Source: Halobacillus hunanensis
GTDB lineage: Bacteria; Bacillota; Bacilli; Bacillales; Halobacillaceae
DNA: 64,000 nucleotides
Assembly (NCBI RefSeq): GCF_900166655.1
Contig: NZ_FVZB01000005.1
Location: 873,001 to 937,000, forward strand
Reading direction: 5' to 3'
Part shown: positions 1 to 64,000 of the stretch, piece after piece
Layout: each line of letters starts with the position of its first letter
Numbering within the stretch: the stretch's first letter is position 1
Made by a program: the position numbers and the translations under genes
The notes under the pieces: model-generated
What the model saw: the letters and a program-made list of their open reading frames with translations, nothing else
The model's database searches: none
Told to the model about the DNA's origin: nothing

Positions 1-2
1 AA

Positions 3-467
3 CAGGATGATATTTTAGAAATTCCACTTACGGCAGATCAGCAGTGGACACAAGAGGAAGTGCAAGAGGAACTGGATAATAATGCTCAAGGGATATTGGG
101 CTACGTTGTGCGCTGGGTGGAGCAGGGAGTCGGCTGCTCAACGGTCCCTGATATTAATAATGTTGGGTTGATGGAAGACCGAGCGACTTTAAGGATCTCC
201 AGTCAGCATATTGCAAATTGGCTTCACCATGGAGTGTGTACGGAGGAACAGGTTTTGGAAACATTAAAACGAATGGCTAAAGTAGTGGATCAGCAAAATG
301 CTTCTGATTCAGCGTATCGAAATATGGCTCCGAACTACGACGATTCTGTAGCTTTTCAAGCTGCTTGCGACTTAGTATTTAAAGGTTTGGAGCAACCTAG
401 CGGGTATACCGAGCCGATTCTTCACCGTCGTCGGATTGAAGCGAAAAGTCGGGTTCACGCTAAATAA
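3..467 (+). CDS. glcB: Malate synthase G, C-terminal part (5' end outside window)
   Basis: Malate synthase G condenses glyoxylate with acetyl-CoA to malate in the cytoplasm and consumes the glyoxylate made by glycolate oxidase. Only the last 154 residues are in the window; the frame is open from the first base, so the start lies upstream. Seen: the conserved stretch [18 protein letters not shown], then [11 protein letters not shown] and [15 protein letters not shown] near the end, all typical of the long (G-type, about 720 residue) enzyme rather than the shorter A-type. The GTG at 60 is an internal codon and not a start. The gene lies just upstream of glcEFD in the same direction, so its role in glycolate use follows from family and context. 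Confidence 0.93.
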
Positions 468-470
468 TGT

Positions 471-518
471 GAGGAAGGACCATTGAACTCGTGTATGGGT
501 TTATGGTCCTCTTACCTC
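471..518 (+). terminator. Possible hairpin after glcB
   Basis: AGGACCAT (476-483) pairs with ATGGTCCT (503-510), and GAGG pairs with CCTC further out. No clear T-run follows directly, so it may be a weak terminator or a processing hairpin between glcB and glcE. Confidence 0.4.
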
Positions 519-636
519 CATCATAAAAAAACCTTACATATATTTTTTTAACTATACTTTTCTGAATATTTAAATAAATAGTCGAAATATGTAGGGGATG
601 TCATCACTCATCAAGCTCTCACAGGAGGCGGATGGT

Positions 637-1929
637 ATGGAACTAAAAGAGTTAATGAATGAAATAAGGGTTCCGAATAAAGCGTTTGGTCATAACGGAG
701 TGACTGTGCTCACCCCAACATCTGAAAGTGAACTATCAATGGTACTTAGGTCTGCTCAAGAAGAAGGGAAGAAGATATCCGTTATGGGCAGGGGAACGAA
801 ACAAGGTTATGGAGGAGGAATGGAGGAGTACGATTATTTGTTATCTTTAGCTAAGTATAAAGGGATTGTCGAACATACGGTCGGAGATATGACGGTGACC
901 TTAAAACCTGGTACGACGATAGCTGAATTGCAGAATTATTTAAAGGAGCATAACCAGATGGCGGCCATAGATCCAGCTTGGCCAGATGATTCGACAATCG
1001 GCGGTGTTATTGCAGCAAACGAAAGTGGACCTAAACGTTTAATGTATGGATCGGCACGCGATCTTGTGATTGGGTTACGAGTTGTATATCCAGACGGAAG
1101 TGTGATTCGTACAGGAGGTAAAGTTGTAAAAAATGTCGCCGGTTATGACATGAACAAGTTGTTTATAGGTTCGATGGGCACACTTGGCGTGATTTCTGAA
1201 ATCACATTAAAATTGCGCCCTGTCCCTAAATACGAGAGCTTAATAATCCTCTCCGCGACTGAGGACCTACTTGGGAAATTGCGGGCATTTGCGGTTCAGC
1301 TGCAGGACTCGATGCTGGAGCCGGCTTCATTGGAATTACTGAATCCAACTCTATCCTATAAACTCCTTAATAAACATGCTTATAGCTTATTAATCTCGTT
1401 TGAAGATGTCGAGAATTCGGTTCAATATCAGGAAAACTGGGTGGAGGAACACAAACCTGACAGTACTGAAATAACGCAATTATCCTTACAGGAAGCCAAA
1501 GGTTTTTGGGCTCAATTTGCTGCGAATGCTCCGAACAGCTTACAGGAAATGTGTGACGACGCTGAGATAGAAGGTGTTTTGAAACTAGGAAGTAAAAACT
1601 TGGATGTTTTTGAGCTCATTGAAGAAAGTCGACGTATCCAGGAGAAATATGATATGAAGGTGGAAGCCCACGGTGGAGCAGGACATGGGGTAAGTCATAT
1701 CATTTTGAAGGGATCAGAAACTAGCATGAAGCAGGCAATTCCTCATATCAGAAATTTTGCGGAACAGAAAAGCGGCCACGCAGCTATTAAACATTTGCCA
1801 TTTAACCTCCGTTCAGAAGTAAACGTCTGGGGAGAACCTCCTTCCTACTTTTTCTTATTTAAAGGCATTAAGGCAAAAGTAGACCCCCATAACACGTTAA
1901 ATTATAAGAGGTTCATAGGAGGGATATAG
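637..1929 (+). CDS. glcE: Glycolate oxidase, FAD-binding subunit GlcE
   Basis: GlcE is the second FAD-binding subunit of glycolate oxidase, which turns glycolate into glyoxylate at the membrane together with GlcD and GlcF. The 430-residue protein has the N-terminal PCMH-type FAD domain: VMGRGTKQGYGGG, then STIGGVIAANESGPKR, then GKVVKNVAGYDMNKLFIGSM. I place the start at 637 because AGGAGG at 623-628 sits 8 bases upstream; an in-frame ATG at 598 has no comparable ribosome site. It is longer than Escherichia coli GlcE (about 350). One base separates its stop from glcF, so the two are probably translationally coupled. Confidence 0.88.
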   Translation: MELKELMNEIRVPNKAFGHNGVTVLTPTSESELSMVLRSAQEEGKKISVMGRGTKQGYGGGMEEYDYLLSLAKYKGIVEHTVGDMTVTLKPGTTIAELQNYLKEHNQMAAIDPAWPDDSTIGGVIAANESGPKRLMYGSARDLVIGLRVVYPDGSVIRTGGKVVKNVAGYDMNKLFIGSMGTLGVISEITLKLRPVPKYESLIILSATEDLLGKLRAFAVQLQDSMLEPASLELLNPTLSYKLLNKHAYSLLISFEDVENSVQYQENWVEEHKPDSTEITQLSLQEAKGFWAQFAANAPNSLQEMCDDAEIEGVLKLGSKNLDVFELIEESRRIQEKYDMKVEAHGGAGHGVSHIILKGSETSMKQAIPHIRNFAEQKSGHAAIKHLPFNLRSEVNVWGEPPSYFFLFKGIKAKVDPHNTLNYKRFIGGI

Positions 1930-1930
1930 G

Positions 1931-3316
1931 ATGCTGGTAGAGAAGGTGAAAAATAATAAACCGGTTTGTTCGACTGCTAGCTTAAGCAATTATTTCCCAG
2001 AGGATCATCCTGATGAGAACAAATGGGCTGACTGTGTTCATTGCGGCATGTGTTTGGAGTCGTGTCCAACGTATTTAGAAACCGGACAGGAACAGCATTC
2101 GCCAAGAGGCCGGGTTCACTTAATAAAATCGGTGGCGGAAGGCAAGATCGAATTAAACGAAGAGTTTATGGACCCAGTATTTCAATGCCTTGATTGTCGT
2201 GCATGTACGACAGCCTGTCCGGCAGATGTCGATGTTGGCGGACTTATTGAAGAAGCAAGGGGCCAAGTTCGTCAGGCGATGCCGTTGACAGGCGTAAAGG
2301 GTGCAGTGAGCAAGTTCTTCCTGCAAGGGTTATTTCCTCATAAGAACCGTTTAAATACCGTGAGTGGTCTTTTGAAATTTTATCAAAAGAGCGGGCTTCA
2401 AAAAGCTGTCCGTAAAACTGGAGCCACTCGTGTCATGCCTAGTCATCTTGCTGAGATGGAGTCGATCATGCCAATGGTCAAAACCTCCGTCCAACGTAAA
2501 TTTAAAGATGTAGATGTGATTCCGGCAAAAGGAGAAGTAAAAGCACGGGTAGCGATCCTTACGGGATGTATTATGGATGTTATGTTCAGTGATATTAACC
2601 AATCAACGATCAATGTGTTAACCCACAATGGAAATGAAGTGGCACTTCCTAAGAACCAGACTTGTTGTGGAGCTCTTCATGTACATGCTGGTGATCGAGA
2701 CACAGGAAAGAAACTGGCTAAGCAAAATATCAAGGCTTTTGAAGACACAAACAAAGTCGTAGTCAATGCAGCGGGATGTGGGTGCGCACTAAAAGAATAT
2801 CCTGAATTATTTAAAGATGATCCAGGCTGGAGGGAAAGAGCAGAGTCCTTTTCAGCAAAGGTAGAGGACATTTCTAAATACTTATATGACAGCGGTTACG
2901 AGAAGCCGAAAAGTGAGCTGAATAAAAAAATTACGTATCATGATGCATGCCATTTAGCTCATGGGCAAGGAGTTCGTCACGAGCCTAGACAGCTAATCAA
3001 TGACATACCTGGAGTGGAGTATATTGAACAGTCAAATGCTGATACGTGCTGTGGAAGTGCAGGCATTTATAATATTACCAATCCGAAAATGGCCGGCTCT
3101 GTGCTGGAAAGAAAGATGGAACATGTTCCACATGATGTTGAGATGATCTCAATGGGAAACCCAGGATGTATGCTTCAGATGGCTCTAGGTGTTCAAAAGT
3201 ATGGAAGAAAGGCAGAGATTGTTCATACGGTGCAGCTGCTGGATTGGGCTTATCAAAAAGATCAGGATCATGGGAATCTAGGAAAAGAAAAAATAGTATC
3301 TGCTGGAGAGAGGTGA
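1931..3316 (+). CDS. glcF: Glycolate oxidase, iron-sulfur subunit GlcF
   Basis: GlcF carries electrons from the flavin subunits of glycolate oxidase towards the respiratory chain. Two ferredoxin-type cysteine clusters are visible near residues 35-46 (CVHCGMCLESCP) and 86-97 (CLDCRACTTACP). Two cysteine-rich CCG domains follow, with NQTCCGALHVHAG and ADTCCGSAGIYN as their hallmark segments. The length of 461 residues fits the family. It lies 1 base after glcE, and its stop overlaps the start region of glcD. Confidence 0.93.
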   Translation: MLVEKVKNNKPVCSTASLSNYFPEDHPDENKWADCVHCGMCLESCPTYLETGQEQHSPRGRVHLIKSVAEGKIELNEEFMDPVFQCLDCRACTTACPADVDVGGLIEEARGQVRQAMPLTGVKGAVSKFFLQGLFPHKNRLNTVSGLLKFYQKSGLQKAVRKTGATRVMPSHLAEMESIMPMVKTSVQRKFKDVDVIPAKGEVKARVAILTGCIMDVMFSDINQSTINVLTHNGNEVALPKNQTCCGALHVHAGDRDTGKKLAKQNIKAFEDTNKVVVNAAGCGCALKEYPELFKDDPGWRERAESFSAKVEDISKYLYDSGYEKPKSELNKKITYHDACHLAHGQGVRHEPRQLINDIPGVEYIEQSNADTCCGSAGIYNITNPKMAGSVLERKMEHVPHDVEMISMGNPGCMLQMALGVQKYGRKAEIVHTVQLLDWAYQKDQDHGNLGKEKIVSAGER

Positions 3317-3321
3317 ACCTG

Positions 3322-4785
3322 TTGTTCTCATTAAATAAAAAGAAAAAGTTAAGCGGTGACAGGTACATTGATCAATTGGCGAACATTGTTGGAACGGACG
3401 ACATTCTTTTTAAGAAGGCAGACCTTTTATCTTATGATTGTGATGGGTTTGCTATTGAGAAGGCTCTTCCAAAGGCAGTCGTTTTTCCGAAAAATACCGA
3501 AGAGGTTGCGGCTTTGGTGAAATACTGTTCTGAGCATCAGATCCCTTTTCTAGCTAGAGGGGCCGGAACGGGACTAAGTGGAGGCGCCATCCCCCTGAAT
3601 GAAGAAGTGATCATCAGTTTGGTGAAGATGAAGAAGCTACTTAGTGTTGATTATGAAAACAGGCAGGCTGTGGTACAGCCGGGGTTTGTTAATTTGAAAT
3701 TAACGAACTCAATTTCTGACAAAGGATATTACTATGCACCGGATCCCTCAAGTCAATATGTGTGTACGATCGGAGGGAATGTCGCGGAAAACGCCGGAGG
3801 AGCACATTGCTTAAAGTATGGAGTCACAACCAATCATATATTGGGACTCGAAGTTGTGCTTCCTAATGGGGAAGTTATTGAGATCAGCGAAAATGGAATA
3901 CCTGATACACCCGGTTATGACTTATTAGGCTTATTGACAGGTTCAGAGGGAACACTTGGGATTGTTACGAAGATCACCGTTCGCATTTTAAAAAATCCAC
4001 AAGGGAAACAAACGGTACTTGCCTATTTTGATGATGTAGAAGATGGAAGCCATGCCGTATCTGATATTGTCTCAGCGGGTATTGTTCCTGCTGCACTAGA
4101 AATGATGGATAAAATTGCGATTGAAGGTGTAGAAGCAGGTGCTTTTCCGGTAGGTCATCCTAAAGATATCGAAGCATTACTGCTGATAGAAGTTGATGGC
4201 ATTACGGCAGGTATTGAGGAGCAGATTGAAGAGATTTTACAAGTTTGTCATGTAAGAAATGTAAGAGAAGTAAAAGTGGCCCAAAGTGAGGAGGAAAGAG
4301 GAGCCTGGTGGGCCAACAGAAAAACTGGCTTTGGAGCAATGGGAGCGATATCACCAGACTACCTTGTGCAGGATGGGGTCATCCCGAGAAGTACGCTGCC
4401 TGGGGTATTGAGCAATATAGCAAAGATCAGCAAAGAATATGGTTTGAGAATTGCGAATATTTTTCATGCGGGTGATGGGAATCTCCATCCATTAATTTTA
4501 TTTGATTCCAGGGTCCCGGGTGAAACCGAGAAGGCTTTGAAAGCAGGATCAGCCTGTTTGAAAGCTTGCGCGGACGTTGGCGGTTCGATAACAGGAGAAC
4601 ATGGTGTTGGAATTGAGAAAAAAGAAGAGATGCGATTTATTTTTTCAGATGAAGAACTGGAAGCACAGACGAGAATTCGTGAAGTGTTTAACCCGGAGAA
4701 TTTACTAAATCAAGGGAAATTGTTCCCGACACCCAGTCGTTGTATGGATGTAAAAAAGATCGTAAAAGACACGGTAGCTCATTAA
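3322..4785 (+). CDS. glcD: Glycolate oxidase, FAD-linked subunit GlcD
   Basis: GlcD is the main FAD-linked catalytic subunit of glycolate oxidase, oxidising glycolate or a related 2-hydroxy acid. The FAD domain shows FLARGAGTGLSGGAIP and CTIGGNVAENAGGAHC; the C-terminal part has FHAGDGNLHP and GSITGEHGVGIEKK, the usual oxidase C-terminal signatures. The frame is open far into glcF, but homology begins only after that gene. I chose TTG at 3322, with GAGAGGTGA at 3307-3316 as ribosome site, giving 487 residues. GTG at 3313 overlapping the glcF stop is the alternative. Confidence 0.9.
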   Translation: MFSLNKKKKLSGDRYIDQLANIVGTDDILFKKADLLSYDCDGFAIEKALPKAVVFPKNTEEVAALVKYCSEHQIPFLARGAGTGLSGGAIPLNEEVIISLVKMKKLLSVDYENRQAVVQPGFVNLKLTNSISDKGYYYAPDPSSQYVCTIGGNVAENAGGAHCLKYGVTTNHILGLEVVLPNGEVIEISENGIPDTPGYDLLGLLTGSEGTLGIVTKITVRILKNPQGKQTVLAYFDDVEDGSHAVSDIVSAGIVPAALEMMDKIAIEGVEAGAFPVGHPKDIEALLLIEVDGITAGIEEQIEEILQVCHVRNVREVKVAQSEEERGAWWANRKTGFGAMGAISPDYLVQDGVIPRSTLPGVLSNIAKISKEYGLRIANIFHAGDGNLHPLILFDSRVPGETEKALKAGSACLKACADVGGSITGEHGVGIEKKEEMRFIFSDEELEAQTRIREVFNPENLLNQGKLFPTPSRCMDVKKIVKDTVAH

Positions 4786-4806
4786 CCGATTGAGAGGAGT
4801 GGAAAG

Positions 4807-5583
4807 ATGAAGTTTGCTAGATTTCGTTACAATCATTCAGAACAATATGGGGTGTTGACTGAGAAAGGAATTAAGGCCGTGAAAGGGGATATTTTTGATG
4901 AGTGGGAATTCACTGAAGAAATCTATTCAGCTGAAGATGTGGAATGGTTAGCGCCTGTGTCCCCAGGCAAAGTGATTGGGATAGGTGCGAATTATGTGGC
5001 CAGTAAGGAAGAATTGCCTGATACAATTCCTGAACTTCCCGTATTCTTTTATAAACCCGCTTCCTCTATCGCAGGGCCAGAGCAGGATGTTGTCATTCCA
5101 AACGCTATCGAGGAAATAAAGTTTGAATCAGAATTAGCTGTGGTCATCGGCAAGGAGGCAAAGAACCTCTCGAAAGATCAAGTGCTGGAATATGTATTTG
5201 GCTATACGATAGGGAATGATGTGACCGCGCCGCAATTTTTCCATGAAGATGGTCATTGGACAGTAGGAAAATCTTTTGACACCTTTACACCGCTTGGTCC
5301 GGTAGTTGAAACAGAGCTGGATCCGTTAAAGGTGAGGGTGAAGGCTGAAGTTAATGGGGTAGAAAAGCAGAACAGCCCTACGGAACACATGATTGTACCT
5401 TTGAAAGAGATGGTTGCCTATTTGTCTACAGTCATGACCTTGCATCCAGGTGACGTCATTCTTACAGGAAGTCCGCTAGGGGCACATTTCGTCAAAGAAG
5501 GGGATGTGATCGAATGTAAGGTAGATGAAATCGGAACATTAAGAAACAAGACAATCAATTCACAAACATTAGTAAGTTCCTAG
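4807..5583 (+). CDS. Fumarylacetoacetase-fold (FAH) family protein
   Basis: This 258-residue protein belongs to the FAH superfamily, whose members are metal-dependent hydrolases, decarboxylases or isomerases acting on 2-oxo acids. Seen: the metal-binding pattern FESELAVVIG followed by GYTIGNDVTAPQF, and the active-site segment LHPGDVILTGSPLG. It starts 21 bases after glcD with a good ribosome site (GAGAGGAGTGG), so it looks like the last gene of the glycolate operon. The substrate cannot be read from the sequence. A role in dealing with an oxo acid by-product of the oxidase is inference only. Confidence 0.85.
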   Translation: MKFARFRYNHSEQYGVLTEKGIKAVKGDIFDEWEFTEEIYSAEDVEWLAPVSPGKVIGIGANYVASKEELPDTIPELPVFFYKPASSIAGPEQDVVIPNAIEEIKFESELAVVIGKEAKNLSKDQVLEYVFGYTIGNDVTAPQFFHEDGHWTVGKSFDTFTPLGPVVETELDPLKVRVKAEVNGVEKQNSPTEHMIVPLKEMVAYLSTVMTLHPGDVILTGSPLGAHFVKEGDVIECKVDEIGTLRNKTINSQTLVSS

Positions 5584-5911
5584 ACTCTGACGATCGAAGT
5601 CACGAGTAGATTCTAAACCATCAGGAACCCGCCATAAATAAATACCGTCATTTAAAAAGAGGTTGGGCCAAAAGTATTTTTATCAATTGAAAATCCGAAC
5701 TTAGGTAAAACTGTAATTGGTGGATTTAACCGCTACGAAAATATACTTCGCTTAAACAGCACTTTGTTCGTCTTTTACTTTAGATATTTACTTATGTTCC
5801 AGCCTCTCTTGCATTACGCTGCTGCCCATATCCCACATCGCCAATCATACATGCTGCTTTAAAAGAGTCAGGCTAGTGTAATGACATAAAAATAATGTTG
5901 GAGGGAAAATA
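5584..5911. other. Intergenic region with a dispersed repeat
   Basis: These 328 bases between the FAH gene and the permease hold no credible gene. Positions 5659-5738 match a second copy at 53468-53545 (see the repeat entries). The permease ribosome site GGAGGG lies at the right end, at about 5901-5906. Confidence 0.7.
5659..5738 (+). repeat. Dispersed intergenic repeat, copy 1 of 2
   Basis: Shares a block of about 40 bases with 53468-53545: a GAG-TTG-G-CAAAAG core, a T-run, then ATCAA-TGAAAATCCGAACT. After about 35 dissimilar bases both copies have CGCTACGA. Both are intergenic and in the same orientation. Confidence 0.7.
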
Positions 5912-7696
5912 ATGAACACAGGTGTCTTAGCATTATTATCGATCTTGCCGATAGTAGCTGTAGCGGTCTTTCTCGTGGGTCTTAAGTGGCCAGCCAGTAA
6001 GGCCATGCCGATTTCTTATCTTGTGGCTGTGGTTTTAGCACTGTTTGTTTGGCAGGTTCCTGGTGCTGTCGTAGCGGCAGCTTCCATTAATGGTTTAGTC
6101 GTTGCAGCAACACTCCTTTATATTATCTTTGGTGCTATTTTATTATTAAATACTTTACAGGAGAGCGGCGGGATTAAGACCATTCGTCAAGGGTTTATCG
6201 GTATATCTCCTGACCGGAGAATTCAGGTGATCATCATAGCTTGGTTATTCGGATCATTCATCGAAGGATCAGCAGGTTTTGGTACACCGGCAGCGGTGGC
6301 TGTTCCTTTGCTCGTTGGCCTCGGTTTTCCGGCAATGGCAGCTGTTGTGGCAGGAATGGTGATCCAAAGCACACCTGTCTCCTTTGGTGCCGTGGGGACA
6401 CCGATTCTAGTTGGTGTACAGTCCGGCCTGGCAGCAGACCCTGGGATTACGAGTAACTTTTTAGCGCTTGTTACGATGATTGGCGGCAGAGTAGCTATCG
6501 TTCATGCAATCGTCGGAACATTAATCCCGTTATTTGTAGTTGCACTCATGACAAGGTTCTTTGGGAAAAATAAATCGTTTAGTGAGGGTCTGAGAGTATG
6601 GAAATTTGCTTTATTTGCAGCTTTTTCTATGACGATTCCATACGTTATCGTGGCCAACCTTCTAGGACCTGAATTCCCATCCATGATTGGCGGGTTAGTT
6701 GGATTAGTTATCGTTGTTTCAGCTGCTAAAAAGGGATTCCTGATGCCTTCTAAAGAGGAGCAATGGGATTTTGAAGAGAAATCTCAGTGGGACCCTGAAT
6801 GGACGGGAAGTATTGAAATCAAGGATATCTCTCATAAAAGTGGAAAAATGTCGATGGCTCGAGCTTGGACTCCTTATGTTTTAATTGGATTGTTTTTAGT
6901 CATTACTAGATTGGAAGCGCTGCCATTTCTTGAATTAGTCAAAGCCTGGACCATTTCAGTGCCTAATATTTTTGGCTCTGATATTACAGCAAGCTTCCAG
7001 CCCCTATACTCACCAGGGTCGGTATTTGTTCTCGTTTCTCTGATTACATTTTTCATCCATCAAATGAATAGATCCAGTTATAAACGTGCATGGTCGCATT
7101 CTGCTAAAACCATGATTGCGGCATCGACAGCGTTGGTTTTTACTGTGCCCATGGTGCAGGTTTTCCTAAATTCGGGTGGAGGCACTGCCGGGTATGAAGG
7201 CATGCCTATTGAGCTCGCTAATGGAATTGCAGCTTTAGCTGGTGACTTTTGGCCATTGTTCGCCCCGCTCATCGGAGGAGTTGGAGCATTTATTGCGGGA
7301 AGTAATACCGTGAGTAACATGATGTTCTCACTATTTCAATACGATGTGGGCGCACAAATTGGTGTAGATGCTTCTTGGATTGTCGCTCTTCAAGCGGTCG
7401 GTGGAGCGGCAGGGAATATGATTTGTGTCCATAATGTTGTAGCAGCTTCCGCTGTTGTTGGTTTAGTAGGAAAAGAGGGAGAGGTAATCAGGAAAACCAT
7501 TATCCCATTTACTTATTATGTGACGATGACGGGAGCGCTCGGATATGCGATTGTGTGGACAGCAGAAAAAGGCTGGTTTAATTTAGGGACTGTGATTGTT
7601 TCAATAATTGGAATTCTGGCTATCTATATTATCGCCACCAATCGGAAACGGAGCGATTTACTTCTTATGGAAAAACCTTTTAAGTCGGTGAAATAA
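5912..7696 (+). CDS. lctP: L-lactate/glycolate permease, LctP family
   Basis: An integral membrane importer of the lactate permease family, a proton-coupled carrier for lactate, and in the GlcA branch for glycolate. The 594 residues form many hydrophobic segments. The hallmark block [19 protein letters not shown] lies near residue 115 and a matching glycine-rich block [17 protein letters not shown] near residue 465. Next to a complete glycolate oxidase set, glycolate import is the likely use, but lactate cannot be excluded. A 328-base gap from the FAH gene suggests its own promoter. The start at 5912 has GGAGGG 6 bases upstream. Confidence 0.9.
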
Positions 7697-7697
7697 T

Positions 7698-7739
7698 AAA
7701 AGACCCGATTCAACATAAGTGTGTTGAATCGGGTCTTTT
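7698..7739. terminator. Bidirectional terminator between permease and yozB
   Basis: A perfect 18-base-pair stem (7698-7715 with 7722-7739) and a 6-base loop, A-rich on one side and T-rich on the other. It sits between converging genes and can serve both. Confidence 0.93.
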
Positions 7740-7746
7740 GTGCTGT

Positions 7747-8280
7747 TTAATAATAAGGAGAAATCATTAAATAGACAATAACACCGGTTAAGCTTACATA
7801 TAACCACAGCGGCATCGTCCAGCGTGCAATTTTTCTATGGCGTTCATCCTGACGGTTGAGACCGCGGAATAATGTAATCAGAGCCAAAGGAACAATCACG
7901 ATGGAAAGTAAAATATGTGAAATTAAGATAAAGTAGTACACGTACATAATCAAACCTTCTGCTCCAAAATGCGTTGACTCAGCAAGCGCATGGTAGGTGA
8001 CGTACGAAAGCAAAAAGAAGAAAGTTGTCGTAAAGGCAGCCAGCACGAATCGTTTATGTGCTTTAATGTTTCGCTGTTTAATCATAAAGAGCGCTGCTAA
8101 CAGAAAGATGAATGTAAAGCTATTTAACACGGCATTTAACAAGGGCAGAAACGTAACATCCAGGTGGCTGAATTGCTCAAGCTTTGGCATAAAGAAAAGC
8201 AATGCGATTAAACCATTAATGACCAGGGTAAGAGTGACGACAATTCCTGTATAATTTTTCTGATTAGTTGTGGGTTTCAT
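7747..8280 (-). CDS. yozB: DUF420 membrane protein, YozB/CtaM-like
   Basis: A 177-residue protein with five or so predicted membrane helices, matching the DUF420 family (B. subtilis YozB). Conserved features include HKRFVLAAFTTTF and YYFILISHILLS, whose histidines are typical of the family. In Staphylococcus aureus the DUF420 protein CtaM is needed for a working aa3-type terminal oxidase, so a role in oxidase maturation is reasonable but inferred. It is a single gene ending just before the shared terminator. Confidence 0.85.
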   Translation of the reverse strand: MKPTTNQKNYTGIVVTLTLVINGLIALLFFMPKLEQFSHLDVTFLPLLNAVLNSFTFIFLLAALFMIKQRNIKAHKRFVLAAFTTTFFFLLSYVTYHALAESTHFGAEGLIMYVYYFILISHILLSIVIVPLALITLFRGLNRQDERHRKIARWTMPLWLYVSLTGVIVYLMISPYY

Positions 8281-8526
8281 TTGTATCTCCTTCGAATGTA
8301 TTCGCTATTTGTGCGTAGGATAGGTTTGTTTTAAATGTAACTAATTCAATTTTAACAGAAATGTTCTCTTTACCCATTTAAATACTGATATAGTCAAAAA
8401 GATGTCGAAATCTATGTGGGCATGAGGAAATCATTATTGGAGGTTCGACTAAGATTATTTTATGCTTAATTCAGTTTTGTCCCGGCTCACATGCAAATTT
8501 CCAATTACCTAGCGTTCGAGCCAGGA
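8281..8526. other. Intergenic region with an imperfect inverted repeat
   Basis: No gene seen. At 8462-8533 ATGCTTA and a GTCCCGGCTC block at the left are roughly mirrored by GAGCCAGGAC and TAAGCAT at the right, which overlaps the end of the phospholipase-D-like gene. It may act as that gene's terminator. Confidence 0.45.
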
Positions 8527-9117
8527 CTAAGCATATTTCTCTTCAGCGTCCTGTGAGTAAGGACTGTAATGTGAGCTGTCATTCCACATTGAGTCAAACT
8601 TGTCGTTCCATTCCTCGCCGATCTTTTTACCTCTAATGACGACAAGTACTTCATCATTTTTATTCTCAGCTGAGTAAGTGAAATTATAGGATCCGGTTGT
8701 GACAAGGCTTTGATCTGAGATCATGACTTTTAAATGCATATTTCCATCATAAGTATTGACCTTAACAGGTACACCAGCCTCGATTAGCTTCTGAATATTT
8801 GCGGTCTGTTTGGATTGATCACTCGCTTGGGTTCTATCAGTAATCACTCGAACGTTTACCCCTCTTTTGGTCGCCTTGGTGATGTGTGTAACAAAATCAG
8901 TTTCTGTTAATAAAAACATGGCAACATCTAATGTTTTTTTTGTGTGATCAATGACTTCTTTTACTTTTTGTTTAGGTGATTTATTTGATTTCGTGAACAC
9001 ATACTCCACAGGTGTTAGGGTTATGTGTTCTGTATGTTCTTTTTGTGAAAACTTATAGACCCCATAAGAAATTGAACCGATGAGTAACGTTGTTCCCGCA
9101 GTAATGACGAGGTCCAT
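8527..9117 (-). CDS. Membrane-anchored phospholipase-D-like (HKD) protein
   Basis: A 196-residue protein with one N-terminal membrane segment and a single phospholipase-D-type domain. The catalytic motif is seen as HLKVMISD followed by TTGSYNFT, near residue 128 onwards. A single HKD domain of this size is typical of Nuc-like enzymes that work as dimers. These hydrolyse phosphodiester bonds in DNA or phospholipid, and the sequence does not say which. Predicted location is the membrane with the domain on one face. No operon partner is evident. Confidence 0.8.
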   Translation of the reverse strand: MDLVITAGTTLLIGSISYGVYKFSQKEHTEHITLTPVEYVFTKSNKSPKQKVKEVIDHTKKTLDVAMFLLTETDFVTHITKATKRGVNVRVITDRTQASDQSKQTANIQKLIEAGVPVKVNTYDGNMHLKVMISDQSLVTTGSYNFTYSAENKNDEVLVVIRGKKIGEEWNDKFDSMWNDSSHYSPYSQDAEEKYA

Positions 9118-9195
9118 CGATATCCCTTCTTTCTTGTAGATAACTAACTATATGCTTGTTACTTTTTGTCCTATTCACTCAGTGAGTCATAAGAA

Positions 9196-9222
9196 GAACA
9201 AGATGATCGATTCATCTTGTTC
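9196..9222 (-). terminator. Terminator of the S66 peptidase gene
   Basis: An 11-base-pair perfect stem (9196-9206 with 9212-9222) with a 5-base loop; on the minus strand a T-rich tail follows. Confidence 0.75.
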
Positions 9223-9236
9223 AGAATCAATGAATT

Positions 9237-10157
9237 CTATTGTACACCTGGGTTTACCTTTAGTGATTTTGTAGAGCTTGAAAGTGCAGCCTGACTACCC
9301 AGGGGGACGGCGAAATGCGGAAGACAATGGCCAATTTTAAATCCGGATACGACCGGTTTCATAAGTGAAGAAAAATAGTAGTTGAAAACTTGTTCGAGTG
9401 TTAAGGAATCTTCCGGATGCTTCGGTGTGGCTTTACTAAAATCTCCGACAATAATTCCTGCTGACTGATCTAACTTCCCGGCAAGCTTCAGCTGGCTTAA
9501 GAAGGAGTCGATGCGGTAAGGTTCCTCGCCAACATCTTCAATGAGCAATAATTTATTTATTGTATCAACTTCATACGCTGACCCGATTGAATTAACAAGT
9601 AAGGATAAGTTTCCACCAACGATTTCACCGCAAGCTTCTCCATGGCTGATAATTTGAAGAGGAGATACAGCATCAGAATAGATTAATCTTGTTGGTTCAA
9701 AAAGCTGTTGAAACATTGCTTTAGATAAGGGATCAAAGTTTTCTTTGCCTACATCTGAGCAAAGCATGGGACCATGAAAGGTGACAAGCCCTGTCTGTTG
9801 GCGAATGGAAGTATGTAAAAAGGTAATATCACTGTAGCCCCAAAAGACTTTTGGGTTTCGGTTAATGAGTTTGTAATCAATAAATGGTGCTATTCGACTC
9901 GTGCCATATCCACCTCCGGCACAAATGATGCCGTTGATGGAAGGATCGGCAAACATGGTGTGAAGGTCCTCGAGTCTTTGTGAGTCGGTGCCAGCCAAAT
10001 AGCCATATTCACTTCTCACATGCGGGGCGACTTTAACATGCAAACCGAGTTGGTTGAGAAAATGGATGGAACGTTGTAAATTCGACAAGTTTGGCGGACT
10101 AGCTGGGGCGATCACACCAATTGTGTCACCAGGTTTCAGTTTTTTAGGAAGTAACAA
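9237..10157 (-). CDS. S66 family LD-carboxypeptidase (MccF/YkfA-like)
   Basis: Cytoplasmic serine peptidase of family S66. Family members cut the L,D-bond of muropeptide tetrapeptides during wall recycling or inactivate peptide-nucleotide toxins such as microcin C. Seen: N-terminal PGDTIGVIAPASPP, the GGGYGTSR turn, the nucleophile segment FWGYSDIT, and LLIEDVGEEPYRID carrying the expected glutamate. The 306-residue length is normal. The start is TTG at 10157 with AAGGAG 8 bases upstream. Its neighbour is dppA; in B. subtilis ykfA follows the dppA operon, so the pair probably works on wall peptides, though no transporter genes are here. Confidence 0.87.
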   Translation of the reverse strand: MLLPKKLKPGDTIGVIAPASPPNLSNLQRSIHFLNQLGLHVKVAPHVRSEYGYLAGTDSQRLEDLHTMFADPSINGIICAGGGYGTSRIAPFIDYKLINRNPKVFWGYSDITFLHTSIRQQTGLVTFHGPMLCSDVGKENFDPLSKAMFQQLFEPTRLIYSDAVSPLQIISHGEACGEIVGGNLSLLVNSIGSAYEVDTINKLLLIEDVGEEPYRIDSFLSQLKLAGKLDQSAGIIVGDFSKATPKHPEDSLTLEQVFNYYFSSLMKPVVSGFKIGHCLPHFAVPLGSQAALSSSTKSLKVNPGVQ

Positions 10158-10391
10158 TTAAATTTCTCCTTCCCTCCATGTGTTTTTGGCACTTATCGCT
10201 CAGAAGTCCATGTCTAAAGCTCATGATTACATAAAAACGCTCGCTTAGAATACAATTTCGCTCTTAAATGTGGACAATCGCTCATTTTAAGCCTGATTGC
10301 GATCACCACACGCATGCGTTCATTCATTTTACTGGAGTTTAAACTTCTCCACTATTATATGCGAAGAGCTCCTCAGTAAAGCACTATTTGA

Positions 10392-11216
10392 TTAAGAGAA
10401 TGTGGCCCGATCAGCAAGTTCTGTCATCACTAACATAGCTTGATAAGCTTCACGGATATCTTTTGCTTTATAGGAAACAATCGTAGTCCCCGGCTCAAGT
10501 TCCGTGCGTGGCATAAGATTCGCCCATTCGGCTTGGCCGTAATTGGTAAACTCAATCCGAAGTGTAGGATGGGATGGCGGTACAAGCGGTTGAATCTTAC
10601 TACGGCTTTGAATAGCTTCAGCTGTTTTACGCTGCAGCAATTCTCCGGCTCTTTTTGGAGATAATGTTTTAACAGCGGAACGTGAAATGGTTTCTTTTAC
10701 GGGAGCGGTAATCACGTGTGGAATAAGTTTTTCTGCTTCCTGGGCAGCCATGTTGTCTCCTGAAACCATAAGCACAGGAACACCATAATATCCCGCATAA
10801 TAAGCGTTTAGCCCCAGTTCGCCGACAGCAACATCATCAATAAAGAAGTTGCGAACACGGTTCGTCATCGAGTGTGACATCACACCTCTGTTTCCCGCCC
10901 GTGCATGATATCCTAGGAAAATAGCTCCCTCATACGTGTGGTCCAGCCCCTGAACCATTGAATAAGGTTTAACGTCCCCAGTAATCAGTTGTACATCAGG
11001 ATGTAGTTGTTCGACTAACAGATTATTCATCTTAGAATGGCTGTCATTTACAACTATTTCTGAATTTTCGTGGTCAAAAGCCGCTCTAGCGACATAATTC
11101 GTCTCCTCTGTCATGATGATTCGTCCTCTTTCATAATTATGACGATTTGAGTCAACGAAAGTGGAATCCGGTAAACCTGTGATTCCTTCCATATCAACAG
11201 ACATATAGAGTTTCAT
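10392..11216 (-). CDS. dppA: D-aminopeptidase, M55 family (DppA)
   Basis: DppA removes N-terminal D-amino acids from short peptides such as D-Ala-D-Ala using zinc. Seen: the amino-terminal signature MSVDMEGITG, the metal-binding VNDSHSKMNN and the HARAG-GVMSHSM segment. The start at 11216 gives 274 residues, the family's normal length, and has AAAGGGAAG upstream; the open frame extends 12 codons further without homology. A 234-base gap with no gene separates it from the S66 peptidase downstream. Confidence 0.9.
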   Translation of the reverse strand: MKLYMSVDMEGITGLPDSTFVDSNRHNYERGRIIMTEETNYVARAAFDHENSEIVVNDSHSKMNNLLVEQLHPDVQLITGDVKPYSMVQGLDHTYEGAIFLGYHARAGNRGVMSHSMTNRVRNFFIDDVAVGELGLNAYYAGYYGVPVLMVSGDNMAAQEAEKLIPHVITAPVKETISRSAVKTLSPKRAGELLQRKTAEAIQSRSKIQPLVPPSHPTLRIEFTNYGQAEWANLMPRTELEPGTTIVSYKAKDIREAYQAMLVMTELADRATFS

Positions 11217-11320
11217 ACGAATCTTCCCTTTCGTAATTTCAATAATTTTCAAACAATCGTATCAGTATTTTTGCAATATGACAAACTATATGGAAGGATT
11301 ATGAGCAGAGCTGTGACTTC

Positions 11321-11346
11321 GTTTCATTTGGTCGGGATAAGGGAAT
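11321..11346 (+). promoter_or_regulatory. Possible sigma-B-type promoter for the PAP2 gene
   Basis: GTTTCA (11321-11326), a 14-base spacer, GGGAAT (11341-11346), against a consensus of GTTTAA, 12-15 bases, GGG(A/T)A(A/T). The start codon lies about 45 bases downstream. Confidence 0.4.
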
Positions 11347-11390
11347 ACTATCGATTATGAAATTGTTTATAGGGTGGGAGGAATTAGATT

Positions 11391-12092
11391 TTGCTGTTTT
11401 CTGGTACTAAACTTTCCGATCTTTCAAGGATGTCGGTTTTATTAATTATTGCAGGGTTTGCTGCAGTCGCAAGTGCTGCTTTCCTATTTCTTGAGATAGC
11501 TGAGGATGTTATCGAAAAAGAGAAGTTTGCCATTGACCAGGCGGCTACAAACTTTGTAAACACAATTAGTTCTGAACAGCTTTCCGTGATAGTAGGCTGG
11601 ATTACTGATATAGGGTCTGTTCCGTTGATTACTATTTTTTCGATCATGTTGGCAGTTTACCTACTGTTTTTCTCATCATTTAGTGCGTGGGTAACGGTTT
11701 ACTTTGGTGTGAATATGATTGGGATTAGTTTATTGACCAAAGGTTTGAAGCTGTTGTTTGAAAGGCAGCGTCCCGATATTCTCGCTCAATATGATGGGAC
11801 AGGTTTTAGCTTCCCAAGCGGACATACAACGGGAGCCGTAACCTTTTACGGGTTTGTCATCTACCTTGTGGTGATCAGTTCATTAGATAAAAAGTGGAAA
11901 TGGCCGATTAACATGGCGTTGATGATTGTTATTTTGCTGGTTGCTCTCAGCCGTGTGTACTTAGGGGTGCACTTTTTAACAGATATTATTGCGGGTCTCT
12001 TGCTGGGACTTTCATGGTTAGCCATTTGTATTGGCGCATTGGAGCTGACGATTTGGAGACAGAGAAGGCGGCAAAGGAAATCGGTAAGTTAA
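11391..12092 (+). CDS. PAP2 family membrane phosphatase
   Basis: An integral membrane lipid phosphatase of the PAP2 type, acting on undecaprenyl pyrophosphate or phosphatidylglycerol phosphate in family members. The three-part signature is visible: KLLFERQRP, then FSFPSGHTTGA, then SRVYLGVHFLTDI. The 233 residues span about six helices. The start is TTG at 11391 with GGGAGG 8 bases upstream. The substrate cannot be decided from sequence. The next gene is a small Pmp3-like protein 50 bases downstream. Confidence 0.88.
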   Translation: MLFSGTKLSDLSRMSVLLIIAGFAAVASAAFLFLEIAEDVIEKEKFAIDQAATNFVNTISSEQLSVIVGWITDIGSVPLITIFSIMLAVYLLFFSSFSAWVTVYFGVNMIGISLLTKGLKLLFERQRPDILAQYDGTGFSFPSGHTTGAVTFYGFVIYLVVISSLDKKWKWPINMALMIVILLVALSRVYLGVHFLTDIIAGLLLGLSWLAICIGALELTIWRQRRRQRKSVS

Positions 12093-12142
12093 ACAGAGCT
12101 GTTAATCGGGTATCAAAGTAAGAAGAAGGAGTGATCAGAAGC

Positions 12143-12304
12143 ATGTTATATATTTTCGCAATTTTACTGCCGCCTGTAGCGGTATTATTTACGGGAAAAC
12201 CGTTAAAAGCGTTATTAAACTTACTCTTAACGATGATCTTTTATGTGCCAGGTGCTGTACACGCAGCTGTGGTCGTTAAAGGACATTACGATAGTAAAAA
12301 GTGA
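12143..12304 (+). CDS. Pmp3/YqaE family small membrane protein
   Basis: A 53-residue protein with two hydrophobic segments. It begins MLYIFAILLPPVAVLFTGKP and contains PGAVHAAVVVKG, the pattern of the Pmp3/YqaE family, small membrane proteins often linked to salt or membrane-potential stress. Ribosome site AAGGAG is about 11 bases upstream of the ATG. It probably forms a transcription unit with the PAP2 phosphatase and ends at the shared terminator. Confidence 0.83.
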   Translation: MLYIFAILLPPVAVLFTGKPLKALLNLLLTMIFYVPGAVHAAVVVKGHYDSKK

Positions 12305-12309
12305 TACAC

Positions 12310-12345
12310 AAATGGAGCTCACATCATCAGGTGTGAGCTCCATTT
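12310..12345. terminator. Bidirectional terminator between the Pmp3-like gene and queE
   Basis: AAATGGAGCTCACA (12310-12323) pairs perfectly with TGTGAGCTCCATTT (12332-12345). It lies between converging genes. Confidence 0.9.
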
Positions 12346-12346
12346 G

Positions 12347-13075
12347 TTATACACCGCGTTTGTTACCCCAAAGCAAGGCGTGGACTTGCGGCAGCACACG
12401 CACATGGTTTAGAGTCGTTGAGGCGACGACTTGATCGATCAGCCATTCATATTTTGTTAAAAGATCCGTGGCCAAACGAGCAGGTTCAGATTCCTGTAAA
12501 TCATCATTCCCGACTTGAAGGAAGAAGGGAATAGCAGGATATCGTTGATGGACTTGCTCGGCATATTTAAGATCTTCCTCGTTAAAAATAACCACTTTAA
12601 GACTTGTGTACGCCAGACGATCGTTTGACTCCAACCGCTCAATAATTTCATCTAACACATTCCAGTTCGTTTCCATGTGCGAGCTTGGCGGTTTGGGCGA
12701 AATCGTCAAATCATCAATGGTAAGAAACCAATCCTGCCAGCGACTGCCCTGAGTTTCCAGGGCAACTTCTATATTCATCTCATGAAGCGGTTCAATCAAT
12801 TCATGGAGATTTTTTAGGAGAGCAGGGTTCCCACCGGAGATCGTTACATGGTCAAAATAGCCGCCGCCTGTTTCTTTGAGCTGCTGTACAATCTCTTCAG
12901 CAGTAAGCCGTTGTACTTCTTCTTTCGCACTGCCATCCCATGTGAATGCTGAGTCACACCAGGAACAGCTATAGTCACACCCTGCTGTTCGCACAAACAT
13001 CGTTTTTCTTCCGACTACCATACCTTCTCCCTGGATAGTAGGTCCGAAAATTTCTAAGACGGGAAATTTATTCAT
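12347..13075 (-). CDS. queE: 7-carboxy-7-deazaguanine synthase QueE
   Basis: Radical-SAM enzyme that converts 6-carboxytetrahydropterin to 7-carboxy-7-deazaguanine, the ring-contraction step of queuosine precursor (preQ1) synthesis. The [4Fe-4S] cysteines are in CDYSCSWC near residue 33-40, with TISGGNPA after it and the N-terminal EIFGPTIQGEG. Length 242 is normal. It overlaps queD by 8 bases and is the last gene of the que operon. Confidence 0.95.
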   Translation of the reverse strand: MNKFPVLEIFGPTIQGEGMVVGRKTMFVRTAGCDYSCSWCDSAFTWDGSAKEEVQRLTAEEIVQQLKETGGGYFDHVTISGGNPALLKNLHELIEPLHEMNIEVALETQGSRWQDWFLTIDDLTISPKPPSSHMETNWNVLDEIIERLESNDRLAYTSLKVVIFNEEDLKYAEQVHQRYPAIPFFLQVGNDDLQESEPARLATDLLTKYEWLIDQVVASTTLNHVRVLPQVHALLWGNKRGV

Positions 13076-13541
13076 GATTCATCCACTCCCGTCTCACTTC
13101 GGCATAGCTTGTTGGCGTTTCATAAAGCTGCACAGATTCCACGCGCAGGTCATTCCGTTCATCTTGCAAGGCGCGGTCCATTTTCTCATAGATCCAGACG
13201 ACCATATTTTCTGCAGTAGTATTCATCTGCGGCAGTGTGTCATTCAAGTAACGGTGGTCGAGATGAACTTCAATTTGCTCTTTCCAGATGGTTTTAATGT
13301 CCCCAAAGTCCAAGACAATCCCAATCTCATCCACATATCCACTTATGCCAAAAATAACTTTATACGTATGACCGTGAAGGTTTTTACACTTACCTTCGTA
13401 ACAGTGCAAATGGTGCGCAGCATCGAAGGTAAACTCCTTACTGACGAGAACACGCTTAGTATGGTATTTCAACTCATGCCGCTTAATATCTTCATCAATT
13501 TTCTGCAAGTTTTCCACGATGGTAAACCCGTACTGCTGCAT
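13068..13541 (-). CDS. queD: 6-carboxytetrahydropterin synthase QueD
   Basis: QueD turns dihydroneopterin triphosphate into 6-carboxytetrahydropterin, the second step towards preQ0. The zinc site is visible as FDAAHHLHCYEGKCKNLHGH, with the active-site cysteine before NLHGH. The ATG at 13541 shares its A with the queC stop codon (TGATG) and has GAGGTGA upstream; a GTG one codon earlier is possible. The 157-residue protein has about 30 extra N-terminal residues before the conserved fold. Confidence 0.94.
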   Translation of the reverse strand: MQQYGFTIVENLQKIDEDIKRHELKYHTKRVLVSKEFTFDAAHHLHCYEGKCKNLHGHTYKVIFGISGYVDEIGIVLDFGDIKTIWKEQIEVHLDHRYLNDTLPQMNTTAENMVVWIYEKMDRALQDERNDLRVESVQLYETPTSYAEVRREWMNHE

Positions 13542-14206
13542 CACTTATTCACCTCGTCTCGTTGCTTAAGGTAGGTGTCGAGTCCGTTTTGTCTAAGTTT
13601 ACATGCCGGGCATTCTCCGCAGCCGTCTCCGCGAACCCCGTTATAACAAGTTAACGTTTTTTCTCTTACATAAGAGAAAGCTCCAAGTTGATCGGCGAGC
13701 TCCCACGTCTGTGCTTTATCAAGCCACATTAACGGTGTATGAACGACGAACTGATCATCCATAGATAAATTCAAGGTGACGTTTAGTGATTTGATAAAAA
13801 CATCCCGGCAATCGGGATAGCCGCTAAAGTCAGTTTCGCACACCCCGGTAATGACATGCTTTGCTCCAACTTGTTTTGCCAAAATAGCTGCAAACGATAA
13901 GAACAATAAGTTACGTCCTGGCACGAAAGTCGATGGTAATTCGCCGTCTTCACCATCTTTTACTTCGATATCATCTCTTGTTAAAGCGTTAGGTGCCAAC
14001 TGACTTAACAAGGACATATCGAGCACATGATGCTTCACTTTCAAATCAGTGGCGATTTCCTTAGCTACTTCAATTTCCTGGTTATGACGCTGGTTATAAT
14101 CAAATGTCACCACTTCAACTTCATCATATTTTTCAAGAGCCCAGAATAAACACGTTGTACTGTCCTGACCTCCGCTAAACACAACAACAGCTTTATTTTT
14201 ATCCAT
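13541..14206 (-). CDS. queC: 7-cyano-7-deazaguanine synthase QueC
   Basis: ATP-dependent enzyme converting 7-carboxy-7-deazaguanine to preQ0. The PP-loop is seen as VFSGGQDST, and four zinc cysteines lie in the C-terminal [19 protein letters not shown] start it at 14206, where AAAGGGGA precedes the ATG; a TTG six codons earlier has no ribosome site. First gene of the queCDE operon under the preQ1 riboswitch. QueF, often the fourth gene, is not in this window. Confidence 0.95.
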
Positions 14207-14258
14207 AAAAAAATCCCCTTTCAATTGAAAAGAGAATTCTACTAAACCTCAAAAAACG

Positions 14259-14288
14259 TAAAAAAACCGCACCTAAGGGGGTACAGTT
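14259..14288 (-). terminator. Intrinsic terminator of the preQ1 riboswitch
   Basis: On the minus strand AACTGTACC pairs, with two G-U pairs, to GGTGCGGTT around a 6-base loop, followed by a run of T. It lies directly after the aptamer and before queC, as expected for transcription attenuation. Confidence 0.88.
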
Positions 14289-14292
14289 CCAT

Positions 14293-14328
14293 CCTTAGTT
14301 TTTTATAGAGGGTGTAGCTAGAACCTCT
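14293..14328 (-). ncRNA. PreQ1-I riboswitch aptamer
   Basis: On the minus strand the aptamer reads AGAGGTTCTAGCTACACCCT continuing CTATAAAAAACTAAGG. This is essentially the known class I preQ1 aptamer: P1 stem AGAGG/CCTCT, C-rich loop, A-rich tail. It precedes queC, so high preQ1 should stop transcription of its own synthesis genes. Confidence 0.97.
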
Positions 14329-14372
14329 CCTGTATCTGTAACAGATTTGTTATAAAAATTTTGACAGATGCC

Positions 14373-14378
14373 ATTATA
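14373..14378 (-). promoter_or_regulatory. Extended -10 promoter of the que operon
   Basis: On the minus strand TGGTATAATGG is an extended -10 element about 45 bases upstream of the aptamer; no good -35 hexamer is seen. Confidence 0.6.
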
Positions 14379-14501
14379 CCACAAACATGCATTCAAACAT
14401 AGCCCTAGCTAATTGTGTGAAGAATGATGCAGGACATGATCTGTCAGTCTATCACATACCGTAATGTAGCTAGATTTTAAGAAAAAAAGGGGAGTAAACC
14501 T

Positions 14502-15002
14502 ATGAAGAAGTTGTTGATGCTGCTTGTGGTATTCTTAGCCGCATGTTCCTATGACGTTAGTTTAGCAGAGTTGAAAAAACAGTATCCGAAAGCAGTCAAG
14601 GAAAAAATAGCGGAGCTGCCCACAACAATTCAGAGGCAATTAACAATTCCTAAACAGCTTCCGTTTCAACCGACCTATGTAAACTTCGGCTATGAAACAG
14701 TATCGTCTCAATCAGACGAGATAACGAGAACAGAATTCTTGATTTCAAACCAGGAAGTAAACTTGCATGTTGTTCATTGGTATACGGAACTAAAGGATCA
14801 TGACGATCAAAAGCTTGGAAAGGTGAATTTGAATGGAACGAAGGCAGTTGTACTGAGTGACAAGGAAAACGTAAAACAACTTGAGTGGGAAAAAAGTGAT
14901 GGGTCGACGATGACCCTGAGCCTTATTATCTCAGAAGATTCAGAAGGGAAGTACACACTGAGGGACCTTGTTGATGCAGCGCAATCCATGGATGAAGGAT
15001 AA
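14502..15002 (+). CDS. Putative lipoprotein of unknown function
   Basis: I do not recognise this 166-residue protein. It begins with a lipoprotein signal, a charged start then LLMLLVVFLAACS, so cysteine 15 is the likely lipidation site and the protein should sit on the outer face of the membrane. The mature part is hydrophilic, with no motif I can name. Ribosome site GGGGAG is present upstream. It stands alone, downstream of and divergent from the que operon promoter. Confidence 0.75.
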   Translation: MKKLLMLLVVFLAACSYDVSLAELKKQYPKAVKEKIAELPTTIQRQLTIPKQLPFQPTYVNFGYETVSSQSDEITRTEFLISNQEVNLHVVHWYTELKDHDDQKLGKVNLNGTKAVVLSDKENVKQLEWEKSDGSTMTLSLIISEDSEGKYTLRDLVDAAQSMDEG

Positions 15003-15043
15003 AACACTTTTTTCCATTCGGGCTGTACTTTCCCTTTTTCCCT

Positions 15044-15556
15044 TTAGTCAGGCTGTTCTGCGTTTTTAAGTACTTTATGTTTGGACTTGACTAGTTGATA
15101 AAATAGGACGGTCATGGTTTGGGTGATCAAAAACACTGGGAAAGAGTAGAGCAGTTGATAGCCATTCTTAGGATTCACAATATCAATTAGTATGAATATC
15201 CAATGTAGTCCTAACCCGACTAATGCCCACACCGTCACGTACCAAATGAACGTTCCCCGATTGATGTTAAATACCTCATAGAAGTGAACAAAGAAATAGC
15301 CGAACGGAGCAAAAGCCAGATAATAACATATATCGTTCAGTCCGTATTTATTGGAATCATTTAGTAAGTAAAAGTCAATTAAACCTCCGCCAATGGTAAA
15401 ATCAAAGAAGATCCCAATGGTAAAGCCCCACACTAAAAATAAGAGGACAATATCGCGAGTAAATTTCTTAGGAAGCAAAAACAATACACCGTAAGCTATG
15501 ATGTTCAAAATTAATATAAATATCTCATTCTTATCGAAAGCTTCCCATAGAATCAT
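15044..15556 (-). CDS. Membrane protein of unknown function, second of a pair
   Basis: A 170-residue protein with about five hydrophobic helices and no motif I can assign. It overlaps the gene upstream by four bases (ATGA arrangement), so the two are translationally coupled and probably work together. The pair resembles the many small paralogous integral membrane proteins of Bacillaceae with no known function. Confidence 0.75.
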   Translation of the reverse strand: MILWEAFDKNEIFILILNIIAYGVLFLLPKKFTRDIVLLFLVWGFTIGIFFDFTIGGGLIDFYLLNDSNKYGLNDICYYLAFAPFGYFFVHFYEVFNINRGTFIWYVTVWALVGLGLHWIFILIDIVNPKNGYQLLYSFPVFLITQTMTVLFYQLVKSKHKVLKNAEQPD

Positions 15557-16026
15557 GAGTAGTTCACCCCTCGGTATGAAACTTTTCTAAATAGCCAGAG
15601 AAGGTAATAGGCAATGGCATGAAGTCCAGCAAAATACAGGAAATCGTAGAAGATGTGCCAATTTTTATAAGTTGTAATATTAAGATAAAACGAAAGTCCA
15701 TCTAGTAAAAGTAATGTCGCAACAGAAAGGGATGTAATCAAAGCGGCACTTCCAAATGTTTTGGATTGATGAACTAAATTCAGCTGTAACACCAGAAGCA
15801 TTGGAATAATAACACTTCTAAAAAACAAAAATGCCGTATAATTCATTGGTTCTTTGGTGATCTTAATAAACTTGAATCCTTCGTAAATAATCCAGGACCA
15901 ATTGATGCTGATCACAAGAATGAGCATAAAGATAAATGTGTTCTCAATAAGTGATAATTTTTTCTGAATCGCAAAAAATATCGCTGTAATCAGCCATGCT
16001 ATAAAGAAAAATACTGCAAAACCCAT
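15553..16026 (-). CDS. Membrane protein of unknown function, first of a pair
   Basis: A 157-residue, very hydrophobic protein with about five predicted membrane helices. No family signature is recognised. Its stop overlaps the start of the next membrane protein gene by four bases. Ribosome site GGAGGGGC lies upstream on the minus strand. Confidence 0.75.
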   Translation of the reverse strand: MGFAVFFFIAWLITAIFFAIQKKLSLIENTFIFMLILVISINWSWIIYEGFKFIKITKEPMNYTAFLFFRSVIIPMLLVLQLNLVHQSKTFGSAALITSLSVATLLLLDGLSFYLNITTYKNWHIFYDFLYFAGLHAIAYYLLWLFRKVSYRGVNYS

Positions 16027-16162
16027 AAAAGCCCCTCCGTTTCTGTTCTCCTATTCTTTGTTCGTGAGAGGAAAATATACAAAAAGTCAAGGTATAATGT
16101 CCTGTCTATTTTACAAATCTAAGAACTAAAGTGGTATAGACAAATATACATATAGTTGTTAA

Positions 16163-16182
16163 TATAATTGAAAGCGATTTCA
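16163..16182 (+). promoter_or_regulatory. -10 element and candidate cre (CcpA) site before the GH84 gene
   Basis: TATAAT (16163-16168) is followed at once by TGAAAGCGATTTCA (16169-16182). This is a palindrome with one mismatch to the cre consensus TGWAARCGYTWWCW. A CcpA site at this place would repress transcription when good sugars are present. Confidence 0.6.
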
Positions 16183-16231
16183 CAACTAAGAATCGGCATC
16201 TTTTTAAATTTTAAAAAGGTGGGTGGTAGGT

Positions 16232-18406
16232 TTGTTAGCGACCAGGCAGCGTTTGTTTTTCGGTATGTTCGTTCTGTTCATCGCATCATTGATGATGGTC
16301 GGCTATGTACATGCGGAAGAAAACGAAGAGGATAGTAAGTTAGGTATAAACCCCAAACCTCAGGAAGTGAAAAAGCTGGGTGAAGGTTTCCCTCTGACCC
16401 CTGTTGTAGGTTTGGTTGTCGGGGAGAATACAGATGAAGCAGCTGTACGCGAAGTGAAACAAGCCTTAAAAGAAGCCGAGGTTAAACGAATTGTTCGAAA
16501 GACAGCTGGAGAGTCAGCACCAAATACTCCTATTACGATATGGATCGGGGGACCTTCCGAAAACTCGGCGACAGTGGAAGTGCTGAAGAATTCGGAAGTG
16601 GAGGGACCTGAAGAGCTGCAAGAAGAAGGCTATGTATTCGTTTCACAGAATAAAACTAAGAAGCAAATTGTTCTTGCTGGGAAGGACAAGGCTGGAACGT
16701 TTTACGCGGCTCAGACGTTTGAGCAAATCATTAAAGAGAGAAAAGGTCGGGATTGGATTCCAGCTGTAGAAATTCGTGATTGGCCTGACATGGATATCCG
16801 TGGTTCAATTGAAGGGTTTTACGGTCCTCCGTGGTCACACGAAGATCGGTTAAGCCAGCTGGAGTTTTACAGTGAGAATAAGATGAATGCCTATATATAC
16901 GCACCAAAAGATGATCCTTACCATAGAGAAAAATGGCGTGAACCTTATCCTGCCGAAGAGTTAAGTGATCTGCAGGAGCTAGTGGATAAAGCCAATGACA
17001 ATCACATTGAATTTACATTTTCCCTTTCACCAGGAAATACAGTTTGTTATTCAGGGGATCAGGATTTTGAATTATTAATGGATAAAATGGAAGCGGTATG
17101 GGACCTCGGAGTCCGTTCGTATGCGATTTTTCTAGATGATATCAGCTACGACCTTCACTGCGAGCAGGACAAGGAGAAATTCGGAGATGAAGCTGATCCG
17201 ACGGCTGCCGCTCAAGCTTATCTTTTAAATCGATTTAATCAGGAGTTTATTCAAACCCATGAAGGTGCCGAGCGGTTAATTACAGTTCCGACAGATTACG
17301 CCGGGAATCATACAAACACGTATCGTAAACAATTTGCTGAATTAGTGCATGATGAGATTGTAGTCATGTGGACAGGTCCTGCTGTCGTTCCTGAGGAAAT
17401 AACCTCTGAGGGAGCAGCAAAGGTATCGGAGATCTTTCAGCATGATCTATTAATTTGGGACAATTACCCTGTCAATGACTTTGAGAGAAACCGGTTATTC
17501 TTGGGTCCTTTAGTTAAAAGGGATGCTGACTTAACAGAAAACGGAGTCATCGGCTTGACCGCAAATCCTATGAATGAGGCAGAAGCTTCGAAAATTCCAC
17601 TGTACACCATTGCTGATTATACGTGGAACTCCTATGCTTACGATCCAAAGGAGTCATGGGAACGCAGTATTCAGTCATTTGGCGGTGATGCGGCCAATGC
17701 ACTGAGAACTTTTGCAGAAAACTCTTATTCCTCACGTATTACGGATAAAGAATCGTTAACGCTAAGCCCGTTAATTGAAGAATTTTGGGCGGCTTACGAA
17801 TCAGCAGACGCAGAGCAAGCGGCAGAAAACTTAATTGCTGAATTTGAAAATATACAAACCGTACCGGAAAGATTACGGGAGAATATGGATAATAAAAGGT
17901 TCCTTGAAGAGGTAGATCCATATTTAGAGAAACTGAAATTATCCGGGGAAGCTGGTGTCATCGCTGTTCAACTGTTAATGGCAGAGAAAGCCGGAGATTC
18001 AGGTGAGGCTGAACAATATAGAGAGAAGCTTATGGCTAAAGTCAATGAACTTGAAGAAATACCGCAGCAGGTTGGTAAGTTTGTGGTTAAACCATTCCTG
18101 TTTCAGGCGATCTATGGAGAATATGTACTGTCCAGACCCCTTGATGGTGTCAACAAATTTCGGGGGGCAGGGGAGCTCATCCAGTACACCCCTGAGCATG
18201 GAGACACGACAGGCACGAACATATACGGGTATGAGGTGACTGTAGTAGAAGGCAAGGTTGTTAAAAGAGGCGGCAACAATTCACCTATTCCAGACAATGG
18301 GTATGTGCTTAGTATTCATGGCAGTGACTGGCTAATGGAAAATGCTTTAATGGGGGCAGAGGTCGACATTAAAGACGGCCGTGTACTCATTACTATCCCT
18401 AAATGA
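16232..18406 (+). CDS. Secreted GH84 beta-N-acetylglucosaminidase
   Basis: Predicted extracellular glycosidase that removes N-acetylglucosamine from glycans. Layout: signal peptide over about the first 28 residues ending near YVHAEE; an N-terminal hexosaminidase-associated domain to about residue 175; then the GH84 barrel with RGSIEGFYGPPWSHEDR and the catalytic aspartate pair in FLDDIS near residue 300; then a helical C-terminal region. TTG at 16232 is preferred because AAGGTGG (16216-16222) sits 9 bases away, while GTG at 16223 directly abuts it. It is monocistronic with a strong terminator and a candidate cre site upstream. Confidence 0.88.
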   Translation: MLATRQRLFFGMFVLFIASLMMVGYVHAEENEEDSKLGINPKPQEVKKLGEGFPLTPVVGLVVGENTDEAAVREVKQALKEAEVKRIVRKTAGESAPNTPITIWIGGPSENSATVEVLKNSEVEGPEELQEEGYVFVSQNKTKKQIVLAGKDKAGTFYAAQTFEQIIKERKGRDWIPAVEIRDWPDMDIRGSIEGFYGPPWSHEDRLSQLEFYSENKMNAYIYAPKDDPYHREKWREPYPAEELSDLQELVDKANDNHIEFTFSLSPGNTVCYSGDQDFELLMDKMEAVWDLGVRSYAIFLDDISYDLHCEQDKEKFGDEADPTAAAQAYLLNRFNQEFIQTHEGAERLITVPTDYAGNHTNTYRKQFAELVHDEIVVMWTGPAVVPEEITSEGAAKVSEIFQHDLLIWDNYPVNDFERNRLFLGPLVKRDADLTENGVIGLTANPMNEAEASKIPLYTIADYTWNSYAYDPKESWERSIQSFGGDAANALRTFAENSYSSRITDKESLTLSPLIEEFWAAYESADAEQAAENLIAEFENIQTVPERLRENMDNKRFLEEVDPYLEKLKLSGEAGVIAVQLLMAEKAGDSGEAEQYREKLMAKVNELEEIPQQVGKFVVKPFLFQAIYGEYVLSRPLDGVNKFRGAGELIQYTPEHGDTTGTNIYGYEVTVVEGKVVKRGGNNSPIPDNGYVLSIHGSDWLMENALMGAEVDIKDGRVLITIPK

Positions 18407-18414
18407 TTATAAAC

Positions 18415-18451
18415 AAAACCCCTCATGGCCCTAACGGTCATGAGGGGTTTT
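18415..18451. terminator. Bidirectional terminator between the GH84 gene and the peroxiredoxin gene
   Basis: AAAACCCCTCATG pairs with CATGAGGGGTTTT, with three further pairs inside, between converging genes. Confidence 0.93.
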
Positions 18452-18474
18452 TATGTGTGATCAAATGGGTTGTT

Positions 18475-19140
18475 TTATTTGTTAAGGTCCTTTTTGCAGA
18501 AGTACCAATCTACACAATCATATTCTGGATCATCCATCCGCTTATCGGCATCTTCTTGTGTTTTAGGAGGTGGTGCGATAACTTGTTCACCCTTCTGCCA
18601 ATCAGCCGGTGTCGAGACACCATGTTCTTCCGTCGTCTTCAGTGCTTCCACTAGACGAACAATTTCAGCCATGTTTCGGCCGGTAGTCAACGGATAGTAT
18701 ATAATGGAGCGTATCGTTCCTTTATCATCGATGACAAACACAGCGCGGGATGTCTCGGTACCACTGCTTTCAGGCATGATCATGCCAAATTTTGTTGCGA
18801 CTTTTTTATCCAAGTCTGCGATAACTGGAAATTGAATTTTCGTTTGAAAGTTTTCTTCAATATTCCGAATCCAGGCAATGTGGGACGAAATACTATCAAT
18901 ACTTAAACCGACAAGCTCTGTATCAAGTTCTTGAAGCTGGTCATAAATTCCTTGAAAACCAACAAATTCTGTTGTGCAGACAGGGGTAAAGTCGGCCGGG
19001 TGCGAAAATAAGACAAACCATTTCCCTTTATAAGCATCTAGGGAGAGGTCTCCTTGTGTAGATGCGGCTTTAAAGTCAGGTGCTCTTTCACCAATACGAG
19101 GCATGCTAATGGTCTGTGTTTGATTTTGATCGTTTTCCAT
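18475..19140 (-). CDS. Peroxiredoxin with C-terminal cysteine tail
   Basis: Thiol peroxidase of the AhpC/TSA superfamily that reduces peroxides. The peroxidatic cysteine is in HPADFTPVCTTEF, and the C-terminal domain has FPVIADLDKKVATKFGM and an arginine in TSRAVFVID. Two further cysteines occur near the end (YDCVDWYFC), which could resolve the disulfide. The start at 19140 gives 221 residues and has AAAGGGAG upstream; the open frame continues 30 codons upstream without homology. Single gene. Confidence 0.9.
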   Translation of the reverse strand: MENDQNQTQTISMPRIGERAPDFKAASTQGDLSLDAYKGKWFVLFSHPADFTPVCTTEFVGFQGIYDQLQELDTELVGLSIDSISSHIAWIRNIEENFQTKIQFPVIADLDKKVATKFGMIMPESSGTETSRAVFVIDDKGTIRSIIYYPLTTGRNMAEIVRLVEALKTTEEHGVSTPADWQKGEQVIAPPPKTQEDADKRMDDPEYDCVDWYFCKKDLNK

Positions 19141-19746
19141 TTTTGTGCGACACTCCCTTTTTAAAAAAATCGATTTAACGTCATCATATATGTAACCGGT
19201 TTTATGCTCTATTAAACTAAAATTTAACAAGCAGGAATTTTGATAAATTTATTAGGCTAAGCCAGTATTTTGAAAAACTCGATTCCGAATGTCTGAGGGG
19301 TGAAGGGGAGGTGGAGAAGGAGTCGCTTTCCGTGGGAGTACTGTGAGCTTCCTCAGGCTGCCGCCTTGCGGGATCTCACCTTGTACTTTAGTCCCACAGG
19401 AGTCTCCCCCTTCCCCATCTCCCTTTCCGTATGTTTTTTTCGGAATCAACTCGAAACCACTTTCCATTAGCTGTTTATTAGTACAATTAGTCCAAAAAAT
19501 TCCACAAACCACCGTTCCGTATTTTATTAAGATGGTCCCTATGAGTTCATTGTTGAAATAGCGAGGGGGGATGACTGCGAGACCACCTACAGTAAAGAAA
19601 AGGCTGTCGAGAACCCGGAGATGGAGGAGGATTGCCGTCTTTCTCGAGGAAGGAGAATAGTATTCGCCCGTACACAAAAATGATAGTAGGGAAAACAAGG
19701 GATTTCTCTATAACCTGTTAAAATTACAAAAGGAGGAGGAACATTG
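19141..19746. other. Long intergenic region carrying a dispersed palindromic repeat
   Basis: About 600 bases with no credible gene. Positions 19321-19405 are one copy of an 85-base repeat also present, inverted, at 38085-38169. Reading frames crossing the repeat have no family resemblance or start signals. AGGAGGAGG at about 19731-19739 is the ribosome site of the broken acetyltransferase that follows. Confidence 0.75.
19321..19405 (-). repeat. 85-base dispersed repeat, copy 1 (inverted relative to copy 2)
   Basis: Read on the minus strand it runs AGACTCCTGTGGGA, then GTACAAGGTGAGATCCCG, AAGGCGGCAGCCTGAGGAAG, CTCAC and CGGAAAGCGA. It matches 38085-38169 with a handful of differences and the same length. 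It resembles the GC-rich intergenic repeat family common in Bacillaceae. Confidence 0.88.
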
Positions 19747-20216
19747 ATGGAAGTTATTTCAAACCATAAACTAGACAAAAATGTAGTTACGGCTTTTTTT
19801 ACGGCCCATTGGGGAAGTTCGAAAATGGTCGTATCACGGGGGATATTTCAATGTGATCAGTTAGAGCGGTATTAAATGAAAATGGAGACATCATGGGCTT
19901 AATTACATATATCATTGAAGAAGATGAGTGTGAAGTTATTTCGTTAGATAGTGTGGTCGAGAACAAAGGTGTAGGAACGTTACTTTTACAAAAGGTTGAA
20001 AAGACAGTGCGTGAAAAAGGTCATCAACATATCCGTTTAGTGACGACAAATGATAATATACACGCGCTAGGATTCTATCAAAAGAAGGGGTATCGACTTG
20101 AGGAGATTTATCGTGATGCTGTTGAGAAGGCAAGGAAGATGAAACCCGAAATCCCTTTTCTATCAGACAACGGGATACCCATCACTGACGAAATCCTATT
20201 AGTAAAACACTTGTAA
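19747..20216 (+). pseudogene. GNAT acetyltransferase, frameshifted
   Basis: The first part, from ATG 19747, reads MEVISNHKLDKN then FFTAHWGSSKMVVSRG and stops at 19873. The rest continues in another frame from about 19866 as AVLNENGDIMGLITY and on to KPEIPFLSDNGIPITDE. Joined, these form one GNAT acetyltransferase, with acetyl-CoA loop VVENKGVGTLLLQK. The shift needs a net loss of one base (or 3n+1) near 19864. Good ribosome site AGGAGGAGG precedes the first ATG. It is either a decayed gene or a sequencing error; an active product from ATG 19893 alone would lack the N-terminal strand. Confidence 0.82.
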
Positions 20217-20236
20217 AAATTCATACAGGCAGCGAA

Positions 20237-20275
20237 AAAGGAGAGAGTTTCCGTTCAATGGATGCTCTCTCCTTT
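20237..20275. terminator. Bidirectional terminator
   Basis: AAAGGAGAGAG (20237-20247) pairs with CTCTCTCCTTT (20265-20275), between the broken GNAT gene and the converging MFS gene. Confidence 0.88.
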
Positions 20276-20284
20276 ATTACTACC

Positions 20285-21733
20285 TTACATATTTTCTGCT
20301 TTTTTCTTACCGTGTTCTGTTTCCACAGCTTCAAACTCTTCTTCAGCTGGCGGGTAGGTCCTTTTAACAAAGATTGATAAGATAATACCGATTAACGATA
20401 AAACGGCAATGACCATAAAAGCAACGTTGACTCCGTGGATGCCAGGATTTGAGATGGATGGAGCTTGCTGGGCGCTTTGGGCCGTCATCGTCATGATCGT
20501 AACGAGGATGGCGGTTCCGACGGATGCAGCGATTTGCCGCATCGTATTGTTCATAGCCGCTCCATGTGGAATCAATTTTTGCGGCAATTGGTTCAAACCT
20601 GCTGTCGTTACCGGCATCATCACCATCGAGAATCCAAACATACGGACAGCATACATGACAATTAAGAAAGTAAGCGTCGTTGATGTACCCAAGAAGCCAA
20701 AAGCTAAGGTTGCACCAGTCATAATCGTTAAACCAACTATCCCTAACAAACGAGCTCCAATCCGGTCAAAAATTCGTCCGGTAATCGGGGACATTAATCC
20801 GGAAATAAGAGCACCAGGAAGGAGAACGAGTCCGGACTCCATAGCTGTGAAATCTCTCATATTCTGCATATACAGCGGGATTAAGGTTTCTGAGCCGATC
20901 AACCCGAGGAATGAGATCATTCCAATTATGGTAGCGATCGTAAATGTGTTGTATTTGAATACCCGGAACTCAAGCATTGGGTGATTCATACGTAACTGCC
21001 GCATAATAAAGACGACAAGCGTAAGGGCCCCAATGGCAAGAATGGCGATAGTTCGCCCACTATCCCACCCATAGTTTCCGGCACTTGAGAAACCAAACAG
21101 AAGTCCTCCAAAGCCGACGGAAGATAAGATGATCGATGGAATATCGAGTTTCGGATATGTGAGTTCTGTAACATTTTTTAAAATGAAATAAGCAATAAAA
21201 ATAATTAAAATCGCTAAAGGTAAAACGAGTAGAAAAAGAAATCTCCAAGAATAATGAGATGTGACCCAGCCTGACAAGGTCGGTCCAATCGCTGGAGCAA
21301 AGGAGATTACAAGCCCGATATACCCCATTGCTGCTCCTCGTTTATTAACAGGGAAAATTAAAAGAAATACCGTCTGCATGAGCGGCAGCATAATCCCGGC
21401 TCCGGCTGATTGAATGATTCTTCCAATTAACAATACACCGAAGTTTGGGGCAAGCCCTCCTACAATTGTCCCCACAGTAAATACACTCATAGCTGTCATA
21501 AAGAGCTGTCGAGTCGTAAAGCGTTCAATTAGGAAGGCAGTAATGGGAATCATTACTCCATTCACAAGCATAAAGACCGTAGTCAGCCATTGAGCTGTAT
21601 TAGCTGATATATTCATTTCATCCATAATTGGAGGAATAGCTGTAATCATAAGTGTCTGATTTAATATCGCGATAAAGGAACCCGCGAGCAATAGACCAGC
21701 CATTAACGTTTTGTTATAAGGTTGCATCGTCAT
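20285..21733 (-). CDS. MFS multidrug efflux transporter, DHA2 (EmrB/QacA) family
   Basis: A 482-residue, 14-helix type transporter that exports drugs or toxic compounds using the proton gradient. Seen: the first-helix motif FIAILNQTLMITAIPPI, the motif C-like GAGIMLPLMQ, and GPTLSGWVTSHYSWRFLFL typical of the DHA2 branch. The closest described relatives in Bacillus are LmrB/MdtP-type pumps; substrate unknown. Ribosome site AGGAGG is 6-7 bases upstream of ATG 21733. No regulator gene adjoins it. Confidence 0.9.
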   Translation of the reverse strand: MTMQPYNKTLMAGLLLAGSFIAILNQTLMITAIPPIMDEMNISANTAQWLTTVFMLVNGVMIPITAFLIERFTTRQLFMTAMSVFTVGTIVGGLAPNFGVLLIGRIIQSAGAGIMLPLMQTVFLLIFPVNKRGAAMGYIGLVISFAPAIGPTLSGWVTSHYSWRFLFLLVLPLAILIIFIAYFILKNVTELTYPKLDIPSIILSSVGFGGLLFGFSSAGNYGWDSGRTIAILAIGALTLVVFIMRQLRMNHPMLEFRVFKYNTFTIATIIGMISFLGLIGSETLIPLYMQNMRDFTAMESGLVLLPGALISGLMSPITGRIFDRIGARLLGIVGLTIMTGATLAFGFLGTSTTLTFLIVMYAVRMFGFSMVMMPVTTAGLNQLPQKLIPHGAAMNNTMRQIAASVGTAILVTIMTMTAQSAQQAPSISNPGIHGVNVAFMVIAVLSLIGIILSIFVKRTYPPAEEEFEAVETEHGKKKAENM

Positions 21734-21940
21734 TATATTCCTCCTGTTTTCTCAATGGAATAAATCATGTAACTATCAAATTATACTTGGTGTGAGGACA
21801 GCTTACAACTATTTAATTTGGCCCATTTTCTAAGCGCCTTGTCACAGAGAAATTTTATCTTTTCTCATATAAAGAGCAATTTATGAAATGAATTCAGCTA
21901 AATGGTTATAAATTTTTGTAAAAGAAAAATAGATAACACG

Positions 21941-21968
21941 TTGACTTCTATAAATGAATATGTATAAT
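21941..21968 (+). promoter_or_regulatory. Promoter of argGH
   Basis: TTGACT (21941-21946), 16-base spacer, TATAAT (21963-21968), just upstream of the T-box leader. TGAATATGTATA and TATACATTCA flank the region and recall ArgR half-sites, but this is weak. Confidence 0.7.
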
Positions 21969-21989
21969 TATAAATATTAAATAATAAAT

Positions 21990-22240
21990 ATACATTCAAC
22001 GACGAAGATAAGTAGATCGGTGAACGAACAACAGCGAGCCGGGAGTGGTGGAAGCCTGGTAGTTCATCCCGTATCGAAACGCCCTTCAGAGAAGTTCGAG
22101 TGAACATAAGTAGCTCGTAAACCGGGACTCCCCGTTATCAGGATTCAAGCGGGTCTATGCTTAATAGACAATCAGAGTGGTACCGCGGATTAACAAAGAT
22201 ATGAAATCCGTCTCTAACATTAGTTAGAGGCGGATTATTT
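21990..22240 (+). ncRNA. T-box leader of argGH
   Basis: A T-box riboswitch, which senses uncharged tRNA. Seen: stem I elements (AAGTAGATC; GCGAGCCGGGAGTGGTGG) near 22005-22055, and the T-box AGAGTGGTACCGCGG at 22174-22188. A terminator stem follows, AATCCGTCTCTAAC (22205-22218) with GTTAGAGGCGGATT (22223-22236), then a T-run. The specifier codon is not certain. Two arginine triplets, CGT and CGC, lie in the 3' side of stem I, and arginine fits the genes controlled. Confidence 0.92.
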
Positions 22241-22269
22241 TAATGGAATTTTACAAGGAGGCATTTACA

Positions 22270-23508
22270 ATGACAAAACCTAAAGTAGTATTGGCCTATT
22301 CAGGAGGACTTGATACATCTATTTCGGTCAAATGGATCCAGGAGAAATACGGGTATGATGTAATTGCGCTAGGCTTAGATGTCGGCGAAGGAAAGGATCT
22401 TGAAACGATTCGTCAAAAAGCATTGGATGTTGGGGCTATCAAGGCGATCATGGTAGATGCGAAGGAACTCCTTGCTGAGGGATACTTAATGCCAGCCCTA
22501 AAAGCGAATGCGTTGTACGAAGGGAAGTATCCTTTATCTTCAGCATTGTCTCGCCCATTGATTTCGAAGCTCTTAGTAGAGATTGCCGAACAGGAAGGAG
22601 CAGTTGCGGTCGCTCATGGCTGTACAGGGAAAGGAAATGACCAGGTGAGATTTGAAGTGTCGATTCAGGCACTTAACCCGGACCTCGAGATTATCGCCCC
22701 TGTCAGAGAGTGGGGGATGACACGTGATGAACAAATTAAATACGCAGAGGATAAAGGAATTCCGGTTCCTGTTAATTTAGATAATCCATTTTCGATCGAT
22801 GCTAATATTTGGGGACGTGCCTGCGAAGCTGGAGTGCTTGAAGATCCGTGGGCCGAAGCTCCTGAAGCCGCGTATGCATGGACAAATCCGGTTGAAAAGA
22901 CACCAGATTCACCAGACGTAATAGATATCGAGTTTAATAGTGGCGTTCCTGTTGCCTTAAATGGCCAGCCGATGGATATTGTGCCCCTAATCGAAAAATT
23001 AAATGATTTAGGCGGACTGCACGGTGTCGGACGTATTGACCATACGGAAAATCGCCTCGTTGGGATTAAATCGAGAGAAGTATATGAGAATCCGGGAGCG
23101 ATGATCTTAATTAACGCACACAAAGAACTAGAATTTCTGACATTAACGCGAGAAGTATCGCAGTATAAAGCAACGGTCGACCAGCAAATGGCCAAGATGA
23201 TCTATGATGGCTTATGGTATTCACCTTTACAGCCTGCATTGCAAGCATTTGTGGAAGAAACACAAAAAACAGTTACGGGTACGGTGAAAGTGAAGCTGTT
23301 TAAAGGGCATCATACAGTTATTGGTAAGAAATCACCGGTTAGCCTTTATAATGACGAATTATCCACATATTCGAAGCATGATGCGTTTGATCACGATGCC
23401 GCAGTTGGTTTCATTAAACTGTGGGGACTGCCGACTAAAGTTCATGCAGATGTGCATAAAGGTGAGGATAAAAAGGCTTCCCAACAGCCAGTGAGTGTTT
23501 ATGAGTAA
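22270..23508 (+). CDS. argG: Argininosuccinate synthase
   Basis: Joins citrulline and aspartate using ATP, the seventh step of arginine synthesis. The nucleotide-binding motif AYSGGLDTS is at the N-terminus, followed by [15 protein letters not shown]. The start at 22270 gives 412 residues and has AAGGAGG 8-9 bases upstream; the frame extends nine codons into the leader terminator. Expression depends on the T-box leader. Its end overlaps argH (ATGAGTAA). Confidence 0.96.
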
Positions 23509-24874
23509 ATTGTGGGGCGGACGTTTTACGAAGCCAACGAACAAACTGGTCGAAGAGTACACCTCTTCGATCGGCTTTGACGTTAAACTGGCTTTACACG
23601 ATATTCAAGGCAGTTTAGCTCATGTGGAGATGCTAGGGGAGTGCCAAATTATTTCACAAGAGGAAGTCTCTCAAATCAAAGAGGGCTTACACATTATTAA
23701 GAAGAAAATAGAAAACGAAGAAGTTGAGTTTTCGGTTGAACAAGAAGATATTCATATGAATATCGAAAAGCTGCTGATTGAAGAGATTGGCCCTGTGGGT
23801 GGTAAGCTCCATACCGGGAGAAGCCGAAATGATCAAGTTGCGACTGATATGCATTTATATTTGAAAGAAAAGACACATCATTTAATACAGTTGGTCGAAG
23901 CAGTCCAGGCAGCACTTGTCCACCAGGCGGATGCTCATGTGGAAACAGTCATTCCAGGATATACACACTTGCAAAGAGCCCAGCCTGTTTCATTTGCTCA
24001 CCATTTGCTGGCGTATTTTTGGATGTTTGAGCGGGACAAAGAGCGTCTTCAGGATAGTGTGAAGCGGATTAACTGGTCCCCCCTGGGTGCAGCAGCGCTT
24101 GCTGGTACTCCTTATCCAGTCGACCGTCAGATGACAGCTGAGAAACTCGGATTTGATCACGTTTATCCAAACTCATTGGACGCCGTCAGTGATCGGGATT
24201 TTATTCTGGAGTTTTTATCTATTTCTTCCATTTTAATCACTCATATATCAAGGTTTTCGGAAGAGTTGATTCTATGGAGCAGTCAGGAGTTTAATTTCGT
24301 TGAGCTTGATGATGCGTTTTGTACGGGATCAAGTATTATGCCGCAGAAGAAGAATCCGGATGTGCCTGAACTGCTTCGCGGAAAAACGGGGCGGATTTAT
24401 GGTAATTTGCTGGGATTGCTGACCCTTCTGAAGGGGCTGCCGCTTGCGTACAATAAGGATATGCAGGAGGACAAGGAAGGCATGTTTGATACGGTGGAGA
24501 CGCTGGATGGGGCGCTTTCTCTGCTTGCTCCAATGGTGGAGTCGATGGAAGTGAAGAATGCGAATATGCGTCAGGCGGTGAACGAGGATTATTCAAATGC
24601 GACGGATATTGCAGATTATTTAGCGTTGAAGGGACTTCCGTTTCGTCAGGCGCATGAGGTGATCGGCAAAATTGTGCTGTATGCGATTCATGAGCAGAAG
24701 TTTTTGCTTGATTTGCCGCTTGACGAGTATAAGGGGTTTTCTGAGCTGTTTGAAGAGGATATTTATGAAAAATTAGCGCCTGAACAGGTTGTGGCTGCTC
24801 GAAATAGTGAAGGCGGTACTGGATTTGAACAAGTGGCACAGCAGCTTGAGCTAGCTAAACAGCATGTGCAGTAA
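23501..24874 (+). CDS. argH: Argininosuccinate lyase
   Basis: Cleaves argininosuccinate to arginine and fumarate, the last step of arginine synthesis. The fumarase/aspartase superfamily signature [16 protein letters not shown] is near residue 280, with [13 protein letters not shown] and [10 protein letters not shown] before it. ATG 23501 lies inside the end of argG, giving 457 residues. The SAM-I riboswitch starts less than 100 bases after its stop, and no separate terminator is seen between them. Confidence 0.96.
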
Positions 24875-24906
24875 AGCAGCTTTTTCGTGTAATTTTCTAA
24901 ATATTA

Positions 24907-24935
24907 TTGACTTTAGCAAAGTTTATTTGTAACAT
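24907..24935 (+). promoter_or_regulatory. Candidate promoter of the SAM-I operon
   Basis: TTGACT (24907-24912), 17-base spacer, TAACAT (24930-24935), ending about 28 bases before the aptamer. Confidence 0.5.
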
Positions 24936-24962
24936 GGCAAGTAACTTAATTACGTTTACTTA

Positions 24963-25063
24963 CTCTTATCTAGAGCAGGCTGAGGGATTTGGCCCTTTGA
25001 CGCCCGGCAACCGGTCTATAGACACGGTGCTACTTCCAACGGACATAGTCCGGAAGATGAGAG
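24963..25063 (+). ncRNA. SAM-I (S-box) riboswitch aptamer
   Basis: The S-box consensus is clear. P1 is CTCTTATC (24963-24970) with GATGAGAG (25056-25063). Inside are AGAGCAGGCTGAGGGATTTG, then GGCCCTTTGACGCCCGGCAACC and the P4 region. The class binds S-adenosylmethionine and switches transcription off when SAM is plentiful. Here it controls five genes that are not classical methionine-synthesis genes. Confidence 0.97.
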
Positions 25064-25080
25064 GTCGAAGCAAAATCTTC

Positions 25081-25110
25081 AGCCTCTTTCATTTTGAAAG
25101 GGGCTTTTTA
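25081..25110 (+). terminator. Riboswitch terminator
   Basis: AGCCTCTTTC (25081-25090) pairs with GAAAGGGGCT (25096-25105), followed by five T. It forms the expression platform of the SAM-I riboswitch. Confidence 0.92.
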
Positions 25111-25134
25111 TTATTCAAAAAGCGGGTGATTGAA

Positions 25135-25800
25135 ATGAATAAGGCGGAGCGGTTGAAGCGGTCAAAGGATCCACAGGTTACCGAGCGGTTTGACGGACGG
25201 CTGCCGCCGGGTCAGGTTTTAACGGAGAAGTTCCCTATTTTAACAGTTGGTGAAGTACCATCCTATGACCTCGAACAATGGGATTTTCAGATTGCCGGGG
25301 CTGGGGATGAAACGCTTCGTTTTTCATATCAGGATTTTATGGAGCTGCCACAGTCGAAAGTTGTTTGTGATATTCACTGTGTGACGAGGTGGTCAAAGTT
25401 CGATAGTGAGTTTGAAGGAGTCCTGCTGAAAGATTTACTGGATGGGTTTGAGATTCCTAAAGACAATCGTTACGTGATGGTTCATGGGGATTATGATTAT
25501 ACAGCTAATATTGCTCTACAAGATTTGTTAGCGAAAGATGTGATCCTGGCTCATTCCTATAATGGCAAACCGCTGACGGAAAAGCATGGTTTTCCATTCC
25601 GGCTCGTTATCCCGCACTTGTACTTCTGGAAGAGTGTAAAGTGGATTAGAGGTTTTGAGTTTAAGGAGTTAGATACGCCTGGTTTTTGGGAACAAAATGG
25701 GTTTCATAACGAAGGAGATCCGTTTAAAGAACAGCGCTTTACTGATGAGAGTGAAGTTATGGAAGAGGGTAAATGGAAAGAAAAGGATTTTGATTATTAA
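25135..25800 (+). CDS. Sulfite-oxidase-fold molybdopterin oxidoreductase (YuiH-like)
   Basis: A 221-residue protein of the SUOX/YedY superfamily, whose members bind a molybdenum cofactor and oxidise or reduce sulfur compounds. Seen: VVCDIHCVTRWS, with cysteine 82 in the place of the molybdenum ligand, and LTEKHGFPFRLVIPHLYFWKSVKWIRGFEF. No Tat or Sec signal is present, unlike the methionine sulfoxide reductase MsrP, so it should be cytoplasmic. The start is ATG 25135 after the riboswitch terminator; GGGTGAT upstream is a modest ribosome site. First gene of a SAM-controlled operon. The reaction is not known from sequence. Confidence 0.85.
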   Translation: MNKAERLKRSKDPQVTERFDGRLPPGQVLTEKFPILTVGEVPSYDLEQWDFQIAGAGDETLRFSYQDFMELPQSKVVCDIHCVTRWSKFDSEFEGVLLKDLLDGFEIPKDNRYVMVHGDYDYTANIALQDLLAKDVILAHSYNGKPLTEKHGFPFRLVIPHLYFWKSVKWIRGFEFKELDTPGFWEQNGFHNEGDPFKEQRFTDESEVMEEGKWKEKDFDY

Positions 25801-25812
25801 GGAGGCTGGACA

Positions 25813-26982
25813 ATGAGTGTTGTCATTTTAGATGGTGTTCGTACACCATTTGGTAAATGGAAAGGCGGATTATCCAAATTAGGAGCGAAGGATCTTGGCA
25901 TTCAAGCGACTAAGGCGCTGGCGGAGCGTGTGCCGGAGGCCTTGAATGTGGATGGAGTTATTTTGGCACAGGTGCTGCAGGCTGGACAGGGACAGAATCC
26001 TGCCAGGTCAGTTGCAGCAGGAGCTGGCATTCCATGGTCGGTACCGGCGATTACGATTAATAATGTATGTTTGGCCGGGGTTGCGTCAGTGGCGGACGCG
26101 GCTAGACGTATCAAGCTTGAGGAAGGGGAGTTATACCTTGTCGGCGGATTTGATTCCATGACCAATGCCCCTCATGTAGCGACCATTAGAAACGGGCTGG
26201 CTACAGGTCCTGTTGAGTTTACTGACACGTTGATTAACGATGGTCTCTGGTGTTCTTTGACGGATTCTTCCATGGGCGAACTGACAGATACTCAAAACGA
26301 AGAACGACATATTACCCGGGAACAACAAGATCAATTTGCCTTGCAGTCTCAGTTAAAGGCAGCGCGGGCGCAGGAAGAAGGCTGGTTAAATGATGAGATT
26401 GTACCTGTTCAGGCTGGCAGCAAACAGGTTGTAAGTGACGAAGGAATCAGGCCCCAGTCTACTGCGGAAAAATTAAGCAAGCTGCCTCCTGCCTTTAGAG
26501 AAGGCGGCACGATTACGGCAGGAAACGCTTCACAAATGACTGATGGAGCTAGTGTCGGCGTGGTTGCGTCGGAAAGTTATGCAGAAAAGATCGGGCAGAC
26601 TCCTCTTGCCAGGGTCATCGGCTGGTCGGAAACAGCCGGACCTGATTCAAGTTTACATACGAAACCGGCAGACGCGATTGCAAAACTCCTCAAACGGTAT
26701 CAGATAACAAAAGAAGAGATTGATTTATTTGAGATAAATGAAGCCTTTGCAAGTGTAGCACTCGCAAGCATTGATGAGCTCGGATTAGATCCTGAAAAAG
26801 TTAATGTAAATGGCGGAGCGATTGCAATCGGACATCCACTGGGCGGCACAGGGTTTCGATTAGTGCTTACACTCGTTCATGAGTTAAAACGCCGAGGCGG
26901 GGGCCGAGGAATTGCATCACTATGCGGAGGCGGAGGGCAAGGCTTCGCGATTCTCGTGGAAGTACCAAAAGAGTGGTCATAA
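25813..26982 (+). CDS. Thiolase (acetyl-CoA acetyltransferase family)
   Basis: Thiolase of the AtoB type, which joins or splits acyl-CoA units. Catalytic residues are visible: cysteine 86 in NNVCLAGVASV, histidine in GGAIAIGHPLGGTG, and the second cysteine in SLCGGGGQG. Length 389 is normal. It has GGAGG 7 bases upstream and lies 12 bases after the molybdopterin gene. In this operon a degradative role, shortening a CoA-linked substrate, is inference. Confidence 0.92.
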   Translation: MSVVILDGVRTPFGKWKGGLSKLGAKDLGIQATKALAERVPEALNVDGVILAQVLQAGQGQNPARSVAAGAGIPWSVPAITINNVCLAGVASVADAARRIKLEEGELYLVGGFDSMTNAPHVATIRNGLATGPVEFTDTLINDGLWCSLTDSSMGELTDTQNEERHITREQQDQFALQSQLKAARAQEEGWLNDEIVPVQAGSKQVVSDEGIRPQSTAEKLSKLPPAFREGGTITAGNASQMTDGASVGVVASESYAEKIGQTPLARVIGWSETAGPDSSLHTKPADAIAKLLKRYQITKEEIDLFEINEAFASVALASIDELGLDPEKVNVNGGAIAIGHPLGGTGFRLVLTLVHELKRRGGGRGIASLCGGGGQGFAILVEVPKEWS

Positions 26983-26997
26983 AAGGAGGAGAAATTC

Positions 26998-27093
26998 ATG
27001 TTTGTTACTTATGGAATAGGAATCGTAGTATTCTGGGCGGCAGGATTAGCTCTATGGCAGGGGATGTATAAGCCATCCAAAGGAGGGAAGTAA
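26998..27093 (+). CDS. 31-residue symporter small accessory protein
   Basis: A very small gene: MFVTYGIGIVVFWAAGLALW then QGMYKPSKGGK, one membrane helix with a basic tail. AAAGGAGG is at 26982-26989, 8 bases before the ATG. Its TAA is followed without a gap by the ATG of the sodium-solute symporter, and its own end carries that gene's ribosome site (AAAGGAGGG). Small partners are known for several sodium symporters of Firmicutes; that this one stabilises the next gene product is inferred from position. Confidence 0.82.
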   Translation: MFVTYGIGIVVFWAAGLALWQGMYKPSKGGK

Positions 27094-28593
27094 ATGGAGA
27101 CCTTATCACAGGGAACGGTGTGGTTTATCGGCGGTTTGTTGTTCGTTTACTTTTTATTTGTCACATGGATTGGCCGTAAAGGCTCGAAATACAGTAAGAC
27201 GATGAGTGGTTTTGCAACAGCTCGAGGAAAGGTGAACCCATGGATCGTTGGAGCCAGCTTCGCAACGACTTATGCAAGTGCAAACTTATTTATTGGAGTG
27301 CCAGGGCTCGCCTATGAATATGGTACGGCCGTGCTCTGGTACACATTAGGATGCTTTGGCGTTTCATGGTTAGGGTTATTGTTTTTTGCGAAAACCTTCT
27401 TTCGATATGGGAAAAAGTTCGGAGGGGTTTCAACATTGCCTGAGTGGTTAGGAAAAAAATACAACAGTAAAGCCCTGCAGGTGATCGTTGGCTTGCTTAT
27501 TCTATTTAATGTGTACTATATCGTAGGGCAAAATGTCGGGCTGGCAACGATTTTTGAAACCGTTCTTGGAATTCCCTATATGTGGGGAGTCATTATCGGA
27601 GTTGCGATAACCGTCGTATATATTGGTTTAGGAGGCGCCTTTGCGCAAATTATTACTGATGGCATCCAGGGAATTTTTATGGCGTTTACATCTGTTCTCA
27701 TATTAATTTCTCTCTTATGGACAATCGGGGGCGGATTCGGAGTCTTCGGGGAGCTCTCTAGTCGTTTGGCTGGAATCGATCCCAATCTTGTTGCACCTAT
27801 TTCGTCAACAGGGCCATACAATAGTGTTCTGGCTATTTTGGCTGTGCAGTTTCTATTATTCAGCTTCGTATTAATGCCGCATTTGTTAAATAAGGTGCTT
27901 TCATTAGAAACAGAGGAAGAATTGCGTCCATTTACACTATCAGCTGGCCTTACCTTGTTTTTAATTTCTACATTAATGGTGGTAGGCGGATTGGCGGCTC
28001 GTGTGCTTCTTCCTTCCTTAGAAAGCGCTGATAAAGCGATTCCAGCTTATTTGATGGAAGCTTTTCCACCGGTAGTGGTAGCCATTTTAATCGTCGGAAT
28101 TATATCAGCCATATTGTCCAGTACAGATAGTTTATATCTCGGTGTAACGACTAGTATCGGCAATGATATTTATAAAGTGCTTGCATCCTTTTTTACGAAA
28201 GGTGGAGGTGACCCTCAGTTGATTGACCGAAGAAGTGTAAGCGTGGCGAAGGCTTCCCTTCTTATTATTGGGGCGATTACCTTATACATTTCGCTTGACC
28301 GGCCAGAGTCGTTATCGATCCTTATTCAGTTTAGTTTCTCCGCGATTATCAGCGGGATCATAGCACCGATTACCTTAGGTTACTTTTGGAAACGAGCGAA
28401 CCGACTTGGAGCCATTGCAGCAGTGGTCGTAGGGGTAACGCTTTATGTGCTATTTACGAATCAGGCCATTATTGAAAACATTTATTTAGCGATGTTTGCA
28501 AGTTCTGTAGCTGGATTTACGGTTATGTTTATAGCAGGAGTGCTGCCTGAGAGAAAGGCAGAAGAGTCCGTTCAGCTTGAAAAAAACGCATGA
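27094..28593 (+). CDS. Sodium:solute symporter (SSS family)
   Basis: A 499-residue membrane importer with about 13 helices, using the sodium gradient to bring in a small solute. Family features: GRKGSKYSKTMSGFATARGK after the first helix, ASFATTYASANLFIG, and the sodium-site helix IISAILSSTDSLYLGVTTSIGNDIY. SSS proteins carry substrates as different as proline, pantothenate, acetate and sugars, and the substrate here is unknown. SAM-riboswitch control suggests a sulfur compound or something feeding methionine or SAM supply. Confidence 0.88.
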   Translation: METLSQGTVWFIGGLLFVYFLFVTWIGRKGSKYSKTMSGFATARGKVNPWIVGASFATTYASANLFIGVPGLAYEYGTAVLWYTLGCFGVSWLGLLFFAKTFFRYGKKFGGVSTLPEWLGKKYNSKALQVIVGLLILFNVYYIVGQNVGLATIFETVLGIPYMWGVIIGVAITVVYIGLGGAFAQIITDGIQGIFMAFTSVLILISLLWTIGGGFGVFGELSSRLAGIDPNLVAPISSTGPYNSVLAILAVQFLLFSFVLMPHLLNKVLSLETEEELRPFTLSAGLTLFLISTLMVVGGLAARVLLPSLESADKAIPAYLMEAFPPVVVAILIVGIISAILSSTDSLYLGVTTSIGNDIYKVLASFFTKGGGDPQLIDRRSVSVAKASLLIIGAITLYISLDRPESLSILIQFSFSAIISGIIAPITLGYFWKRANRLGAIAAVVVGVTLYVLFTNQAIIENIYLAMFASSVAGFTVMFIAGVLPERKAEESVQLEKNA

Positions 28594-28609
28594 AAGAGAG
28601 GGAACATAT

Positions 28610-29773
28610 ATGGCAGATGATCAACAGCAAGGACGTCTTGAGAAAGTCATTCAGCTTCGTGATCAATTTTATAAACGGTCCAAAGAAGTGGATCAATCTG
28701 GTGACTTCCCACATGAAAATTTTGCAGATTTAAAAAATGCCGGCTACCTGTCCTGGACTGTACCGAAGCAGTATGGAGGACTCGGTCTGAACTTGTATGA
28801 GTATTTACAGCTGCAGGAAGAGTTAGCCAAAGGGGATGGAGCTACTGCCTTATCAGTTGGCTGGCATTTAGGGAGTGTACTCGAGCTGGCTGAAAACCAT
28901 AGCTGGGAGGAGGCGATATTCCGTGACCTTTGTCAAAGGGTTGTACATGAGCAAGCTTTAATAAATCGGACTGCAACGGAAAAAGGTACGGGCAGCCCGA
29001 CGAGAGGAGGGATTCCGGAGACGCAAGCATCCCTGCAAGGCGGCCATTGGATTATAAATGGCAGGAAAGCATTTGCATCTATGGCTGAAGCGTTGGATTA
29101 TTCGTTAGTTACCGCCCGTATTGAACAAACAGACAGGATCGGTATCTTTCTAGTTGATCATAACCAGGAAGGGGTAAAGGTAGACCCTACATGGAATTCT
29201 GCTTCAATGAGAGGAACGAGAAGTGATGATCTTATTTTCCAGAATGTAAGTGTCTCATCTGAACACTTTGTCGAAGAGGAAGGCCAGCGAGTGGGTCCTC
29301 CTGCACCGAAAGGCTGGCTTCTGCATATCCCGGCCTGTTATCTAGGGATCGCATCAGCTGCTTGTCGATATGCGGTTGATTTTGCCAGTATGTATCAGCC
29401 AAACAGTTTGCCTGGTCCTATTAAAGAAGTGCCAGAGGTGCAGCGGAAAATAGGCGAAATGGAGCTTGCCTTATTCCAATCCCGTGAAATTCTCTACTCT
29501 GTAGCGAACCGATGGGTGCAGCAGCCCGATCACAGAGCCGATATGGGAGCAGAGTTAGCGGCTGTAAAGCATATTGCAACAAATCAGGCTGTTCATGTCG
29601 TTGATTTAGCCATGAAAATTGTTGGGGCACGCAGCTTGTCAAGAGACTGTCCATTAGAACGCTATTATCGGGACGTACGTTCTGGGCTGCATAACCCGCC
29701 GATGGATGACGCTGTAATAAAAATGTTCGCCGCAAAGTCATTGCAAGGTTCTCAGCCAACTGTCACTTCTTAA
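28610..29773 (+). CDS. Acyl-CoA-dehydrogenase-like flavoprotein, YdbM-type, without the usual catalytic Glu motif
   Basis: A 387-residue flavoprotein of the acyl-CoA dehydrogenase superfamily, with N-terminal helical domain (VPKQYGGLGLNLYEY), middle beta domain and C-terminal FAD domain (IVGARSLSRDCPLERYYRDV). Where true dehydrogenases have a YEGTSEIQ-like stretch with the catalytic glutamate, this one has LHNPPMDD. That is seen in superfamily members that are oxygenases or have unknown chemistry. B. subtilis YdbM, a similar protein, belongs to the sulfur (CymR) regulon as I recall. The start at 28610 has GAGAGGG 7 bases upstream; the gene overlaps no neighbour. Last gene of the SAM-I operon. 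Confidence 0.82.
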   Translation: MADDQQQGRLEKVIQLRDQFYKRSKEVDQSGDFPHENFADLKNAGYLSWTVPKQYGGLGLNLYEYLQLQEELAKGDGATALSVGWHLGSVLELAENHSWEEAIFRDLCQRVVHEQALINRTATEKGTGSPTRGGIPETQASLQGGHWIINGRKAFASMAEALDYSLVTARIEQTDRIGIFLVDHNQEGVKVDPTWNSASMRGTRSDDLIFQNVSVSSEHFVEEEGQRVGPPAPKGWLLHIPACYLGIASAACRYAVDFASMYQPNSLPGPIKEVPEVQRKIGEMELALFQSREILYSVANRWVQQPDHRADMGAELAAVKHIATNQAVHVVDLAMKIVGARSLSRDCPLERYYRDVRSGLHNPPMDDAVIKMFAAKSLQGSQPTVTS

Positions 29774-29808
29774 ATCGTGCTTTCATATCATAACGCGTGT
29801 GCCGTAAT

Positions 29809-29833
29809 GTTTGAGGGGAATGAAAAGGGGTAT
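29809..29833 (+). promoter_or_regulatory. Sigma-B-type promoter
   Basis: GTTTGA (29809-29814), 13-base spacer, GGGTAT (29828-29833), close to the general-stress consensus GTTTAA-N13-GGGTAT. The next gene starts 35 bases further on. Confidence 0.65.
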
Positions 29834-29867
29834 GATAAGAGTAAAAACACTAAAGGAGTTTGACGAG

Positions 29868-30155
29868 ATGACTAAACATGTAGAGGCTTATTTTGAAACG
29901 GAAAATGATGCTGAAAGTGTTAAGGCTTCTTTGCAAAAGCTGGCAATTGAGGATGAATATATCGAGCCTATTCCAGATAACACTCCATTGTTATCACGGT
30001 TAATCCCGCTAAATAATTTAGATAAATCAGGCCCTGATAAACAGTTAACTCATTTGCTGCGCTTTGATGTAAAGGATGAGAATTATGAAAGTGCTTTAAA
30101 CGTGATTAAGGAGCATGAAGGACATATGGATCCATCCGAACTGGAAAGTAAGTAA
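29868..30155 (+). CDS. Small protein of unknown function, probable general stress gene
   Basis: A 95-residue hydrophilic protein beginning MTKHVEAYFETENDAESVKA. The alternation of strands and helices recalls the ferredoxin-like fold of general stress proteins such as YflT, but I see no firm signature. The ATG at 29868 has AAAGGAG 9 bases upstream; the frame is open 19 codons further upstream, across the promoter. The sigma-B-type promoter just before it is the best clue to its role. Confidence 0.75.
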   Translation: MTKHVEAYFETENDAESVKASLQKLAIEDEYIEPIPDNTPLLSRLIPLNNLDKSGPDKQLTHLLRFDVKDENYESALNVIKEHEGHMDPSELESK

Positions 30156-30170
30156 AGTAGGAGTGGCGTA

Positions 30171-30656
30171 ATGAACGGGCAAGGTTTTTCTGAAAAACAG
30201 CAAGTTATAAAGCACCTGGAGGAGTCGATCGATTGGGTGCAATCTCTGAATCAATTGCCTGAGGAGTCGTGGCGGCTCCCTATAGAAGAAGGAAAGTGGA
30301 GCATCGCTGAAGTTATCCGCCATCTCGTTCTATGGGATGACTTTATTATCCATAAACGTTTGCCGTATCTGTTTACTTCTCAAGATTTCCCTGGCGCGCC
30401 AGATGTGGAGGTTATGAACTCTAAAGCGGCCATCCAGGCTAGAGATGATAGTAAGGAAGAAACAGTCGAGTTATTTAAACAAACAAGAAGCAAACTTTTG
30501 GAACAATTAACCGATATTGAAGGCATTCGATATGGAGAATCGCTTTCGTTGAAATCGCGAAAAGAAAGTTTATATGATTATTTGAAAGGAATTATGGAGC
30601 ACGATGAACACCATTTCAAGCAGATTAAACAGGTTATCAATGAAAAAGATGCCTAG
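30171..30656 (+). CDS. DinB-like metal-binding four-helix protein
   Basis: A 161-residue protein of the DinB/YfiT superfamily. The metal-binding histidines are visible as WSIAEVIRHLVLWDDF near residue 45 and GIMEHDEHHFKQI near residue 145. Superfamily members are thiol-dependent transferases or of unknown function; DNA-damage induction should not be assumed. It is 15 bases after the stress gene and probably shares its transcript. Confidence 0.82.
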   Translation: MNGQGFSEKQQVIKHLEESIDWVQSLNQLPEESWRLPIEEGKWSIAEVIRHLVLWDDFIIHKRLPYLFTSQDFPGAPDVEVMNSKAAIQARDDSKEETVELFKQTRSKLLEQLTDIEGIRYGESLSLKSRKESLYDYLKGIMEHDEHHFKQIKQVINEKDA

Positions 30657-30672
30657 GAACAGGCATCTTTTT
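30643..30672. terminator. Bidirectional terminator overlapping both flanking coding ends
   Basis: AAAAAGATGCCT (30643-30654) pairs with AGGCATCTTTTT (30661-30672). The left arm includes the end of the DinB-like gene and the right arm reaches the stop of the converging M14 peptidase gene. Confidence 0.9.
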
Positions 30673-31858
30673 ACATATACATACTCGCTAGAAAGATTCC
30701 GCGGGATTTATTATAAATTTCTTTAAATTGACTGAGCGGCAGTGGATTAACCCCATGCCCCAGTTCAACGGTATAGCCGGGACGACGCCATTCTTTTATA
30801 AACCAGTCTTTATAGCCCGTATAACTATCAACGAACCGGACGGGTTCATAGCTGCTTTCCCGAGCAAACTCATCGACAATCTCTTCAGCTTTAGAAGGTT
30901 CGAGACCTTCATAACCCCAATAAATGACTTCTCCTTGAGTGTGAAAAGCTAGCACTTTTTCAAATAATCGTTTTTCAGCCAGCTTAGCCATAGCTATGCT
31001 TTCTGGTTCTGTCAGCGGTCTATTACCTGGGAAATCTCGAGGGGAAGGCTTCTTCGGTTTACGCGCAGCCTCAAGTTTCCATTTGGCAGGATATTGTTTA
31101 TTCAAATCAACTCCCCGAATATTAGCTTTCCACCCGCTAAAATCTGAATTGCCGCTGTTAATTCGTAAAGCCAGTTCACCGAAGTCTCCCTCTGGAGGAC
31201 CATTTAGAACTAGGTTTACTCCATCAGGGTCAACCATTGGAACAATGGACAGAGTAACTTGATCATAAAGTGGATTCGTTAGACGCCCGCGAATGGGTTC
31301 CCTGTTTGTGAGGGACAATAGATATTCATTAATAAATTCCATCATTATCGCTGTGGTAATCCATTCATTAGCATGGAAGGATGCATTCCAATGCACAAGT
31401 TTTGGGCCACGGCCAATTTGCAGTTCGACTAAATTTTTCCCCATTACGCTATTTCCAATCGTATTTCTTTTTATAAAAGGGTATAATTCATAAAGTTGGT
31501 TTAAGTGATCAGTCAGCACTTGAAAGTCATAGTTTTGATTACCGTTTACCAGCGGCGCCGTTATGCGAGTCGGGAATTGAATGATTTGCCCAGCCTGCAG
31601 TTTAGTAGGAGCGGTTGATGGGTTGACCAAGTGCAAGAGGTCTACTGGAATTTTATTAGACGCAGCAATTTTATCTAAAGTATCTCCGGCCTTTATTTGA
31701 TAGCTGGTCGAGCGATAACCAGGGATCTGAACAGCTTGCCCGATAGGCAGTGTAGTAGGAGAGAGGGTAGGGTTGGAATCAATGATCAACGATAAAGGAA
31801 CATTAAAAGTGGTGGCATAATACCAAAATGAGTCTCCTTGTCTCACTTGAATTTGCAT
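30671..31858 (-). CDS. LysM-containing M14 zinc carboxypeptidase (YqgT/gamma-D-glutamyl-L-diamino acid endopeptidase type)
   Basis: A cell-wall or spore-wall peptidase. Two LysM modules, VRQGDSFWYYATTF (near residue 4) and IKAGDTLDKIAASN (near residue 53), bind peptidoglycan; the zinc peptidase domain follows. Its metal ligands are in ASFHANEWI (H and E) and VLAFHTQGEV (second H), with the catalytic glutamate in GYTVELGHG. The start at 31858 gives 395 residues and has GAGGAGG 7 bases upstream. No signal peptide is seen, as in the Bacillus sporulation endopeptidase I group. Confidence 0.88.
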   Translation of the reverse strand: MQIQVRQGDSFWYYATTFNVPLSLIIDSNPTLSPTTLPIGQAVQIPGYRSTSYQIKAGDTLDKIAASNKIPVDLLHLVNPSTAPTKLQAGQIIQFPTRITAPLVNGNQNYDFQVLTDHLNQLYELYPFIKRNTIGNSVMGKNLVELQIGRGPKLVHWNASFHANEWITTAIMMEFINEYLLSLTNREPIRGRLTNPLYDQVTLSIVPMVDPDGVNLVLNGPPEGDFGELALRINSGNSDFSGWKANIRGVDLNKQYPAKWKLEAARKPKKPSPRDFPGNRPLTEPESIAMAKLAEKRLFEKVLAFHTQGEVIYWGYEGLEPSKAEEIVDEFARESSYEPVRFVDSYTGYKDWFIKEWRRPGYTVELGHGVNPLPLSQFKEIYNKSRGIFLASMYM

Positions 31859-31990
31859 AGGTAACCTCCTCACATACATATTCAGTATAGTATATGGATG
31901 ACGAGAGACGTACATGAAATTATTTTGTGTAATGATCGTACAGAACTTGGTTTGGAAATACAGATGAACTAAAGAAAGAAGTGAATGCTG

Positions 31991-33184
31991 ATGAAAACAT
32001 TTGAAGAAATAGGAATAGAAAAACACTTCGTTAAAAAGCTTGGTGATCAAGGAATTGCAGCACCTACCCCCATTCAAGAAAAGGCGATTCCTCAGCTGTT
32101 AGCGGGCAAGGATGTCCTCGCGAAAGCCCAGACGGGAACAGGGAAGACGCTCGCTTTTCTATTACCTATTTTACAAAAAATCGAGGTCGATAAAAATGAG
32201 GTTCAAGGATTAATCATTACGCCAACGAGGGAACTAGCCATACAAATAACGAACGAGGCAAAAAAGCTGCTCCCGACAGGCTGCAACGTTCTCGCTGTAT
32301 ATGGAGGGCAGGATGTGGCGGCACAGGCTCGCAAATTAAATGGACGAGCCCATCTTGTGGTGGCCACGCCGGGGCGTCTGCTTGATCATGTGCGCAGGGA
32401 AACAATCACACTTGTTAATGTTAATCATGTCGTCCTTGATGAAGTAGATCAAATGCTTGAAGCTGGTTTCCTCAGCGATGTAGCTGACATTTTGCTGCAA
32501 ACACCTGAAAGCAGGCAGACAAGTGCTTATTCGGCAACGATTTCAAACCAGGTTACTTCCCTTTCCAAACAATATTTAAAGACTCCGGAGAAGGTTACGG
32601 TGCAGTCGGAGTCGGTGACATTGTCAGAAATTAAACAGCTTGTTTATGAAACGACAGATCGGGCCAAACAAGATACCTTATTAAAAATCATGTGTGAACA
32701 TCGCCCTTATTTAGCTGTAATTTTTTGCCGTACCAAAAGAAGGGCCAAAAAGTTGAATGAAGCGCTGCTGAGACATGGTTTTGAATCTGATGAACTTCAT
32801 GGCGACTTGTCTCAAGCAAAACGGGAAAAGGTAATGAAGCGATTCCGTGATGCCAAAATTCAGTATTTAGTTGCAACAGATGTAGCCGCGAGAGGTCTTG
32901 ATGTCGAAGGAATTACCCATGTGTTCAACTATGATATCCCTCAAGATTCCGAGAGTTATATTCATCGGATTGGCCGCACAGGGCGTGCCGGTGGCAAAGG
33001 TCTGGCCATAACATTTATCGCTCCTAAAGATCGTCAAGCTCTTCGTGTTATCGAGAAGGGGATCGGGGAGAAACTCCACAGACGCACATTGGATACGTTG
33101 TCCCCAAAGAAGGACAGCGATCGAACGGATTCAACTAAGTCGAAGCGGTCTCCAAAACGGCCGGCGAAACGAAGAAGAACGTAA
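31991..33184 (+). CDS. DEAD-box-type ATP-dependent RNA helicase with DEVD motif
   Basis: A 397-residue RNA helicase with all core motifs: Q-motif [15 protein letters not shown], Walker [22 protein letters not shown] (YSATISN), and [10 protein letters not shown]. Motif II reads DEVD rather than DEAD. The short basic tail [15 protein letters not shown] suits RNA binding and is typical of cold-shock or ribosome-assembly helicases. The start at 31991 has GAAGTGA upstream; ATG 31985 is too close to it. A terminator follows. Confidence 0.9.
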
Positions 33185-33188
33185 CTGA

Positions 33189-33217
33189 TGCAGCCTTTTA
33201 TCGAGGCTGTATTTTTT
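33189..33217 (+). terminator. Terminator of the helicase gene
   Basis: TGCAGCCT pairs with AGGCTGTA around a 7-base loop, followed by six T. Confidence 0.88.
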
Positions 33218-33247
33218 ATGGAAAAATTGCGATAGGGAGGGAGTGTT

Positions 33248-33409
33248 ATGTTGGCTAGGGAACAATACCAAGGGGCTAATTTAGAATCATAAGACGTTAG
33301 GGAGCAATCTCCCGCAGCAGGTATGAATTCGAACACAATCTTTTCGACAGTAAGGAATGCAGAGGATAAACTCTTCACTCAAATCCCAGATCAGCTGGCC
33401 AAGCACTAG
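33248..33409 (+). pseudogene. Small open frame interrupted by one in-frame stop
   Basis: ATG 33248 with a strong ribosome site (GGGAGGGAG) opens 14 codons (MLAREQYQGANLES), then TAA at 33290. The same frame stays open for 38 more codons (DVREQSPAAGMNS to IPDQLAKH) up to TAG at 33407. The continuous composition on both sides of the TAA suggests a 53-residue gene broken by a single nonsense change, for example CAA to TAA. I do not recognise the product. Confidence 0.45.
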
Positions 33410-33482
33410 ACTAATTCATCCGTAAAACTTTTTCAAAAATCAATAACATTGAGTGTGATGATGAAATATGATAAGTTATAAA

Positions 33483-33510
33483 TATAATTCCGAGTAAGTG
33501 GATGGGAATT
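33483..33510 (+). promoter_or_regulatory. -10 element with an AATTCC/GGAATT dyad before yrrT
   Basis: TATAAT (33483-33488) overlaps AATTCC (33486-33491), mirrored by GGAATT (33505-33510). GGAATT and an upstream TAAT recall the CymR box of sulfur genes, but the spacing is two bases longer than consensus. Confidence 0.35.
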
Positions 33511-33534
33511 GTTAATTATAAGGGGTGGAAGCAA

Positions 33535-34176
33535 ATGGGAGTAGAATTTGTCGACTTGTTTAATCAATGGGCAAGTTCATATGATGATACAGTTTCGGGG
33601 AACGATCCTGAATATAAAGAGGTCTTTGAAGATTATGATGTTATGCTCCAGGAGCTGGCAGATTTAGCGATATCCCCTGTACTTGAATTTGGGGTAGGAA
33701 CAGCAAATTTGACGAGAAAAATAGTCGCTCAAAATAAAGTGGTGGCAGGTGTTGAGCCTTCAAAGGAAATGCGCCAGATTGCGAATTTGAAATGTCCTGA
33801 GGCTGCTGTTTATGAAGGAGATTTTATCAACTTCCCTGCTCTACAACTGCCTGTTCGTTCAATCGTCAGTTCCTTTGCCTTTCATCATTTAAAAGAAGAT
33901 GAGAAACGATTAGCATTAAGCGTTTATTATGATAAACTTGAAGAAGGTGGAGAGGTGATCTTCATCGATACTATTTTTAAAGATGAGTCACACAAATTGT
34001 CTTTAATAAAAGATGCTGAGGAGAAAGGTCATCTTAACTTAGCACAGGATTTACAGGAAGAATATTATCCTTACCTTGGAGACTTAGAGCAAATGTTTTT
34101 GCAGCAAGGTTTTGAGGTATCGTTTAAACAAAAGAACAAATTTGCTTGGTTAATACAAGCTAAAAAAGGAGACTAA
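33535..34176 (+). CDS. yrrT: YrrT-type SAM-dependent methyltransferase
   Basis: A class I methyltransferase of 213 residues. The SAM-binding loop is [15 protein letters not shown] and the acidic residue after strand 2 is in [10 protein letters not shown]. In B. subtilis yrrT opens the yrrT-mtnN-mccA-mccB methionine-to-cysteine operon and is thought to supply S-adenosylhomocysteine; the methyl acceptor is unknown. The start at 33535 has AAGGGGTGG upstream. Here it leads a similar operon in which luxS follows. Confidence 0.88.
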
Positions 34177-34180
34177 ATCT

Positions 34181-34636
34181 ATGCCTATGAATGTGGAAAG
34201 TTTCAACCTTGATCATACAAAAGTAAAAGCACCATATGTGCGTCTTGTCGGTGTAACAGAAGGTGAGCACGGCGATAAAATATATAAATATGATATCCGT
34301 CTGAAGCAACCTAATAAAGAGCATATGGATATGCCGGCATTGCATTCTCTAGAACATCTTATGGCAGAGAAAAGCCGTAATCATCACAGCCGTATCATTG
34401 ATATCGGCCCAATGGGATGTCAGACAGGATTTTATTTAGCAGTGCTGAACGATGATAACTATGAAAATGTACTTCAATTGCTGGAAGATACCTTGAAAGA
34501 TGTGCTTGAAGCGGATGAAGTTCCAGCTTGTAATGAAGTACAATGCGGGTTTGCAGCAAGTCATAGCTTAGAAGGTGCGAAAAAGCTTGCGCAAGAACTG
34601 TTAGATAAACGTGATGAATGGACAGAAGTCTTTTAA
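34181..34636 (+). CDS. luxS: S-ribosylhomocysteine lyase LuxS
   Basis: Splits S-ribosylhomocysteine into homocysteine and DPD, the precursor of autoinducer-2. Metal ligands are visible: HSLEH at 55-59 and the cysteine in [22 protein letters not shown] carries the catalytic cysteine. Length 151 is normal. It lies 4 bases after yrrT and 19 before mccA, so it feeds homocysteine directly into the reverse transsulfuration enzymes. The nucleosidase Pfs/MtnN, needed to make its substrate, is not in this window. Confidence 0.96.
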
Positions 34637-34655
34637 TTTTGGAGGGTGAGCACGT

Positions 34656-35573
34656 ATGGCTTACGTTAAAAACGTACAATCATTAATCGGCAGCACACCG
34701 ATGATTGAGCTGACTCACTCATCGATTCCAAATCAGGCACGTATTTTTGCTAAGCTTGAATTCATGAACCCAGGCGGTAGTGTGAAAGACCGTCTGGGTT
34801 TAAAGCTGATTGAGGATGCACTGGAACGAGACTTATTAAAGCCTGGCGGAACGATTATTGAACCAACTGCGGGTAATACCGGGATCGGTGTAGCCCTTGC
34901 CGCGATAGGCAGAGGGTTCCGTGTTATGTTTGTAACTCCAGAGAAGTTTAGTCAGGAAAAACAAACCTTGATGAGAGCTCTTGGAGCGGAAGTTGTGAAT
35001 ACACCGACTGAAGATGGGATGCGGGGTGCGATCAAACGAGCGGAAGAGCTTTGTGAGGAAATTCCTGATTCTTTCAGTCCGCAGCAGTTCAATAATGGTG
35101 CTAACCCAGATACGTACTATGAAACACTAGGTCCAGAAATCTATAATGACGTAAATGGCGAAATAGATGTGTTTATAGCTGGGGCCGGGACAGGTGGCAC
35201 GTTTATGGGAACGGCCCGCTATCTTAAAAAACAGAACGATTCCATCAAAACGGTCATTGTTGAGCCAGAAGGTTCAATTTTAAATGGCGGTGAGCCTGGG
35301 TCCCATCGAACAGAAGGAATAGGAATGGAATTTTTGCCTTTTTATATGGAGAAGGAATATTTTAATGCGATTCACACGATCCCGGACCAGGTAGCGTTTG
35401 ACCGGGTACGAGAACTTGCTCTTAACGAAGGGCTTCTAGTAGGTAGTTCTTCGGGTTCAGCTTTTGAAGCAGCACTAAAGGAAGCTGAACAAGCGAAACC
35501 AGGAATGAAGATTGTTACGATTTTCCCTGACAGCAGCGAACGATATTTAAGTCAAGGGATTTATGAGGAGTGA
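34656..35573 (+). CDS. mccA: O-acetylserine-dependent cystathionine beta-synthase
   Basis: PLP enzyme of the cysteine synthase family. In this operon it should combine O-acetylserine and homocysteine into cystathionine. The PLP lysine is in MNPGGSVKDRLG, the phosphate loop is GAGTGGTFMG, and EPTAGNTGIG binds the substrate carboxylate. Length 305 matches B. subtilis MccA; ordinary cysteine synthase (CysK) is the alternative, but the neighbouring mccB and luxS favour MccA. GGAGGGTGA precedes the start. Confidence 0.92.
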   Translation: MAYVKNVQSLIGSTPMIELTHSSIPNQARIFAKLEFMNPGGSVKDRLGLKLIEDALERDLLKPGGTIIEPTAGNTGIGVALAAIGRGFRVMFVTPEKFSQEKQTLMRALGAEVVNTPTEDGMRGAIKRAEELCEEIPDSFSPQQFNNGANPDTYYETLGPEIYNDVNGEIDVFIAGAGTGGTFMGTARYLKKQNDSIKTVIVEPEGSILNGGEPGSHRTEGIGMEFLPFYMEKEYFNAIHTIPDQVAFDRVRELALNEGLLVGSSSGSAFEAALKEAEQAKPGMKIVTIFPDSSERYLSQGIYEE

Positions 35574-35578
35574 TGTCG

Positions 35579-36715
35579 ATGAGAAAGAAAACACAGCTGA
35601 TTCACGGCGGAATTACTGGAGACGAGAAAACAGGCGCGGTTTCTGTACCTATTTACCAAGTAAGCACCTATGCTCAAGATGGGGTCGGCCAGCATCGCGG
35701 CTATGAATATTCAAGAACGGGCAACCCGACAAGATTTGCCCTTGAAGAATTGATTAAGGAACTCGAAGGCGGACATGCTGGTTTCGCTTTTGGTTCTGGA
35801 ATGGCTGCTATCACAGCCGTATTAATGACATTCAATCAAGGAGATCATGTGGTTTTCACGGATGATGTGTATGGCGGGACATATCGTCTCGTTTCTAATG
35901 TGATCAATCGTTTCGGTTTGGAAGCAAGCTTTGTAGATACAAGTGATGTTGAAAACATTAAGGCTGCTATTACAGATCGCACAAAAGCTATTTACGTTGA
36001 AACGCCAACCAACCCGCTTTTGAAAATCACCGACTTGAAAAAAGTGTCTGAGCTTTCCAAGGAGAACGATCTTACGTTTATTGTCGATAATACGTTCAGC
36101 ACACCTTATTGGCAGAACCCAATTGATTTTGGAGCGGATATCGTGCTTCATAGTGCTACCAAATATCTTGGAGGACACAGTGATGTTGTAGCCGGTTTAG
36201 TTGTTGTCAATTCACAAAAATTAGCTGAAGATGTACATTTTGTTTTAAATTCATCAGGAGGTATTTTAGGACCGCAAGACTCCTGGTTACTGATGCGCGG
36301 CATCAAAACACTTGGTGTTCGCATGGAAGAGATTGAGGACAACACGCGTCAATTTATTGAATTTCTGCAAGGTCTTCCGGAAGTGACTAACATTTATTAT
36401 CCTGGACTTGAGGATCATAAAGGATATGATGTTCACAGCCAACAAGCTCGTGGAAGCGGCGGAATGATTTCCTTTGATGTTGGAAGCGGCGAAAAAGCAG
36501 ACCGAGTTCTCAAAAACACTCGCTTTTTCACATTAGCTGAAAGCCTTGGAGCTGTAGAAAGTTTAATTTCAGTTCCCGCAAAAATGACCCATGCGTCGAT
36601 TCCTGCAGAGCGCAGAGGCGAATTGGGAATTACGGATGGTTTAGTTAGAGTATCCATCGGGCTGGAGGATATTGAGGATTTAAAAGAAGACTTTTTACAA
36701 GCGTTACGTAAATAA
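35579..36715 (+). CDS. mccB: Cystathionine gamma-lyase
   Basis: PLP enzyme of the Cys/Met metabolism family that cleaves cystathionine to cysteine, completing the homocysteine-to-cysteine route. The PLP lysine is in LHSATKYLGGHSDV, with YEYSRTGNPTR and FGSGMAAI upstream. ATG 35579 (378 residues) is chosen because GAGGAG at 35565-35570 is 8 bases away; two starts overlapping the mccA stop are too close. A terminator follows at once. Confidence 0.94.
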   Translation: MRKKTQLIHGGITGDEKTGAVSVPIYQVSTYAQDGVGQHRGYEYSRTGNPTRFALEELIKELEGGHAGFAFGSGMAAITAVLMTFNQGDHVVFTDDVYGGTYRLVSNVINRFGLEASFVDTSDVENIKAAITDRTKAIYVETPTNPLLKITDLKKVSELSKENDLTFIVDNTFSTPYWQNPIDFGADIVLHSATKYLGGHSDVVAGLVVVNSQKLAEDVHFVLNSSGGILGPQDSWLLMRGIKTLGVRMEEIEDNTRQFIEFLQGLPEVTNIYYPGLEDHKGYDVHSQQARGSGGMISFDVGSGEKADRVLKNTRFFTLAESLGAVESLISVPAKMTHASIPAERRGELGITDGLVRVSIGLEDIEDLKEDFLQALRK

Positions 36716-36720
36716 TTCAC

Positions 36721-36756
36721 AGAGCGGCCTTTTATAGAAAGGGTCGTTCTTTTTTG
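36721..36756 (+). terminator. Terminator of the yrrT-luxS-mccAB operon
   Basis: GAGCGGCC pairs with GGTCGTTC (two G-U pairs) around a loop, then a run of T at 36750-36755. Confidence 0.8.
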
Positions 36757-36814
36757 TTGAATAGGGGAAGTTGAGATAGCCACACTAACAGTAAGAAAGA
36801 CTGGAGTGTGAAAA

Positions 36815-37453
36815 ATGGATTATACACATTATAAAAAGCAATTAGAAGAACGAAAAAGAGAAATTGAACAGCAATTAATTGATAATAACCATTTTGGACT
36901 GGAGCGCGGTATGGCAAGCGGCCGGTCATCTGGTGAATTATCACAGTATGATAACCACCCGGCTGACTCGGGAACAGACCTTTATGAGCGGGAAAAAGAT
37001 ATGGCACTGTTAACTCACTTAGAGGATGAGCTATCAGAAATATCCTATTCCTTAAAGCAAATTGAACAAGGGACGTATGGGATTTGTGAAGTAACTGGAA
37101 AAGCGATCCCTCCTGAGAGGCTGGAAGCGATGCCGACTGCCCGTACCATTCAGGCTGCGGGGGATCAGCATGTTGCCGGAGACCGCCCAGTAGAAGAGGA
37201 TGTCCTTCATGAATTGGAATGGGATGATGGAAATGACAGCTATGAGGAAGTCGCTTCTTTTAATGATAGTGGTATGACCTATGAAGGTTCTTCATTAATG
37301 GAAGCTGACGAAAATTCGGGATATGTGGAGGAATTTGAGCCGTTTGTTTCTACAAATATCGAGGGATATACTGGCTCAGACCAAGTGAATTTCCAGAGAA
37401 ATGAGTATTATGAAAAATATATGGACGAGCAAGACGAGGAACAATCAGAATAA
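36815..37453 (+). CDS. yteA: YteA family (TraR/DksA-like) sporulation-associated protein
   Basis: A 212-residue protein: N-terminal coiled coil (KKQLEERKREIEQQL), a DksA-type segment DLYEREKDMALLTHLEDEL, and a zinc-finger remnant in GTYGICEVTGKAIPPERLEA. Only one cysteine remains where DksA has up to four, so metal binding is unlikely. The acidic C-terminal half (FVSTNIEGYTGSDQVNFQ) is typical of the YteA family, annotated as sporulation related. Function unknown. Single gene with its own terminator. Confidence 0.85.
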   Translation: MDYTHYKKQLEERKREIEQQLIDNNHFGLERGMASGRSSGELSQYDNHPADSGTDLYEREKDMALLTHLEDELSEISYSLKQIEQGTYGICEVTGKAIPPERLEAMPTARTIQAAGDQHVAGDRPVEEDVLHELEWDDGNDSYEEVASFNDSGMTYEGSSLMEADENSGYVEEFEPFVSTNIEGYTGSDQVNFQRNEYYEKYMDEQDEEQSE

Positions 37454-37457
37454 AACT

Positions 37458-37492
37458 TTGGCCCCAGGTTACTTTGCCTTGGGGCCAATTTT
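37458..37492. terminator. Bidirectional terminator
   Basis: TTGGCCCC pairs with GGGGCCAA, extended by AGG/CCT, followed by T on the plus strand, between converging genes. Confidence 0.9.
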
Positions 37493-37494
37493 AA

Positions 37495-37854
37495 TCAATA
37501 TCCGACTTCAACTGCTGCGTTCACAATATACATCATATCATTCTTGTCTTCTTTATCTTCTAAGAAAATCCTGCTGGATGTCAGCATACCGCCTTGTGTT
37601 TTTTCCAATGTGACCTGACCGTACGGGATAGCCTGCTTCAATTCTTCTTCGTCAAGCTTATCATGGTCTGTAGGCAAAGCAAGTTTGACATGAATTTTCA
37701 TTTCATCGAGAGATTGGTTAGGCAATGAGAGTCTAATGCCAGGCATCGAATTAGAATGAATAGCATTTTTGACGGCCCGCACAGAAGCCTTCGTTATATT
37801 TTGACCATGAACATCGGTACCTGTTCCGGTTTGAATAAACATGACTTGTTCCAT
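37495..37854 (-). CDS. Lin0512 family protein
   Basis: A 119-residue protein of the conserved but uncharacterised Lin0512 family: MFIQTGTGTDVHGQNITKAS, AVKNAIHSNSMPG, AIPYGQV and KNDMMYIVNAAVEVGY are family blocks. It looks like a small, soluble, oligomeric protein. No function is known. Single gene with GGAGGAG upstream. Confidence 0.88.
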   Translation of the reverse strand: MEQVMFIQTGTGTDVHGQNITKASVRAVKNAIHSNSMPGIRLSLPNQSLDEMKIHVKLALPTDHDKLDEEELKQAIPYGQVTLEKTQGGMLTSSRIFLEDKEDKNDMMYIVNAAVEVGY

Positions 37855-38198
37855 TGGATCTCCTCCTTCATGTTGATGTTCTACTGTTTATATTAACTTT
37901 TCGCGGAGATTTTAAACTTAATTATATGATTCCGTATTTTTAATAGGAGAATGGGGATGGGAAACCACTCCCTTTCCACGGCCCCACAGGACGTGGGGGC
38001 GTTCGGCGTTAAAATGGCTGTGGAGTGTTTCTGATTGAGAGCCGTTCCTTCCCTCTTTTATAGAAAGGTGGAGAGGAAATGGCGAGACTCCTGTGGGGGG
38101 ATCGTACAAGGTGAGATCCCGGAAGGCGGCAGCCTGAGGAAGCTCACCGTACGCCCGCGGAAAGCGAGTTATTTGCTCTCCCACCTTATCCTCCTCAT
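37855..38198. other. Intergenic region with dispersed repeat
   Basis: No gene seen. Positions 38085-38169 hold copy 2 of the 85-base repeat. GC-rich CCCCACAGGACGTGGGGG just left of it, at about 37981-37998, can itself form a hairpin and may be a further piece of the element. Confidence 0.75.
38085..38169 (+). repeat. 85-base dispersed repeat, copy 2
   Basis: Same length as the copy at 19321-19405 and about 90 percent alike by eye, opposite orientation. Internal GGTGAG and CTCACC arms make it foldable. Confidence 0.88.
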
Positions 38199-39017
38199 TT
38201 ATATAGTTGAAGGCTTTTTTACTTTTTCAAAAATATGCATCATCCACATGCCGATATCTTCAAACCCAAGTCTTTTATAGATCGATCCTGCTTCGGGGTT
38301 ATCATAAAAGAGACAGAGCATTCTCCCTTCTGATAATAAATCCTGACATAATTTATGCATGCAGGAACTCGCCAGCCCTTGACGTTTGTAGTGGGGGTGT
38401 GTGCATACGCCAACAACCATCGCTGACATTGAGTTTTCTGCAGTTGTAGAGGCACTTGAAATCATTACGTCCTGTTCCTCAATGTAATAACTTCTTGCCG
38501 ACTTTTGCTGCATTCCTCTCCTGATGCTGTCTTCTCGACTGCTATCCTGCTCAAATTCAGTAATCTGATTTTGTAATGCAACAAGCCGCGGGACATCTTC
38601 TATGCATGCTTGTTTAACCCGATTAATATCGAAGTCTGAATTCAACTTTTTGGCATCATCACATTTGGCGTAGTATAATTCGCGGGTTCTCACTTTTCCG
38701 TTTTTAATATGGGGAAGGATTTTATCAGTGATTTCCTGAAGCCCGGATAATTGCATGAACTCTGGATCACTGTTAATAATAGCTGCAAACCCCTTGGCAT
38801 TAAAAGAATCATTTGCATAAGTGATGTAATTATTATGGTATTTTAACAGAACAGCACGTAATTGATCTTTTTCTGTAAAATCGCCCCAAAGTTTTTGAAA
38901 ATCCTGTTCGTAACCAAAATTTTCAATATCACCTATAATAAATAAATTTTTAGCTGGTTTTGCGGATAAAAGCTGCTGACATTGCAGGTCATCATAAGAG
39001 GTAAGCCTGCGAATCAT
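38199..39017 (-). CDS. GNAT family N-acetyltransferase
   Basis: A 272-residue protein whose C-terminal half is a GNAT domain: MVVGVCTHPHYKRQGLASSC is the acetyl-CoA-binding strand and loop, and NPEAGSIYKRLGFEDIG is the end of the fold. The N-terminal half resembles another GNAT-like domain without a clear loop. Substrate unknown. Single gene; GGAGGGA upstream on the minus strand. Confidence 0.85.
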   Translation of the reverse strand: MIRRLTSYDDLQCQQLLSAKPAKNLFIIGDIENFGYEQDFQKLWGDFTEKDQLRAVLLKYHNNYITYANDSFNAKGFAAIINSDPEFMQLSGLQEITDKILPHIKNGKVRTRELYYAKCDDAKKLNSDFDINRVKQACIEDVPRLVALQNQITEFEQDSSREDSIRRGMQQKSARSYYIEEQDVMISSASTTAENSMSAMVVGVCTHPHYKRQGLASSCMHKLCQDLLSEGRMLCLFYDNPEAGSIYKRLGFEDIGMWMMHIFEKVKKPSTI

Positions 39018-39107
39018 ATAATCCCTCCCTTTTTTAGTAAAGTGTTTATCAGTTTACCAAATATTCATAAAAAAGCAATTACTATTTTGAGAATAGTAAA
39101 AAAAGAG

Positions 39108-39149
39108 TTGAATTGTTGGTAGGGAATGGATATAATAGAACAAATGTTC
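39108..39149 (+). promoter_or_regulatory. Promoter with a LexA (SOS) operator
   Basis: TTGAAT (39108-39113), 17-base spacer, TATAAT (39131-39136), followed at once by GAACAAATGTTC (39138-39149). This is a perfect GAAC-N4-GTTC core of the Gram-positive LexA/DinR box. An operator here would cover the transcription start. Confidence 0.8.
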
Positions 39150-39172
39150 TTGTTGGGAGGGTGAGGGACAAG

Positions 39173-39445
39173 ATGAAAGGCTGTTTGATTGTAAAATCGG
39201 CAAAGCTAAAAGTAAATGAAATTGCAGAAGAATTGGGTGAAACTTTTGGTCCCAGCTTAGTTAGTCAAAGATCACTTAACGAGAGTGTTGTTACAGTAGC
39301 AGAGATTACGAATAAGCTGGATATTTGGCAGACTGCCTTTAAGTATGAGTGCCTGGGACTTGAAACAGCATATGGATTCGCGGATGTAGAAAACGAAGCG
39401 ATTTATATTGCGAATGAAAAGATGCTTCGGAGGTTGGAAAAATAA
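39173..39445 (+). CDS. Small protein of unknown function behind a LexA box
   Basis: A 90-residue soluble protein (MKGCLIVKSAKLKVNEIAEE to NEKMLRRLEK) that I do not recognise. GGGAGGGTGAGG precedes the ATG at 39173; the frame upstream crosses the promoter and is not coding. No membrane segment or signal. The promoter and operator suggest it is made during DNA damage. Confidence 0.75.
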   Translation: MKGCLIVKSAKLKVNEIAEELGETFGPSLVSQRSLNESVVTVAEITNKLDIWQTAFKYECLGLETAYGFADVENEAIYIANEKMLRRLEK

Positions 39446-39511
39446 GTTAAGCCCTTTCTCCTTTAGATTTAACTAATTTGGTCACACTAATTCTAAAGGA
39501 GGAATGAGCTC

Positions 39512-40180
39512 TTGAAGAAAATAAGTATATGGTTTTTACTTTTGATCATATTCAGTGCACAAGTAATTGCAGCTGAAAGTTTATATACGATTGAAAACAG
39601 AGATAAGGTCATGCAGGATTATGAAATCCATCTTGATTATCCAATTTTTAATGCTCTTCAAAATACAGACCTTCAAGAAAAAGTAAATAAGAAGATCAGC
39701 AATCATGTGGAAGATACAATGAAGGAAGTGAAGCAGGTTGCTAAAGCATCATCTGGATTTCCCATTCTCTATTATGGAGAAGAATTTGTAGTGAAGGAAG
39801 GTCAGGTTTTTTCTGTTGTTCTAACCTCTAATATTTCGAGAGGGGACAAATATAATTCGGACGTGGCGTCCATAAATTTCGAAGACGGGAAAGATGGCCA
39901 ACTCTTTACCTTAACAGATATCGTGGATATGAATTTGCTAAATCAACAAGTAAAAAAAGAGTTGGAGAGTGAGCCGGATACTTATTTTCATCAATCATTC
40001 AACTCTGTGAGAGAAGATACAGCTTTTTATATTGAAGGTGAACAACTTGTTCTTGTTTTCAATAAATTCGAGGTGGCACCAGGCGTGTACGGTACACCTG
40101 AAATTGGTATTCCTTTAGAAAAGGTGAAAAAAGATCCTCCGGCACACGAAACGAACGTTCCTTTTCCACAAATTATCTAA
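39512..40180 (+). CDS. Secreted DUF3298/DUF4163-type protein
   Basis: A 222-residue protein with a signal peptide (about residues 1-21, ending AQVIAAES). The body resembles the DUF4163 plus DUF3298 domains found in the extracellular part of anti-sigma factor RsiV and in secreted Bacillus proteins: SVVLTSNISRGDKYNSDV, LFTLTDIVD and the ending FEVAPGVYGTPEIGIPL. The start is TTG at 39512 with AAAGGAGG 9 bases upstream. Without a transmembrane or cytoplasmic part it is not an anti-sigma factor. Function unknown. Confidence 0.78.
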   Translation: MKKISIWFLLLIIFSAQVIAAESLYTIENRDKVMQDYEIHLDYPIFNALQNTDLQEKVNKKISNHVEDTMKEVKQVAKASSGFPILYYGEEFVVKEGQVFSVVLTSNISRGDKYNSDVASINFEDGKDGQLFTLTDIVDMNLLNQQVKKELESEPDTYFHQSFNSVREDTAFYIEGEQLVLVFNKFEVAPGVYGTPEIGIPLEKVKKDPPAHETNVPFPQII

Positions 40181-40183
40181 CAA

Positions 40184-40210
40184 AGAAGCATAAGAGCACC
40201 TTATGCTTCT
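40184..40210. terminator. Hairpin between converging genes
   Basis: AGAAGCATAAG pairs with CTTATGCTTCT; the right arm lies in the end of the GNAT gene. The T-runs are poor, so termination is uncertain. Confidence 0.5.
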
Positions 40211-40758
40211 AACATTTCTTCTTCATTTTGTTCCGTGCCACCATAGTAATGAAAAAGGTACTGTTTTTTCGTGATTACAAACACATCATAAACTGCCTTT
40301 TGCTCACGGTTAATCCTCGATAAAACATCAGGAAAAAGTTCGTTAGCTCTCATTACATATGGGATTTTAATAGCAGCTTTCATCGACCGCATATTCCTAC
40401 AGCGAATTTTCATAAAAACTGCTTCAATATCGAGTTGGAAAAATAATTCCTCAAAAAATAACTCTTTTGCCATCTGATTGTATCCTTTTCCGAAGTAGGG
40501 CTGGCCAATCCATGTTGCCAGGAAGCCCTTGTTATCCTCAATATCAAAAAGGTTAATTGTTCCGATCGGCTGGGCCCATTCATCTAGGATGGTGCGTGAA
40601 ATTAATTCCCCGCTTTCCTCTGCTTCTAATGTTTGTTTCGTTAAAAAGTAGAATTCATCACTTGAGGCAGCTTTATGACGAACATATGGAAATACATCTG
40701 GATGAATCATCAGGTCAAACAGACGTTTAGAATCATGCAAATCACGCTTTTTTAACAT
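40201..40758 (-). CDS. GNAT family N-acetyltransferase (RimJ/RimL-like)
   Basis: A 185-residue acetyltransferase-like protein: N-terminal KKRDLHDSKRLFDLM, then GTINLFDIEDNKGFLATWIG, GKGYNQMAKELFFEELF and IKCRNMRSMKAAIK-like spacing (actual IRCRNMRSMKAAIK). This matches the RimJ/RimL branch that acetylates amino termini or small molecules. Substrate unknown. Its start lies close to the tRNA-like element upstream. Confidence 0.8.
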   Translation of the reverse strand: MLKKRDLHDSKRLFDLMIHPDVFPYVRHKAASSDEFYFLTKQTLEAEESGELISRTILDEWAQPIGTINLFDIEDNKGFLATWIGQPYFGKGYNQMAKELFFEELFFQLDIEAVFMKIRCRNMRSMKAAIKIPYVMRANELFPDVLSRINREQKAVYDVFVITKKQYLFHYYGGTEQNEEEMLEA

Positions 40759-41135
40759 TAATAATCCCTCCCTGCGAATAAAAGAGGGCAGTCTGAACGC
40801 AGGGAAATAGCGTGCTTAGTTGGTTCGGACCACCCTCGAATTTTTATCAATTGCTCACAAAAATTCGGGGTGGGAATCGAACCCACTAGAACCAGCAACT
40901 TAACTGGTGGCGCACCATTTGCCTTCCCTACACCTAAGATCAATATGACTTTCGTAAGGTAATCATAATCGATTTGATTTGAAAAAGGAATAGGCATTTT
41001 TACAAATTTAAATAAACTATTTTTTATCAGAATTCACTCATGAAAATATGCCATTTAACCATTAATTATCGCTCAAATTGGAGGTGATTCCATAAGACAT
41101 AAGGTAAAAAAAGCGAAAATGGAAAGCTATTTCGC
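40759..41135. other. Intergenic region with a tRNA-like element and a long inverted repeat
   Basis: No protein gene is credible here. It holds the 70-nt tRNA-like element (40863-40932, minus strand). Overlapping it is an inverted repeat: CCACCCTCGAATTTTT (40830-40845) with AAAAATTCGGGGTGG (40859-40873). The right third is A/T-rich and unremarkable. Confidence 0.7.
40863..40932 (-). ncRNA. tRNA-like element (pseudo-tRNA)
   Basis: On the minus strand the parts occur in tRNA order and spacing. D-like arm: GGC-AAATGGTGC-GCC with the loop GG. Anticodon-like arm: ACCAG-TTAAGTTG-CTGGT with an 8-base loop. Then a 4-base variable region (TCTA) and a perfect T-arm, GTGGG-TTCGATT-CCCAC. The would-be acceptor strands TGTAGGG and CCCGAAT pair at only about four of seven positions and no CCA is encoded, so it is probably not a working tRNA. 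Confidence 0.55.
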
Positions 41136-42047
41136 TCATCGTTTTAAGATGGATTGTAGTGCTGGTTTTAATTCAGGGTATAAAAATGTATATTCTTGCG
41201 ATACAGCCTTTTTTGGCAGGACAGATTGGCCGTCTAAGAGTAGTGTACTCATATCACCCAGAATCGTCTTTAAGGCGAATGAAGGTGCTGGAATCCAGTG
41301 GGGCCGTCCAAGTACGTTGCCAAGGGTTTTACCAAAGTCCGTGTTTCGCTTTGGATTGGGGGCAGTCCCATTGACAGGGCCTTCAAGAGAAGTCTTCTTC
41401 ACAGAGTAGGAAATGAGTTCTATGACATCGTCAATGTGAATCCACGACATCCATTGTTCACCTGATCCTACATTTCCACCTATCATAAATTTGTAAGGCA
41501 TAATCATTTTTGGTAAAGCACCTTCCTCGCCAAGAATCAGACCAAACCGAACGAAGACAGTGCGCACTCCAAAGTGTTGAGCTTTAGCTGCTCTTTTTTC
41601 CCATTCAACGACGACATTCGCCAAAAAGTCATTTCCAGGTTCCTCTGTTTCCTCCGTAAACGTTTTAGAGTTTGATTTGCCGTAAAACCCTACAGCAGAA
41701 GCATTAACAAGTACCTCTGGCTTACGGTCCATTCGTTCAATAAGATCGATCACACCTTCCGTTGCTGAAATACGACTATTCATAATGCTTTGTTTTCGTT
41801 CTTCTGTCCAACGGCCGCTGGCTAAGGATTCTCCGGCCAAGTTGACGATGGCATCTACTGAAGGCAGGTGCTCCCAGGGGGCAAATTCATCCTTTAACCA
41901 GCCGATATGGGTAACATTTTCAGTATCATTATGTTTTTGAGGACTTCTTGTCAGTATATAAACGTGATGTCCTTCATGAGTGAGTTTATCTGTGAGTTTT
42001 GAGCCTACAAATCCTGTTCCGCCAGTAATAGCAAATTTCAATTGCAT
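41136..42047 (-). CDS. yfhF: TIGR01777 family epimerase (YfhF)
   Basis: A 303-residue extended SDR protein with NAD(P)-binding motif ITGGTGFVGSKLTDKL and IVNLAGESLASGRWT, characteristic of the TIGR01777 (YfhF) family, related to sugar-nucleotide epimerases and plant cell-division protein GC1. The last part is the family's C-terminal DUF1731-like region (GRPHWIPAPSFALKTILGD). Substrate unknown. It is divergent from recX, as in B. subtilis. Confidence 0.9.
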   Translation of the reverse strand: MQLKFAITGGTGFVGSKLTDKLTHEGHHVYILTRSPQKHNDTENVTHIGWLKDEFAPWEHLPSVDAIVNLAGESLASGRWTEERKQSIMNSRISATEGVIDLIERMDRKPEVLVNASAVGFYGKSNSKTFTEETEEPGNDFLANVVVEWEKRAAKAQHFGVRTVFVRFGLILGEEGALPKMIMPYKFMIGGNVGSGEQWMSWIHIDDVIELISYSVKKTSLEGPVNGTAPNPKRNTDFGKTLGNVLGRPHWIPAPSFALKTILGDMSTLLLDGQSVLPKKAVSQEYTFLYPELKPALQSILKR

Positions 42048-42148
42048 CTCCTCCTTTATTTTCGATCTTGTGGAAAGAAAAACAGTGTTTCACAAGATCG
42101 CGTTCCATTGTTCCCGTGCTACAATTAATGAGAAAGGGTGTGTTTATT

Positions 42149-42964
42149 TTGCCAAAAATTACGCGAATTACGACACAAAAAAAATCAAAAAGCCGTTATA
42201 ATATCTTCTTGGATCATGGGCAGGGCGAGGCCTATGGCTTCAGTGTCGATGAAGATCTCCTCGTAAAATTTCACCTTCATAAATCAATGGAAATTGACAA
42301 ATCTACAATCAGTGCGTTGATCCAAAAAGATACGATACATAAAACATATACCCTGGCTATTCATTATTTAAGCTATCGAATGCGTTCAGAAAAGGAAATA
42401 CGTGATTACTTAGTGAAGAAGGAAGCAGACGATGAACAGATCGATGAAGTGATGAACCGTTTAAGAGCGGAGAAGCTTGTGGATGATCAAGAGTTTGCTA
42501 ATTCTCTAGTTAGGACTCGGGTGCAAACGTCGAGCAAGGGACCGACTTTAGTTAAAAAAGAGTTAATTGAAAAAGGAGTACAAGCTTCTATGGCGGAAGA
42601 AGCTCTTGAATTTTTTCCTTTTGATAAACAAGTGGAAAAGGCATTAAAATTTGCCAAAAAGAAGATAGCCAGTGAAAAGAAGAAATCACAGCGGCAACTC
42701 ATCCAAACCATCCAGCAAAATTTGATGCAAAAAGGATTTCAAAGCGATGCAATAAAAGAAGTATTTGAGCAATTACCAGAAGAGGAGGGGGAAAATACAG
42801 AATGGGAAGCCATTGTGTATCAAGGAGAGAAATTACTCCGGAAATTCGAACGGAAAGCGGAAGGGTTCGAACTAAAACAAAAGGTTAAAACCGGGTTGTA
42901 TCGTAAGGGGTTCAGTTTTGATTTAATTGAAAAATTTATTGAGGAGAAGATCCATGAGGAGTAA
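42149..42964 (+). CDS. recX: Recombination regulator RecX
   Basis: RecX modulates RecA filaments during recombination and SOS. The family repeats are visible: AIHYLSYRMRSEKEIRDYL, VDDQEFANSLVRTR, GPTLVKKELIEKG and GLYRKGFSFDLIEKFI. The start is TTG at 42149 with AAAGGGTG 8 bases upstream, giving 271 residues, close to the B. subtilis protein; ATG 42128 is the alternative. A -10-like TACAAT lies at about 42119-42124. Confidence 0.92.
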   Translation: MPKITRITTQKKSKSRYNIFLDHGQGEAYGFSVDEDLLVKFHLHKSMEIDKSTISALIQKDTIHKTYTLAIHYLSYRMRSEKEIRDYLVKKEADDEQIDEVMNRLRAEKLVDDQEFANSLVRTRVQTSSKGPTLVKKELIEKGVQASMAEEALEFFPFDKQVEKALKFAKKKIASEKKKSQRQLIQTIQQNLMQKGFQSDAIKEVFEQLPEEEGENTEWEAIVYQGEKLLRKFERKAEGFELKQKVKTGLYRKGFSFDLIEKFIEEKIHEE

Positions 42965-43023
42965 AGACCACGTGGGTTTCTCCATTATTAACTGCTGATT
43001 TGTTCATCATGAATAAGATGGAA

Positions 43024-43056
43024 AACCGCTCAGCTATTTAACATAACTGGGCGGTT
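43024..43056. terminator. Hairpin between recX and the HAD gene
   Basis: AACCGCTCAG pairs with CTGGGCGGTT between converging genes; no strong T-run. Confidence 0.55.
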
Positions 43057-43063
43057 CTGAATG

Positions 43064-43855
43064 CTATACGAGGCCTCTGTGTGCTAAGTCATCAACCGCC
43101 TCATGCACATGGTTAACCACAGTATGTGCATTGGCTTGCACATCAGGATGAGCAGTTGACATGGCATAACTGTTGGGCGTGACGGCAAACATGGAAAGAT
43201 CATTGAAAGAATCCCCTATACAGGCAATCTCGTCAGGTTTGACGTTAAGGTGGTCTAATAGAGCTAAAATGCTATTTCCTTTATTAATCGATGGCGGCAT
43301 GATATCAATGACATTTTTATGAGAAATAAAAATGTCGACCGTTTTTCCAAATTGATGTACAAGCTGCTGATGAACATGTGTGATATCTTCTTCACTGCCA
43401 TGAAGCGTGAATTTAGAAGGCTGAATGGATTGGCCGAGCTCGTGTGCCATATTAGGATTCACAATGATCTCGTGAAAAAGCTGTTCATTAATGATATCAA
43501 TCCATTCGTTATATTCAGATGTATAAGTGTCTGTGGCAGTGGAAATCGTAGTGATCATAGGATACTCCTGAATGTTGTGCAAAACGTGGTCAGCGCTAGA
43601 TTTCGTAAAGGTTTCTGAATGGAGCAACATGTCATTTTGACCATAAATAAACGCACCATTTTGACTGATTCTATGCCCCTTCAGTTTCATTCTCCGAAGT
43701 ATTTCTGTAATTTCATGTTCCATACGACCTGTAGCAATCGCTAGTTCAACATTGCGGTTAAGTAACCATTGAAAGGAATGAATGTCTTCTTGTTTAATAT
43801 AATGTTCGTCGCCAAGTAATGTTCCGTCAAGGTCTGAAATGAATAATTTGATCAT
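43064..43855 (-). CDS. HAD-IIB (Cof-type) phosphatase
   Basis: A 263-residue cytoplasmic phosphatase of the HAD superfamily. Motif I is FISDLDGTLL, motif II is AIATGRMEHE, and motifs III/IV are KGNSILALL and ACIGDSFNDLSMF. Cof-type enzymes hydrolyse sugar phosphates or phosphorylated cofactors; the exact substrate is not visible. It lies between recX and glcT in a stretch inserted relative to B. subtilis. Confidence 0.9.
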   Translation of the reverse strand: MIKLFISDLDGTLLGDEHYIKQEDIHSFQWLLNRNVELAIATGRMEHEITEILRRMKLKGHRISQNGAFIYGQNDMLLHSETFTKSSADHVLHNIQEYPMITTISTATDTYTSEYNEWIDIINEQLFHEIIVNPNMAHELGQSIQPSKFTLHGSEEDITHVHQQLVHQFGKTVDIFISHKNVIDIMPPSINKGNSILALLDHLNVKPDEIACIGDSFNDLSMFAVTPNSYAMSTAHPDVQANAHTVVNHVHEAVDDLAHRGLV

Positions 43856-44009
43856 GAGTGGAACTCCTTCCTATTCCCAATTAAGTCGTTAGATAAAGTG
43901 CTTAGCTTTTCCCTAGTTCATGAGGGTGATTTTGTAAACACGCCCTTGCAAATTGTACAACTTCAGCTGATGAGAAACAAAGGAAAAGCCTACTTTCCAT
44001 TCCTAGCTG

Positions 44010-44038
44010 TTGTCAAATGGGAACAGGAACTATACGAT
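44010..44038 (+). promoter_or_regulatory. Candidate promoter of glcT
   Basis: TTGTCA (44010-44015), 17-base spacer, TACGAT (44033-44038), about 65 bases before the start codon. Confidence 0.5.
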
Positions 44039-44102
44039 AAGAACTATAGATAAAAAGAAAGTTAGTAAAAAATGACTAGTACGATGGTGTGGAGGAACAA
44101 AA

Positions 44103-44945
44103 ATGGATGAAGGTTTGATGATTGATAAAGTATTGAATAATAATGTGGTGATCGCGAAACATCCCTCTTATGAGGAGGTTGTCCTCATTGGGAAAGGGAT
44201 AGGTTTTGGCAAGAAAAAAGGAGAGGCTGCTTCCTTTAATAAAGCCGATAAAACGTTTTTACTGCGAAACCAGAAGGAAAAAGAGCAGTATGTGAATCTT
44301 CTTCCTCACATTGAGGAAGACTTTATCGATTTTATGAACGATATTCTCTTTCATATTGAAAATAGAATGGGGCAGGAGTTAAATGAGCATATCCATGTGG
44401 CTTTAACAGACCACTTAGCTTTTGCAATTAATCGATCACAAAAGAATATGCAATTTAGAAACCCTTTCTTACCTGAGATTGAGTCGCTCTACCCGAAGGA
44501 ATACCAGGTAGCCATGGAAGTTGTCACGATGATTTTTGATAAAACATCTGTTCAATTCCCTGAAGGTGAAGTAGGCTTCATCGCCTTACATATTCACAGT
44601 GCGGTAACGGATAAAACGCTTCGTGAGATCAATCGCCACAATCAATTGATTACAACATTAGTCCAGCTTGTTGAAGAAACAATGGAAGTGACCATTGATC
44701 GTCATAGTGTCGATTACCATCGTCTGGTGCAGCACTTACACAGGGCAATAGACAGAGTCTACCAAGAGGAAAATACAGGGGATGAAATTCGGCTCGCTAA
44801 TATGTTGAAACAAGAGTATCCGATATGCTATAATCTTGCATGGAAGTTGATTAAAGTGATGCAAAAACAGCTGAATAAGCCAGTAGATGAATCAGAAGCT
44901 ATTTATTTGACGATTCATCTCCAACGGTTAACCTATAAATCTTAA
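44103..44945 (+). CDS. glcT: Transcription antiterminator GlcT
   Basis: RNA-binding antiterminator of the BglG/SacY family that lets RNA polymerase read into ptsG when glucose is present. Layout in 280 residues: N-terminal CAT RNA-binding domain (residues 1-60, VLNNNVVIAKH, GKGIGFGKKKGE), then two PTS regulation domains with conserved histidines (HIHVALTDHLAFAI; GFIALHIHSAV; VQHLHRAI; IYLTIHLQRL). Phosphorylation by the PTS controls it. It sits directly before ptsG and its RNA target. Confidence 0.95.
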   Translation: MDEGLMIDKVLNNNVVIAKHPSYEEVVLIGKGIGFGKKKGEAASFNKADKTFLLRNQKEKEQYVNLLPHIEEDFIDFMNDILFHIENRMGQELNEHIHVALTDHLAFAINRSQKNMQFRNPFLPEIESLYPKEYQVAMEVVTMIFDKTSVQFPEGEVGFIALHIHSAVTDKTLREINRHNQLITTLVQLVEETMEVTIDRHSVDYHRLVQHLHRAIDRVYQEENTGDEIRLANMLKQEYPICYNLAWKLIKVMQKQLNKPVDESEAIYLTIHLQRLTYKS

Positions 44946-44949
44946 CGTT

Positions 44950-44978
44950 ACGTGTTACTGACAAGATCAGGCATGAGT
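44950..44978 (+). promoter_or_regulatory. RAT, the GlcT RNA target of ptsG
   Basis: ACGTGTTACTGACAAGATCA followed by GGCATGAGT closely matches the B. subtilis ptsG ribonucleic antiterminator. GlcT binding would prevent the terminator that shares its right part. The ptsG promoter must lie within the end of glcT. Confidence 0.9.
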
Positions 44979-45058
44979 ATCGGAGATCCTTGAGGTTATC
45001 ATTAGGATAAGTATATCCTAATGGACCTTTCAGGAACTCTGTACTCATGCCTTTTTTA
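44969..45058 (+). terminator. Conditional terminator in the ptsG leader
   Basis: AGGCATGAGTA (44969-44979) pairs with TACTCATGCCT (45042-45052), followed by six T. The left arm overlaps the RAT, so the two structures exclude each other. Confidence 0.9.
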
Positions 45059-45184
45059 ATGGTTAACGGTGGCGGTGAAAAGAGATGGGGCGTCAGCTCT
45101 TTTATTTCAGCTATTATGAAACCGTTTTATTTTTCTGACGATTCCTGTTTTTCATCACTAATAAAAAAATAGGAGGAGATTCAC

Positions 45185-47221
45185 TTGTTTAAAAATGCAT
45201 TTGGTACATTGCAAAAAGTGGGTAAAGCATTGATGCTTCCCGTAGCATTGCTGCCTGCTGCTGGTATTCTGCTGGCATTTGGGACAAGTTTTGCCCAAGA
45301 TGACTTTGTAGACAAAGTACCATTCTTCGGCACGCCATGGGTTCAGACGTTACTTAAAGTCATGGCAGAAGCCGGCGGAATTGTCTTTGATAATTTGCCG
45401 TTACTGTTTGCTGTAGGTGTGGCCATTGGTTTGGCAAAAGGAGACGGTGTTGCCGGCTTAGCTGCCATCATCGGTTACTTGATTATGAACGTTGTAATGG
45501 GGGTGCTGGGAGAAGTTACTCCTGAGATGACATCAGATCCTGCTTATGCCGAAGTTCTCGGAATTCCTACGTTGCAAACCGGTGTGTTTGGCGGGATTAT
45601 CGTCGGTATATTAGCGGCCTCGATGTACAATCGATACTACAATATTGAGCTGCCGCAATTCTTAGGTTTTTTTGCGGGAAAACGTTTTGTGCCGATAATC
45701 ACTGCTTTCATGTCTTTATTTTTAGGGATTATTATGCTTTTCGTATGGCCTTACGCACAATCTGGACTAAACGCATTGTCTTACTTAATGCTTGAAACCA
45801 ATCAAACCATTTCAGTATTTTTCTTTGGTGTCATTGAACGTGCATTAATTCCATTCGGATTACACCATATCTTCTATTCACCTTTCTGGTTTGAGTTTGG
45901 TACGTACACAACGGCTGCTGGAGAAGTTGTCCGTGGTGACCAGGCGATTTTCTTTGCACAGTTGCAAGATGGTGTTGAATTTACGGCGGGTACCTTTATG
46001 GTCGGGAAATTCCCGTTCATGATGTTTGGACTTCCTGCTGCCGCACTTGCGATTTACCATACGGCTAAGCCGGAACGTAAAAAAGTGGTCGGCGGTATTA
46101 TGGCCTCAGCTGCCCTGACTTCATTCTTAACAGGGATTACTGAGCCAATCGAATTTTCATTCTTATTCGTAGCTCCGTTATTATTTGGTATTCACTGTAT
46201 ATTTGCCGGTTTTTCTTTTATGATTATGGAAATTCTAGGGGTCAAAATAGGCCAAACTTTCTCAGGAGGTTTGATTGATTTCATTCTCTTTGGCGTACTG
46301 CCTAACCGTACTGAGTGGTGGTGGGTCATCATTGTAGGTCTTTGCTTCTCCGTGATCTATTACTTTGGTTTCCGATGGGCGATTCTTAAGTTCAACCTGG
46401 CTACACCTGGCCGTGAAGATGAGGCAGAGGATGCCGATGATGACGGCGAAGTTGGCGATCTTCCATTTGAAATCCTTGAAGCTATGGGTGGTCAGGAAAA
46501 TATTGATCACTTAGACGCGTGTATTACACGACTTCGTGTATCTGTGAATGATAAAGGTAATGTGAATAAAAACCGTTTGAAAAAACTTGGCGCTTCGGGC
46601 GTTATGGAAGTTGGAAATAATATTCAAGCGATTTTTGGCCCCGTATCTGATACACTAAGAGGACAAATGCAGGACATCATTGATGGCAAAACGCCTCGGT
46701 CCAGGGAAGACGTGGCTGAGATTGTGAACGAAGCCAAAAGTGCAGAAGCATCCGTTACGGCAGGTGACTTACAATTTATCAGTCCTATCCAAGGCCGTGT
46801 ACTTCCTATTACAGAAGTACCTGATCAAGTATTTTCTGGTAAAATGATGGGGGATGGTTTTGCAATTGAGCCGAAAGATGGTAAGATTGTTTCGCCTATC
46901 AATGGTAAGGTGCTTAATGTTTTCCCGACGAAGCATGCGATCGGCCTTCAAGCTGACAATGGGATGGAAGTTCTGATTCACATTGGAATTGATACCGTTA
47001 AACTTAAAGGAGAAGGTTTTACGGCACTTATAGAAGAAGGCGACACTGTTAACCAAGGACAGGCCTTAATGCAAGTGGATCTTGACTATGTGAAGGAACA
47101 TGCTCCTTCCATTGTGACACCAATCGTCTTCACAAATTTGAGTGAAGATCAGTCTGTGGAGCTGAAAGCAACGGGTGAAGTTAAGCGAAACGAGCCTGAT
47201 ATTATTCAATTAAACAAATAG
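45185..47221 (+). CDS. ptsG: PTS glucose permease EIICBA
   Basis: Glucose uptake and phosphorylation in one 678-residue protein. Membrane IIC domain to about residue 395 ([31 protein letters not shown]). IIB domain with phospho-cysteine in [11 protein letters not shown] near residue 443. IIA domain with phospho-histidine in [16 protein letters not shown] near residue 598. The start is TTG at 45185 with AGGAGGAG upstream. Control is by GlcT antitermination in the leader. ptsH follows 16 bases downstream. Confidence 0.95.
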
Positions 47222-47237
47222 AAGGAGCGAATTTTTC

Positions 47238-47504
47238 ATGGCAGAACAAACAGTAACAATTACTTCAGGGGACGGGCTTCATGCACGTCCAGCAACAGCT
47301 TTAGTGCAAATCGCGGGTCAATATCAATCTGATGTTAACCTTGAGTACAAAGGAAAGTCCGTAAACATGAAGTCCATTATGGGCGTTATGTCCCTAGGGA
47401 TTCCAAATGGAGCGGAAGTGAAGTTTACAGCTGAAGGTTCAGATGAAGCGGAAGCGATTGAAGCAATTGTCGCTAAAGTAAAAGAAGAAAAACTTGGAGA
47501 GTAA
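47238..47504 (+). CDS. ptsH: Phosphocarrier protein HPr
   Basis: HPr passes phosphate from enzyme I to all PTS permeases and, phosphorylated at serine 46, is the cofactor of CcpA. Histidine 15 is in GLHARPAT and serine 46 in NMKSIMGVMSLG. Length 88 is normal. In B. subtilis ptsI follows directly; here a terminator and a converging gene follow, so ptsI must be elsewhere. Confidence 0.97.
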   Translation: MAEQTVTITSGDGLHARPATALVQIAGQYQSDVNLEYKGKSVNMKSIMGVMSLGIPNGAEVKFTAEGSDEAEAIEAIVAKVKEEKLGE

Positions 47505-47507
47505 TAT

Positions 47508-47542
47508 AAAAAAGGCTGGTCACTACCGATCAGCCTTTTTTT
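47508..47542. terminator. Bidirectional terminator after ptsH
   Basis: AAAAAAGGCTGGTC (47508-47521) pairs with GATCAGCCTTTTTT (47528-47541). Confidence 0.93.
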
Positions 47543-47552
47543 ATATATCCAA

Positions 47553-48212
47553 TTATTTATCTATAATAATTTCCTTGCGGCCATCATCTTCCTGGAAAAT
47601 CTGCTGAGCAACGCCTTCAGGGCCTTTTAATCCTTCAGGGTTTGGCACATGTGTGCTTTCATGCCAAAAAGGTGTGTTCATACCGCCCATGTATACCGCT
47701 GTAGCTGACATTTCCTCGTCTCCCCATTCTTGCTGAAGACTCTCCGTGAACCCTCGAACTGCAAATTTTGAGGCGCAATAAACACTTTCGTTCGTCTTTC
47801 CCCTCAGACCTGCTGTAGAAATAATGTTAAGCACTCGTCCATTCGAAAGCTTTAGCAGGGAAGTAGCTTCCTTAGTCATAAGAATGGTGCCTTTCACGTT
47901 TGTATTAAACATTTTGCTAATATCTTCTTCGTCATAGGATTCTACATTTTTAAATATTCCGAGACCAGCATTGTTAATCATGACTTCAAGGTGGCCAAGC
48001 TGCTTAATCGCTTCACTCACAGAAGCGGGTTCTGTGACATCGCAAATTAATACTTCGGCACTGCCCCCTGCCTTGGTAATCTCGTTTTTTACAATAAGCA
48101 GTTTGCTTTCTGTTCTCCCTGATAAATAGACATGATAGCCGTTATGAGCGTACTGATGGGCAAGAGCTCGTCCAAGACCTGTCCCAGCTCCGGTAATTAA
48201 TACGTTTTCCAT
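47553..48212 (-). CDS. Short-chain dehydrogenase/reductase
   Basis: A 219-residue SDR oxidoreductase. The cofactor motif is ITGAGTGLGRALA, the NNAG motif is in VMINNAGLG, and the catalytic tetrad is seen as NIISTAGLRG and YCASKFAVRG (Ser, Tyr, Lys). The substrate is unknown; similar proteins are often annotated as ketoreductases. The start at 48212 has GGGAGG 8 bases upstream; the longer frame has no homology. Confidence 0.9.
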   Translation of the reverse strand: MENVLITGAGTGLGRALAHQYAHNGYHVYLSGRTESKLLIVKNEITKAGGSAEVLICDVTEPASVSEAIKQLGHLEVMINNAGLGIFKNVESYDEEDISKMFNTNVKGTILMTKEATSLLKLSNGRVLNIISTAGLRGKTNESVYCASKFAVRGFTESLQQEWGDEEMSATAVYMGGMNTPFWHESTHVPNPEGLKGPEGVAQQIFQEDDGRKEIIIDK

Positions 48213-48357
48213 TTTCCAATCCTCCCATATAAATCTCCTCACCATTTCTATTGTGAACAAATCCTGCTAAAATGTAAATAGATGGGCTGAGTTGTTCAAG
48301 ACTCATGGCCTTAAAGGGATAGCATCACAAGCTGAATGGTTATAAAGGAGAATGGAT

Positions 48358-48687
48358 GTGGAGAGAAGATATAGCGATCTTAGTTACGAAGAATTAAGGT
48401 CAGAAATTGCAGAACTAAAAGAGAAAGCATTAAAAGCCGAGCAATTAGGAATGGTGAATGAGTATGCCGTGCATGAACGGAAAATCATCATGGCAAAATC
48501 ATATATGATGGACCCGGATCAATTTAAACCAAACGAAATTTATCAAATAGATGGAGACCCGGCCCATACATTTTTCATTGAGTATATGAATGGGGTATTT
48601 GCCTGGGGATACCGCATGAGTCAACAGGGAGAACGAGTTGGAAACAAGGAAGAGGCGCTTCCTATTTCCATGCTTAAGGAAAAGTAA
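48358..48687 (+). CDS. yfhH: YfhH family protein (DUF1811)
   Basis: A 109-residue conserved Bacillaceae protein of unknown function: LSYEELRSEIAELKEKALKA helical start, HERKIIMAKSYMMDP, and the ending EEALPISMLKEK shared with B. subtilis YfhH. I start it at GTG 48358, because AAAGGAG (48344-48350) is about 8 bases away and B. subtilis YfhH starts equivalently; ATG 48352 is too near the ribosome site. It marks the return to the yfhF-perR gene order after the glucose insertion. Confidence 0.87.
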   Translation: MERRYSDLSYEELRSEIAELKEKALKAEQLGMVNEYAVHERKIIMAKSYMMDPDQFKPNEIYQIDGDPAHTFFIEYMNGVFAWGYRMSQQGERVGNKEEALPISMLKEK

Positions 48688-48737
48688 GTATAAGTGGGGA
48701 AACCTGTACACTAAAATAAGTGTACAGGTTTTGTATA

Positions 48738-48869
48738 TTACATTCTTTTACGCATTTGAACTTCTGTGATACGTTCAGATTGCGTTTGTACGGTTTCACC
48801 ATTTACCCTGTCTCTCAAGTTTTTTGTCCCGCGGTGGGGGAAATGTTTTTTGCCTTTATTGTGAGACAT
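48738..48869 (-). CDS. YpzG-like small protein
   Basis: A 43-residue basic protein: MSHNKGKKHFPHRGTKNLRD, then VNGETVQTQSERITEV and MRKRM. The VNGET-TQ-EVQ-RKR pattern recalls the YpzG family of short sporulation-associated Bacillus proteins. GGAGGG, overlapping the end of sspK, is its ribosome site, so the two are co-transcribed on the minus strand. Function unknown. Confidence 0.72.
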   Translation of the reverse strand: MSHNKGKKHFPHRGTKNLRDRVNGETVQTQSERITEVQMRKRM

Positions 48870-48870
48870 A

Positions 48871-49035
48871 CTAATATTTCCCTCCCTGGTTTACTTCACG
48901 TTCTCGTGATTTCAGCGCACGCTCTTGGGGGTTAGAGTTTATGCTGCCATCGGGGCGTAAAGCTAAAAATTCACTTTGATCCTCAGGAGCACTGGTCATT
49001 TTCTTATTTGGAAATCCTTTTGCTTTGTTACGCAA
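48871..49035 (-). CDS. sspK: Small acid-soluble spore protein K
   Basis: A 54-residue protein: MRNKAKGFPNKKM, then LRPDGSINSNPQERA, the hallmark of SspK, a minor small acid-soluble protein made in the forespore. The start is TTG at 49035 with AAGGAGG 7-8 bases upstream. Upstream on the minus strand ATATACTA could be a sigma-G -10 element. Position next to yfhJ matches B. subtilis. Confidence 0.85.
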   Translation of the reverse strand: MRNKAKGFPNKKMTSAPEDQSEFLALRPDGSINSNPQERALKSREREVNQGGKY

Positions 49036-49147
49036 TGTTCATTCCTCCTTGTCCACCATTCTGTGAACAAACTTAGTATATGTCATATTCCTAATGCTAT
49101 GTGCTACAATAACAAAGTAAACATTGCCACTTTTTGAGGTGAAAACG

Positions 49148-49414
49148 ATGGAAGATAATTTTCAGCGGTTGGCTGAACATTTGTACGAAAAAAATGGTCA
49201 TTTAACAATTGATGAAGCAAGAACGTGGGTAGAACTACTTTGGGAAGATTTTGAAACGACCCAGGCTAAGGCAGGGCGTCAATATAAGGGCAAGCAAATG
49301 ACTGAACAGATCGTGGTAAGATGGATTGAGAATTATGGTCCAAAACTCCATGAGTTTATAGCGACAAATCCTAAATATAAAGAACTTTTAAGGAAAAAAG
49401 GGTATCTGCATTAG
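49148..49414 (+). CDS. yfhJ: YfhJ, WVELL family protein
   Basis: An 88-residue protein of unknown function named for its motif, seen here as ARTWVELLWEDFETTQAKAG. Also conserved are EQIVVRWIENYGPKLHEF and the ending RKKGYLH. ATG 49148 follows TGAGGTGA. It is divergent from sspK, as in B. subtilis, and ends at its own terminator. Confidence 0.9.
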   Translation: MEDNFQRLAEHLYEKNGHLTIDEARTWVELLWEDFETTQAKAGRQYKGKQMTEQIVVRWIENYGPKLHEFIATNPKYKELLRKKGYLH

Positions 49415-49444
49415 GAAATCCGTGCTGCAGTCAGCACGGATTTC
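49415..49444. terminator. Bidirectional terminator
   Basis: GAAATCCGTGCTG pairs perfectly with CAGCACGGATTTC around a 4-base loop. Confidence 0.9.
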
Positions 49445-49457
49445 TTATTGTGAATGG

Positions 49458-50465
49458 TTATCCTTTCGACTCTGGTGCGATCGATAGTTTGTTTTGCAAC
49501 TTTTCTTCTGTAAATACCCATCCAGTGTATGAATTCAATATTTTAAGTTCATCGTCTCCATGTTCATCATCAATTTGCGCAAGCGCTACAAACGGATAAC
49601 GGCCTTTTGACCGATACCGTAAATCGGTGAAGCGTACTTCCGTGAATTCATCAAAATAGTTAATATCGTAACGATATACCGGGGAAAACGACAAAAAAGC
49701 TTTGATATTATGATCGGTTAACGCCTTTTGAACAACCGGATCGTCGTAATCAATGACCTTGTTTATAAATTCGTCTTGAATGGTAATGTGTCCATCAACA
49801 GCACGCCCGACGTAATAATGAGTTGTGGTAGTAATTGCGATACGCCAAACATTTTGCTTCATCGTCGGCGAAGTTGCTACTTGTTCTACATCGTCAAAGT
49901 ATTTGTGGACCATTTTTACGAGTTCACGTTTTTCGAAATATCGTTTAACATAGTAGAGGGCGACCACAAAATAGACAATCAGCCACGTATATCCTGGGTC
50001 AGCGCCTAAATTCCAGGCGACGATACCTGCTAAATGCATCGTAAAGATATATGGATCAAATGTATTGATGAACCCATAGGCAACCCATCTTTTTGTAAAA
50101 GGACGATAAGCCTGGGTTCCATACGCATTAAATACGTCTACAAATACATGAAGGATAACAGCCAGAAATGTCCAAAGCCAAAGGTGGAAAAAGTTCACCT
50201 CAGGAGTGAATAAGTGTATAAGAAATGGGATACCAAGCCCCCATAAAATAACAGCTGGGATCGAGTGGGTAATTCCACGGTGATGGCGAATATATACAGC
50301 GTTATTTTTTAGTTTAAGGATCGTATCGAAGTCGGGTGCCTGAGACCCTGCGAGTGTCCCTGCTAATACAGCGTTAAATAACATAGGGTCTGTTTGGACC
50401 ACAGGATCCAGTGTGGCTAATCCACCCAATGCAACACCCATGACTACATGTGTACCAGTGTCCAT
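49458..50465 (-). CDS. yfhP: YfhP-type membrane-bound metal-dependent hydrolase
   Basis: A 335-residue membrane protein of the YdjM/LexA-induced YfhP family. The metal-binding pattern is seen in GTHVVMGVALGG, SQAPDFDTIL, RHHRGITHSIPA and HVFVDVFNAYGTQAYRP, followed by several helices and a soluble C-terminal part. Substrate unknown. The start at 50465 has AAAGGAGG 8 bases upstream. It is divergent from mutY, keeping the B. subtilis order. Confidence 0.88.
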   Translation of the reverse strand: MDTGTHVVMGVALGGLATLDPVVQTDPMLFNAVLAGTLAGSQAPDFDTILKLKNNAVYIRHHRGITHSIPAVILWGLGIPFLIHLFTPEVNFFHLWLWTFLAVILHVFVDVFNAYGTQAYRPFTKRWVAYGFINTFDPYIFTMHLAGIVAWNLGADPGYTWLIVYFVVALYYVKRYFEKRELVKMVHKYFDDVEQVATSPTMKQNVWRIAITTTTHYYVGRAVDGHITIQDEFINKVIDYDDPVVQKALTDHNIKAFLSFSPVYRYDINYFDEFTEVRFTDLRYRSKGRYPFVALAQIDDEHGDDELKILNSYTGWVFTEEKLQNKLSIAPESKG

Positions 50466-50524
50466 TAAAGCTACCTCCTTTGGCAAAAACGACATAATCT
50501 ATAGTGTAACACGAAGGATGATAA

Positions 50525-51619
50525 ATGATGAAAGTTGAAGAAAGAGTTCCTCAGATAATCGAACATTTTGACGAGCAGCATTTTAGGGACCAGTTAATTA
50601 ACTGGTTTTATAAAGAGCAGCGGATTCTTCCTTGGAGAGAAAATCAAGACCCTTATCGTGTCTGGGTATCAGAAATTATGCTCCAGCAGACACGTGTTGA
50701 TACAGTTATTCCATATTATAATCATTTTATGACACTTTTCCCAACTCCTAAAGATTTGGCAGATGCGGATGAGCAGACCGTTTTAAAAGCATGGGAGGGT
50801 TTAGGGTACTATTCCCGAGCTCGTAATCTTCAAAACGCTGTACGTGAGGTTGTCGAGGATTACGGAGGTATTGTACCTGATGAGAAGTCCCAGCTAAAAA
50901 AGTTAAAAGGTGTAGGCCCATATACGCAAGGGGCGATTCTAAGTATTGCCTATGATCAGCCAGAACCGGCAGTCGACGGGAACGTTATGCGGGTGCTGTC
51001 ACGGATTTTATTTGTTGAAGATGATATTGCTGTACCTAAAACACGGAAACTATTCGAAGCTCTTGTATATGAGCTGATTTCAGAGTCGAATCCCTCTGCA
51101 TTCAACCAGGGGTTAATGGAGCTGGGGGCGCTCATTTGCACCCCTAAATCTCCTTCCTGTCTGCTCTGTCCTGTTCAGGACCAGTGTCGTGCTTTTGCGG
51201 AAGGGATCGAGTCAGAATTGCCTATTAAGTCTTCAAAGAAAAAACAGAAGAAAGTCCCTTATCTCGCTCTGATTATAGAAGATGCAAATGGCAATATACT
51301 CATCGAAAAGAGACCGAATGAAGGTCTTTTGGCTTCAATGTGGCAATATCCTATGGTACCAATGGACGACTTGGATAAAGAGAGCGGGATGCATTGGTTT
51401 TATGGTGAATATGGACTGAAAATAGAATTACAATCAACCGTAGACCATGTGAAGCATGTCTTTTCTCACCTGATTTGGGAAGTGGAAGTTGTTCGTGCAA
51501 ACATAGTCGGCGGTGATCTTGATCGACAAAATGCGCAATTTGTAACGAAGGAAAATATCAAAAGTTTTCCTTACCCTGTATCACACCAAAAAATTCATCA
51601 GCACACTCTTATACAATAG
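50525..51619 (+). CDS. mutY: A/G-specific adenine glycosylase MutY
   Basis: Base-excision repair enzyme that removes adenine opposite 8-oxoguanine. Seen: IMLQQTRVDTVIPYY, the helix-hairpin-helix LKGVGPYTQGAI with catalytic aspartate in AVDGNVMRVLSR, and the iron-sulfur cysteines in C-X6-C-X2-C-X5-C spacing (CTPKSPSCLLCPVQDQC). The C-terminal NUDIX-like domain, which recognises 8-oxoguanine, begins near residue 240. Length 364 is normal. A terminator follows. Confidence 0.96.
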   Translation: MMKVEERVPQIIEHFDEQHFRDQLINWFYKEQRILPWRENQDPYRVWVSEIMLQQTRVDTVIPYYNHFMTLFPTPKDLADADEQTVLKAWEGLGYYSRARNLQNAVREVVEDYGGIVPDEKSQLKKLKGVGPYTQGAILSIAYDQPEPAVDGNVMRVLSRILFVEDDIAVPKTRKLFEALVYELISESNPSAFNQGLMELGALICTPKSPSCLLCPVQDQCRAFAEGIESELPIKSSKKKQKKVPYLALIIEDANGNILIEKRPNEGLLASMWQYPMVPMDDLDKESGMHWFYGEYGLKIELQSTVDHVKHVFSHLIWEVEVVRANIVGGDLDRQNAQFVTKENIKSFPYPVSHQKIHQHTLIQ

Positions 51620-51637
51620 CTGCAACGTTCTGTATCT

Positions 51638-51682
51638 AAAGCTATGCAGGTTTTTAGCACTCCTGCATAGCTTTATTTTTTT
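51638..51682 (+). terminator. Terminator of mutY
   Basis: AAAGCTATGCAGG pairs with CCTGCATAGCTTT, followed by a T-run. Confidence 0.93.
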
Positions 51683-51857
51683 ATGATTTTTTAGTTCAGT
51701 TTATAAGCAGCAAAACACAACAATTTTTAAAGGTTATGACAAATTTCGACTGAAGTTATAAGCATCTTTTCATCTTCTTATTATTGTGACTTTTTAAGGC
51801 GATTTTATGCAGTAATATAAGGGTTTAAGGGTAAAAAATGACTATAATAGCTAAACA

Positions 51858-51885
51858 TGTAACATAACTGTAACTTAAATGTAAC
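51858..51885 (+). promoter_or_regulatory. Triple WalR-type binding site
   Basis: TGTAAC occurs at 51858, 51869 and 51880, exactly 11 bases apart (TGTAAC-N5-TGTAAC-N5-TGTAAC). The WalR (YycF) consensus is two TGTWAH half-sites with a 5-base gap. WalR controls cell-wall hydrolases, which fits the gene downstream. Confidence 0.78.
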
Positions 51886-52018
51886 GAAACGTGGTGAAGC
51901 TTGTCATATCAAGGAAAATAATAGATTACTAGTCTATTACTCATGTTTCATACTATTTACAACTGAAACTAATTTATGAATAATAGAAAACAGAGTAAAT
52001 AATAGAGAGGGTTTTACG

Positions 52019-53044
52019 ATGAATAAAAAACAATTGGCTACTGCTGTTGGGGGAACTTTAGTAGGGGCGTCACTTTGGGGAACGACAGTTTTTGCGGATG
52101 AATTACATAAAGTAGAATCAGGCGATACTCTTTGGGAATTAAGTAATAGATACGGTTCTTCAGTCTCAGAACTTAAGTCATGGAACGATATAAATAGTCA
52201 CCTTATTTTCGTCGGTCAGTCCTTAGTCGTAAGTAAAGACGGTTCATCCTCAAATGAATCAGCTTCCAATAACACGTCAACGAGTACATATACAATCAAA
52301 AGCGGAGACACTTTATCAGGAATTGCAAGTCAATATAACGTTTCTGTAAGCAACTTGATGGCATGGAACAACTTGAGCTCTTCCTTAATCTTCGCAGGTG
52401 ATCAGCTGTCCATTGATGGAACAAGCAATTCATCTGAAGGTTCAAGCGAAGTATCACGTCCTTCCAGAGAATCAACTGCTAGTGATAACGTTAAAAAGTA
52501 CACTGTACAGCCTGGTGATACATTATCAGAAATCGGAAGTCGTTTTGGCGTAGGTGTTTCTTCCCTGAAAAGCTGGAATAACATTTCCGGTCATATCATC
52601 TATGTGGGTCAAACGCTTAGCTTAAAAGGATCAGCCCTTACGGATAAGGTTGATACTTCATCTAATACCCCAGAACCAGAGGTTTCAAACTCTGGACTAA
52701 TTCAAGAAGCTAAACAACATCTTGGCACACCCTATCAGTGGGGCGGGGAATCACCAGCAGGATTTGACTGCAGCGGATTCATCCAATATGTTTTTGAACA
52801 AGAAGGAATCAGCCTTCCACGTACTGTTGCTTCTATCTATGCTGACAGCCGCTTAGACAGTGTTTCTAATTTGCAAGTAGGAGACCTTGTTTTCTTTGAA
52901 ACGTATAAGCCAGGTGCTTCTCACGCAGGAATTTATGTTGGTGGAAATCAGTTCATCCATTCAGGTTCTTCCGATGGTGTTGAAATTAGTTCACTTTCTA
53001 ACCCATACTGGAGCCCGCGTTACATTGGGGGAAAACGCTTCTAA
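52019..53044 (+). CDS. Secreted LysM-NlpC/P60 D,L-endopeptidase (LytE/LytF type)
   Basis: A peptidoglycan hydrolase cutting wall stem peptides, probably between D-Glu and the diamino acid. Layout in 341 residues: signal peptide (1-26), three LysM wall-binding modules starting near residues 30, 91 and 163 (KVESGDTLWELS, TIKSGDTLSGIA, TVQPGDTLSEIG) joined by Ser-rich linkers, then the NlpC/P60 domain. Catalytic residues are seen: Cys in AGFDCSGFIQY, His in SHAGIYVGG, and His in QFIHSG. Three WalR-type sites lie upstream and a terminator follows. Confidence 0.94.
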   Translation: MNKKQLATAVGGTLVGASLWGTTVFADELHKVESGDTLWELSNRYGSSVSELKSWNDINSHLIFVGQSLVVSKDGSSSNESASNNTSTSTYTIKSGDTLSGIASQYNVSVSNLMAWNNLSSSLIFAGDQLSIDGTSNSSEGSSEVSRPSRESTASDNVKKYTVQPGDTLSEIGSRFGVGVSSLKSWNNISGHIIYVGQTLSLKGSALTDKVDTSSNTPEPEVSNSGLIQEAKQHLGTPYQWGGESPAGFDCSGFIQYVFEQEGISLPRTVASIYADSRLDSVSNLQVGDLVFFETYKPGASHAGIYVGGNQFIHSGSSDGVEISSLSNPYWSPRYIGGKRF

Positions 53045-53055
53045 AAATAATGCTA

Positions 53056-53087
53056 AAAAAGAACGCTTCTTCGGAGGCGTTCTTTTT
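53056..53087 (+). terminator. Terminator of the endopeptidase gene
   Basis: AAAAAGAACGC pairs with GCGTTCTTTTT around a 10-base loop. Confidence 0.9.
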
Positions 53088-53193
53088 ATATTGTGCCATG
53101 TTCCGTTTGAACTATTTATTATAAAAAAAAGATGAAAAAGTGAGAATGAAATCGGTATATCTGCGCACAATAATTTTTGCGGAGGTGATTATG

Positions 53194-53376
53194 ATGGCTA
53201 AACAACCCAAACAAGCGGGTAAACAAGCAGCTGGTACTGATGCACAGCAGGTTCGTAAACAGAACCAAAAAGCTGCCCAAGGTCAGGGCCAATTTGGTAC
53301 TGAATTTGGTGCAGAACAAACAAATGCACAGCAAGTACAAAAGCAAAATCAAAAATCTCAGGCTAAGAAAAAGTAA
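53194..53376 (+). CDS. sspE: Gamma-type small acid-soluble spore protein
   Basis: A 60-residue spore storage protein rich in Gln, Lys and Ala. Two similar stretches (TDAQQVRKQNQKAAQGQGQF and TNAQQVQKQNQKSQAKKK) flank FGTEFGAEQ, the germination protease site of gamma-type SASP. It supplies amino acids during germination. GGAGGTGA precedes the ATG at 53194. Its place after mutY matches B. subtilis. Confidence 0.93.
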   Translation: MAKQPKQAGKQAAGTDAQQVRKQNQKAAQGQGQFGTEFGAEQTNAQQVQKQNQKSQAKKK

Positions 53377-53758
53377 CCTGAGTTCTGATCTAGCTTTTCA
53401 GGCTGCTAGTTAGCCTGGTATCAAACTCCCGGAAGCCGTCCAAATGTGGACGGCTTCTTCTTTTTTTGAGATTGTGACAAAAGCTTTTTTATCAAATGAA
53501 AATCCGAACTAAAAAATATAGTTGGGTGCATACAAATCGCTACGACAGCACCGTTCATATTTTCACTTAAGATTGTTAAGACTCGAGCAGGGGAAGTTTG
53601 TCTTTAAGGATGTTTGACTAAAACCGGTACGTCCTGTCCCGACTCGAACGACCCTACGCTTTTGGCTTTTAAACCCAATTGTTTTCATTCAGTATCGATT
53701 GTCGTTATAATAGATAGAAGGTGTGACTCGGGAAAATAAAAGGGAAGGGGAGATGAGT
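53377..53758. other. Intergenic region with dispersed repeat
   Basis: About 380 bases without a gene. GGAAGCCGTCC at about 53431-53441 with GGACGGCTTCT at about 53447-53457 forms the sspE terminator with a T-run after it. Repeat copy 2 follows at 53468-53545. TATAAT at 53706-53711 is a likely -10 for ygaC. Confidence 0.7.
53468..53545 (+). repeat. Dispersed intergenic repeat, copy 2 of 2
   Basis: Matches 5659-5738 over its first 40 or so bases (core TGAAAATCCGAACT) and again at CGCTACGA. Same orientation. Confidence 0.7.
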
Positions 53759-54286
53759 ATGCCCGGCCCCGCCGCTGGAAAGCGAATTGAAATTAAAAGT
53801 TATAAACATAATGGACAATTACATCGTGTGTGGGAAAACACAACGATTTTAAAAGGAACGAGAAACGTAATAATTGGAGCGAATGACCGTACTAGGGTAA
53901 AAGAAAGTGACGGGCGTACGTGGATTACACGTGAACCAGCTATTTGTTATTTCCATTCAAAATATTGGTTTAATGTAATAGGTATGCTGAGAAATGATGG
54001 GGTGTACTATTATTGTAATATCAGTTCCCCTTTTATATATGAGGATGAAACGATTAAATACATTGACTATGACCTGGATGTGAAGATATTTCCAGATATG
54101 ACGTTTAAACTGCTTGATGAGGACGAGTATGAAATACACAAACGTCAAATGAATTATCCTCATGTTTTGGATCGGATTTTATATAATAATGTAGACACCC
54201 TTGTTCGGTGGGTCAGACAGCGAAAAGGTCCGTTTTCGCCGGAATTCATTGATCAATGGTATGAACGTTACTTAACATACCGATAA
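53759..54286 (+). CDS. ygaC: YgaC, DUF402 nucleoside tri-/diphosphatase
   Basis: A 175-residue DUF402 protein close to B. subtilis YgaC and staphylococcal Ntdp, which hydrolyse nucleoside tri- and diphosphates. Seen: [44 protein letters not shown] and the acidic [11 protein letters not shown] with DEDEYE, which bind the metal. The start at 53759 is preferred since AGGGGAG is 7 bases upstream; ATG 53753 is too close. Followed 60 bases on by the ABC transporter ygaD. Confidence 0.9.
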
Positions 54287-54347
54287 GATTACTTTTTTGC
54301 GCACTGTATGGTGCGCATACTTATGTTGAGGGAAAATAGGTGATAGT

Positions 54348-56120
54348 TTGAATAGTATTAAGCGCTACTTGGCTTTTGTTAAGCCATATAAAAAAAAGAT
54401 TGCTCTGACTGTGTTAGTAGGAGTTGTGAAATTTTCAATTCCTTTACTGATGCCGTTGATTATAAAATATGTGATCGACAATATCATTAATGCGGAATCA
54501 TTAGCACAATCAGAGAAAATTGATCAATTACTGCTGCTTATGGGCGGCGCCTTTTTTGTGTTTCTGATCTTGCGCCCGCCAATTGAGTATATTCGACAAT
54601 ATTTAGCCCAATGGATTGGGAATACAATCTTGTATGATGTGCGAGATAAGCTGTTTGATCATATCCAGAAACTTAGCTTGCGGTTTTATTCCCAAACCAA
54701 GACCGGTGAAATCATTTCACGTGTCATTCATGATGTGGAACAGACCAAAACCTTTGTCATAACGGGGTTAATGAATATTTGGCTAGATATGTTTACCATT
54801 GTTATTGCTATTATTATCATGCTTACTCTTGATCCTTGGTTAACACTGGTATCTGTTGCACTGTTTCCGTTATACGGGTTTGCTGTGAAGTTTTTCTATG
54901 CAAGGTTAAGGAGGCTCACCAGAGATCGTTCTCAGGCACTTGCTGAAGTTCAAGGACACCTCCATGAACGAGTTCAAGGAATGCCGGTTATACGAGGGTT
55001 TGCACTTGAGGATTATGAGCACGAACAGTTCGATACACGCAACTCTAACTTTTTAGATAAAGCGATTAAGCATACGAACTGGAATGCTTACACGTATTCC
55101 GTTACGAATACCATTACTGACCTGGCACCTTTACTTGTTATCACTTTTGCCGGCTACCAGGTAATTACGGGGGCTTTGACGGTAGGTACAATGGTAGCGT
55201 TTGTCGGATATATGGATCGTGTCTATAATCCGTTAAGACGGCTAGTCAATTCCGCTACCGTCTTAACACAATCTATTGCTTCCATGGATCGGGTTTTTGA
55301 ATTCTTTGATGAAAAATATGACATCGTGGATAAGAAGGATGCCAAACGGTTAGAACACGTTCACGGTGATGTAGTGTTTAAAGATGTATCATTTCGGTAT
55401 GATGAAGATGAGCCGGATGTGTTAAACGGAGTGAATCTACAGGTCGAAAAAGGGGAGACGATCGCCTTTGTCGGCATGAGTGGGGGCGGAAAGTCAACAT
55501 TGATTAGTTTAATCCCTCGGTTTTATGATGTAACGAGTGGGCAAATCTTAATCGATGACCAGGACATTCGAGATGTGCAAGCTCGTTCCTTACGAGACAA
55601 AGTAGGAATGGTGCTTCAGGATAATATTCTATTTAGTGAATCGATTGCTATGAACATTAAGATGGGCAACCCCGATGCTACGGAAGAAGAAATGATTGAA
55701 GCGGCTAAGGCGGCTAATGCCCATGATTTTATTATGAATTTGCAGCATGGTTACGATACATTAGTCGGCGAGCGCGGGGTGAAACTTTCTGGCGGTCAGA
55801 AACAACGTGTTGCGATTGCCAGAGTGTTTTTGAAAAATCCTCCTCTGTTAGTGCTTGATGAAGCCACATCGGCGTTAGACTTGGAAAGTGAAAGTCTCAT
55901 TCAATCAGCGCTTGAACGTCTGGCTTCTGATCGAACGACCTTTATTGTGGCACACCGGTTAGCGACGATCACCCATGCGGATCGTATCGTTCATATTGAA
56001 AATGGAGAGATCGTAGAAGTAGGGTCACATGAAGAATTAATGAAGCAAAAAGGTCATTATTATGACTTGTACCAGGTCCAGCAGCTTGATGATCAGAAAA
56101 CAGAATATTTGGGTACGTAA
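54348..56120 (+). CDS. ygaD: ABC exporter, YgaD (MsbA/BmrA type)
   Basis: A half-size ABC exporter of 590 residues: six membrane helices (1-320) fused to an ATPase. Walker A is GMSGGGKST, the signature LSGGQKQR, Walker [12 protein letters not shown], and the H-loop is in FIVAHRLAT. It works as a dimer and probably exports lipids or drugs; the substrate is unknown. The start is TTG at 54348 with AGGTGAT upstream. Confidence 0.93.
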
Positions 56121-56127
56121 AAATGAT

Positions 56128-56157
56128 AAAAAGCAGGAGAAAGGCCTCCTGCTTTTT
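56128..56157. terminator. Bidirectional terminator
   Basis: AAAAAGCAGGA (56128-56138) pairs with TCCTGCTTTTT (56147-56157); the right arm touches the stop of the converging gene. Confidence 0.92.
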
Positions 56158-57223
56158 ATTTTTCAGTAGTTTGAATGGAGTTACGATGGCGATGCTTCTC
56201 GTAACTTTTTAATAAACGCTTAAATTTCTCCAGTTGATAGTGGTACTCCATCAGTTGAGAAGCCAGCGGCAGAAAAATCAGTTTATCCGGATTGTGATTT
56301 TCCTCATATACTTTAATTAACTGTTCGACAACCACTGGAATGTTGGGTTCTTCAATTTCTCTCAATGATTGTTTATGGGTTTGTTTAATTCGTCCCTTTA
56401 AGCTAAGGACGATTTTTTCATGTGAATTGATTAATTTATCCAGTTCATTCACCAACGAATCTTGAAACTCGCTCGGTATTTGTTCAATTCGGTGATCGAG
56501 CCGGTAAAAAGCTTTTAACACATCAAATGATTTCTTCGTTGTCGTAATTAATTGTCTGAATAGGACAAGCTTTCTTCCTTTGGCAAATCGTTTTCCTTTA
56601 AAGTACGTTCGTTCCTCAGAATATAACAAATACGTGTGATCGATCCAGCGAAAATTATCCTGAATACGCGTAATTTCGTATTTTAGGGCTGGTTCATCTG
56701 ATAGCTGTCTTGTCGTAACTCGTAACCACTGAAGAATATCAGTTGTGGTTGTATCAATTTTTGCAAAAAGTCTTGTTTCGTAATGTGGTGGAACGAAGAC
56801 AAGATTGACCACAAACGCGGCCAGTATTCCTAAAAACAGGGAACTCAGTCGCGAAATCGCGAAATACATAAATGTCAGATCAGTTGAATCCATTAGGGCA
56901 ACAACAGCTACGGCGGCTAGAGAAATCGTGCTTTCATTCATCTTCAAGTTCATCGTGAGTCCAATCACAACAATGATGGCAAAAGCGACCACAAATGGAT
57001 CATTTCCTAGTGTGAAAACAGCGATAATAGCAATTCCGGCCCCGATTAAATTCCCCTGAATTTGTTCCACGATCGATTGATAAGACCGGTAGATAGAAGG
57101 TTGAATCGAAAACAGAGCCGCAATTGCCGCTAGCAGTGGCGAAACAAAACCTAGTAATTCAGCTACATATAAGGCTACAGCTACGGCCAGCCCCGTTTTC
57201 ATCATACGTGCGCCTAATTTCAT
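56156..57223 (-). CDS. ygaE: YgaE, aromatic acid exporter-like (FUSC/ArAE) membrane protein
   Basis: A 355-residue protein: six helices in the first half (GLAVAVALYVAELLG, AIAALFSIQPSIYRS, EQIQGNLIGAGIA), then a charged cytoplasmic half rich in helices. This is the ArAE/FUSC architecture. Transport of aromatic acids is known for some distant members only; function here is unproven. Position between ygaD and gsaB is as in B. subtilis. Confidence 0.88.
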   Translation of the reverse strand: MKLGARMMKTGLAVAVALYVAELLGFVSPLLAAIAALFSIQPSIYRSYQSIVEQIQGNLIGAGIAIIAVFTLGNDPFVVAFAIIVVIGLTMNLKMNESTISLAAVAVVALMDSTDLTFMYFAISRLSSLFLGILAAFVVNLVFVPPHYETRLFAKIDTTTTDILQWLRVTTRQLSDEPALKYEITRIQDNFRWIDHTYLLYSEERTYFKGKRFAKGRKLVLFRQLITTTKKSFDVLKAFYRLDHRIEQIPSEFQDSLVNELDKLINSHEKIVLSLKGRIKQTHKQSLREIEEPNIPVVVEQLIKVYEENHNPDKLIFLPLASQLMEYHYQLEKFKRLLKSYEKHRHRNSIQTTEK

Positions 57224-57400
57224 TGAACGATCATCCTTACTTTTTCATTCATTTAGAATAGTATAGCTTATTTCTTCTTTTGCAGGGAAGAGATAGGGTA
57301 CAGCTTTTACAAAATATCGTACCCGTTCGTGAAATGAATTAATCGAACCTCGATAAGAACTATGCACGGATGGGAGAAAGAATGACGGGACAGAACATAT

Positions 57401-57426
57401 AACCCTTGAGGAAATTCTCAAGGGTT
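57401..57426 (-). terminator. Hairpin after gsaB
   Basis: AACCCTTGAG pairs with CTCAAGGGTT; there is no good T-run on the minus strand. Confidence 0.5.
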
Positions 57427-57438
57427 AACAGAGCCGTT

Positions 57439-58734
57439 TTATTCTTTTGCCATCGTTTCAAAGGTATGCTTGACGGCCTCAAGCGTCGAATTGATATCTT
57501 CTTCTGTATGAGCGGTTGTCAGGAACCAGGCTTCATATTTAGAAGGGGCCAGATTAATTCCCTGATCCAGCATGAGCTTGAAAAATCTTGCGAATTGCTC
57601 ACCATCTGTGTTTTCAGCTTGTTCATAATTCTCGACTTTTTCATTAGTGAAATAAACCGTTAGGGCACCTTTCAGCCGATTGATGGAGATGTGAATATCG
57701 TTAGCCTTAGCGTGTTTGTATATGCCTTCCTCAAGAAGAGCACCAAGTCGGTCCATCTCCTCATAAACGCCTTCTGCCTGAAGGACTTCCAGACAAGCAA
57801 TCCCTGCTGACATCGAAGCGGGATTTCCAGCCATAGTGCCGGCTTGATAGGCTGGACCCAGTGGCGCAACTTGTTCCATAATGTCAGCACGTCCGCCATA
57901 TGCTCCTATGGGCAAACCGCCGCCGATAATTTTGCCCATAGCCGTCATGTCTGGTTCAATACCGAGGAGCTGCTGTGCGCTTCCATATGTAAAACGGAAG
58001 GCTGTGATGACTTCATCATATATAACAAGTGAGCCTGCTTCGTGAGCAAGGTCATTTACTTGTTGCAAAAAGCCCGGATTTGGCTCTACAATACCGAAGT
58101 TTCCGACAATCGGTTCTACCAGCACTCCAGCAATTTCATCCCCATAGCGTTTGAGCGCTTCTTTATAAGGTTCAATATCATTAAAGGGGACCGTAATGAC
58201 ATCTTCGGCAATAGAAGCAGGTACGCCTGCTGAATCCGGGGTGCCAAGAGTAGATGGTCCAGAGCCGGCTGCAACTAAGACTAAGTCTGAATGACCGTGA
58301 TAGCAGCCCGCGAACTTAATAATTTTATTGCGGCCAGTGTAGGCGCGAGCTACACGAATCGTTGTCATAACCGCTTCTGTTCCGGAATTTACGAAACGGA
58401 CTTTATCTAAAGACGGAATGGCATCTTTTAGTTTTTTGGCAAACGTATTCTCGAGCACGGTCGGTGTGCCATACAATACACCGTTTTGGGCAGCCTTCGT
58501 AATCGCTTCGGTTATGTGTGGGTGAGCGTGACCTGTAATAATTGGGCCATATGCACCTAAGTAATCAATATATTTCTGGCCATCGACATCATAAAAGTAG
58601 GCGCCTTCCGCCCGGTCCATGTACACCGGTGTGCCGCCTCCAACTCCTTTATAGGCACGTGACGGGGAGTTGACTCCGCCTACAATGTGCTGTTTGGCCT
58701 CATCGTATAACTGTTCAGATTTAGTGAAATTCAT
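57439..58734 (-). CDS. gsaB: Glutamate-1-semialdehyde 2,1-aminomutase (second type, GsaB)
   Basis: PLP enzyme making 5-aminolevulinate, the first committed haem precursor, from glutamate-1-semialdehyde. Seen: [35 protein letters not shown] and the PLP lysine in [16 protein letters not shown]. In B. subtilis gsaB is a second copy besides hemL, and its location here (ygaE-gsaB-bcp) matches that paralogue. The start at 58734 gives 431 residues and has GGAGGG 6 bases upstream. Confidence 0.93.
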
Positions 58735-59128
58735 GAACTTCCCTCCAATAATCAAACTTCCATCACCTATTGTAGCATGCCAAAAACAAAACCATGAAAG
58801 GAAAAGAAAGCCACCTCAAGGCTCATCCATTTTATGGATGACCAGAGGTGGAAGTTATTTACATTATTGAATCGATGTTTAGGGTTGTTGACTCCTGAGT
58901 AAGCATAAACAAGAAAGTCATTACATAATTAAAAAGTATAGACGCAAGCTTGTCTTTTTTAGAATTATCTCATCCAGACACGTGATATTGTAAGTTAAAT
59001 TTATCGCCAGTTCCCCTAATCGCTTGCTTATTACCAAGCTCCACTTCCTCACTCGAGTATCATTCCCATGCACTATAGATCATCTACACAATTCTAGTCA
59101 CCTAAGCGATCCAAGCAGATGAACTTGT
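58735..59128. other. Intergenic region with an isolated hairpin
   Basis: No gene seen. CCACCTC (58811-58817) and TCATCCA pair with TGGATGA and GAGGTGG (58845-58851). On the minus strand a T-rich stretch follows, so it would end a transcript running towards gsaB. The rest is A/T-rich and featureless to me. Confidence 0.6.
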
Positions 59129-59629
59129 GTGAGTAAGCGTCAGGATTTTTCCATAAATGCTTTAAACGAATTAAACTCTGGTAACCTTTCCTTACTTGCT
59201 AAAGGGAGTGTATCTACTGTGGTCAGCATAGTTGTAGCTTTCTTCATTCTATTATTAATTGCTGGGAGTCTGCGACAGTTGTTCGCTTCTCTCGAAGTAG
59301 AGCATCGAACATTTTCAGTCGAGATTTTCTTTGCTTTGCTTCTATTGTACACGATCGTAATGGTTGGATTTGGGATTATTTACGCGACTCTTTCTTACCA
59401 GGGAATTATTATTTTCGCGCATACGTCCGGTATATTTCCAACAGAGTGGATCACAGAGCTTGCCCGTGGTGTTTATTTTAGCGGAGTTACTTTATTCACG
59501 GTAGGATATGGAGACTTTATGCCGATTGGATGGGGGCGGTTTGTCGCTGTTATTGAGGCGTTAGTCGGCTACACCTTACCGGCGGCTATTGTCGCAAAGG
59601 TATGGCAATCTTCTGCACGCGACTCCTGA
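59129..59629 (+). CDS. Two-helix potassium channel-like protein
   Basis: A 166-residue ion channel protein with membrane helices near residues 31-48, 65-88 and 133-155 and a pore loop with the selectivity filter TLFTVGYGDFMP near residue 122. It should let potassium pass; no regulatory RCK domain is attached. The start is uncertain. GTG at 59129 has no good ribosome site, while an internal GTG at 59219 follows AAAGGGAG but would begin inside the first helix. Confidence 0.82.
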   Translation: MSKRQDFSINALNELNSGNLSLLAKGSVSTVVSIVVAFFILLLIAGSLRQLFASLEVEHRTFSVEIFFALLLLYTIVMVGFGIIYATLSYQGIIIFAHTSGIFPTEWITELARGVYFSGVTLFTVGYGDFMPIGWGRFVAVIEALVGYTLPAAIVAKVWQSSARDS

Positions 59630-59694
59630 TAGTGGATGTAGGTTACCAGAACATGATAATCTAAGATTAGACACTCATTAGGAGGGATTAAAGA

Positions 59695-60165
59695 ATGACA
59701 GTAGAAGCTGGACAGAAAGCCCCTGAATTTGAATTAAAGGCAAATAACGGGGAAACCGTGAAACTTTCCGATTATCGTGGCAAGAATGTTGTGCTCTATT
59801 TTTATCCGAAAGACATGACACCAGGATGTACAACTGAAGCATGTGATTTCCGTGATCAACACGAAAACTTCGCAGAATTAGATGCCGTAATTCTTGGCGT
59901 AAGCCCAGATCCAGTCGACAGCCATAAGAAATTCATTGATAAGCATGATTTACCTTTCTTACTGCTTGCTGATGAGGACCATAAAGTAGCCGAAGACTAT
60001 GGGGTATGGAAGTTGAAGAAAAACTTTGGTAAAGAATATTATGGAATTGAACGTTCTACTTTCATTATTGATAAAGAAGGAAACTTAGCTGAAGACTATC
60101 GAAAAGTAAAAGTGGACGGGCATGTTGAATCAGCGCTTCAGTATATTCGTGAAAACCTATCGTAA
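59695..60165 (+). CDS. bcp: Thioredoxin-dependent peroxiredoxin Bcp (YgaF)
   Basis: Thiol peroxidase of the Bcp/PrxQ class that detoxifies organic and hydrogen peroxide. The peroxidatic and resolving cysteines lie five apart in TPGCTTEACDFRD (residues about 45 and 50). Length 156 is normal. AGGAGGG precedes the start. It stands before perR as in B. subtilis (ygaF-perR), although three extra genes intervene here. Confidence 0.94.
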   Translation: MTVEAGQKAPEFELKANNGETVKLSDYRGKNVVLYFYPKDMTPGCTTEACDFRDQHENFAELDAVILGVSPDPVDSHKKFIDKHDLPFLLLADEDHKVAEDYGVWKLKKNFGKEYYGIERSTFIIDKEGNLAEDYRKVKVDGHVESALQYIRENLS

Positions 60166-60172
60166 ACCATTA

Positions 60173-60205
60173 AGCCGTGATAGATTCGTCTATCGCGGTT
60201 TTTAT
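60173..60205 (+). terminator. Terminator of bcp
   Basis: GCCGTGATAG pairs with CTATCGCGGT around a 6-base loop, then a T-rich run. Confidence 0.85.
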
Positions 60206-60258
60206 TTGTTTTTGAAGGAAAAAAGCAACTTTTACAGAATAATAGGAGAGGGGAGGTC

Positions 60259-61377
60259 ATGATACATATGAGAGATACTAGGTTAAAGGAATTGGCTGAC
60301 GTTCTATTATCCCATTCACTTGATGTGAAACCAGGAGAAAAGGTGATGGTGCAGGGGCAGACAAACACGAAGCCATTGATTAAAGAATTGATTTCAGGGA
60401 TTCACGAAAGGGGAGCACTTGCCTTCTATGAGTTGGCTGATGATGAACTTATGAGAACGTGGATAACTCGTGCACCCAAGGAAGTGTTTACCCAAACGAA
60501 TAAACGGAAGCTTGAAGAGAATAAGGACATCGATGCTTTTGTACAAATTATTGGGGAAGAAAACGATGCCGAACTAAGCGGTGTGCCGGCAGAACAGTTT
60601 CAGATGGCTATGAAAGAAATGAAGCCAGCCAATGAATTTGTTGTACAGGAGAAGAAATGGGTGCTGCTTAATTATCCTACGAAAGCGGCCGCGCAAAAAG
60701 CCGGGATGCCTTTTGATGACTATGTTGATTATTTATTAGAAGTCTGTACGATTGATTATAAGAAAATGAGCCAGGCACAAACAGAATTATCAACGTTACT
60801 AGATAAAACAAAAGAAGTAAGAATAACAGCGGAAGGAACGGATCTTACTTTTTCTATTGAAAACATCCCAAGCGTGATCTGTGCAGGCAAAAGAAATATT
60901 CCCGATGGTGAAGTGTACACAGCGCCCATTAAGGATAGCGTGAATGGCACGATTCGCTTTAACACCCCGAGTCCTTATCAAGGTGTGGTGTTTCGCGATA
61001 TCACGTTAACGTTTGAAAATGGAAAAGTCGTAAGAGCCGCTGCGGATAAAACAGAGGAACTTACTAAAATACTCGATTCCGATGACGGTGCACGATCCAT
61101 TGGCGAGTTTGCTTTAGGACTTAATCCGGTCATTACCGAGCCAATGGGAGACATCCTTTTTGATGAAAAAATTGCCGGGAGCCTGCACTTGGCTTTAGGC
61201 CAATGCTATGATGAAGCCAAAAATGGCAATGATTCCACCGTTCATTGGGACATGGTACTGATTCAGCGTCCTGAGTATGGCGGCGGTCAAGTATACTTTG
61301 ACGGAGAATTAATTAGAGACAATGGTCTATTCGTGAAAGAAGAACTGCTCGCTTTAAATCCAGAGCAGCTCAACTAA
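60259..61377 (+). CDS. M29 family aminopeptidase
   Basis: Metal-dependent aminopeptidase of the AmpS/PepS/T type (family M29), 372 residues, cytoplasmic. Family blocks are visible: NIPDGEVYTAPIKDSVNG, GEFALGLNP, SLHLALGQCYDEA and HWDMVLI, which contain the metal ligands. It probably trims peptides with broad specificity. The start at 60259 has AGGAGAGGG 7 bases upstream. It leads a run of three genes with short gaps (31 bases and slight overlap) not found at this place in B. subtilis. Confidence 0.92.
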   Translation: MIHMRDTRLKELADVLLSHSLDVKPGEKVMVQGQTNTKPLIKELISGIHERGALAFYELADDELMRTWITRAPKEVFTQTNKRKLEENKDIDAFVQIIGEENDAELSGVPAEQFQMAMKEMKPANEFVVQEKKWVLLNYPTKAAAQKAGMPFDDYVDYLLEVCTIDYKKMSQAQTELSTLLDKTKEVRITAEGTDLTFSIENIPSVICAGKRNIPDGEVYTAPIKDSVNGTIRFNTPSPYQGVVFRDITLTFENGKVVRAAADKTEELTKILDSDDGARSIGEFALGLNPVITEPMGDILFDEKIAGSLHLALGQCYDEAKNGNDSTVHWDMVLIQRPEYGGGQVYFDGELIRDNGLFVKEELLALNPEQLN

Positions 61378-61408
61378 ATAGTGATCGATAAAAAGATGAG
61401 GTGTACGC

Positions 61409-62362
61409 ATGAAGGTTGTATCGGTTATTAAACGGGTTCCTGAAGAGATAAAAACCAGATTAAGAAATAACTTTGAACAAGTTGAGTTCCACTTTTGTCA
61501 CGGAATGAAAGAAGGAAGAGCGCTGTTAGCTGAAGCGGATGTCCTGATTACATACGGGGAGGACGTAACTCTTGATGTGATAGGTGAAGCAGTAAAACTC
61601 AAGTGGATCATGGTGCTTTCTGCCGGAATGGATAAACTGCCGTTTGAAGAGATCGAGAAGCGGAATATTGTGGTAACAAATGTGCGTGGGATCCACGGAA
61701 AACCGATGGCTGAATACGCCCTGTCCATGATTCTGCAAGTGTATCGCCAAGCGAAAGATCTGATTAATTCAGAACACAACCATGAATGGAATCGCAGTGT
61801 TACGATCCGAGAAATAAACGGGCAAACGATGGTATTACTTGGAACGGGATCCATTGCCCAAGAAACAGCCCGGATTGCCCAGGCGTTTCAAATTAAGACA
61901 ATTGGGGTATCTAAATCTGGAAAGGCAAAGGACTATTTTGATGAAACCCTTCCAGTAGACAGGCTGGAAGAAGCTTTGCCACAAGCTGATCTAGTCATTG
62001 CGGTATTACCCAGCACCCGCGAAACCGAATATCTTATAAAAGAAGACCATTTTCAGCTTATGCCAGATCATGCAGTTTTCTTAAACATGGGAAGAGGCGA
62101 TCTAGTTGCTTCGGACGTGATTCTGAAGGCTGTTAGAAACGGCCAAATCAGTCATGCCGTGTTAGATGTATTTGAAGAAGAACCCCTCCCTGAAGATCAT
62201 CCATTTTGGGAGGAAAAGAATATTACGATGACACCGCATTCATCAGGGAAGTCGCCACAGTATATTCCGCGTGGATTTGACTTGTTTGAGCAAAACTTGC
62301 AATCATTTTTAAACCAAGATCGGAACATGAAGAATCTTATTGATCCTAAACGGGGGTATTGA
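61409..62362 (+). CDS. D-2-hydroxyacid dehydrogenase family protein
   Basis: NAD(P)-dependent dehydrogenase for a 2-hydroxy acid, 317 residues. The nucleotide fold shows VLLGTGSIAQETARIA; catalytic residues follow the usual order, Arg in NMGRGDLV, Glu in VFEEEPLPEDHPFW, His in MTPHSSG. This branch resembles glyoxylate/hydroxypyruvate reductases. The substrate is not known. It overlaps the start region of the next gene. Confidence 0.9.
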   Translation: MKVVSVIKRVPEEIKTRLRNNFEQVEFHFCHGMKEGRALLAEADVLITYGEDVTLDVIGEAVKLKWIMVLSAGMDKLPFEEIEKRNIVVTNVRGIHGKPMAEYALSMILQVYRQAKDLINSEHNHEWNRSVTIREINGQTMVLLGTGSIAQETARIAQAFQIKTIGVSKSGKAKDYFDETLPVDRLEEALPQADLVIAVLPSTRETEYLIKEDHFQLMPDHAVFLNMGRGDLVASDVILKAVRNGQISHAVLDVFEEEPLPEDHPFWEEKNITMTPHSSGKSPQYIPRGFDLFEQNLQSFLNQDRNMKNLIDPKRGY

Positions 62363-62364
62363 GC

Positions 62365-62919
62365 ATGCGTATTTATACAAGATCAGGGGATAAGGGGAAG
62401 ACTTCGTTAATTTATGGAGACCGCGTGGCTAAGAGTGATCTAAGAGTAGAAGCGTATGGAACATGTGATGAAGCCAATTCAGCGATAGGTGTTGCTTTAA
62501 GCCACCTCATTCGTGAGAAATGGGAAGGAAAGACTGAATTCCTTTCCTCTATGCAAAAAATACAAACGATCCTCTTCCATGTCGGAGCTGAACTGGCCAC
62601 ACCGAAAGGGAAAAAAGTTACATGGGAACTAAAAAAAGAGCATATTGAAGAGCTCGAACAATATATTGATGAATGGGACGAAGATTTGGCAGAGTTAAAT
62701 AACTTTATTCTACCTTCTGGACATGAAGCGTCAGCCGGCCTGCATATGGCTCGTACGATCGTAAGAAGGGCAGAACGAACAGCCGTTGCACTGGGCGATG
62801 AGGTCAATACACTTGTGGTCTCCTATTTAAACCGGTTATCCGACTTGCTTTTCGTCGCAGCGAGGTATGTGAATCAGCACTTAGGAGGAAAAGAATTGCC
62901 GCTTCATCCGGATGTTTAA
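62365..62919 (+). CDS. PduO-type cob(I)alamin adenosyltransferase
   Basis: Transfers the adenosyl group of ATP to cob(I)alamin to make coenzyme B12. Seen: the ATP-binding start YTRSGDKGKTSLIYG, VEAYGTCDEANSAIG and the C-terminal RRAERTAVAL with NRLSDLLFVAARYVN. Length 184 is normal for PduO-type enzymes. ATG 62365 is chosen; GGGGG is about 8 bases upstream. No B12-dependent enzyme is in the window, so its client is elsewhere. Confidence 0.93.
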   Translation: MRIYTRSGDKGKTSLIYGDRVAKSDLRVEAYGTCDEANSAIGVALSHLIREKWEGKTEFLSSMQKIQTILFHVGAELATPKGKKVTWELKKEHIEELEQYIDEWDEDLAELNNFILPSGHEASAGLHMARTIVRRAERTAVALGDEVNTLVVSYLNRLSDLLFVAARYVNQHLGGKELPLHPDV

Positions 62920-62952
62920 TCAAATAGAAGCCATGTCGCTCATGGGTATTTA

Positions 62953-62999
62953 TTGACAATACTAGTACCAACAGGTTAAACTAATTATAAAGATTCTAA
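62953..62999 (+). promoter_or_regulatory. perR promoter with Per box
   Basis: TTGACA (62953-62958), 17-base spacer, TTAAAC (62976-62981), then TTATAAAGATTCTAA (62985-62999). The last matches 12 of 14 fixed positions of the Per box TTATAATNATTATAA. The arrangement predicts PerR autorepression. Confidence 0.75.
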
Positions 63000-63051
63000 T
63001 TTAATAATTTTCTAATTCAGGAACTAATATATGAAAGCGAGGTGCATGACG

Positions 63052-63489
63052 GTGTCTGAACAGCGACTGCAAGAAGCGATTGATACACTAAAAAGTTCTG
63101 GGGTCCGAATCACACCACAACGTCATGCGGTGCTTGAATACCTGCTGAATGCTATGACTCACCCGACAGCTGATGATATTTATAAAGCATTGGAGAGTAA
63201 GTTTCCAAATATGAGTGTCGCAACAGTATATAACAACTTGCGCGTCTTCAGAGAAATTGGACTTGTAAGAGAACTCACCTATGGCGATTCATCAAGCCGC
63301 TTTGATTGTAACACTTCTGACCACTACCATATTATTTGTGAAACATGCGGAAAGATCGTTGATTTTCACTATCCTAAGTTAAATGAAGTGGAAGCATTAG
63401 CTGAACAGGTGACTGGATTTACTGTAAGTCATCATCGCATGGAAGTTTACGGGACATGTTCACAGTGTCAAGCTAAATCTGCCCATTAG
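63052..63489 (+). CDS. perR: Peroxide-sensing repressor PerR
   Basis: Fur-family repressor that binds Fe or Mn and is inactivated by peroxide through histidine oxidation. Seen: [16 protein letters not shown], the helix-turn-helix [19 protein letters not shown], the metal site [12 protein letters not shown], and structural zinc cysteines CETCGK and CSQCQ. GTG 63052 is chosen, as GAGGTG is 8 bases upstream and it matches the B. subtilis start; this gives 145 residues. A Per box overlaps its promoter region. Confidence 0.95.
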
Positions 63490-63523
63490 AGCGGAAAGCT
63501 ATGCTTTTTAGTTTTCTCTCTAT

Positions 63524-63560
63524 ATAAAAGGGGCCTGCTATTACAGCAGGCCCCTTTTAT
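63524..63560. terminator. Bidirectional terminator between perR and ygzB
   Basis: A 16-base-pair stem (63524-63539 with 63545-63560), GC-rich in the middle and A/T at the ends. Confidence 0.94.
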
Positions 63561-63569
63561 TATGAGCAA

Positions 63570-63947
63570 TTATGATTGATGCTCTGCATTTTGTTTTTTA
63601 TAACGCTTCGAATTATACTTTTCATCAAATTCTTTCCCCTCAAGTGACTTGTCCAACGTAAGAGGCTGTTTACAATGCATACAGGCATCTACACGTCCCA
63701 GCATTTTCGTTGGCTTCTCACAGGACGGACAGACAATTTGAATCGTTCTTGTCGAAAGCATACCGATCCAAAAATATACCACTGTACTTAGTCCAATAAA
63801 TAGCATTCCGAGGATCATAAAGAGCGCCATAGCCCAGGCTGTTTCCTTGAATAATAACCCAATGTACATAACACCAAAACCAGCAAATATAAGCCAGAAA
63901 GCAAAAGAACGTATTTTATTAATTTTACTGGTGTACTTTAACTCCAT
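63570..63947 (-). CDS. ygzB: YgzB (UPF0295) membrane protein
   Basis: A 125-residue protein with two membrane helices (about residues 14-35 and 40-63) and a cytoplasmic tail with a probable zinc ribbon ([14 protein letters not shown] then ACMHCKQPL). It matches B. subtilis YgzB, which also converges on perR. Function unknown. Confidence 0.92.
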
Positions 63948-64000
63948 CTAAGGTCCCTCCTAGATTCTCTACAAAGGTAGTATAGCATATTTTCTCTGGC

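Follow-up and report, generated by a model that had tools for sequence, protein, structure and literature searches.

In Acinetobacter, DMS and DMSO are described as being oxidised by monooxygenases of the acyl-CoA-dehydrogenase fold (PMC13352529), and in B. subtilis the CymR regulon is described as including ydbM, a sulfur-regulated butyryl-CoA-dehydrogenase-like gene (PMC2743287). Methionine salvage genes (mtnKA, mtnWXB), for their part, lie under S-box control in some systems; the genome of Halobacillus hunanensis differs from these in having no MtnK or MtnA match. Here we have analysed a window of 64,000 nt from this genome, in which a SAM-I (S-box) riboswitch precedes five genes. To our knowledge, none of the five gene types is on the well-known list of S-box-controlled genes; the original prediction that none is a classical member thus holds for that list, but it does not extend to the families, as genes 1, 4 and 5 have relatives that are found repeatedly behind SAM riboswitches.

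Covariance and pattern searches confirm, at the level of sequence, the predicted complete aptamer and terminator, and with them a genuine SAM riboswitch controlling a small operon. The aptamer (24963-25063, + strand) matches Rfam RF00162 over the whole model (1-108) at 78.2 bits (E 1.1e-16), against a gathering score of 44.4; model R2, whose training set contains that same aptamer, matches it as well. Downstream lies an intrinsic terminator (25081-25105, +) of 11 pairs followed by TTTTATTATT, found by pattern scan and folding (-15.0 kcal/mol alone). A possible antiterminator helix (25054-25095, +) would form between the 3' strand of P1 and the terminator's 5' arm; in the ViennaRNA fold of 25050-25095 this competing helix has -14.5 kcal/mol. 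Upstream, a sigma-70-like promoter, TTGACT-17-TAACAT (24907-24935, +), is a consensus match with a predicted start. This site and the terminator are the sole promoter-like and terminator-like matches in 24860-25200, where shuffled controls average 0.5 and 0.2, respectively, so that the promoter match is weak taken alone; the same scan reveals no promoter between terminator and gene 1 that could bypass the switch. We infer that the aptamer forms a switch with its expression platform, terminator and competing antiterminator, ahead of gene 1. In its full-length match, terminator, possible antiterminator and upstream promoter-like site it is like other RF00162 riboswitches, and we see no difference in the switch itself; what is unusual is only the genes under its control.

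The predicted run of five genes is likewise present, all in the same direction, tightly packed (gaps of 0-16 nt) and preceded by G-rich Shine-Dalgarno-like sequences; Pfam backs the families of genes 1, 2, 4 and 5. Gene 1 (25135-25800, +) encodes a sulfite-oxidase-fold Mo-cofactor protein of 221 aa (PF00174, 138 bits); its start is taken as 25135 and not as the TTG at 24907 of the mechanically called open reading frame. Gene 2 (25813-26982, +) encodes a 389-aa thiolase of the acetyl-CoA acetyltransferase type (TIGR01930, 418.5 bits, cut-off 240.55), in which Cys86, His341 and Cys371, presumably the catalytic Cys/His/Cys, are kept in the five intact rows of six aligned, and which bears no sulfur signature. 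Gene 3 (26998-27093, +) encodes a 31-aa one-helix protein with no Pfam or NCBIfam match, and gene 4 (27094-28593, +) a 499-aa sodium:solute symporter (PF00474, 170.6 bits, cut-off 22.8) that falls under the cut-offs of the NCBIfam models panF and sss. Gene 5 (28610-29773, +) encodes a 387-aa protein of the acyl-CoA-dehydrogenase fold, read from its structure model and motif as a DszC-like flavin monooxygenase. Neither a hydratase nor a hydroxyacyl dehydrogenase is among these genes. Promoter and terminator scans covered 24860-25200 and 25790-29900; the latter region holds no promoter-like site on the + strand and three terminator-like ones (four on both strands, against 3.8 by chance).

Across relatives, the S-box linkage is kept in all six orthologous operons found (window, L047, L048, L049, L050, L119), where the riboswitch precedes Mo enzyme, thiolase, in some cases a ligase, 31-aa protein, symporter and gene 5, in support of the predicted SAM control of uptake and CoA-linked enzymes. 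The ligase, AcsA-like and under the AcsA cut-off, lies within the L049 and L119 operons, and an AcsA-like ligase is also part of a shorter operon (L099) of SAM riboswitch, thiolase, ligase, 31-aa protein and symporter. The best-matching named genomes with the full operon are Sediminibacillus and Thalassobacillus, which we take to be of saline habitat. In another genome (G008) the operon is decaying, with the thiolase end out of frame and the symporter fragmented, indicating that it is dispensable there. Symporter relatives of 59-95% identity occur at 28 loci (at least 59%), and similar small proteins stand ahead of symporters of this family. Among the 25 loci whose gene context was read, 14 lie behind SAM riboswitches and 11 in acetoacetate-CoA-ligase/thiolase/DUF35 operons; the cargo is therefore probably a short carboxylate. 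Outside the operon, the symporter has its nearest relatives in acetoacetate-linked settings. The window genome itself carries 16 SAM riboswitches, others among them preceding Cys/Met-enzyme, sulfite-reductase, MsrA-family, FMN-reductase and luciferase-type monooxygenase genes, which agrees with the organosulfur role originally proposed.

The original description of gene 1 as a sulfite-oxidase-fold molybdoenzyme stands as to fold, though not as to a true sulfite oxidase. Its structure model has sulfite oxidases and YedY/MsrP as nearest matches (for 1xdq, which we take to be YedY, the TM-score on the query is 0.63), and a candidate Mo ligand, Cys82, is Cys in 36/36 aligned rows; MoeA, for the Mo cofactor, is found in the genome. 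It has a single Oxidored_molyb domain ending at residue 185, as do MsrP/YedY and small relatives presumably named YuiH, and lacks the second (dimerisation) domain; the matched sulfite oxidase/dehydrogenase chains are 343-466 residues long. Scores lie far under cut-offs for SoxC, SorA and SorT (49.4, 35.2 and 26.5 bits; cut-offs 420, 600 and 570) and for MsrP (45.6 bits; cut-off 207), and no export signal is visible by eye at the N-terminus, MNKAERLKRSKD.

Relatives of gene 1 recur behind SAM riboswitches alone, ahead of mtnK-mtnA and within a BMP-type ABC importer operon, giving at least four operon architectures under SAM control; at 63 of the 80 Mo-enzyme loci, however much DNA was examined around them, such a riboswitch is absent from it. 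Shorter paralogues (L102-L106) are, unlike gene 1, without one; the L102-L104 rows, at 43-46%, share with it the motif HCVT-W-S. In Jeotgalibacillus (L130), the Mo gene leads a SAM-mtnK-mtnA-ABC run, while mtnW-mtnX-mtnB run divergently from it and follow a second SAM match of their own. It is tempting, if still doubtful, to propose a cytoplasmic Mo-enzyme family with a 220-aa founder, spanning Bacillaceae and Brevibacillus, that is induced by SAM scarcity and serves methionine and methylthio salvage by reducing methyl sulfoxides (CH3-S(O)-R). Its substrates might be sulfoxides of methylthioribose or methylthioadenosine where the gene lies beside mtnK-mtnA or together with a phosphorylase and a BMP-ABC importer; in the window operon the substrate might be a methylsulfinyl carboxylate.

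Gene 5 was originally called acyl-CoA-dehydrogenase-like, which fits its fold and its passing Pfam acyl-CoA dehydrogenase domains; as a beta-oxidation enzyme it fits less well, and its nearest structures and active-site motif make it better read as a flavin monooxygenase like DszC, TdsC and MsuC than as a typical dehydrogenase. The model is 50% identical to 5z8t, 'Flavin-containing monooxygenase'; in the sequence search the identical chain is titled 'Acyl-CoA dehydrogenase type 2 domain protein'. Ranks 1-17 of the fold search are monooxygenases or KijD3, save 5gj7 (named putative acyl-CoA dehydrogenase), and TdsC, MsuC, DszC and KijD3 stand above the next named dehydrogenase at rank 18, with similar TM-scores in the two groups. 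RDVR is followed by GLHNPP, whose G, N, P and P are invariant across 19 rows, in a region that we compare with the presumed position of the dehydrogenase active-site Glu. Sequence scores by themselves leave the choice undecided, with dehydrogenases outscoring DszC: in PDB, 5ol2 scores 88 bits, 2vig 78 and DszC 72, and in NCBIfam, all under cut-off, FadE16-like scores 120.5 (the best equivalog, cut-off 600), 3-sulfinopropanoyl-CoA desulfinase 114.4, SfnB 86.7 (cut-off 430.9) and curated DszC 82 (cut-off 850). Since it falls below the DszC and SfnB cut-offs, gene 5 would be at most a separate subfamily within these monooxygenases.

In fold and nearest structures gene 5 is like DszC, TdsC, MsuC and Acinetobacter Dms1-3, and its relatives, as in two-component DszC-type systems, adjoin genes for FMN reductase (SsuE-type, under a SAM riboswitch, in L101) and NtaA/DmoA-type monooxygenase (with a MetQ-like gene, also under a SAM riboswitch, in L055). 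It differs in being only 21-24% identical, SAM-riboswitch-controlled and joined to a symporter, a thiolase and a Mo enzyme. The family at about 50% identity to which gene 5 and 5z8t belong is presumably YdbM; B. subtilis YdbM has CymR control and other operon partners, against the S-box of gene 5. In the DNA examined, 11 of the 19 aligned gene 5 rows have no SAM riboswitch.

We favour, with somewhat better than even confidence, an organosulfur-scavenging operon in which a sulfur-bearing carboxylate would be imported, activated and shortened and its sulfur freed oxidatively for methionine; substrate, reaction order and direction of the Mo enzyme are conjectural parts of this model. At low SAM (methionine) the terminator would not form and the operon would be transcribed. 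The symporter and its 31-aa partner would import a short sulfur-bearing carboxylate, and a CoA ligase would activate it, encoded within the operon in some relatives and here perhaps by a 42%-identical relative elsewhere, the best in a genome with no close operon-type ligase. The thiolase would take off a two-carbon unit, and the gene 5 monooxygenase, with reduced flavin from a separately SAM-controlled FMN reductase, would oxygenate the sulfur and thereby open the C-S bond to cleavage. The small Mo enzyme would carry out an S-oxide redox step, reduction being favoured over sulfite oxidation, and the liberated sulfur would enter methionine synthesis. Counted against this model are the dehydrogenase-leaning scores of gene 5, the acetoacetate-linked kin of the symporter, the ordinary thiolase, the lack of hydratase, hydroxyacyl dehydrogenase and close ligase, the many riboswitch-free gene 5 and Mo-enzyme loci, and the decay in G008; moreover, an S-oxygenase and an S-oxide reductase oppose each other unless their intermediates differ.

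Several of these points would suit a carbon operon, a rather unlikely reading in which symporter, ligase and thiolase would handle the uptake and cleavage of an ordinary beta-keto acid, for example acetoacetate. Gene 5 would then be an ordinary dehydrogenase, and SAM control would meet the need for acetyl-CoA in making O-acetylhomoserine. The symporters of the 11 acetoacetate-CoA-ligase loci are 70-73% identical, the ligase of one (L084) scores 710 bits on TIGR01217 (cut-off 520.9) with the other ten 68-73% identical to it, and the thiolase is of acetoacetyl type. However, none of those 11 loci has a SAM riboswitch; where the operon is SAM-controlled, it includes a monooxygenase-like protein as well as a Mo enzyme, the latter recurring both next to mtnK-mtnA and within importer operons. 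The position of the Mo enzyme next to mtnK-mtnA would suit the import of methionine equivalents, in which the symporter takes up a methylthio keto or hydroxy acid (e.g., 4-methylthio-2-oxobutyrate) or its sulfoxide; the sulfoxide would be reduced by the Mo enzyme, and methionine would result from transamination. SAM-controlled symporters with no close same-strand gene downstream (L080, L081, L082, L095, L096, L097) agree with this, as does the absence of MtnK and MtnA matches in 7/8 tested genomes holding such a symporter. We nevertheless hold it distinctly improbable: thiolase and gene 5 are left without a role, keto-acid specificity of the symporter is conjecture, and the genome's own symporter paralogue (L079) is followed 32 nt downstream by an aldehyde-dehydrogenase-like gene, as read by eye.

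The methylated sulfur osmolyte of the original prediction fared worse. A carboxylate-type symporter, CoA enzymes and the full operon in Sediminibacillus and Thalassobacillus would suit uptake and degradation of a DMSP-like compound, but nothing found points to DMSP, the one lyase family searched (cupin, PF16867) has no match in the genome (a weak control, as 0/14 control genomes passed its cut-off), and a thiolase is not expected in DMSP breakdown; we give this reading very little credence. As little can be given to true sulfite oxidation, with the Mo enzyme detoxifying sulfite set free by gene 5. Sulfite oxidases are among the nearest folds of gene 1 and an S-oxygenase route may liberate sulfite, yet such oxidation would be wasteful under sulfur starvation, the second domain is absent, the sulfite-oxidase scores are far too low, and relatives of gene 1 also adjoin mtnK-mtnA. 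In addition, the TRNH arginine of the chicken enzyme, which we take to be Arg138 with its role in sulfite oxidase, aligns with a valine in gene 1 (a weak stretch of 2.3 bits). R138Q mutants appear among the structures matched by gene 1.

The riboswitch offers a solid starting point for assigning substrates to these proteins, and a CoA-linked import module is here tied to a probable S-oxygenase. Finding the Mo enzyme under the same switch in several differing gene settings makes its reaction worth testing. If the organosulfur-scavenging reading is true, it would add a way of obtaining methionine from organosulfur acids of the environment, bring a molybdenum enzyme into methionine salvage and provide a cargo class for the symporter family that the conserved 31-aa partner accompanies.

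The S-box aptamer proposed ahead of the five-gene operon is recovered by the covariance search as a SAM riboswitch (RF00162) at 24963-25063 on the + strand, scoring 78.2 bits in Rfam against a gathering threshold of 44.4, and its E-value of 1.1e-16, together with its conservation, rules out a chance match. A promoter-like site (24907-24935, + strand) lies upstream of the aptamer and a terminator-like hairpin (25081-25105, + strand) downstream; a scan of 24860-25200 found no promoter- or terminator-like site beyond these two, and hence no promoter between terminator and gene 1 that would bypass the switch, an outcome that would have counted against the original prediction. In folding, pairing of the 3' strand of helix P1 with the terminator's 5' arm yields -14.5 kcal/mol, near the -15.0 kcal/mol of the terminator itself, and we infer that the leader has the usual layout for SAM-dependent termination. 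A mechanical ORF from TTG 24907 was rejected, as it would cross both the promoter-like site and the aptamer. The five genes behind the riboswitch are spaced 0-16 nt apart and have Shine-Dalgarno-like sequences, and 25790-29900 holds no + strand promoter-like site and terminator-like sites at no more than chance level. The riboswitch is an ordinary RF00162 member; the operon behind it appears to be a new arrangement. Two other regulatory RNAs were seen in the window: a T-box leader (RF00230, 21990-22218, + strand, 103 bits) that precedes argG-argH upstream of the operon, with a specifier position reading CGC (arginine) by eye, which would fit those genes, and a PreQ1 riboswitch (RF00522, 14289-14333, - strand, 45.2 bits).

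Protein searches covered 61 genomes, the H. hunanensis genome and 60 relatives. Gene 1, the small molybdoenzyme, has some match in 27 of them and one of at least 59% identity in five, all of which hold the operon (window, L047, L048, L049, L050); a named-genome search added a further operon in Sediminibacillus massiliensis (L119). The riboswitch stands upstream of gene 1 in all six (window, L047-L050, L119), bearing out the expected conservation of S-box linkage, with the window, L047 and L048 belonging to one genus and so not independent. L121 (Thalassobacillus sp. CUG 92003) shares the gene content of L049 and is treated as the same. Gene 2 scores 418.5 bits with its thiolase model (cut-off 240.55); in L048 (genome G008) the reading frame is broken at the thiolase end and the symporter is fragmented. 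An AcsA-like ligase sits between thiolase and symporter in L049 and L119, and L099 (genome G060) has the order SAM riboswitch, thiolase, ligase, 31-residue protein, symporter, without genes 1 and 5. The best relative of this ligase in the H. hunanensis genome is 42% identical and on a different contig. In Aquibacillus (L120), one SAM riboswitch precedes gene 1 and a second the 31-residue protein and symporter.

The description of gene 5 as acyl-CoA-dehydrogenase-like holds for its fold, with every NCBIfam equivalog model below cut-off, but a plain dehydrogenase function in beta-oxidation is disfavoured by structure ranking and by a conserved motif, even though sequence scores lean the other way and leave that function some room. 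The nearest structures to its model (mean pLDDT 85.9) are 5z8t, a 'Flavin-containing monooxygenase' (50% identity) for which the sequence-search record gives the name acyl-CoA dehydrogenase type 2 domain protein, and 5gj7 (48%), a putative acyl-CoA dehydrogenase; TdsC, MsuC, DszC and KijD3 follow at 21-24% identity, and the next dehydrogenase comes at rank 18, with a similar TM-score. Across 19 aligned rows, the GLHNPP segment after RDVR has invariant G, N, P and P, with L and H conserved in at least 90%, as is the histidine of GWHL; we take the two histidines to be counterparts of DszC active-site residues, and dehydrogenases presumably carry their catalytic Glu at the GLHNPP segment. By sequence, past 5z8t and 5gj7, the dehydrogenases 5ol2 (88 bits) and 2vig (78) outscore DszC (72), and in NCBIfam FadE16-like (120.5) and 3-sulfinopropanoyl-CoA desulfinase (114.4) outscore SfnB (86.7) and DszC (82). 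Matches to this fold occur in 60 of the 61 genomes and are mostly distant.

A SAM riboswitch lies ahead of the operon for 8 of the 19 gene-5 rows, six of them in this operon and the others in L101 and L055. In L101 a SAM riboswitch leads gene 5 and an SsuE-type FMN reductase that scores 198.9 bits (cut-off 164.05), and a further SAM riboswitch, with monooxygenase and MetNIQ-like genes, points the opposite way; in L055, an NtaA/DmoA-type monooxygenase, a MetQ-like gene and gene 5 follow the riboswitch. Divergent SAM riboswitches with such a monooxygenase, MetNIQ-like genes and a gene-5 relative span L101:9921-16049 and L055:1969-8818; the MetNIQ assignments, like that of the monooxygenase in L101, were made by eye. 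In Acinetobacter baylyi, three group D enzymes are reported to oxidise DMS and DMSO, one flavin reductase serving them (PMC13352529). Two further papers place ydbM of B. subtilis in the CymR regulon (PMC2743287) and tabulate S. aureus ydbM in a sulfide-response study (PMC5480029).

Gene 1 matches Oxidored_molyb in Pfam (138 bits) and falls well under the NCBIfam cut-offs for sulfite dehydrogenase and MsrP. Its structure model (mean pLDDT 86.5) fits sulfite oxidases and 1xdq, which we take to be YedY/MsrP, to a similar degree (query-based TM 0.62-0.63), and all 36 aligned rows have Cys82. The missed cut-offs speak against a sulfite oxidase, as does the arginine of the chicken sulfite oxidase TRNH segment, which aligns with valine, albeit in a weakly aligned stretch. 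We favour reduction of an S-oxide over sulfite oxidation, because the latter would waste sulfur, because sulfite-binding features look absent and because gene 1 recurs with methylthio metabolism, although the probable oxygenase encoded by gene 5 in the same operon points the other way. Among the papers searched, none joined 'YuiH' with 'sulfite oxidase'.

Gene 1 also occurs in other settings. Among the best 80 of its 278 scan-confirmed relatives, 17 loci have a same-direction SAM aptamer upstream, directly ahead of gene 1 in seven (L119-L121, L127-L130) and ahead of a BMP-type ABC importer operon containing gene 1 in ten (L122-L126, L131, L132, L134, L138, L145). Rfam was positive at eight of ten gene 1 loci run (negative at L139 and L141); L049, and with it L121, was among the sequences used to build R2, our covariance model of SAM aptamers. 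Gene 1 is solitary in L129, and in L127 and L128 another same-strand gene lies 160-220 nt behind. SAM control of every relative is rejected: 63 of the best 80 gene 1 loci, including all titled Paenibacillus or Pseudomonas, gave no SAM match, with upstream DNA covered for under 700 nt at some (such as L162, L186 and L194), and 11 of the 19 gene-5 rows have no SAM riboswitch in the flanking DNA examined. The loci of shorter gene 1 paralogues (L102-L106) likewise gave no SAM match (5/5). All four importer genes are present at 41 of the best 80 loci and a uridine-phosphorylase-like gene directly downstream at 41, 40 of these with the importer; the importer binding-protein and phosphorylase models score below their cut-offs. 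In L122, L124, L125, L132, L134 and others, at about 2.0-8.4 kb, the riboswitch is followed by a BMP-type lipoprotein, an ABC ATPase, two permeases, gene 1 and the uridine-phosphorylase-like gene. This arrangement is possibly a sulfur-nucleoside uptake operon. A second SAM riboswitch (12938-13045) in the Brevibacillus MAG locus L125:10498-13055 (- strand) lies near ECF-type transporter-like genes, by eye.

In Jeotgalibacillus (L130:2397-12711), a methylthioribose salvage locus, the riboswitch precedes gene 1, mtnK, mtnA, a binding protein and a sugar-type ABC ATPase, and on the opposite strand a second one precedes mtnW-mtnX-mtnB. In small, related and chosen genome samples, MtnK matched in 11 of 12 genomes that have gene 1 in a different context and MtnA in eight of eight, and neither matched in the same seven of eight genomes with a SAM-controlled symporter of the gene 4 kind (G007 being the MtnK exception).

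Gene 4 belongs to the SSF family in Pfam. Relatives of at least 59% identity occupy 28 loci, counting the G008 pieces as one, and contexts were compared for 25, leaving out G028, G029 and one G003 locus. SAM riboswitches precede 14 of the 25. Five of these belong to this operon and one to L099; four more (L079-L082) are transcribed away from a SAM-controlled NtaA/DmoA-type monooxygenase, L094 follows a monooxygenase of that type within one operon, and L095-L097 have no further gene on their strand nearby, the L097 gene carrying an internal stop. The other 11 sit in operons of acetoacetate-CoA ligase, thiolase, DUF35 and 31-residue protein, with no SAM match in the flanking DNA examined; the ligase family was scanned in L084 only, the others being named by identity to it. 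These two kinds of context, SAM and acetoacetate-CoA ligase, suggest that the cargo is probably a short, perhaps beta-keto, acid. It also supports a carbon-only role, in which symporter, ligase and thiolase would handle a plain beta-keto acid such as acetoacetate. In the symporter tree, where branches are long and some forks unresolved, the window-type operon is not one clade; we draw no conclusion from the branching.

Near the genome's own SAM-controlled symporter paralogue (L079:3270-6601), an aldehyde-dehydrogenase-like gene lies 32 nt behind, by eye, a possible cargo clue. In two genomes, BsrG (RF01412) matches occur near the SAM-controlled symporter/monooxygenase pair (L080:1228-1482, L082:5963-6216). 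Gene 3 (26998-27093 in the window) has no Pfam or NCBIfam family, and no NCBIfam model matched it or the L079 small protein; one-helix proteins of about 31-40 residues sharing the pattern M-TY ... FW--G--W precede these symporters in the window, L047-L050, L079, L082, L083, L085, L088, L096, L119 and L120.

On balance we lean, by a modest degree, towards organosulfur-acid scavenging as the role of the operon, a confidence held down somewhat by the sequence ranking of gene 5. Import would be followed by CoA activation, thiolysis, S-oxygenation and sulfur release. The original suggestion of a methylated sulfur osmolyte of the DMSP type is set aside, if weakly, as the cupin DMSP-lyase family was not found in the genome. 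The operon is not described in the titles and abstract openings searched, a scope that excludes subscription journals and RegPrecise and does not establish absence in print; the main text of PMC6302742, on methionine salvage, contains no word beginning 'molyb'.

The H. hunanensis genome holds 16 SAM riboswitches. By family scan, the genes behind them include an ABC ATPase with NIL domain, a Cys/Met PLP enzyme with CoA-binding domain, an FMN reductase, luciferase-type and NtaA/DmoA-type monooxygenases, a Na+/H+-antiporter-family protein, and members of the peptide methionine sulfoxide reductase and sulfite reductase families; by eye they include MetK, CysH-like, homoserine acetyltransferase-like and SsuABC-like genes. 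By-eye names around the compared loci were family-scanned only in part. In L109:3371-5398, a SAM riboswitch is followed by a Cys/Met PLP enzyme with an extra CoA-binding domain and then SsuABC-like genes. SAM control in this organism takes in the oxidative use of organosulfur compounds, and the window operon is in keeping with the other genes so controlled.
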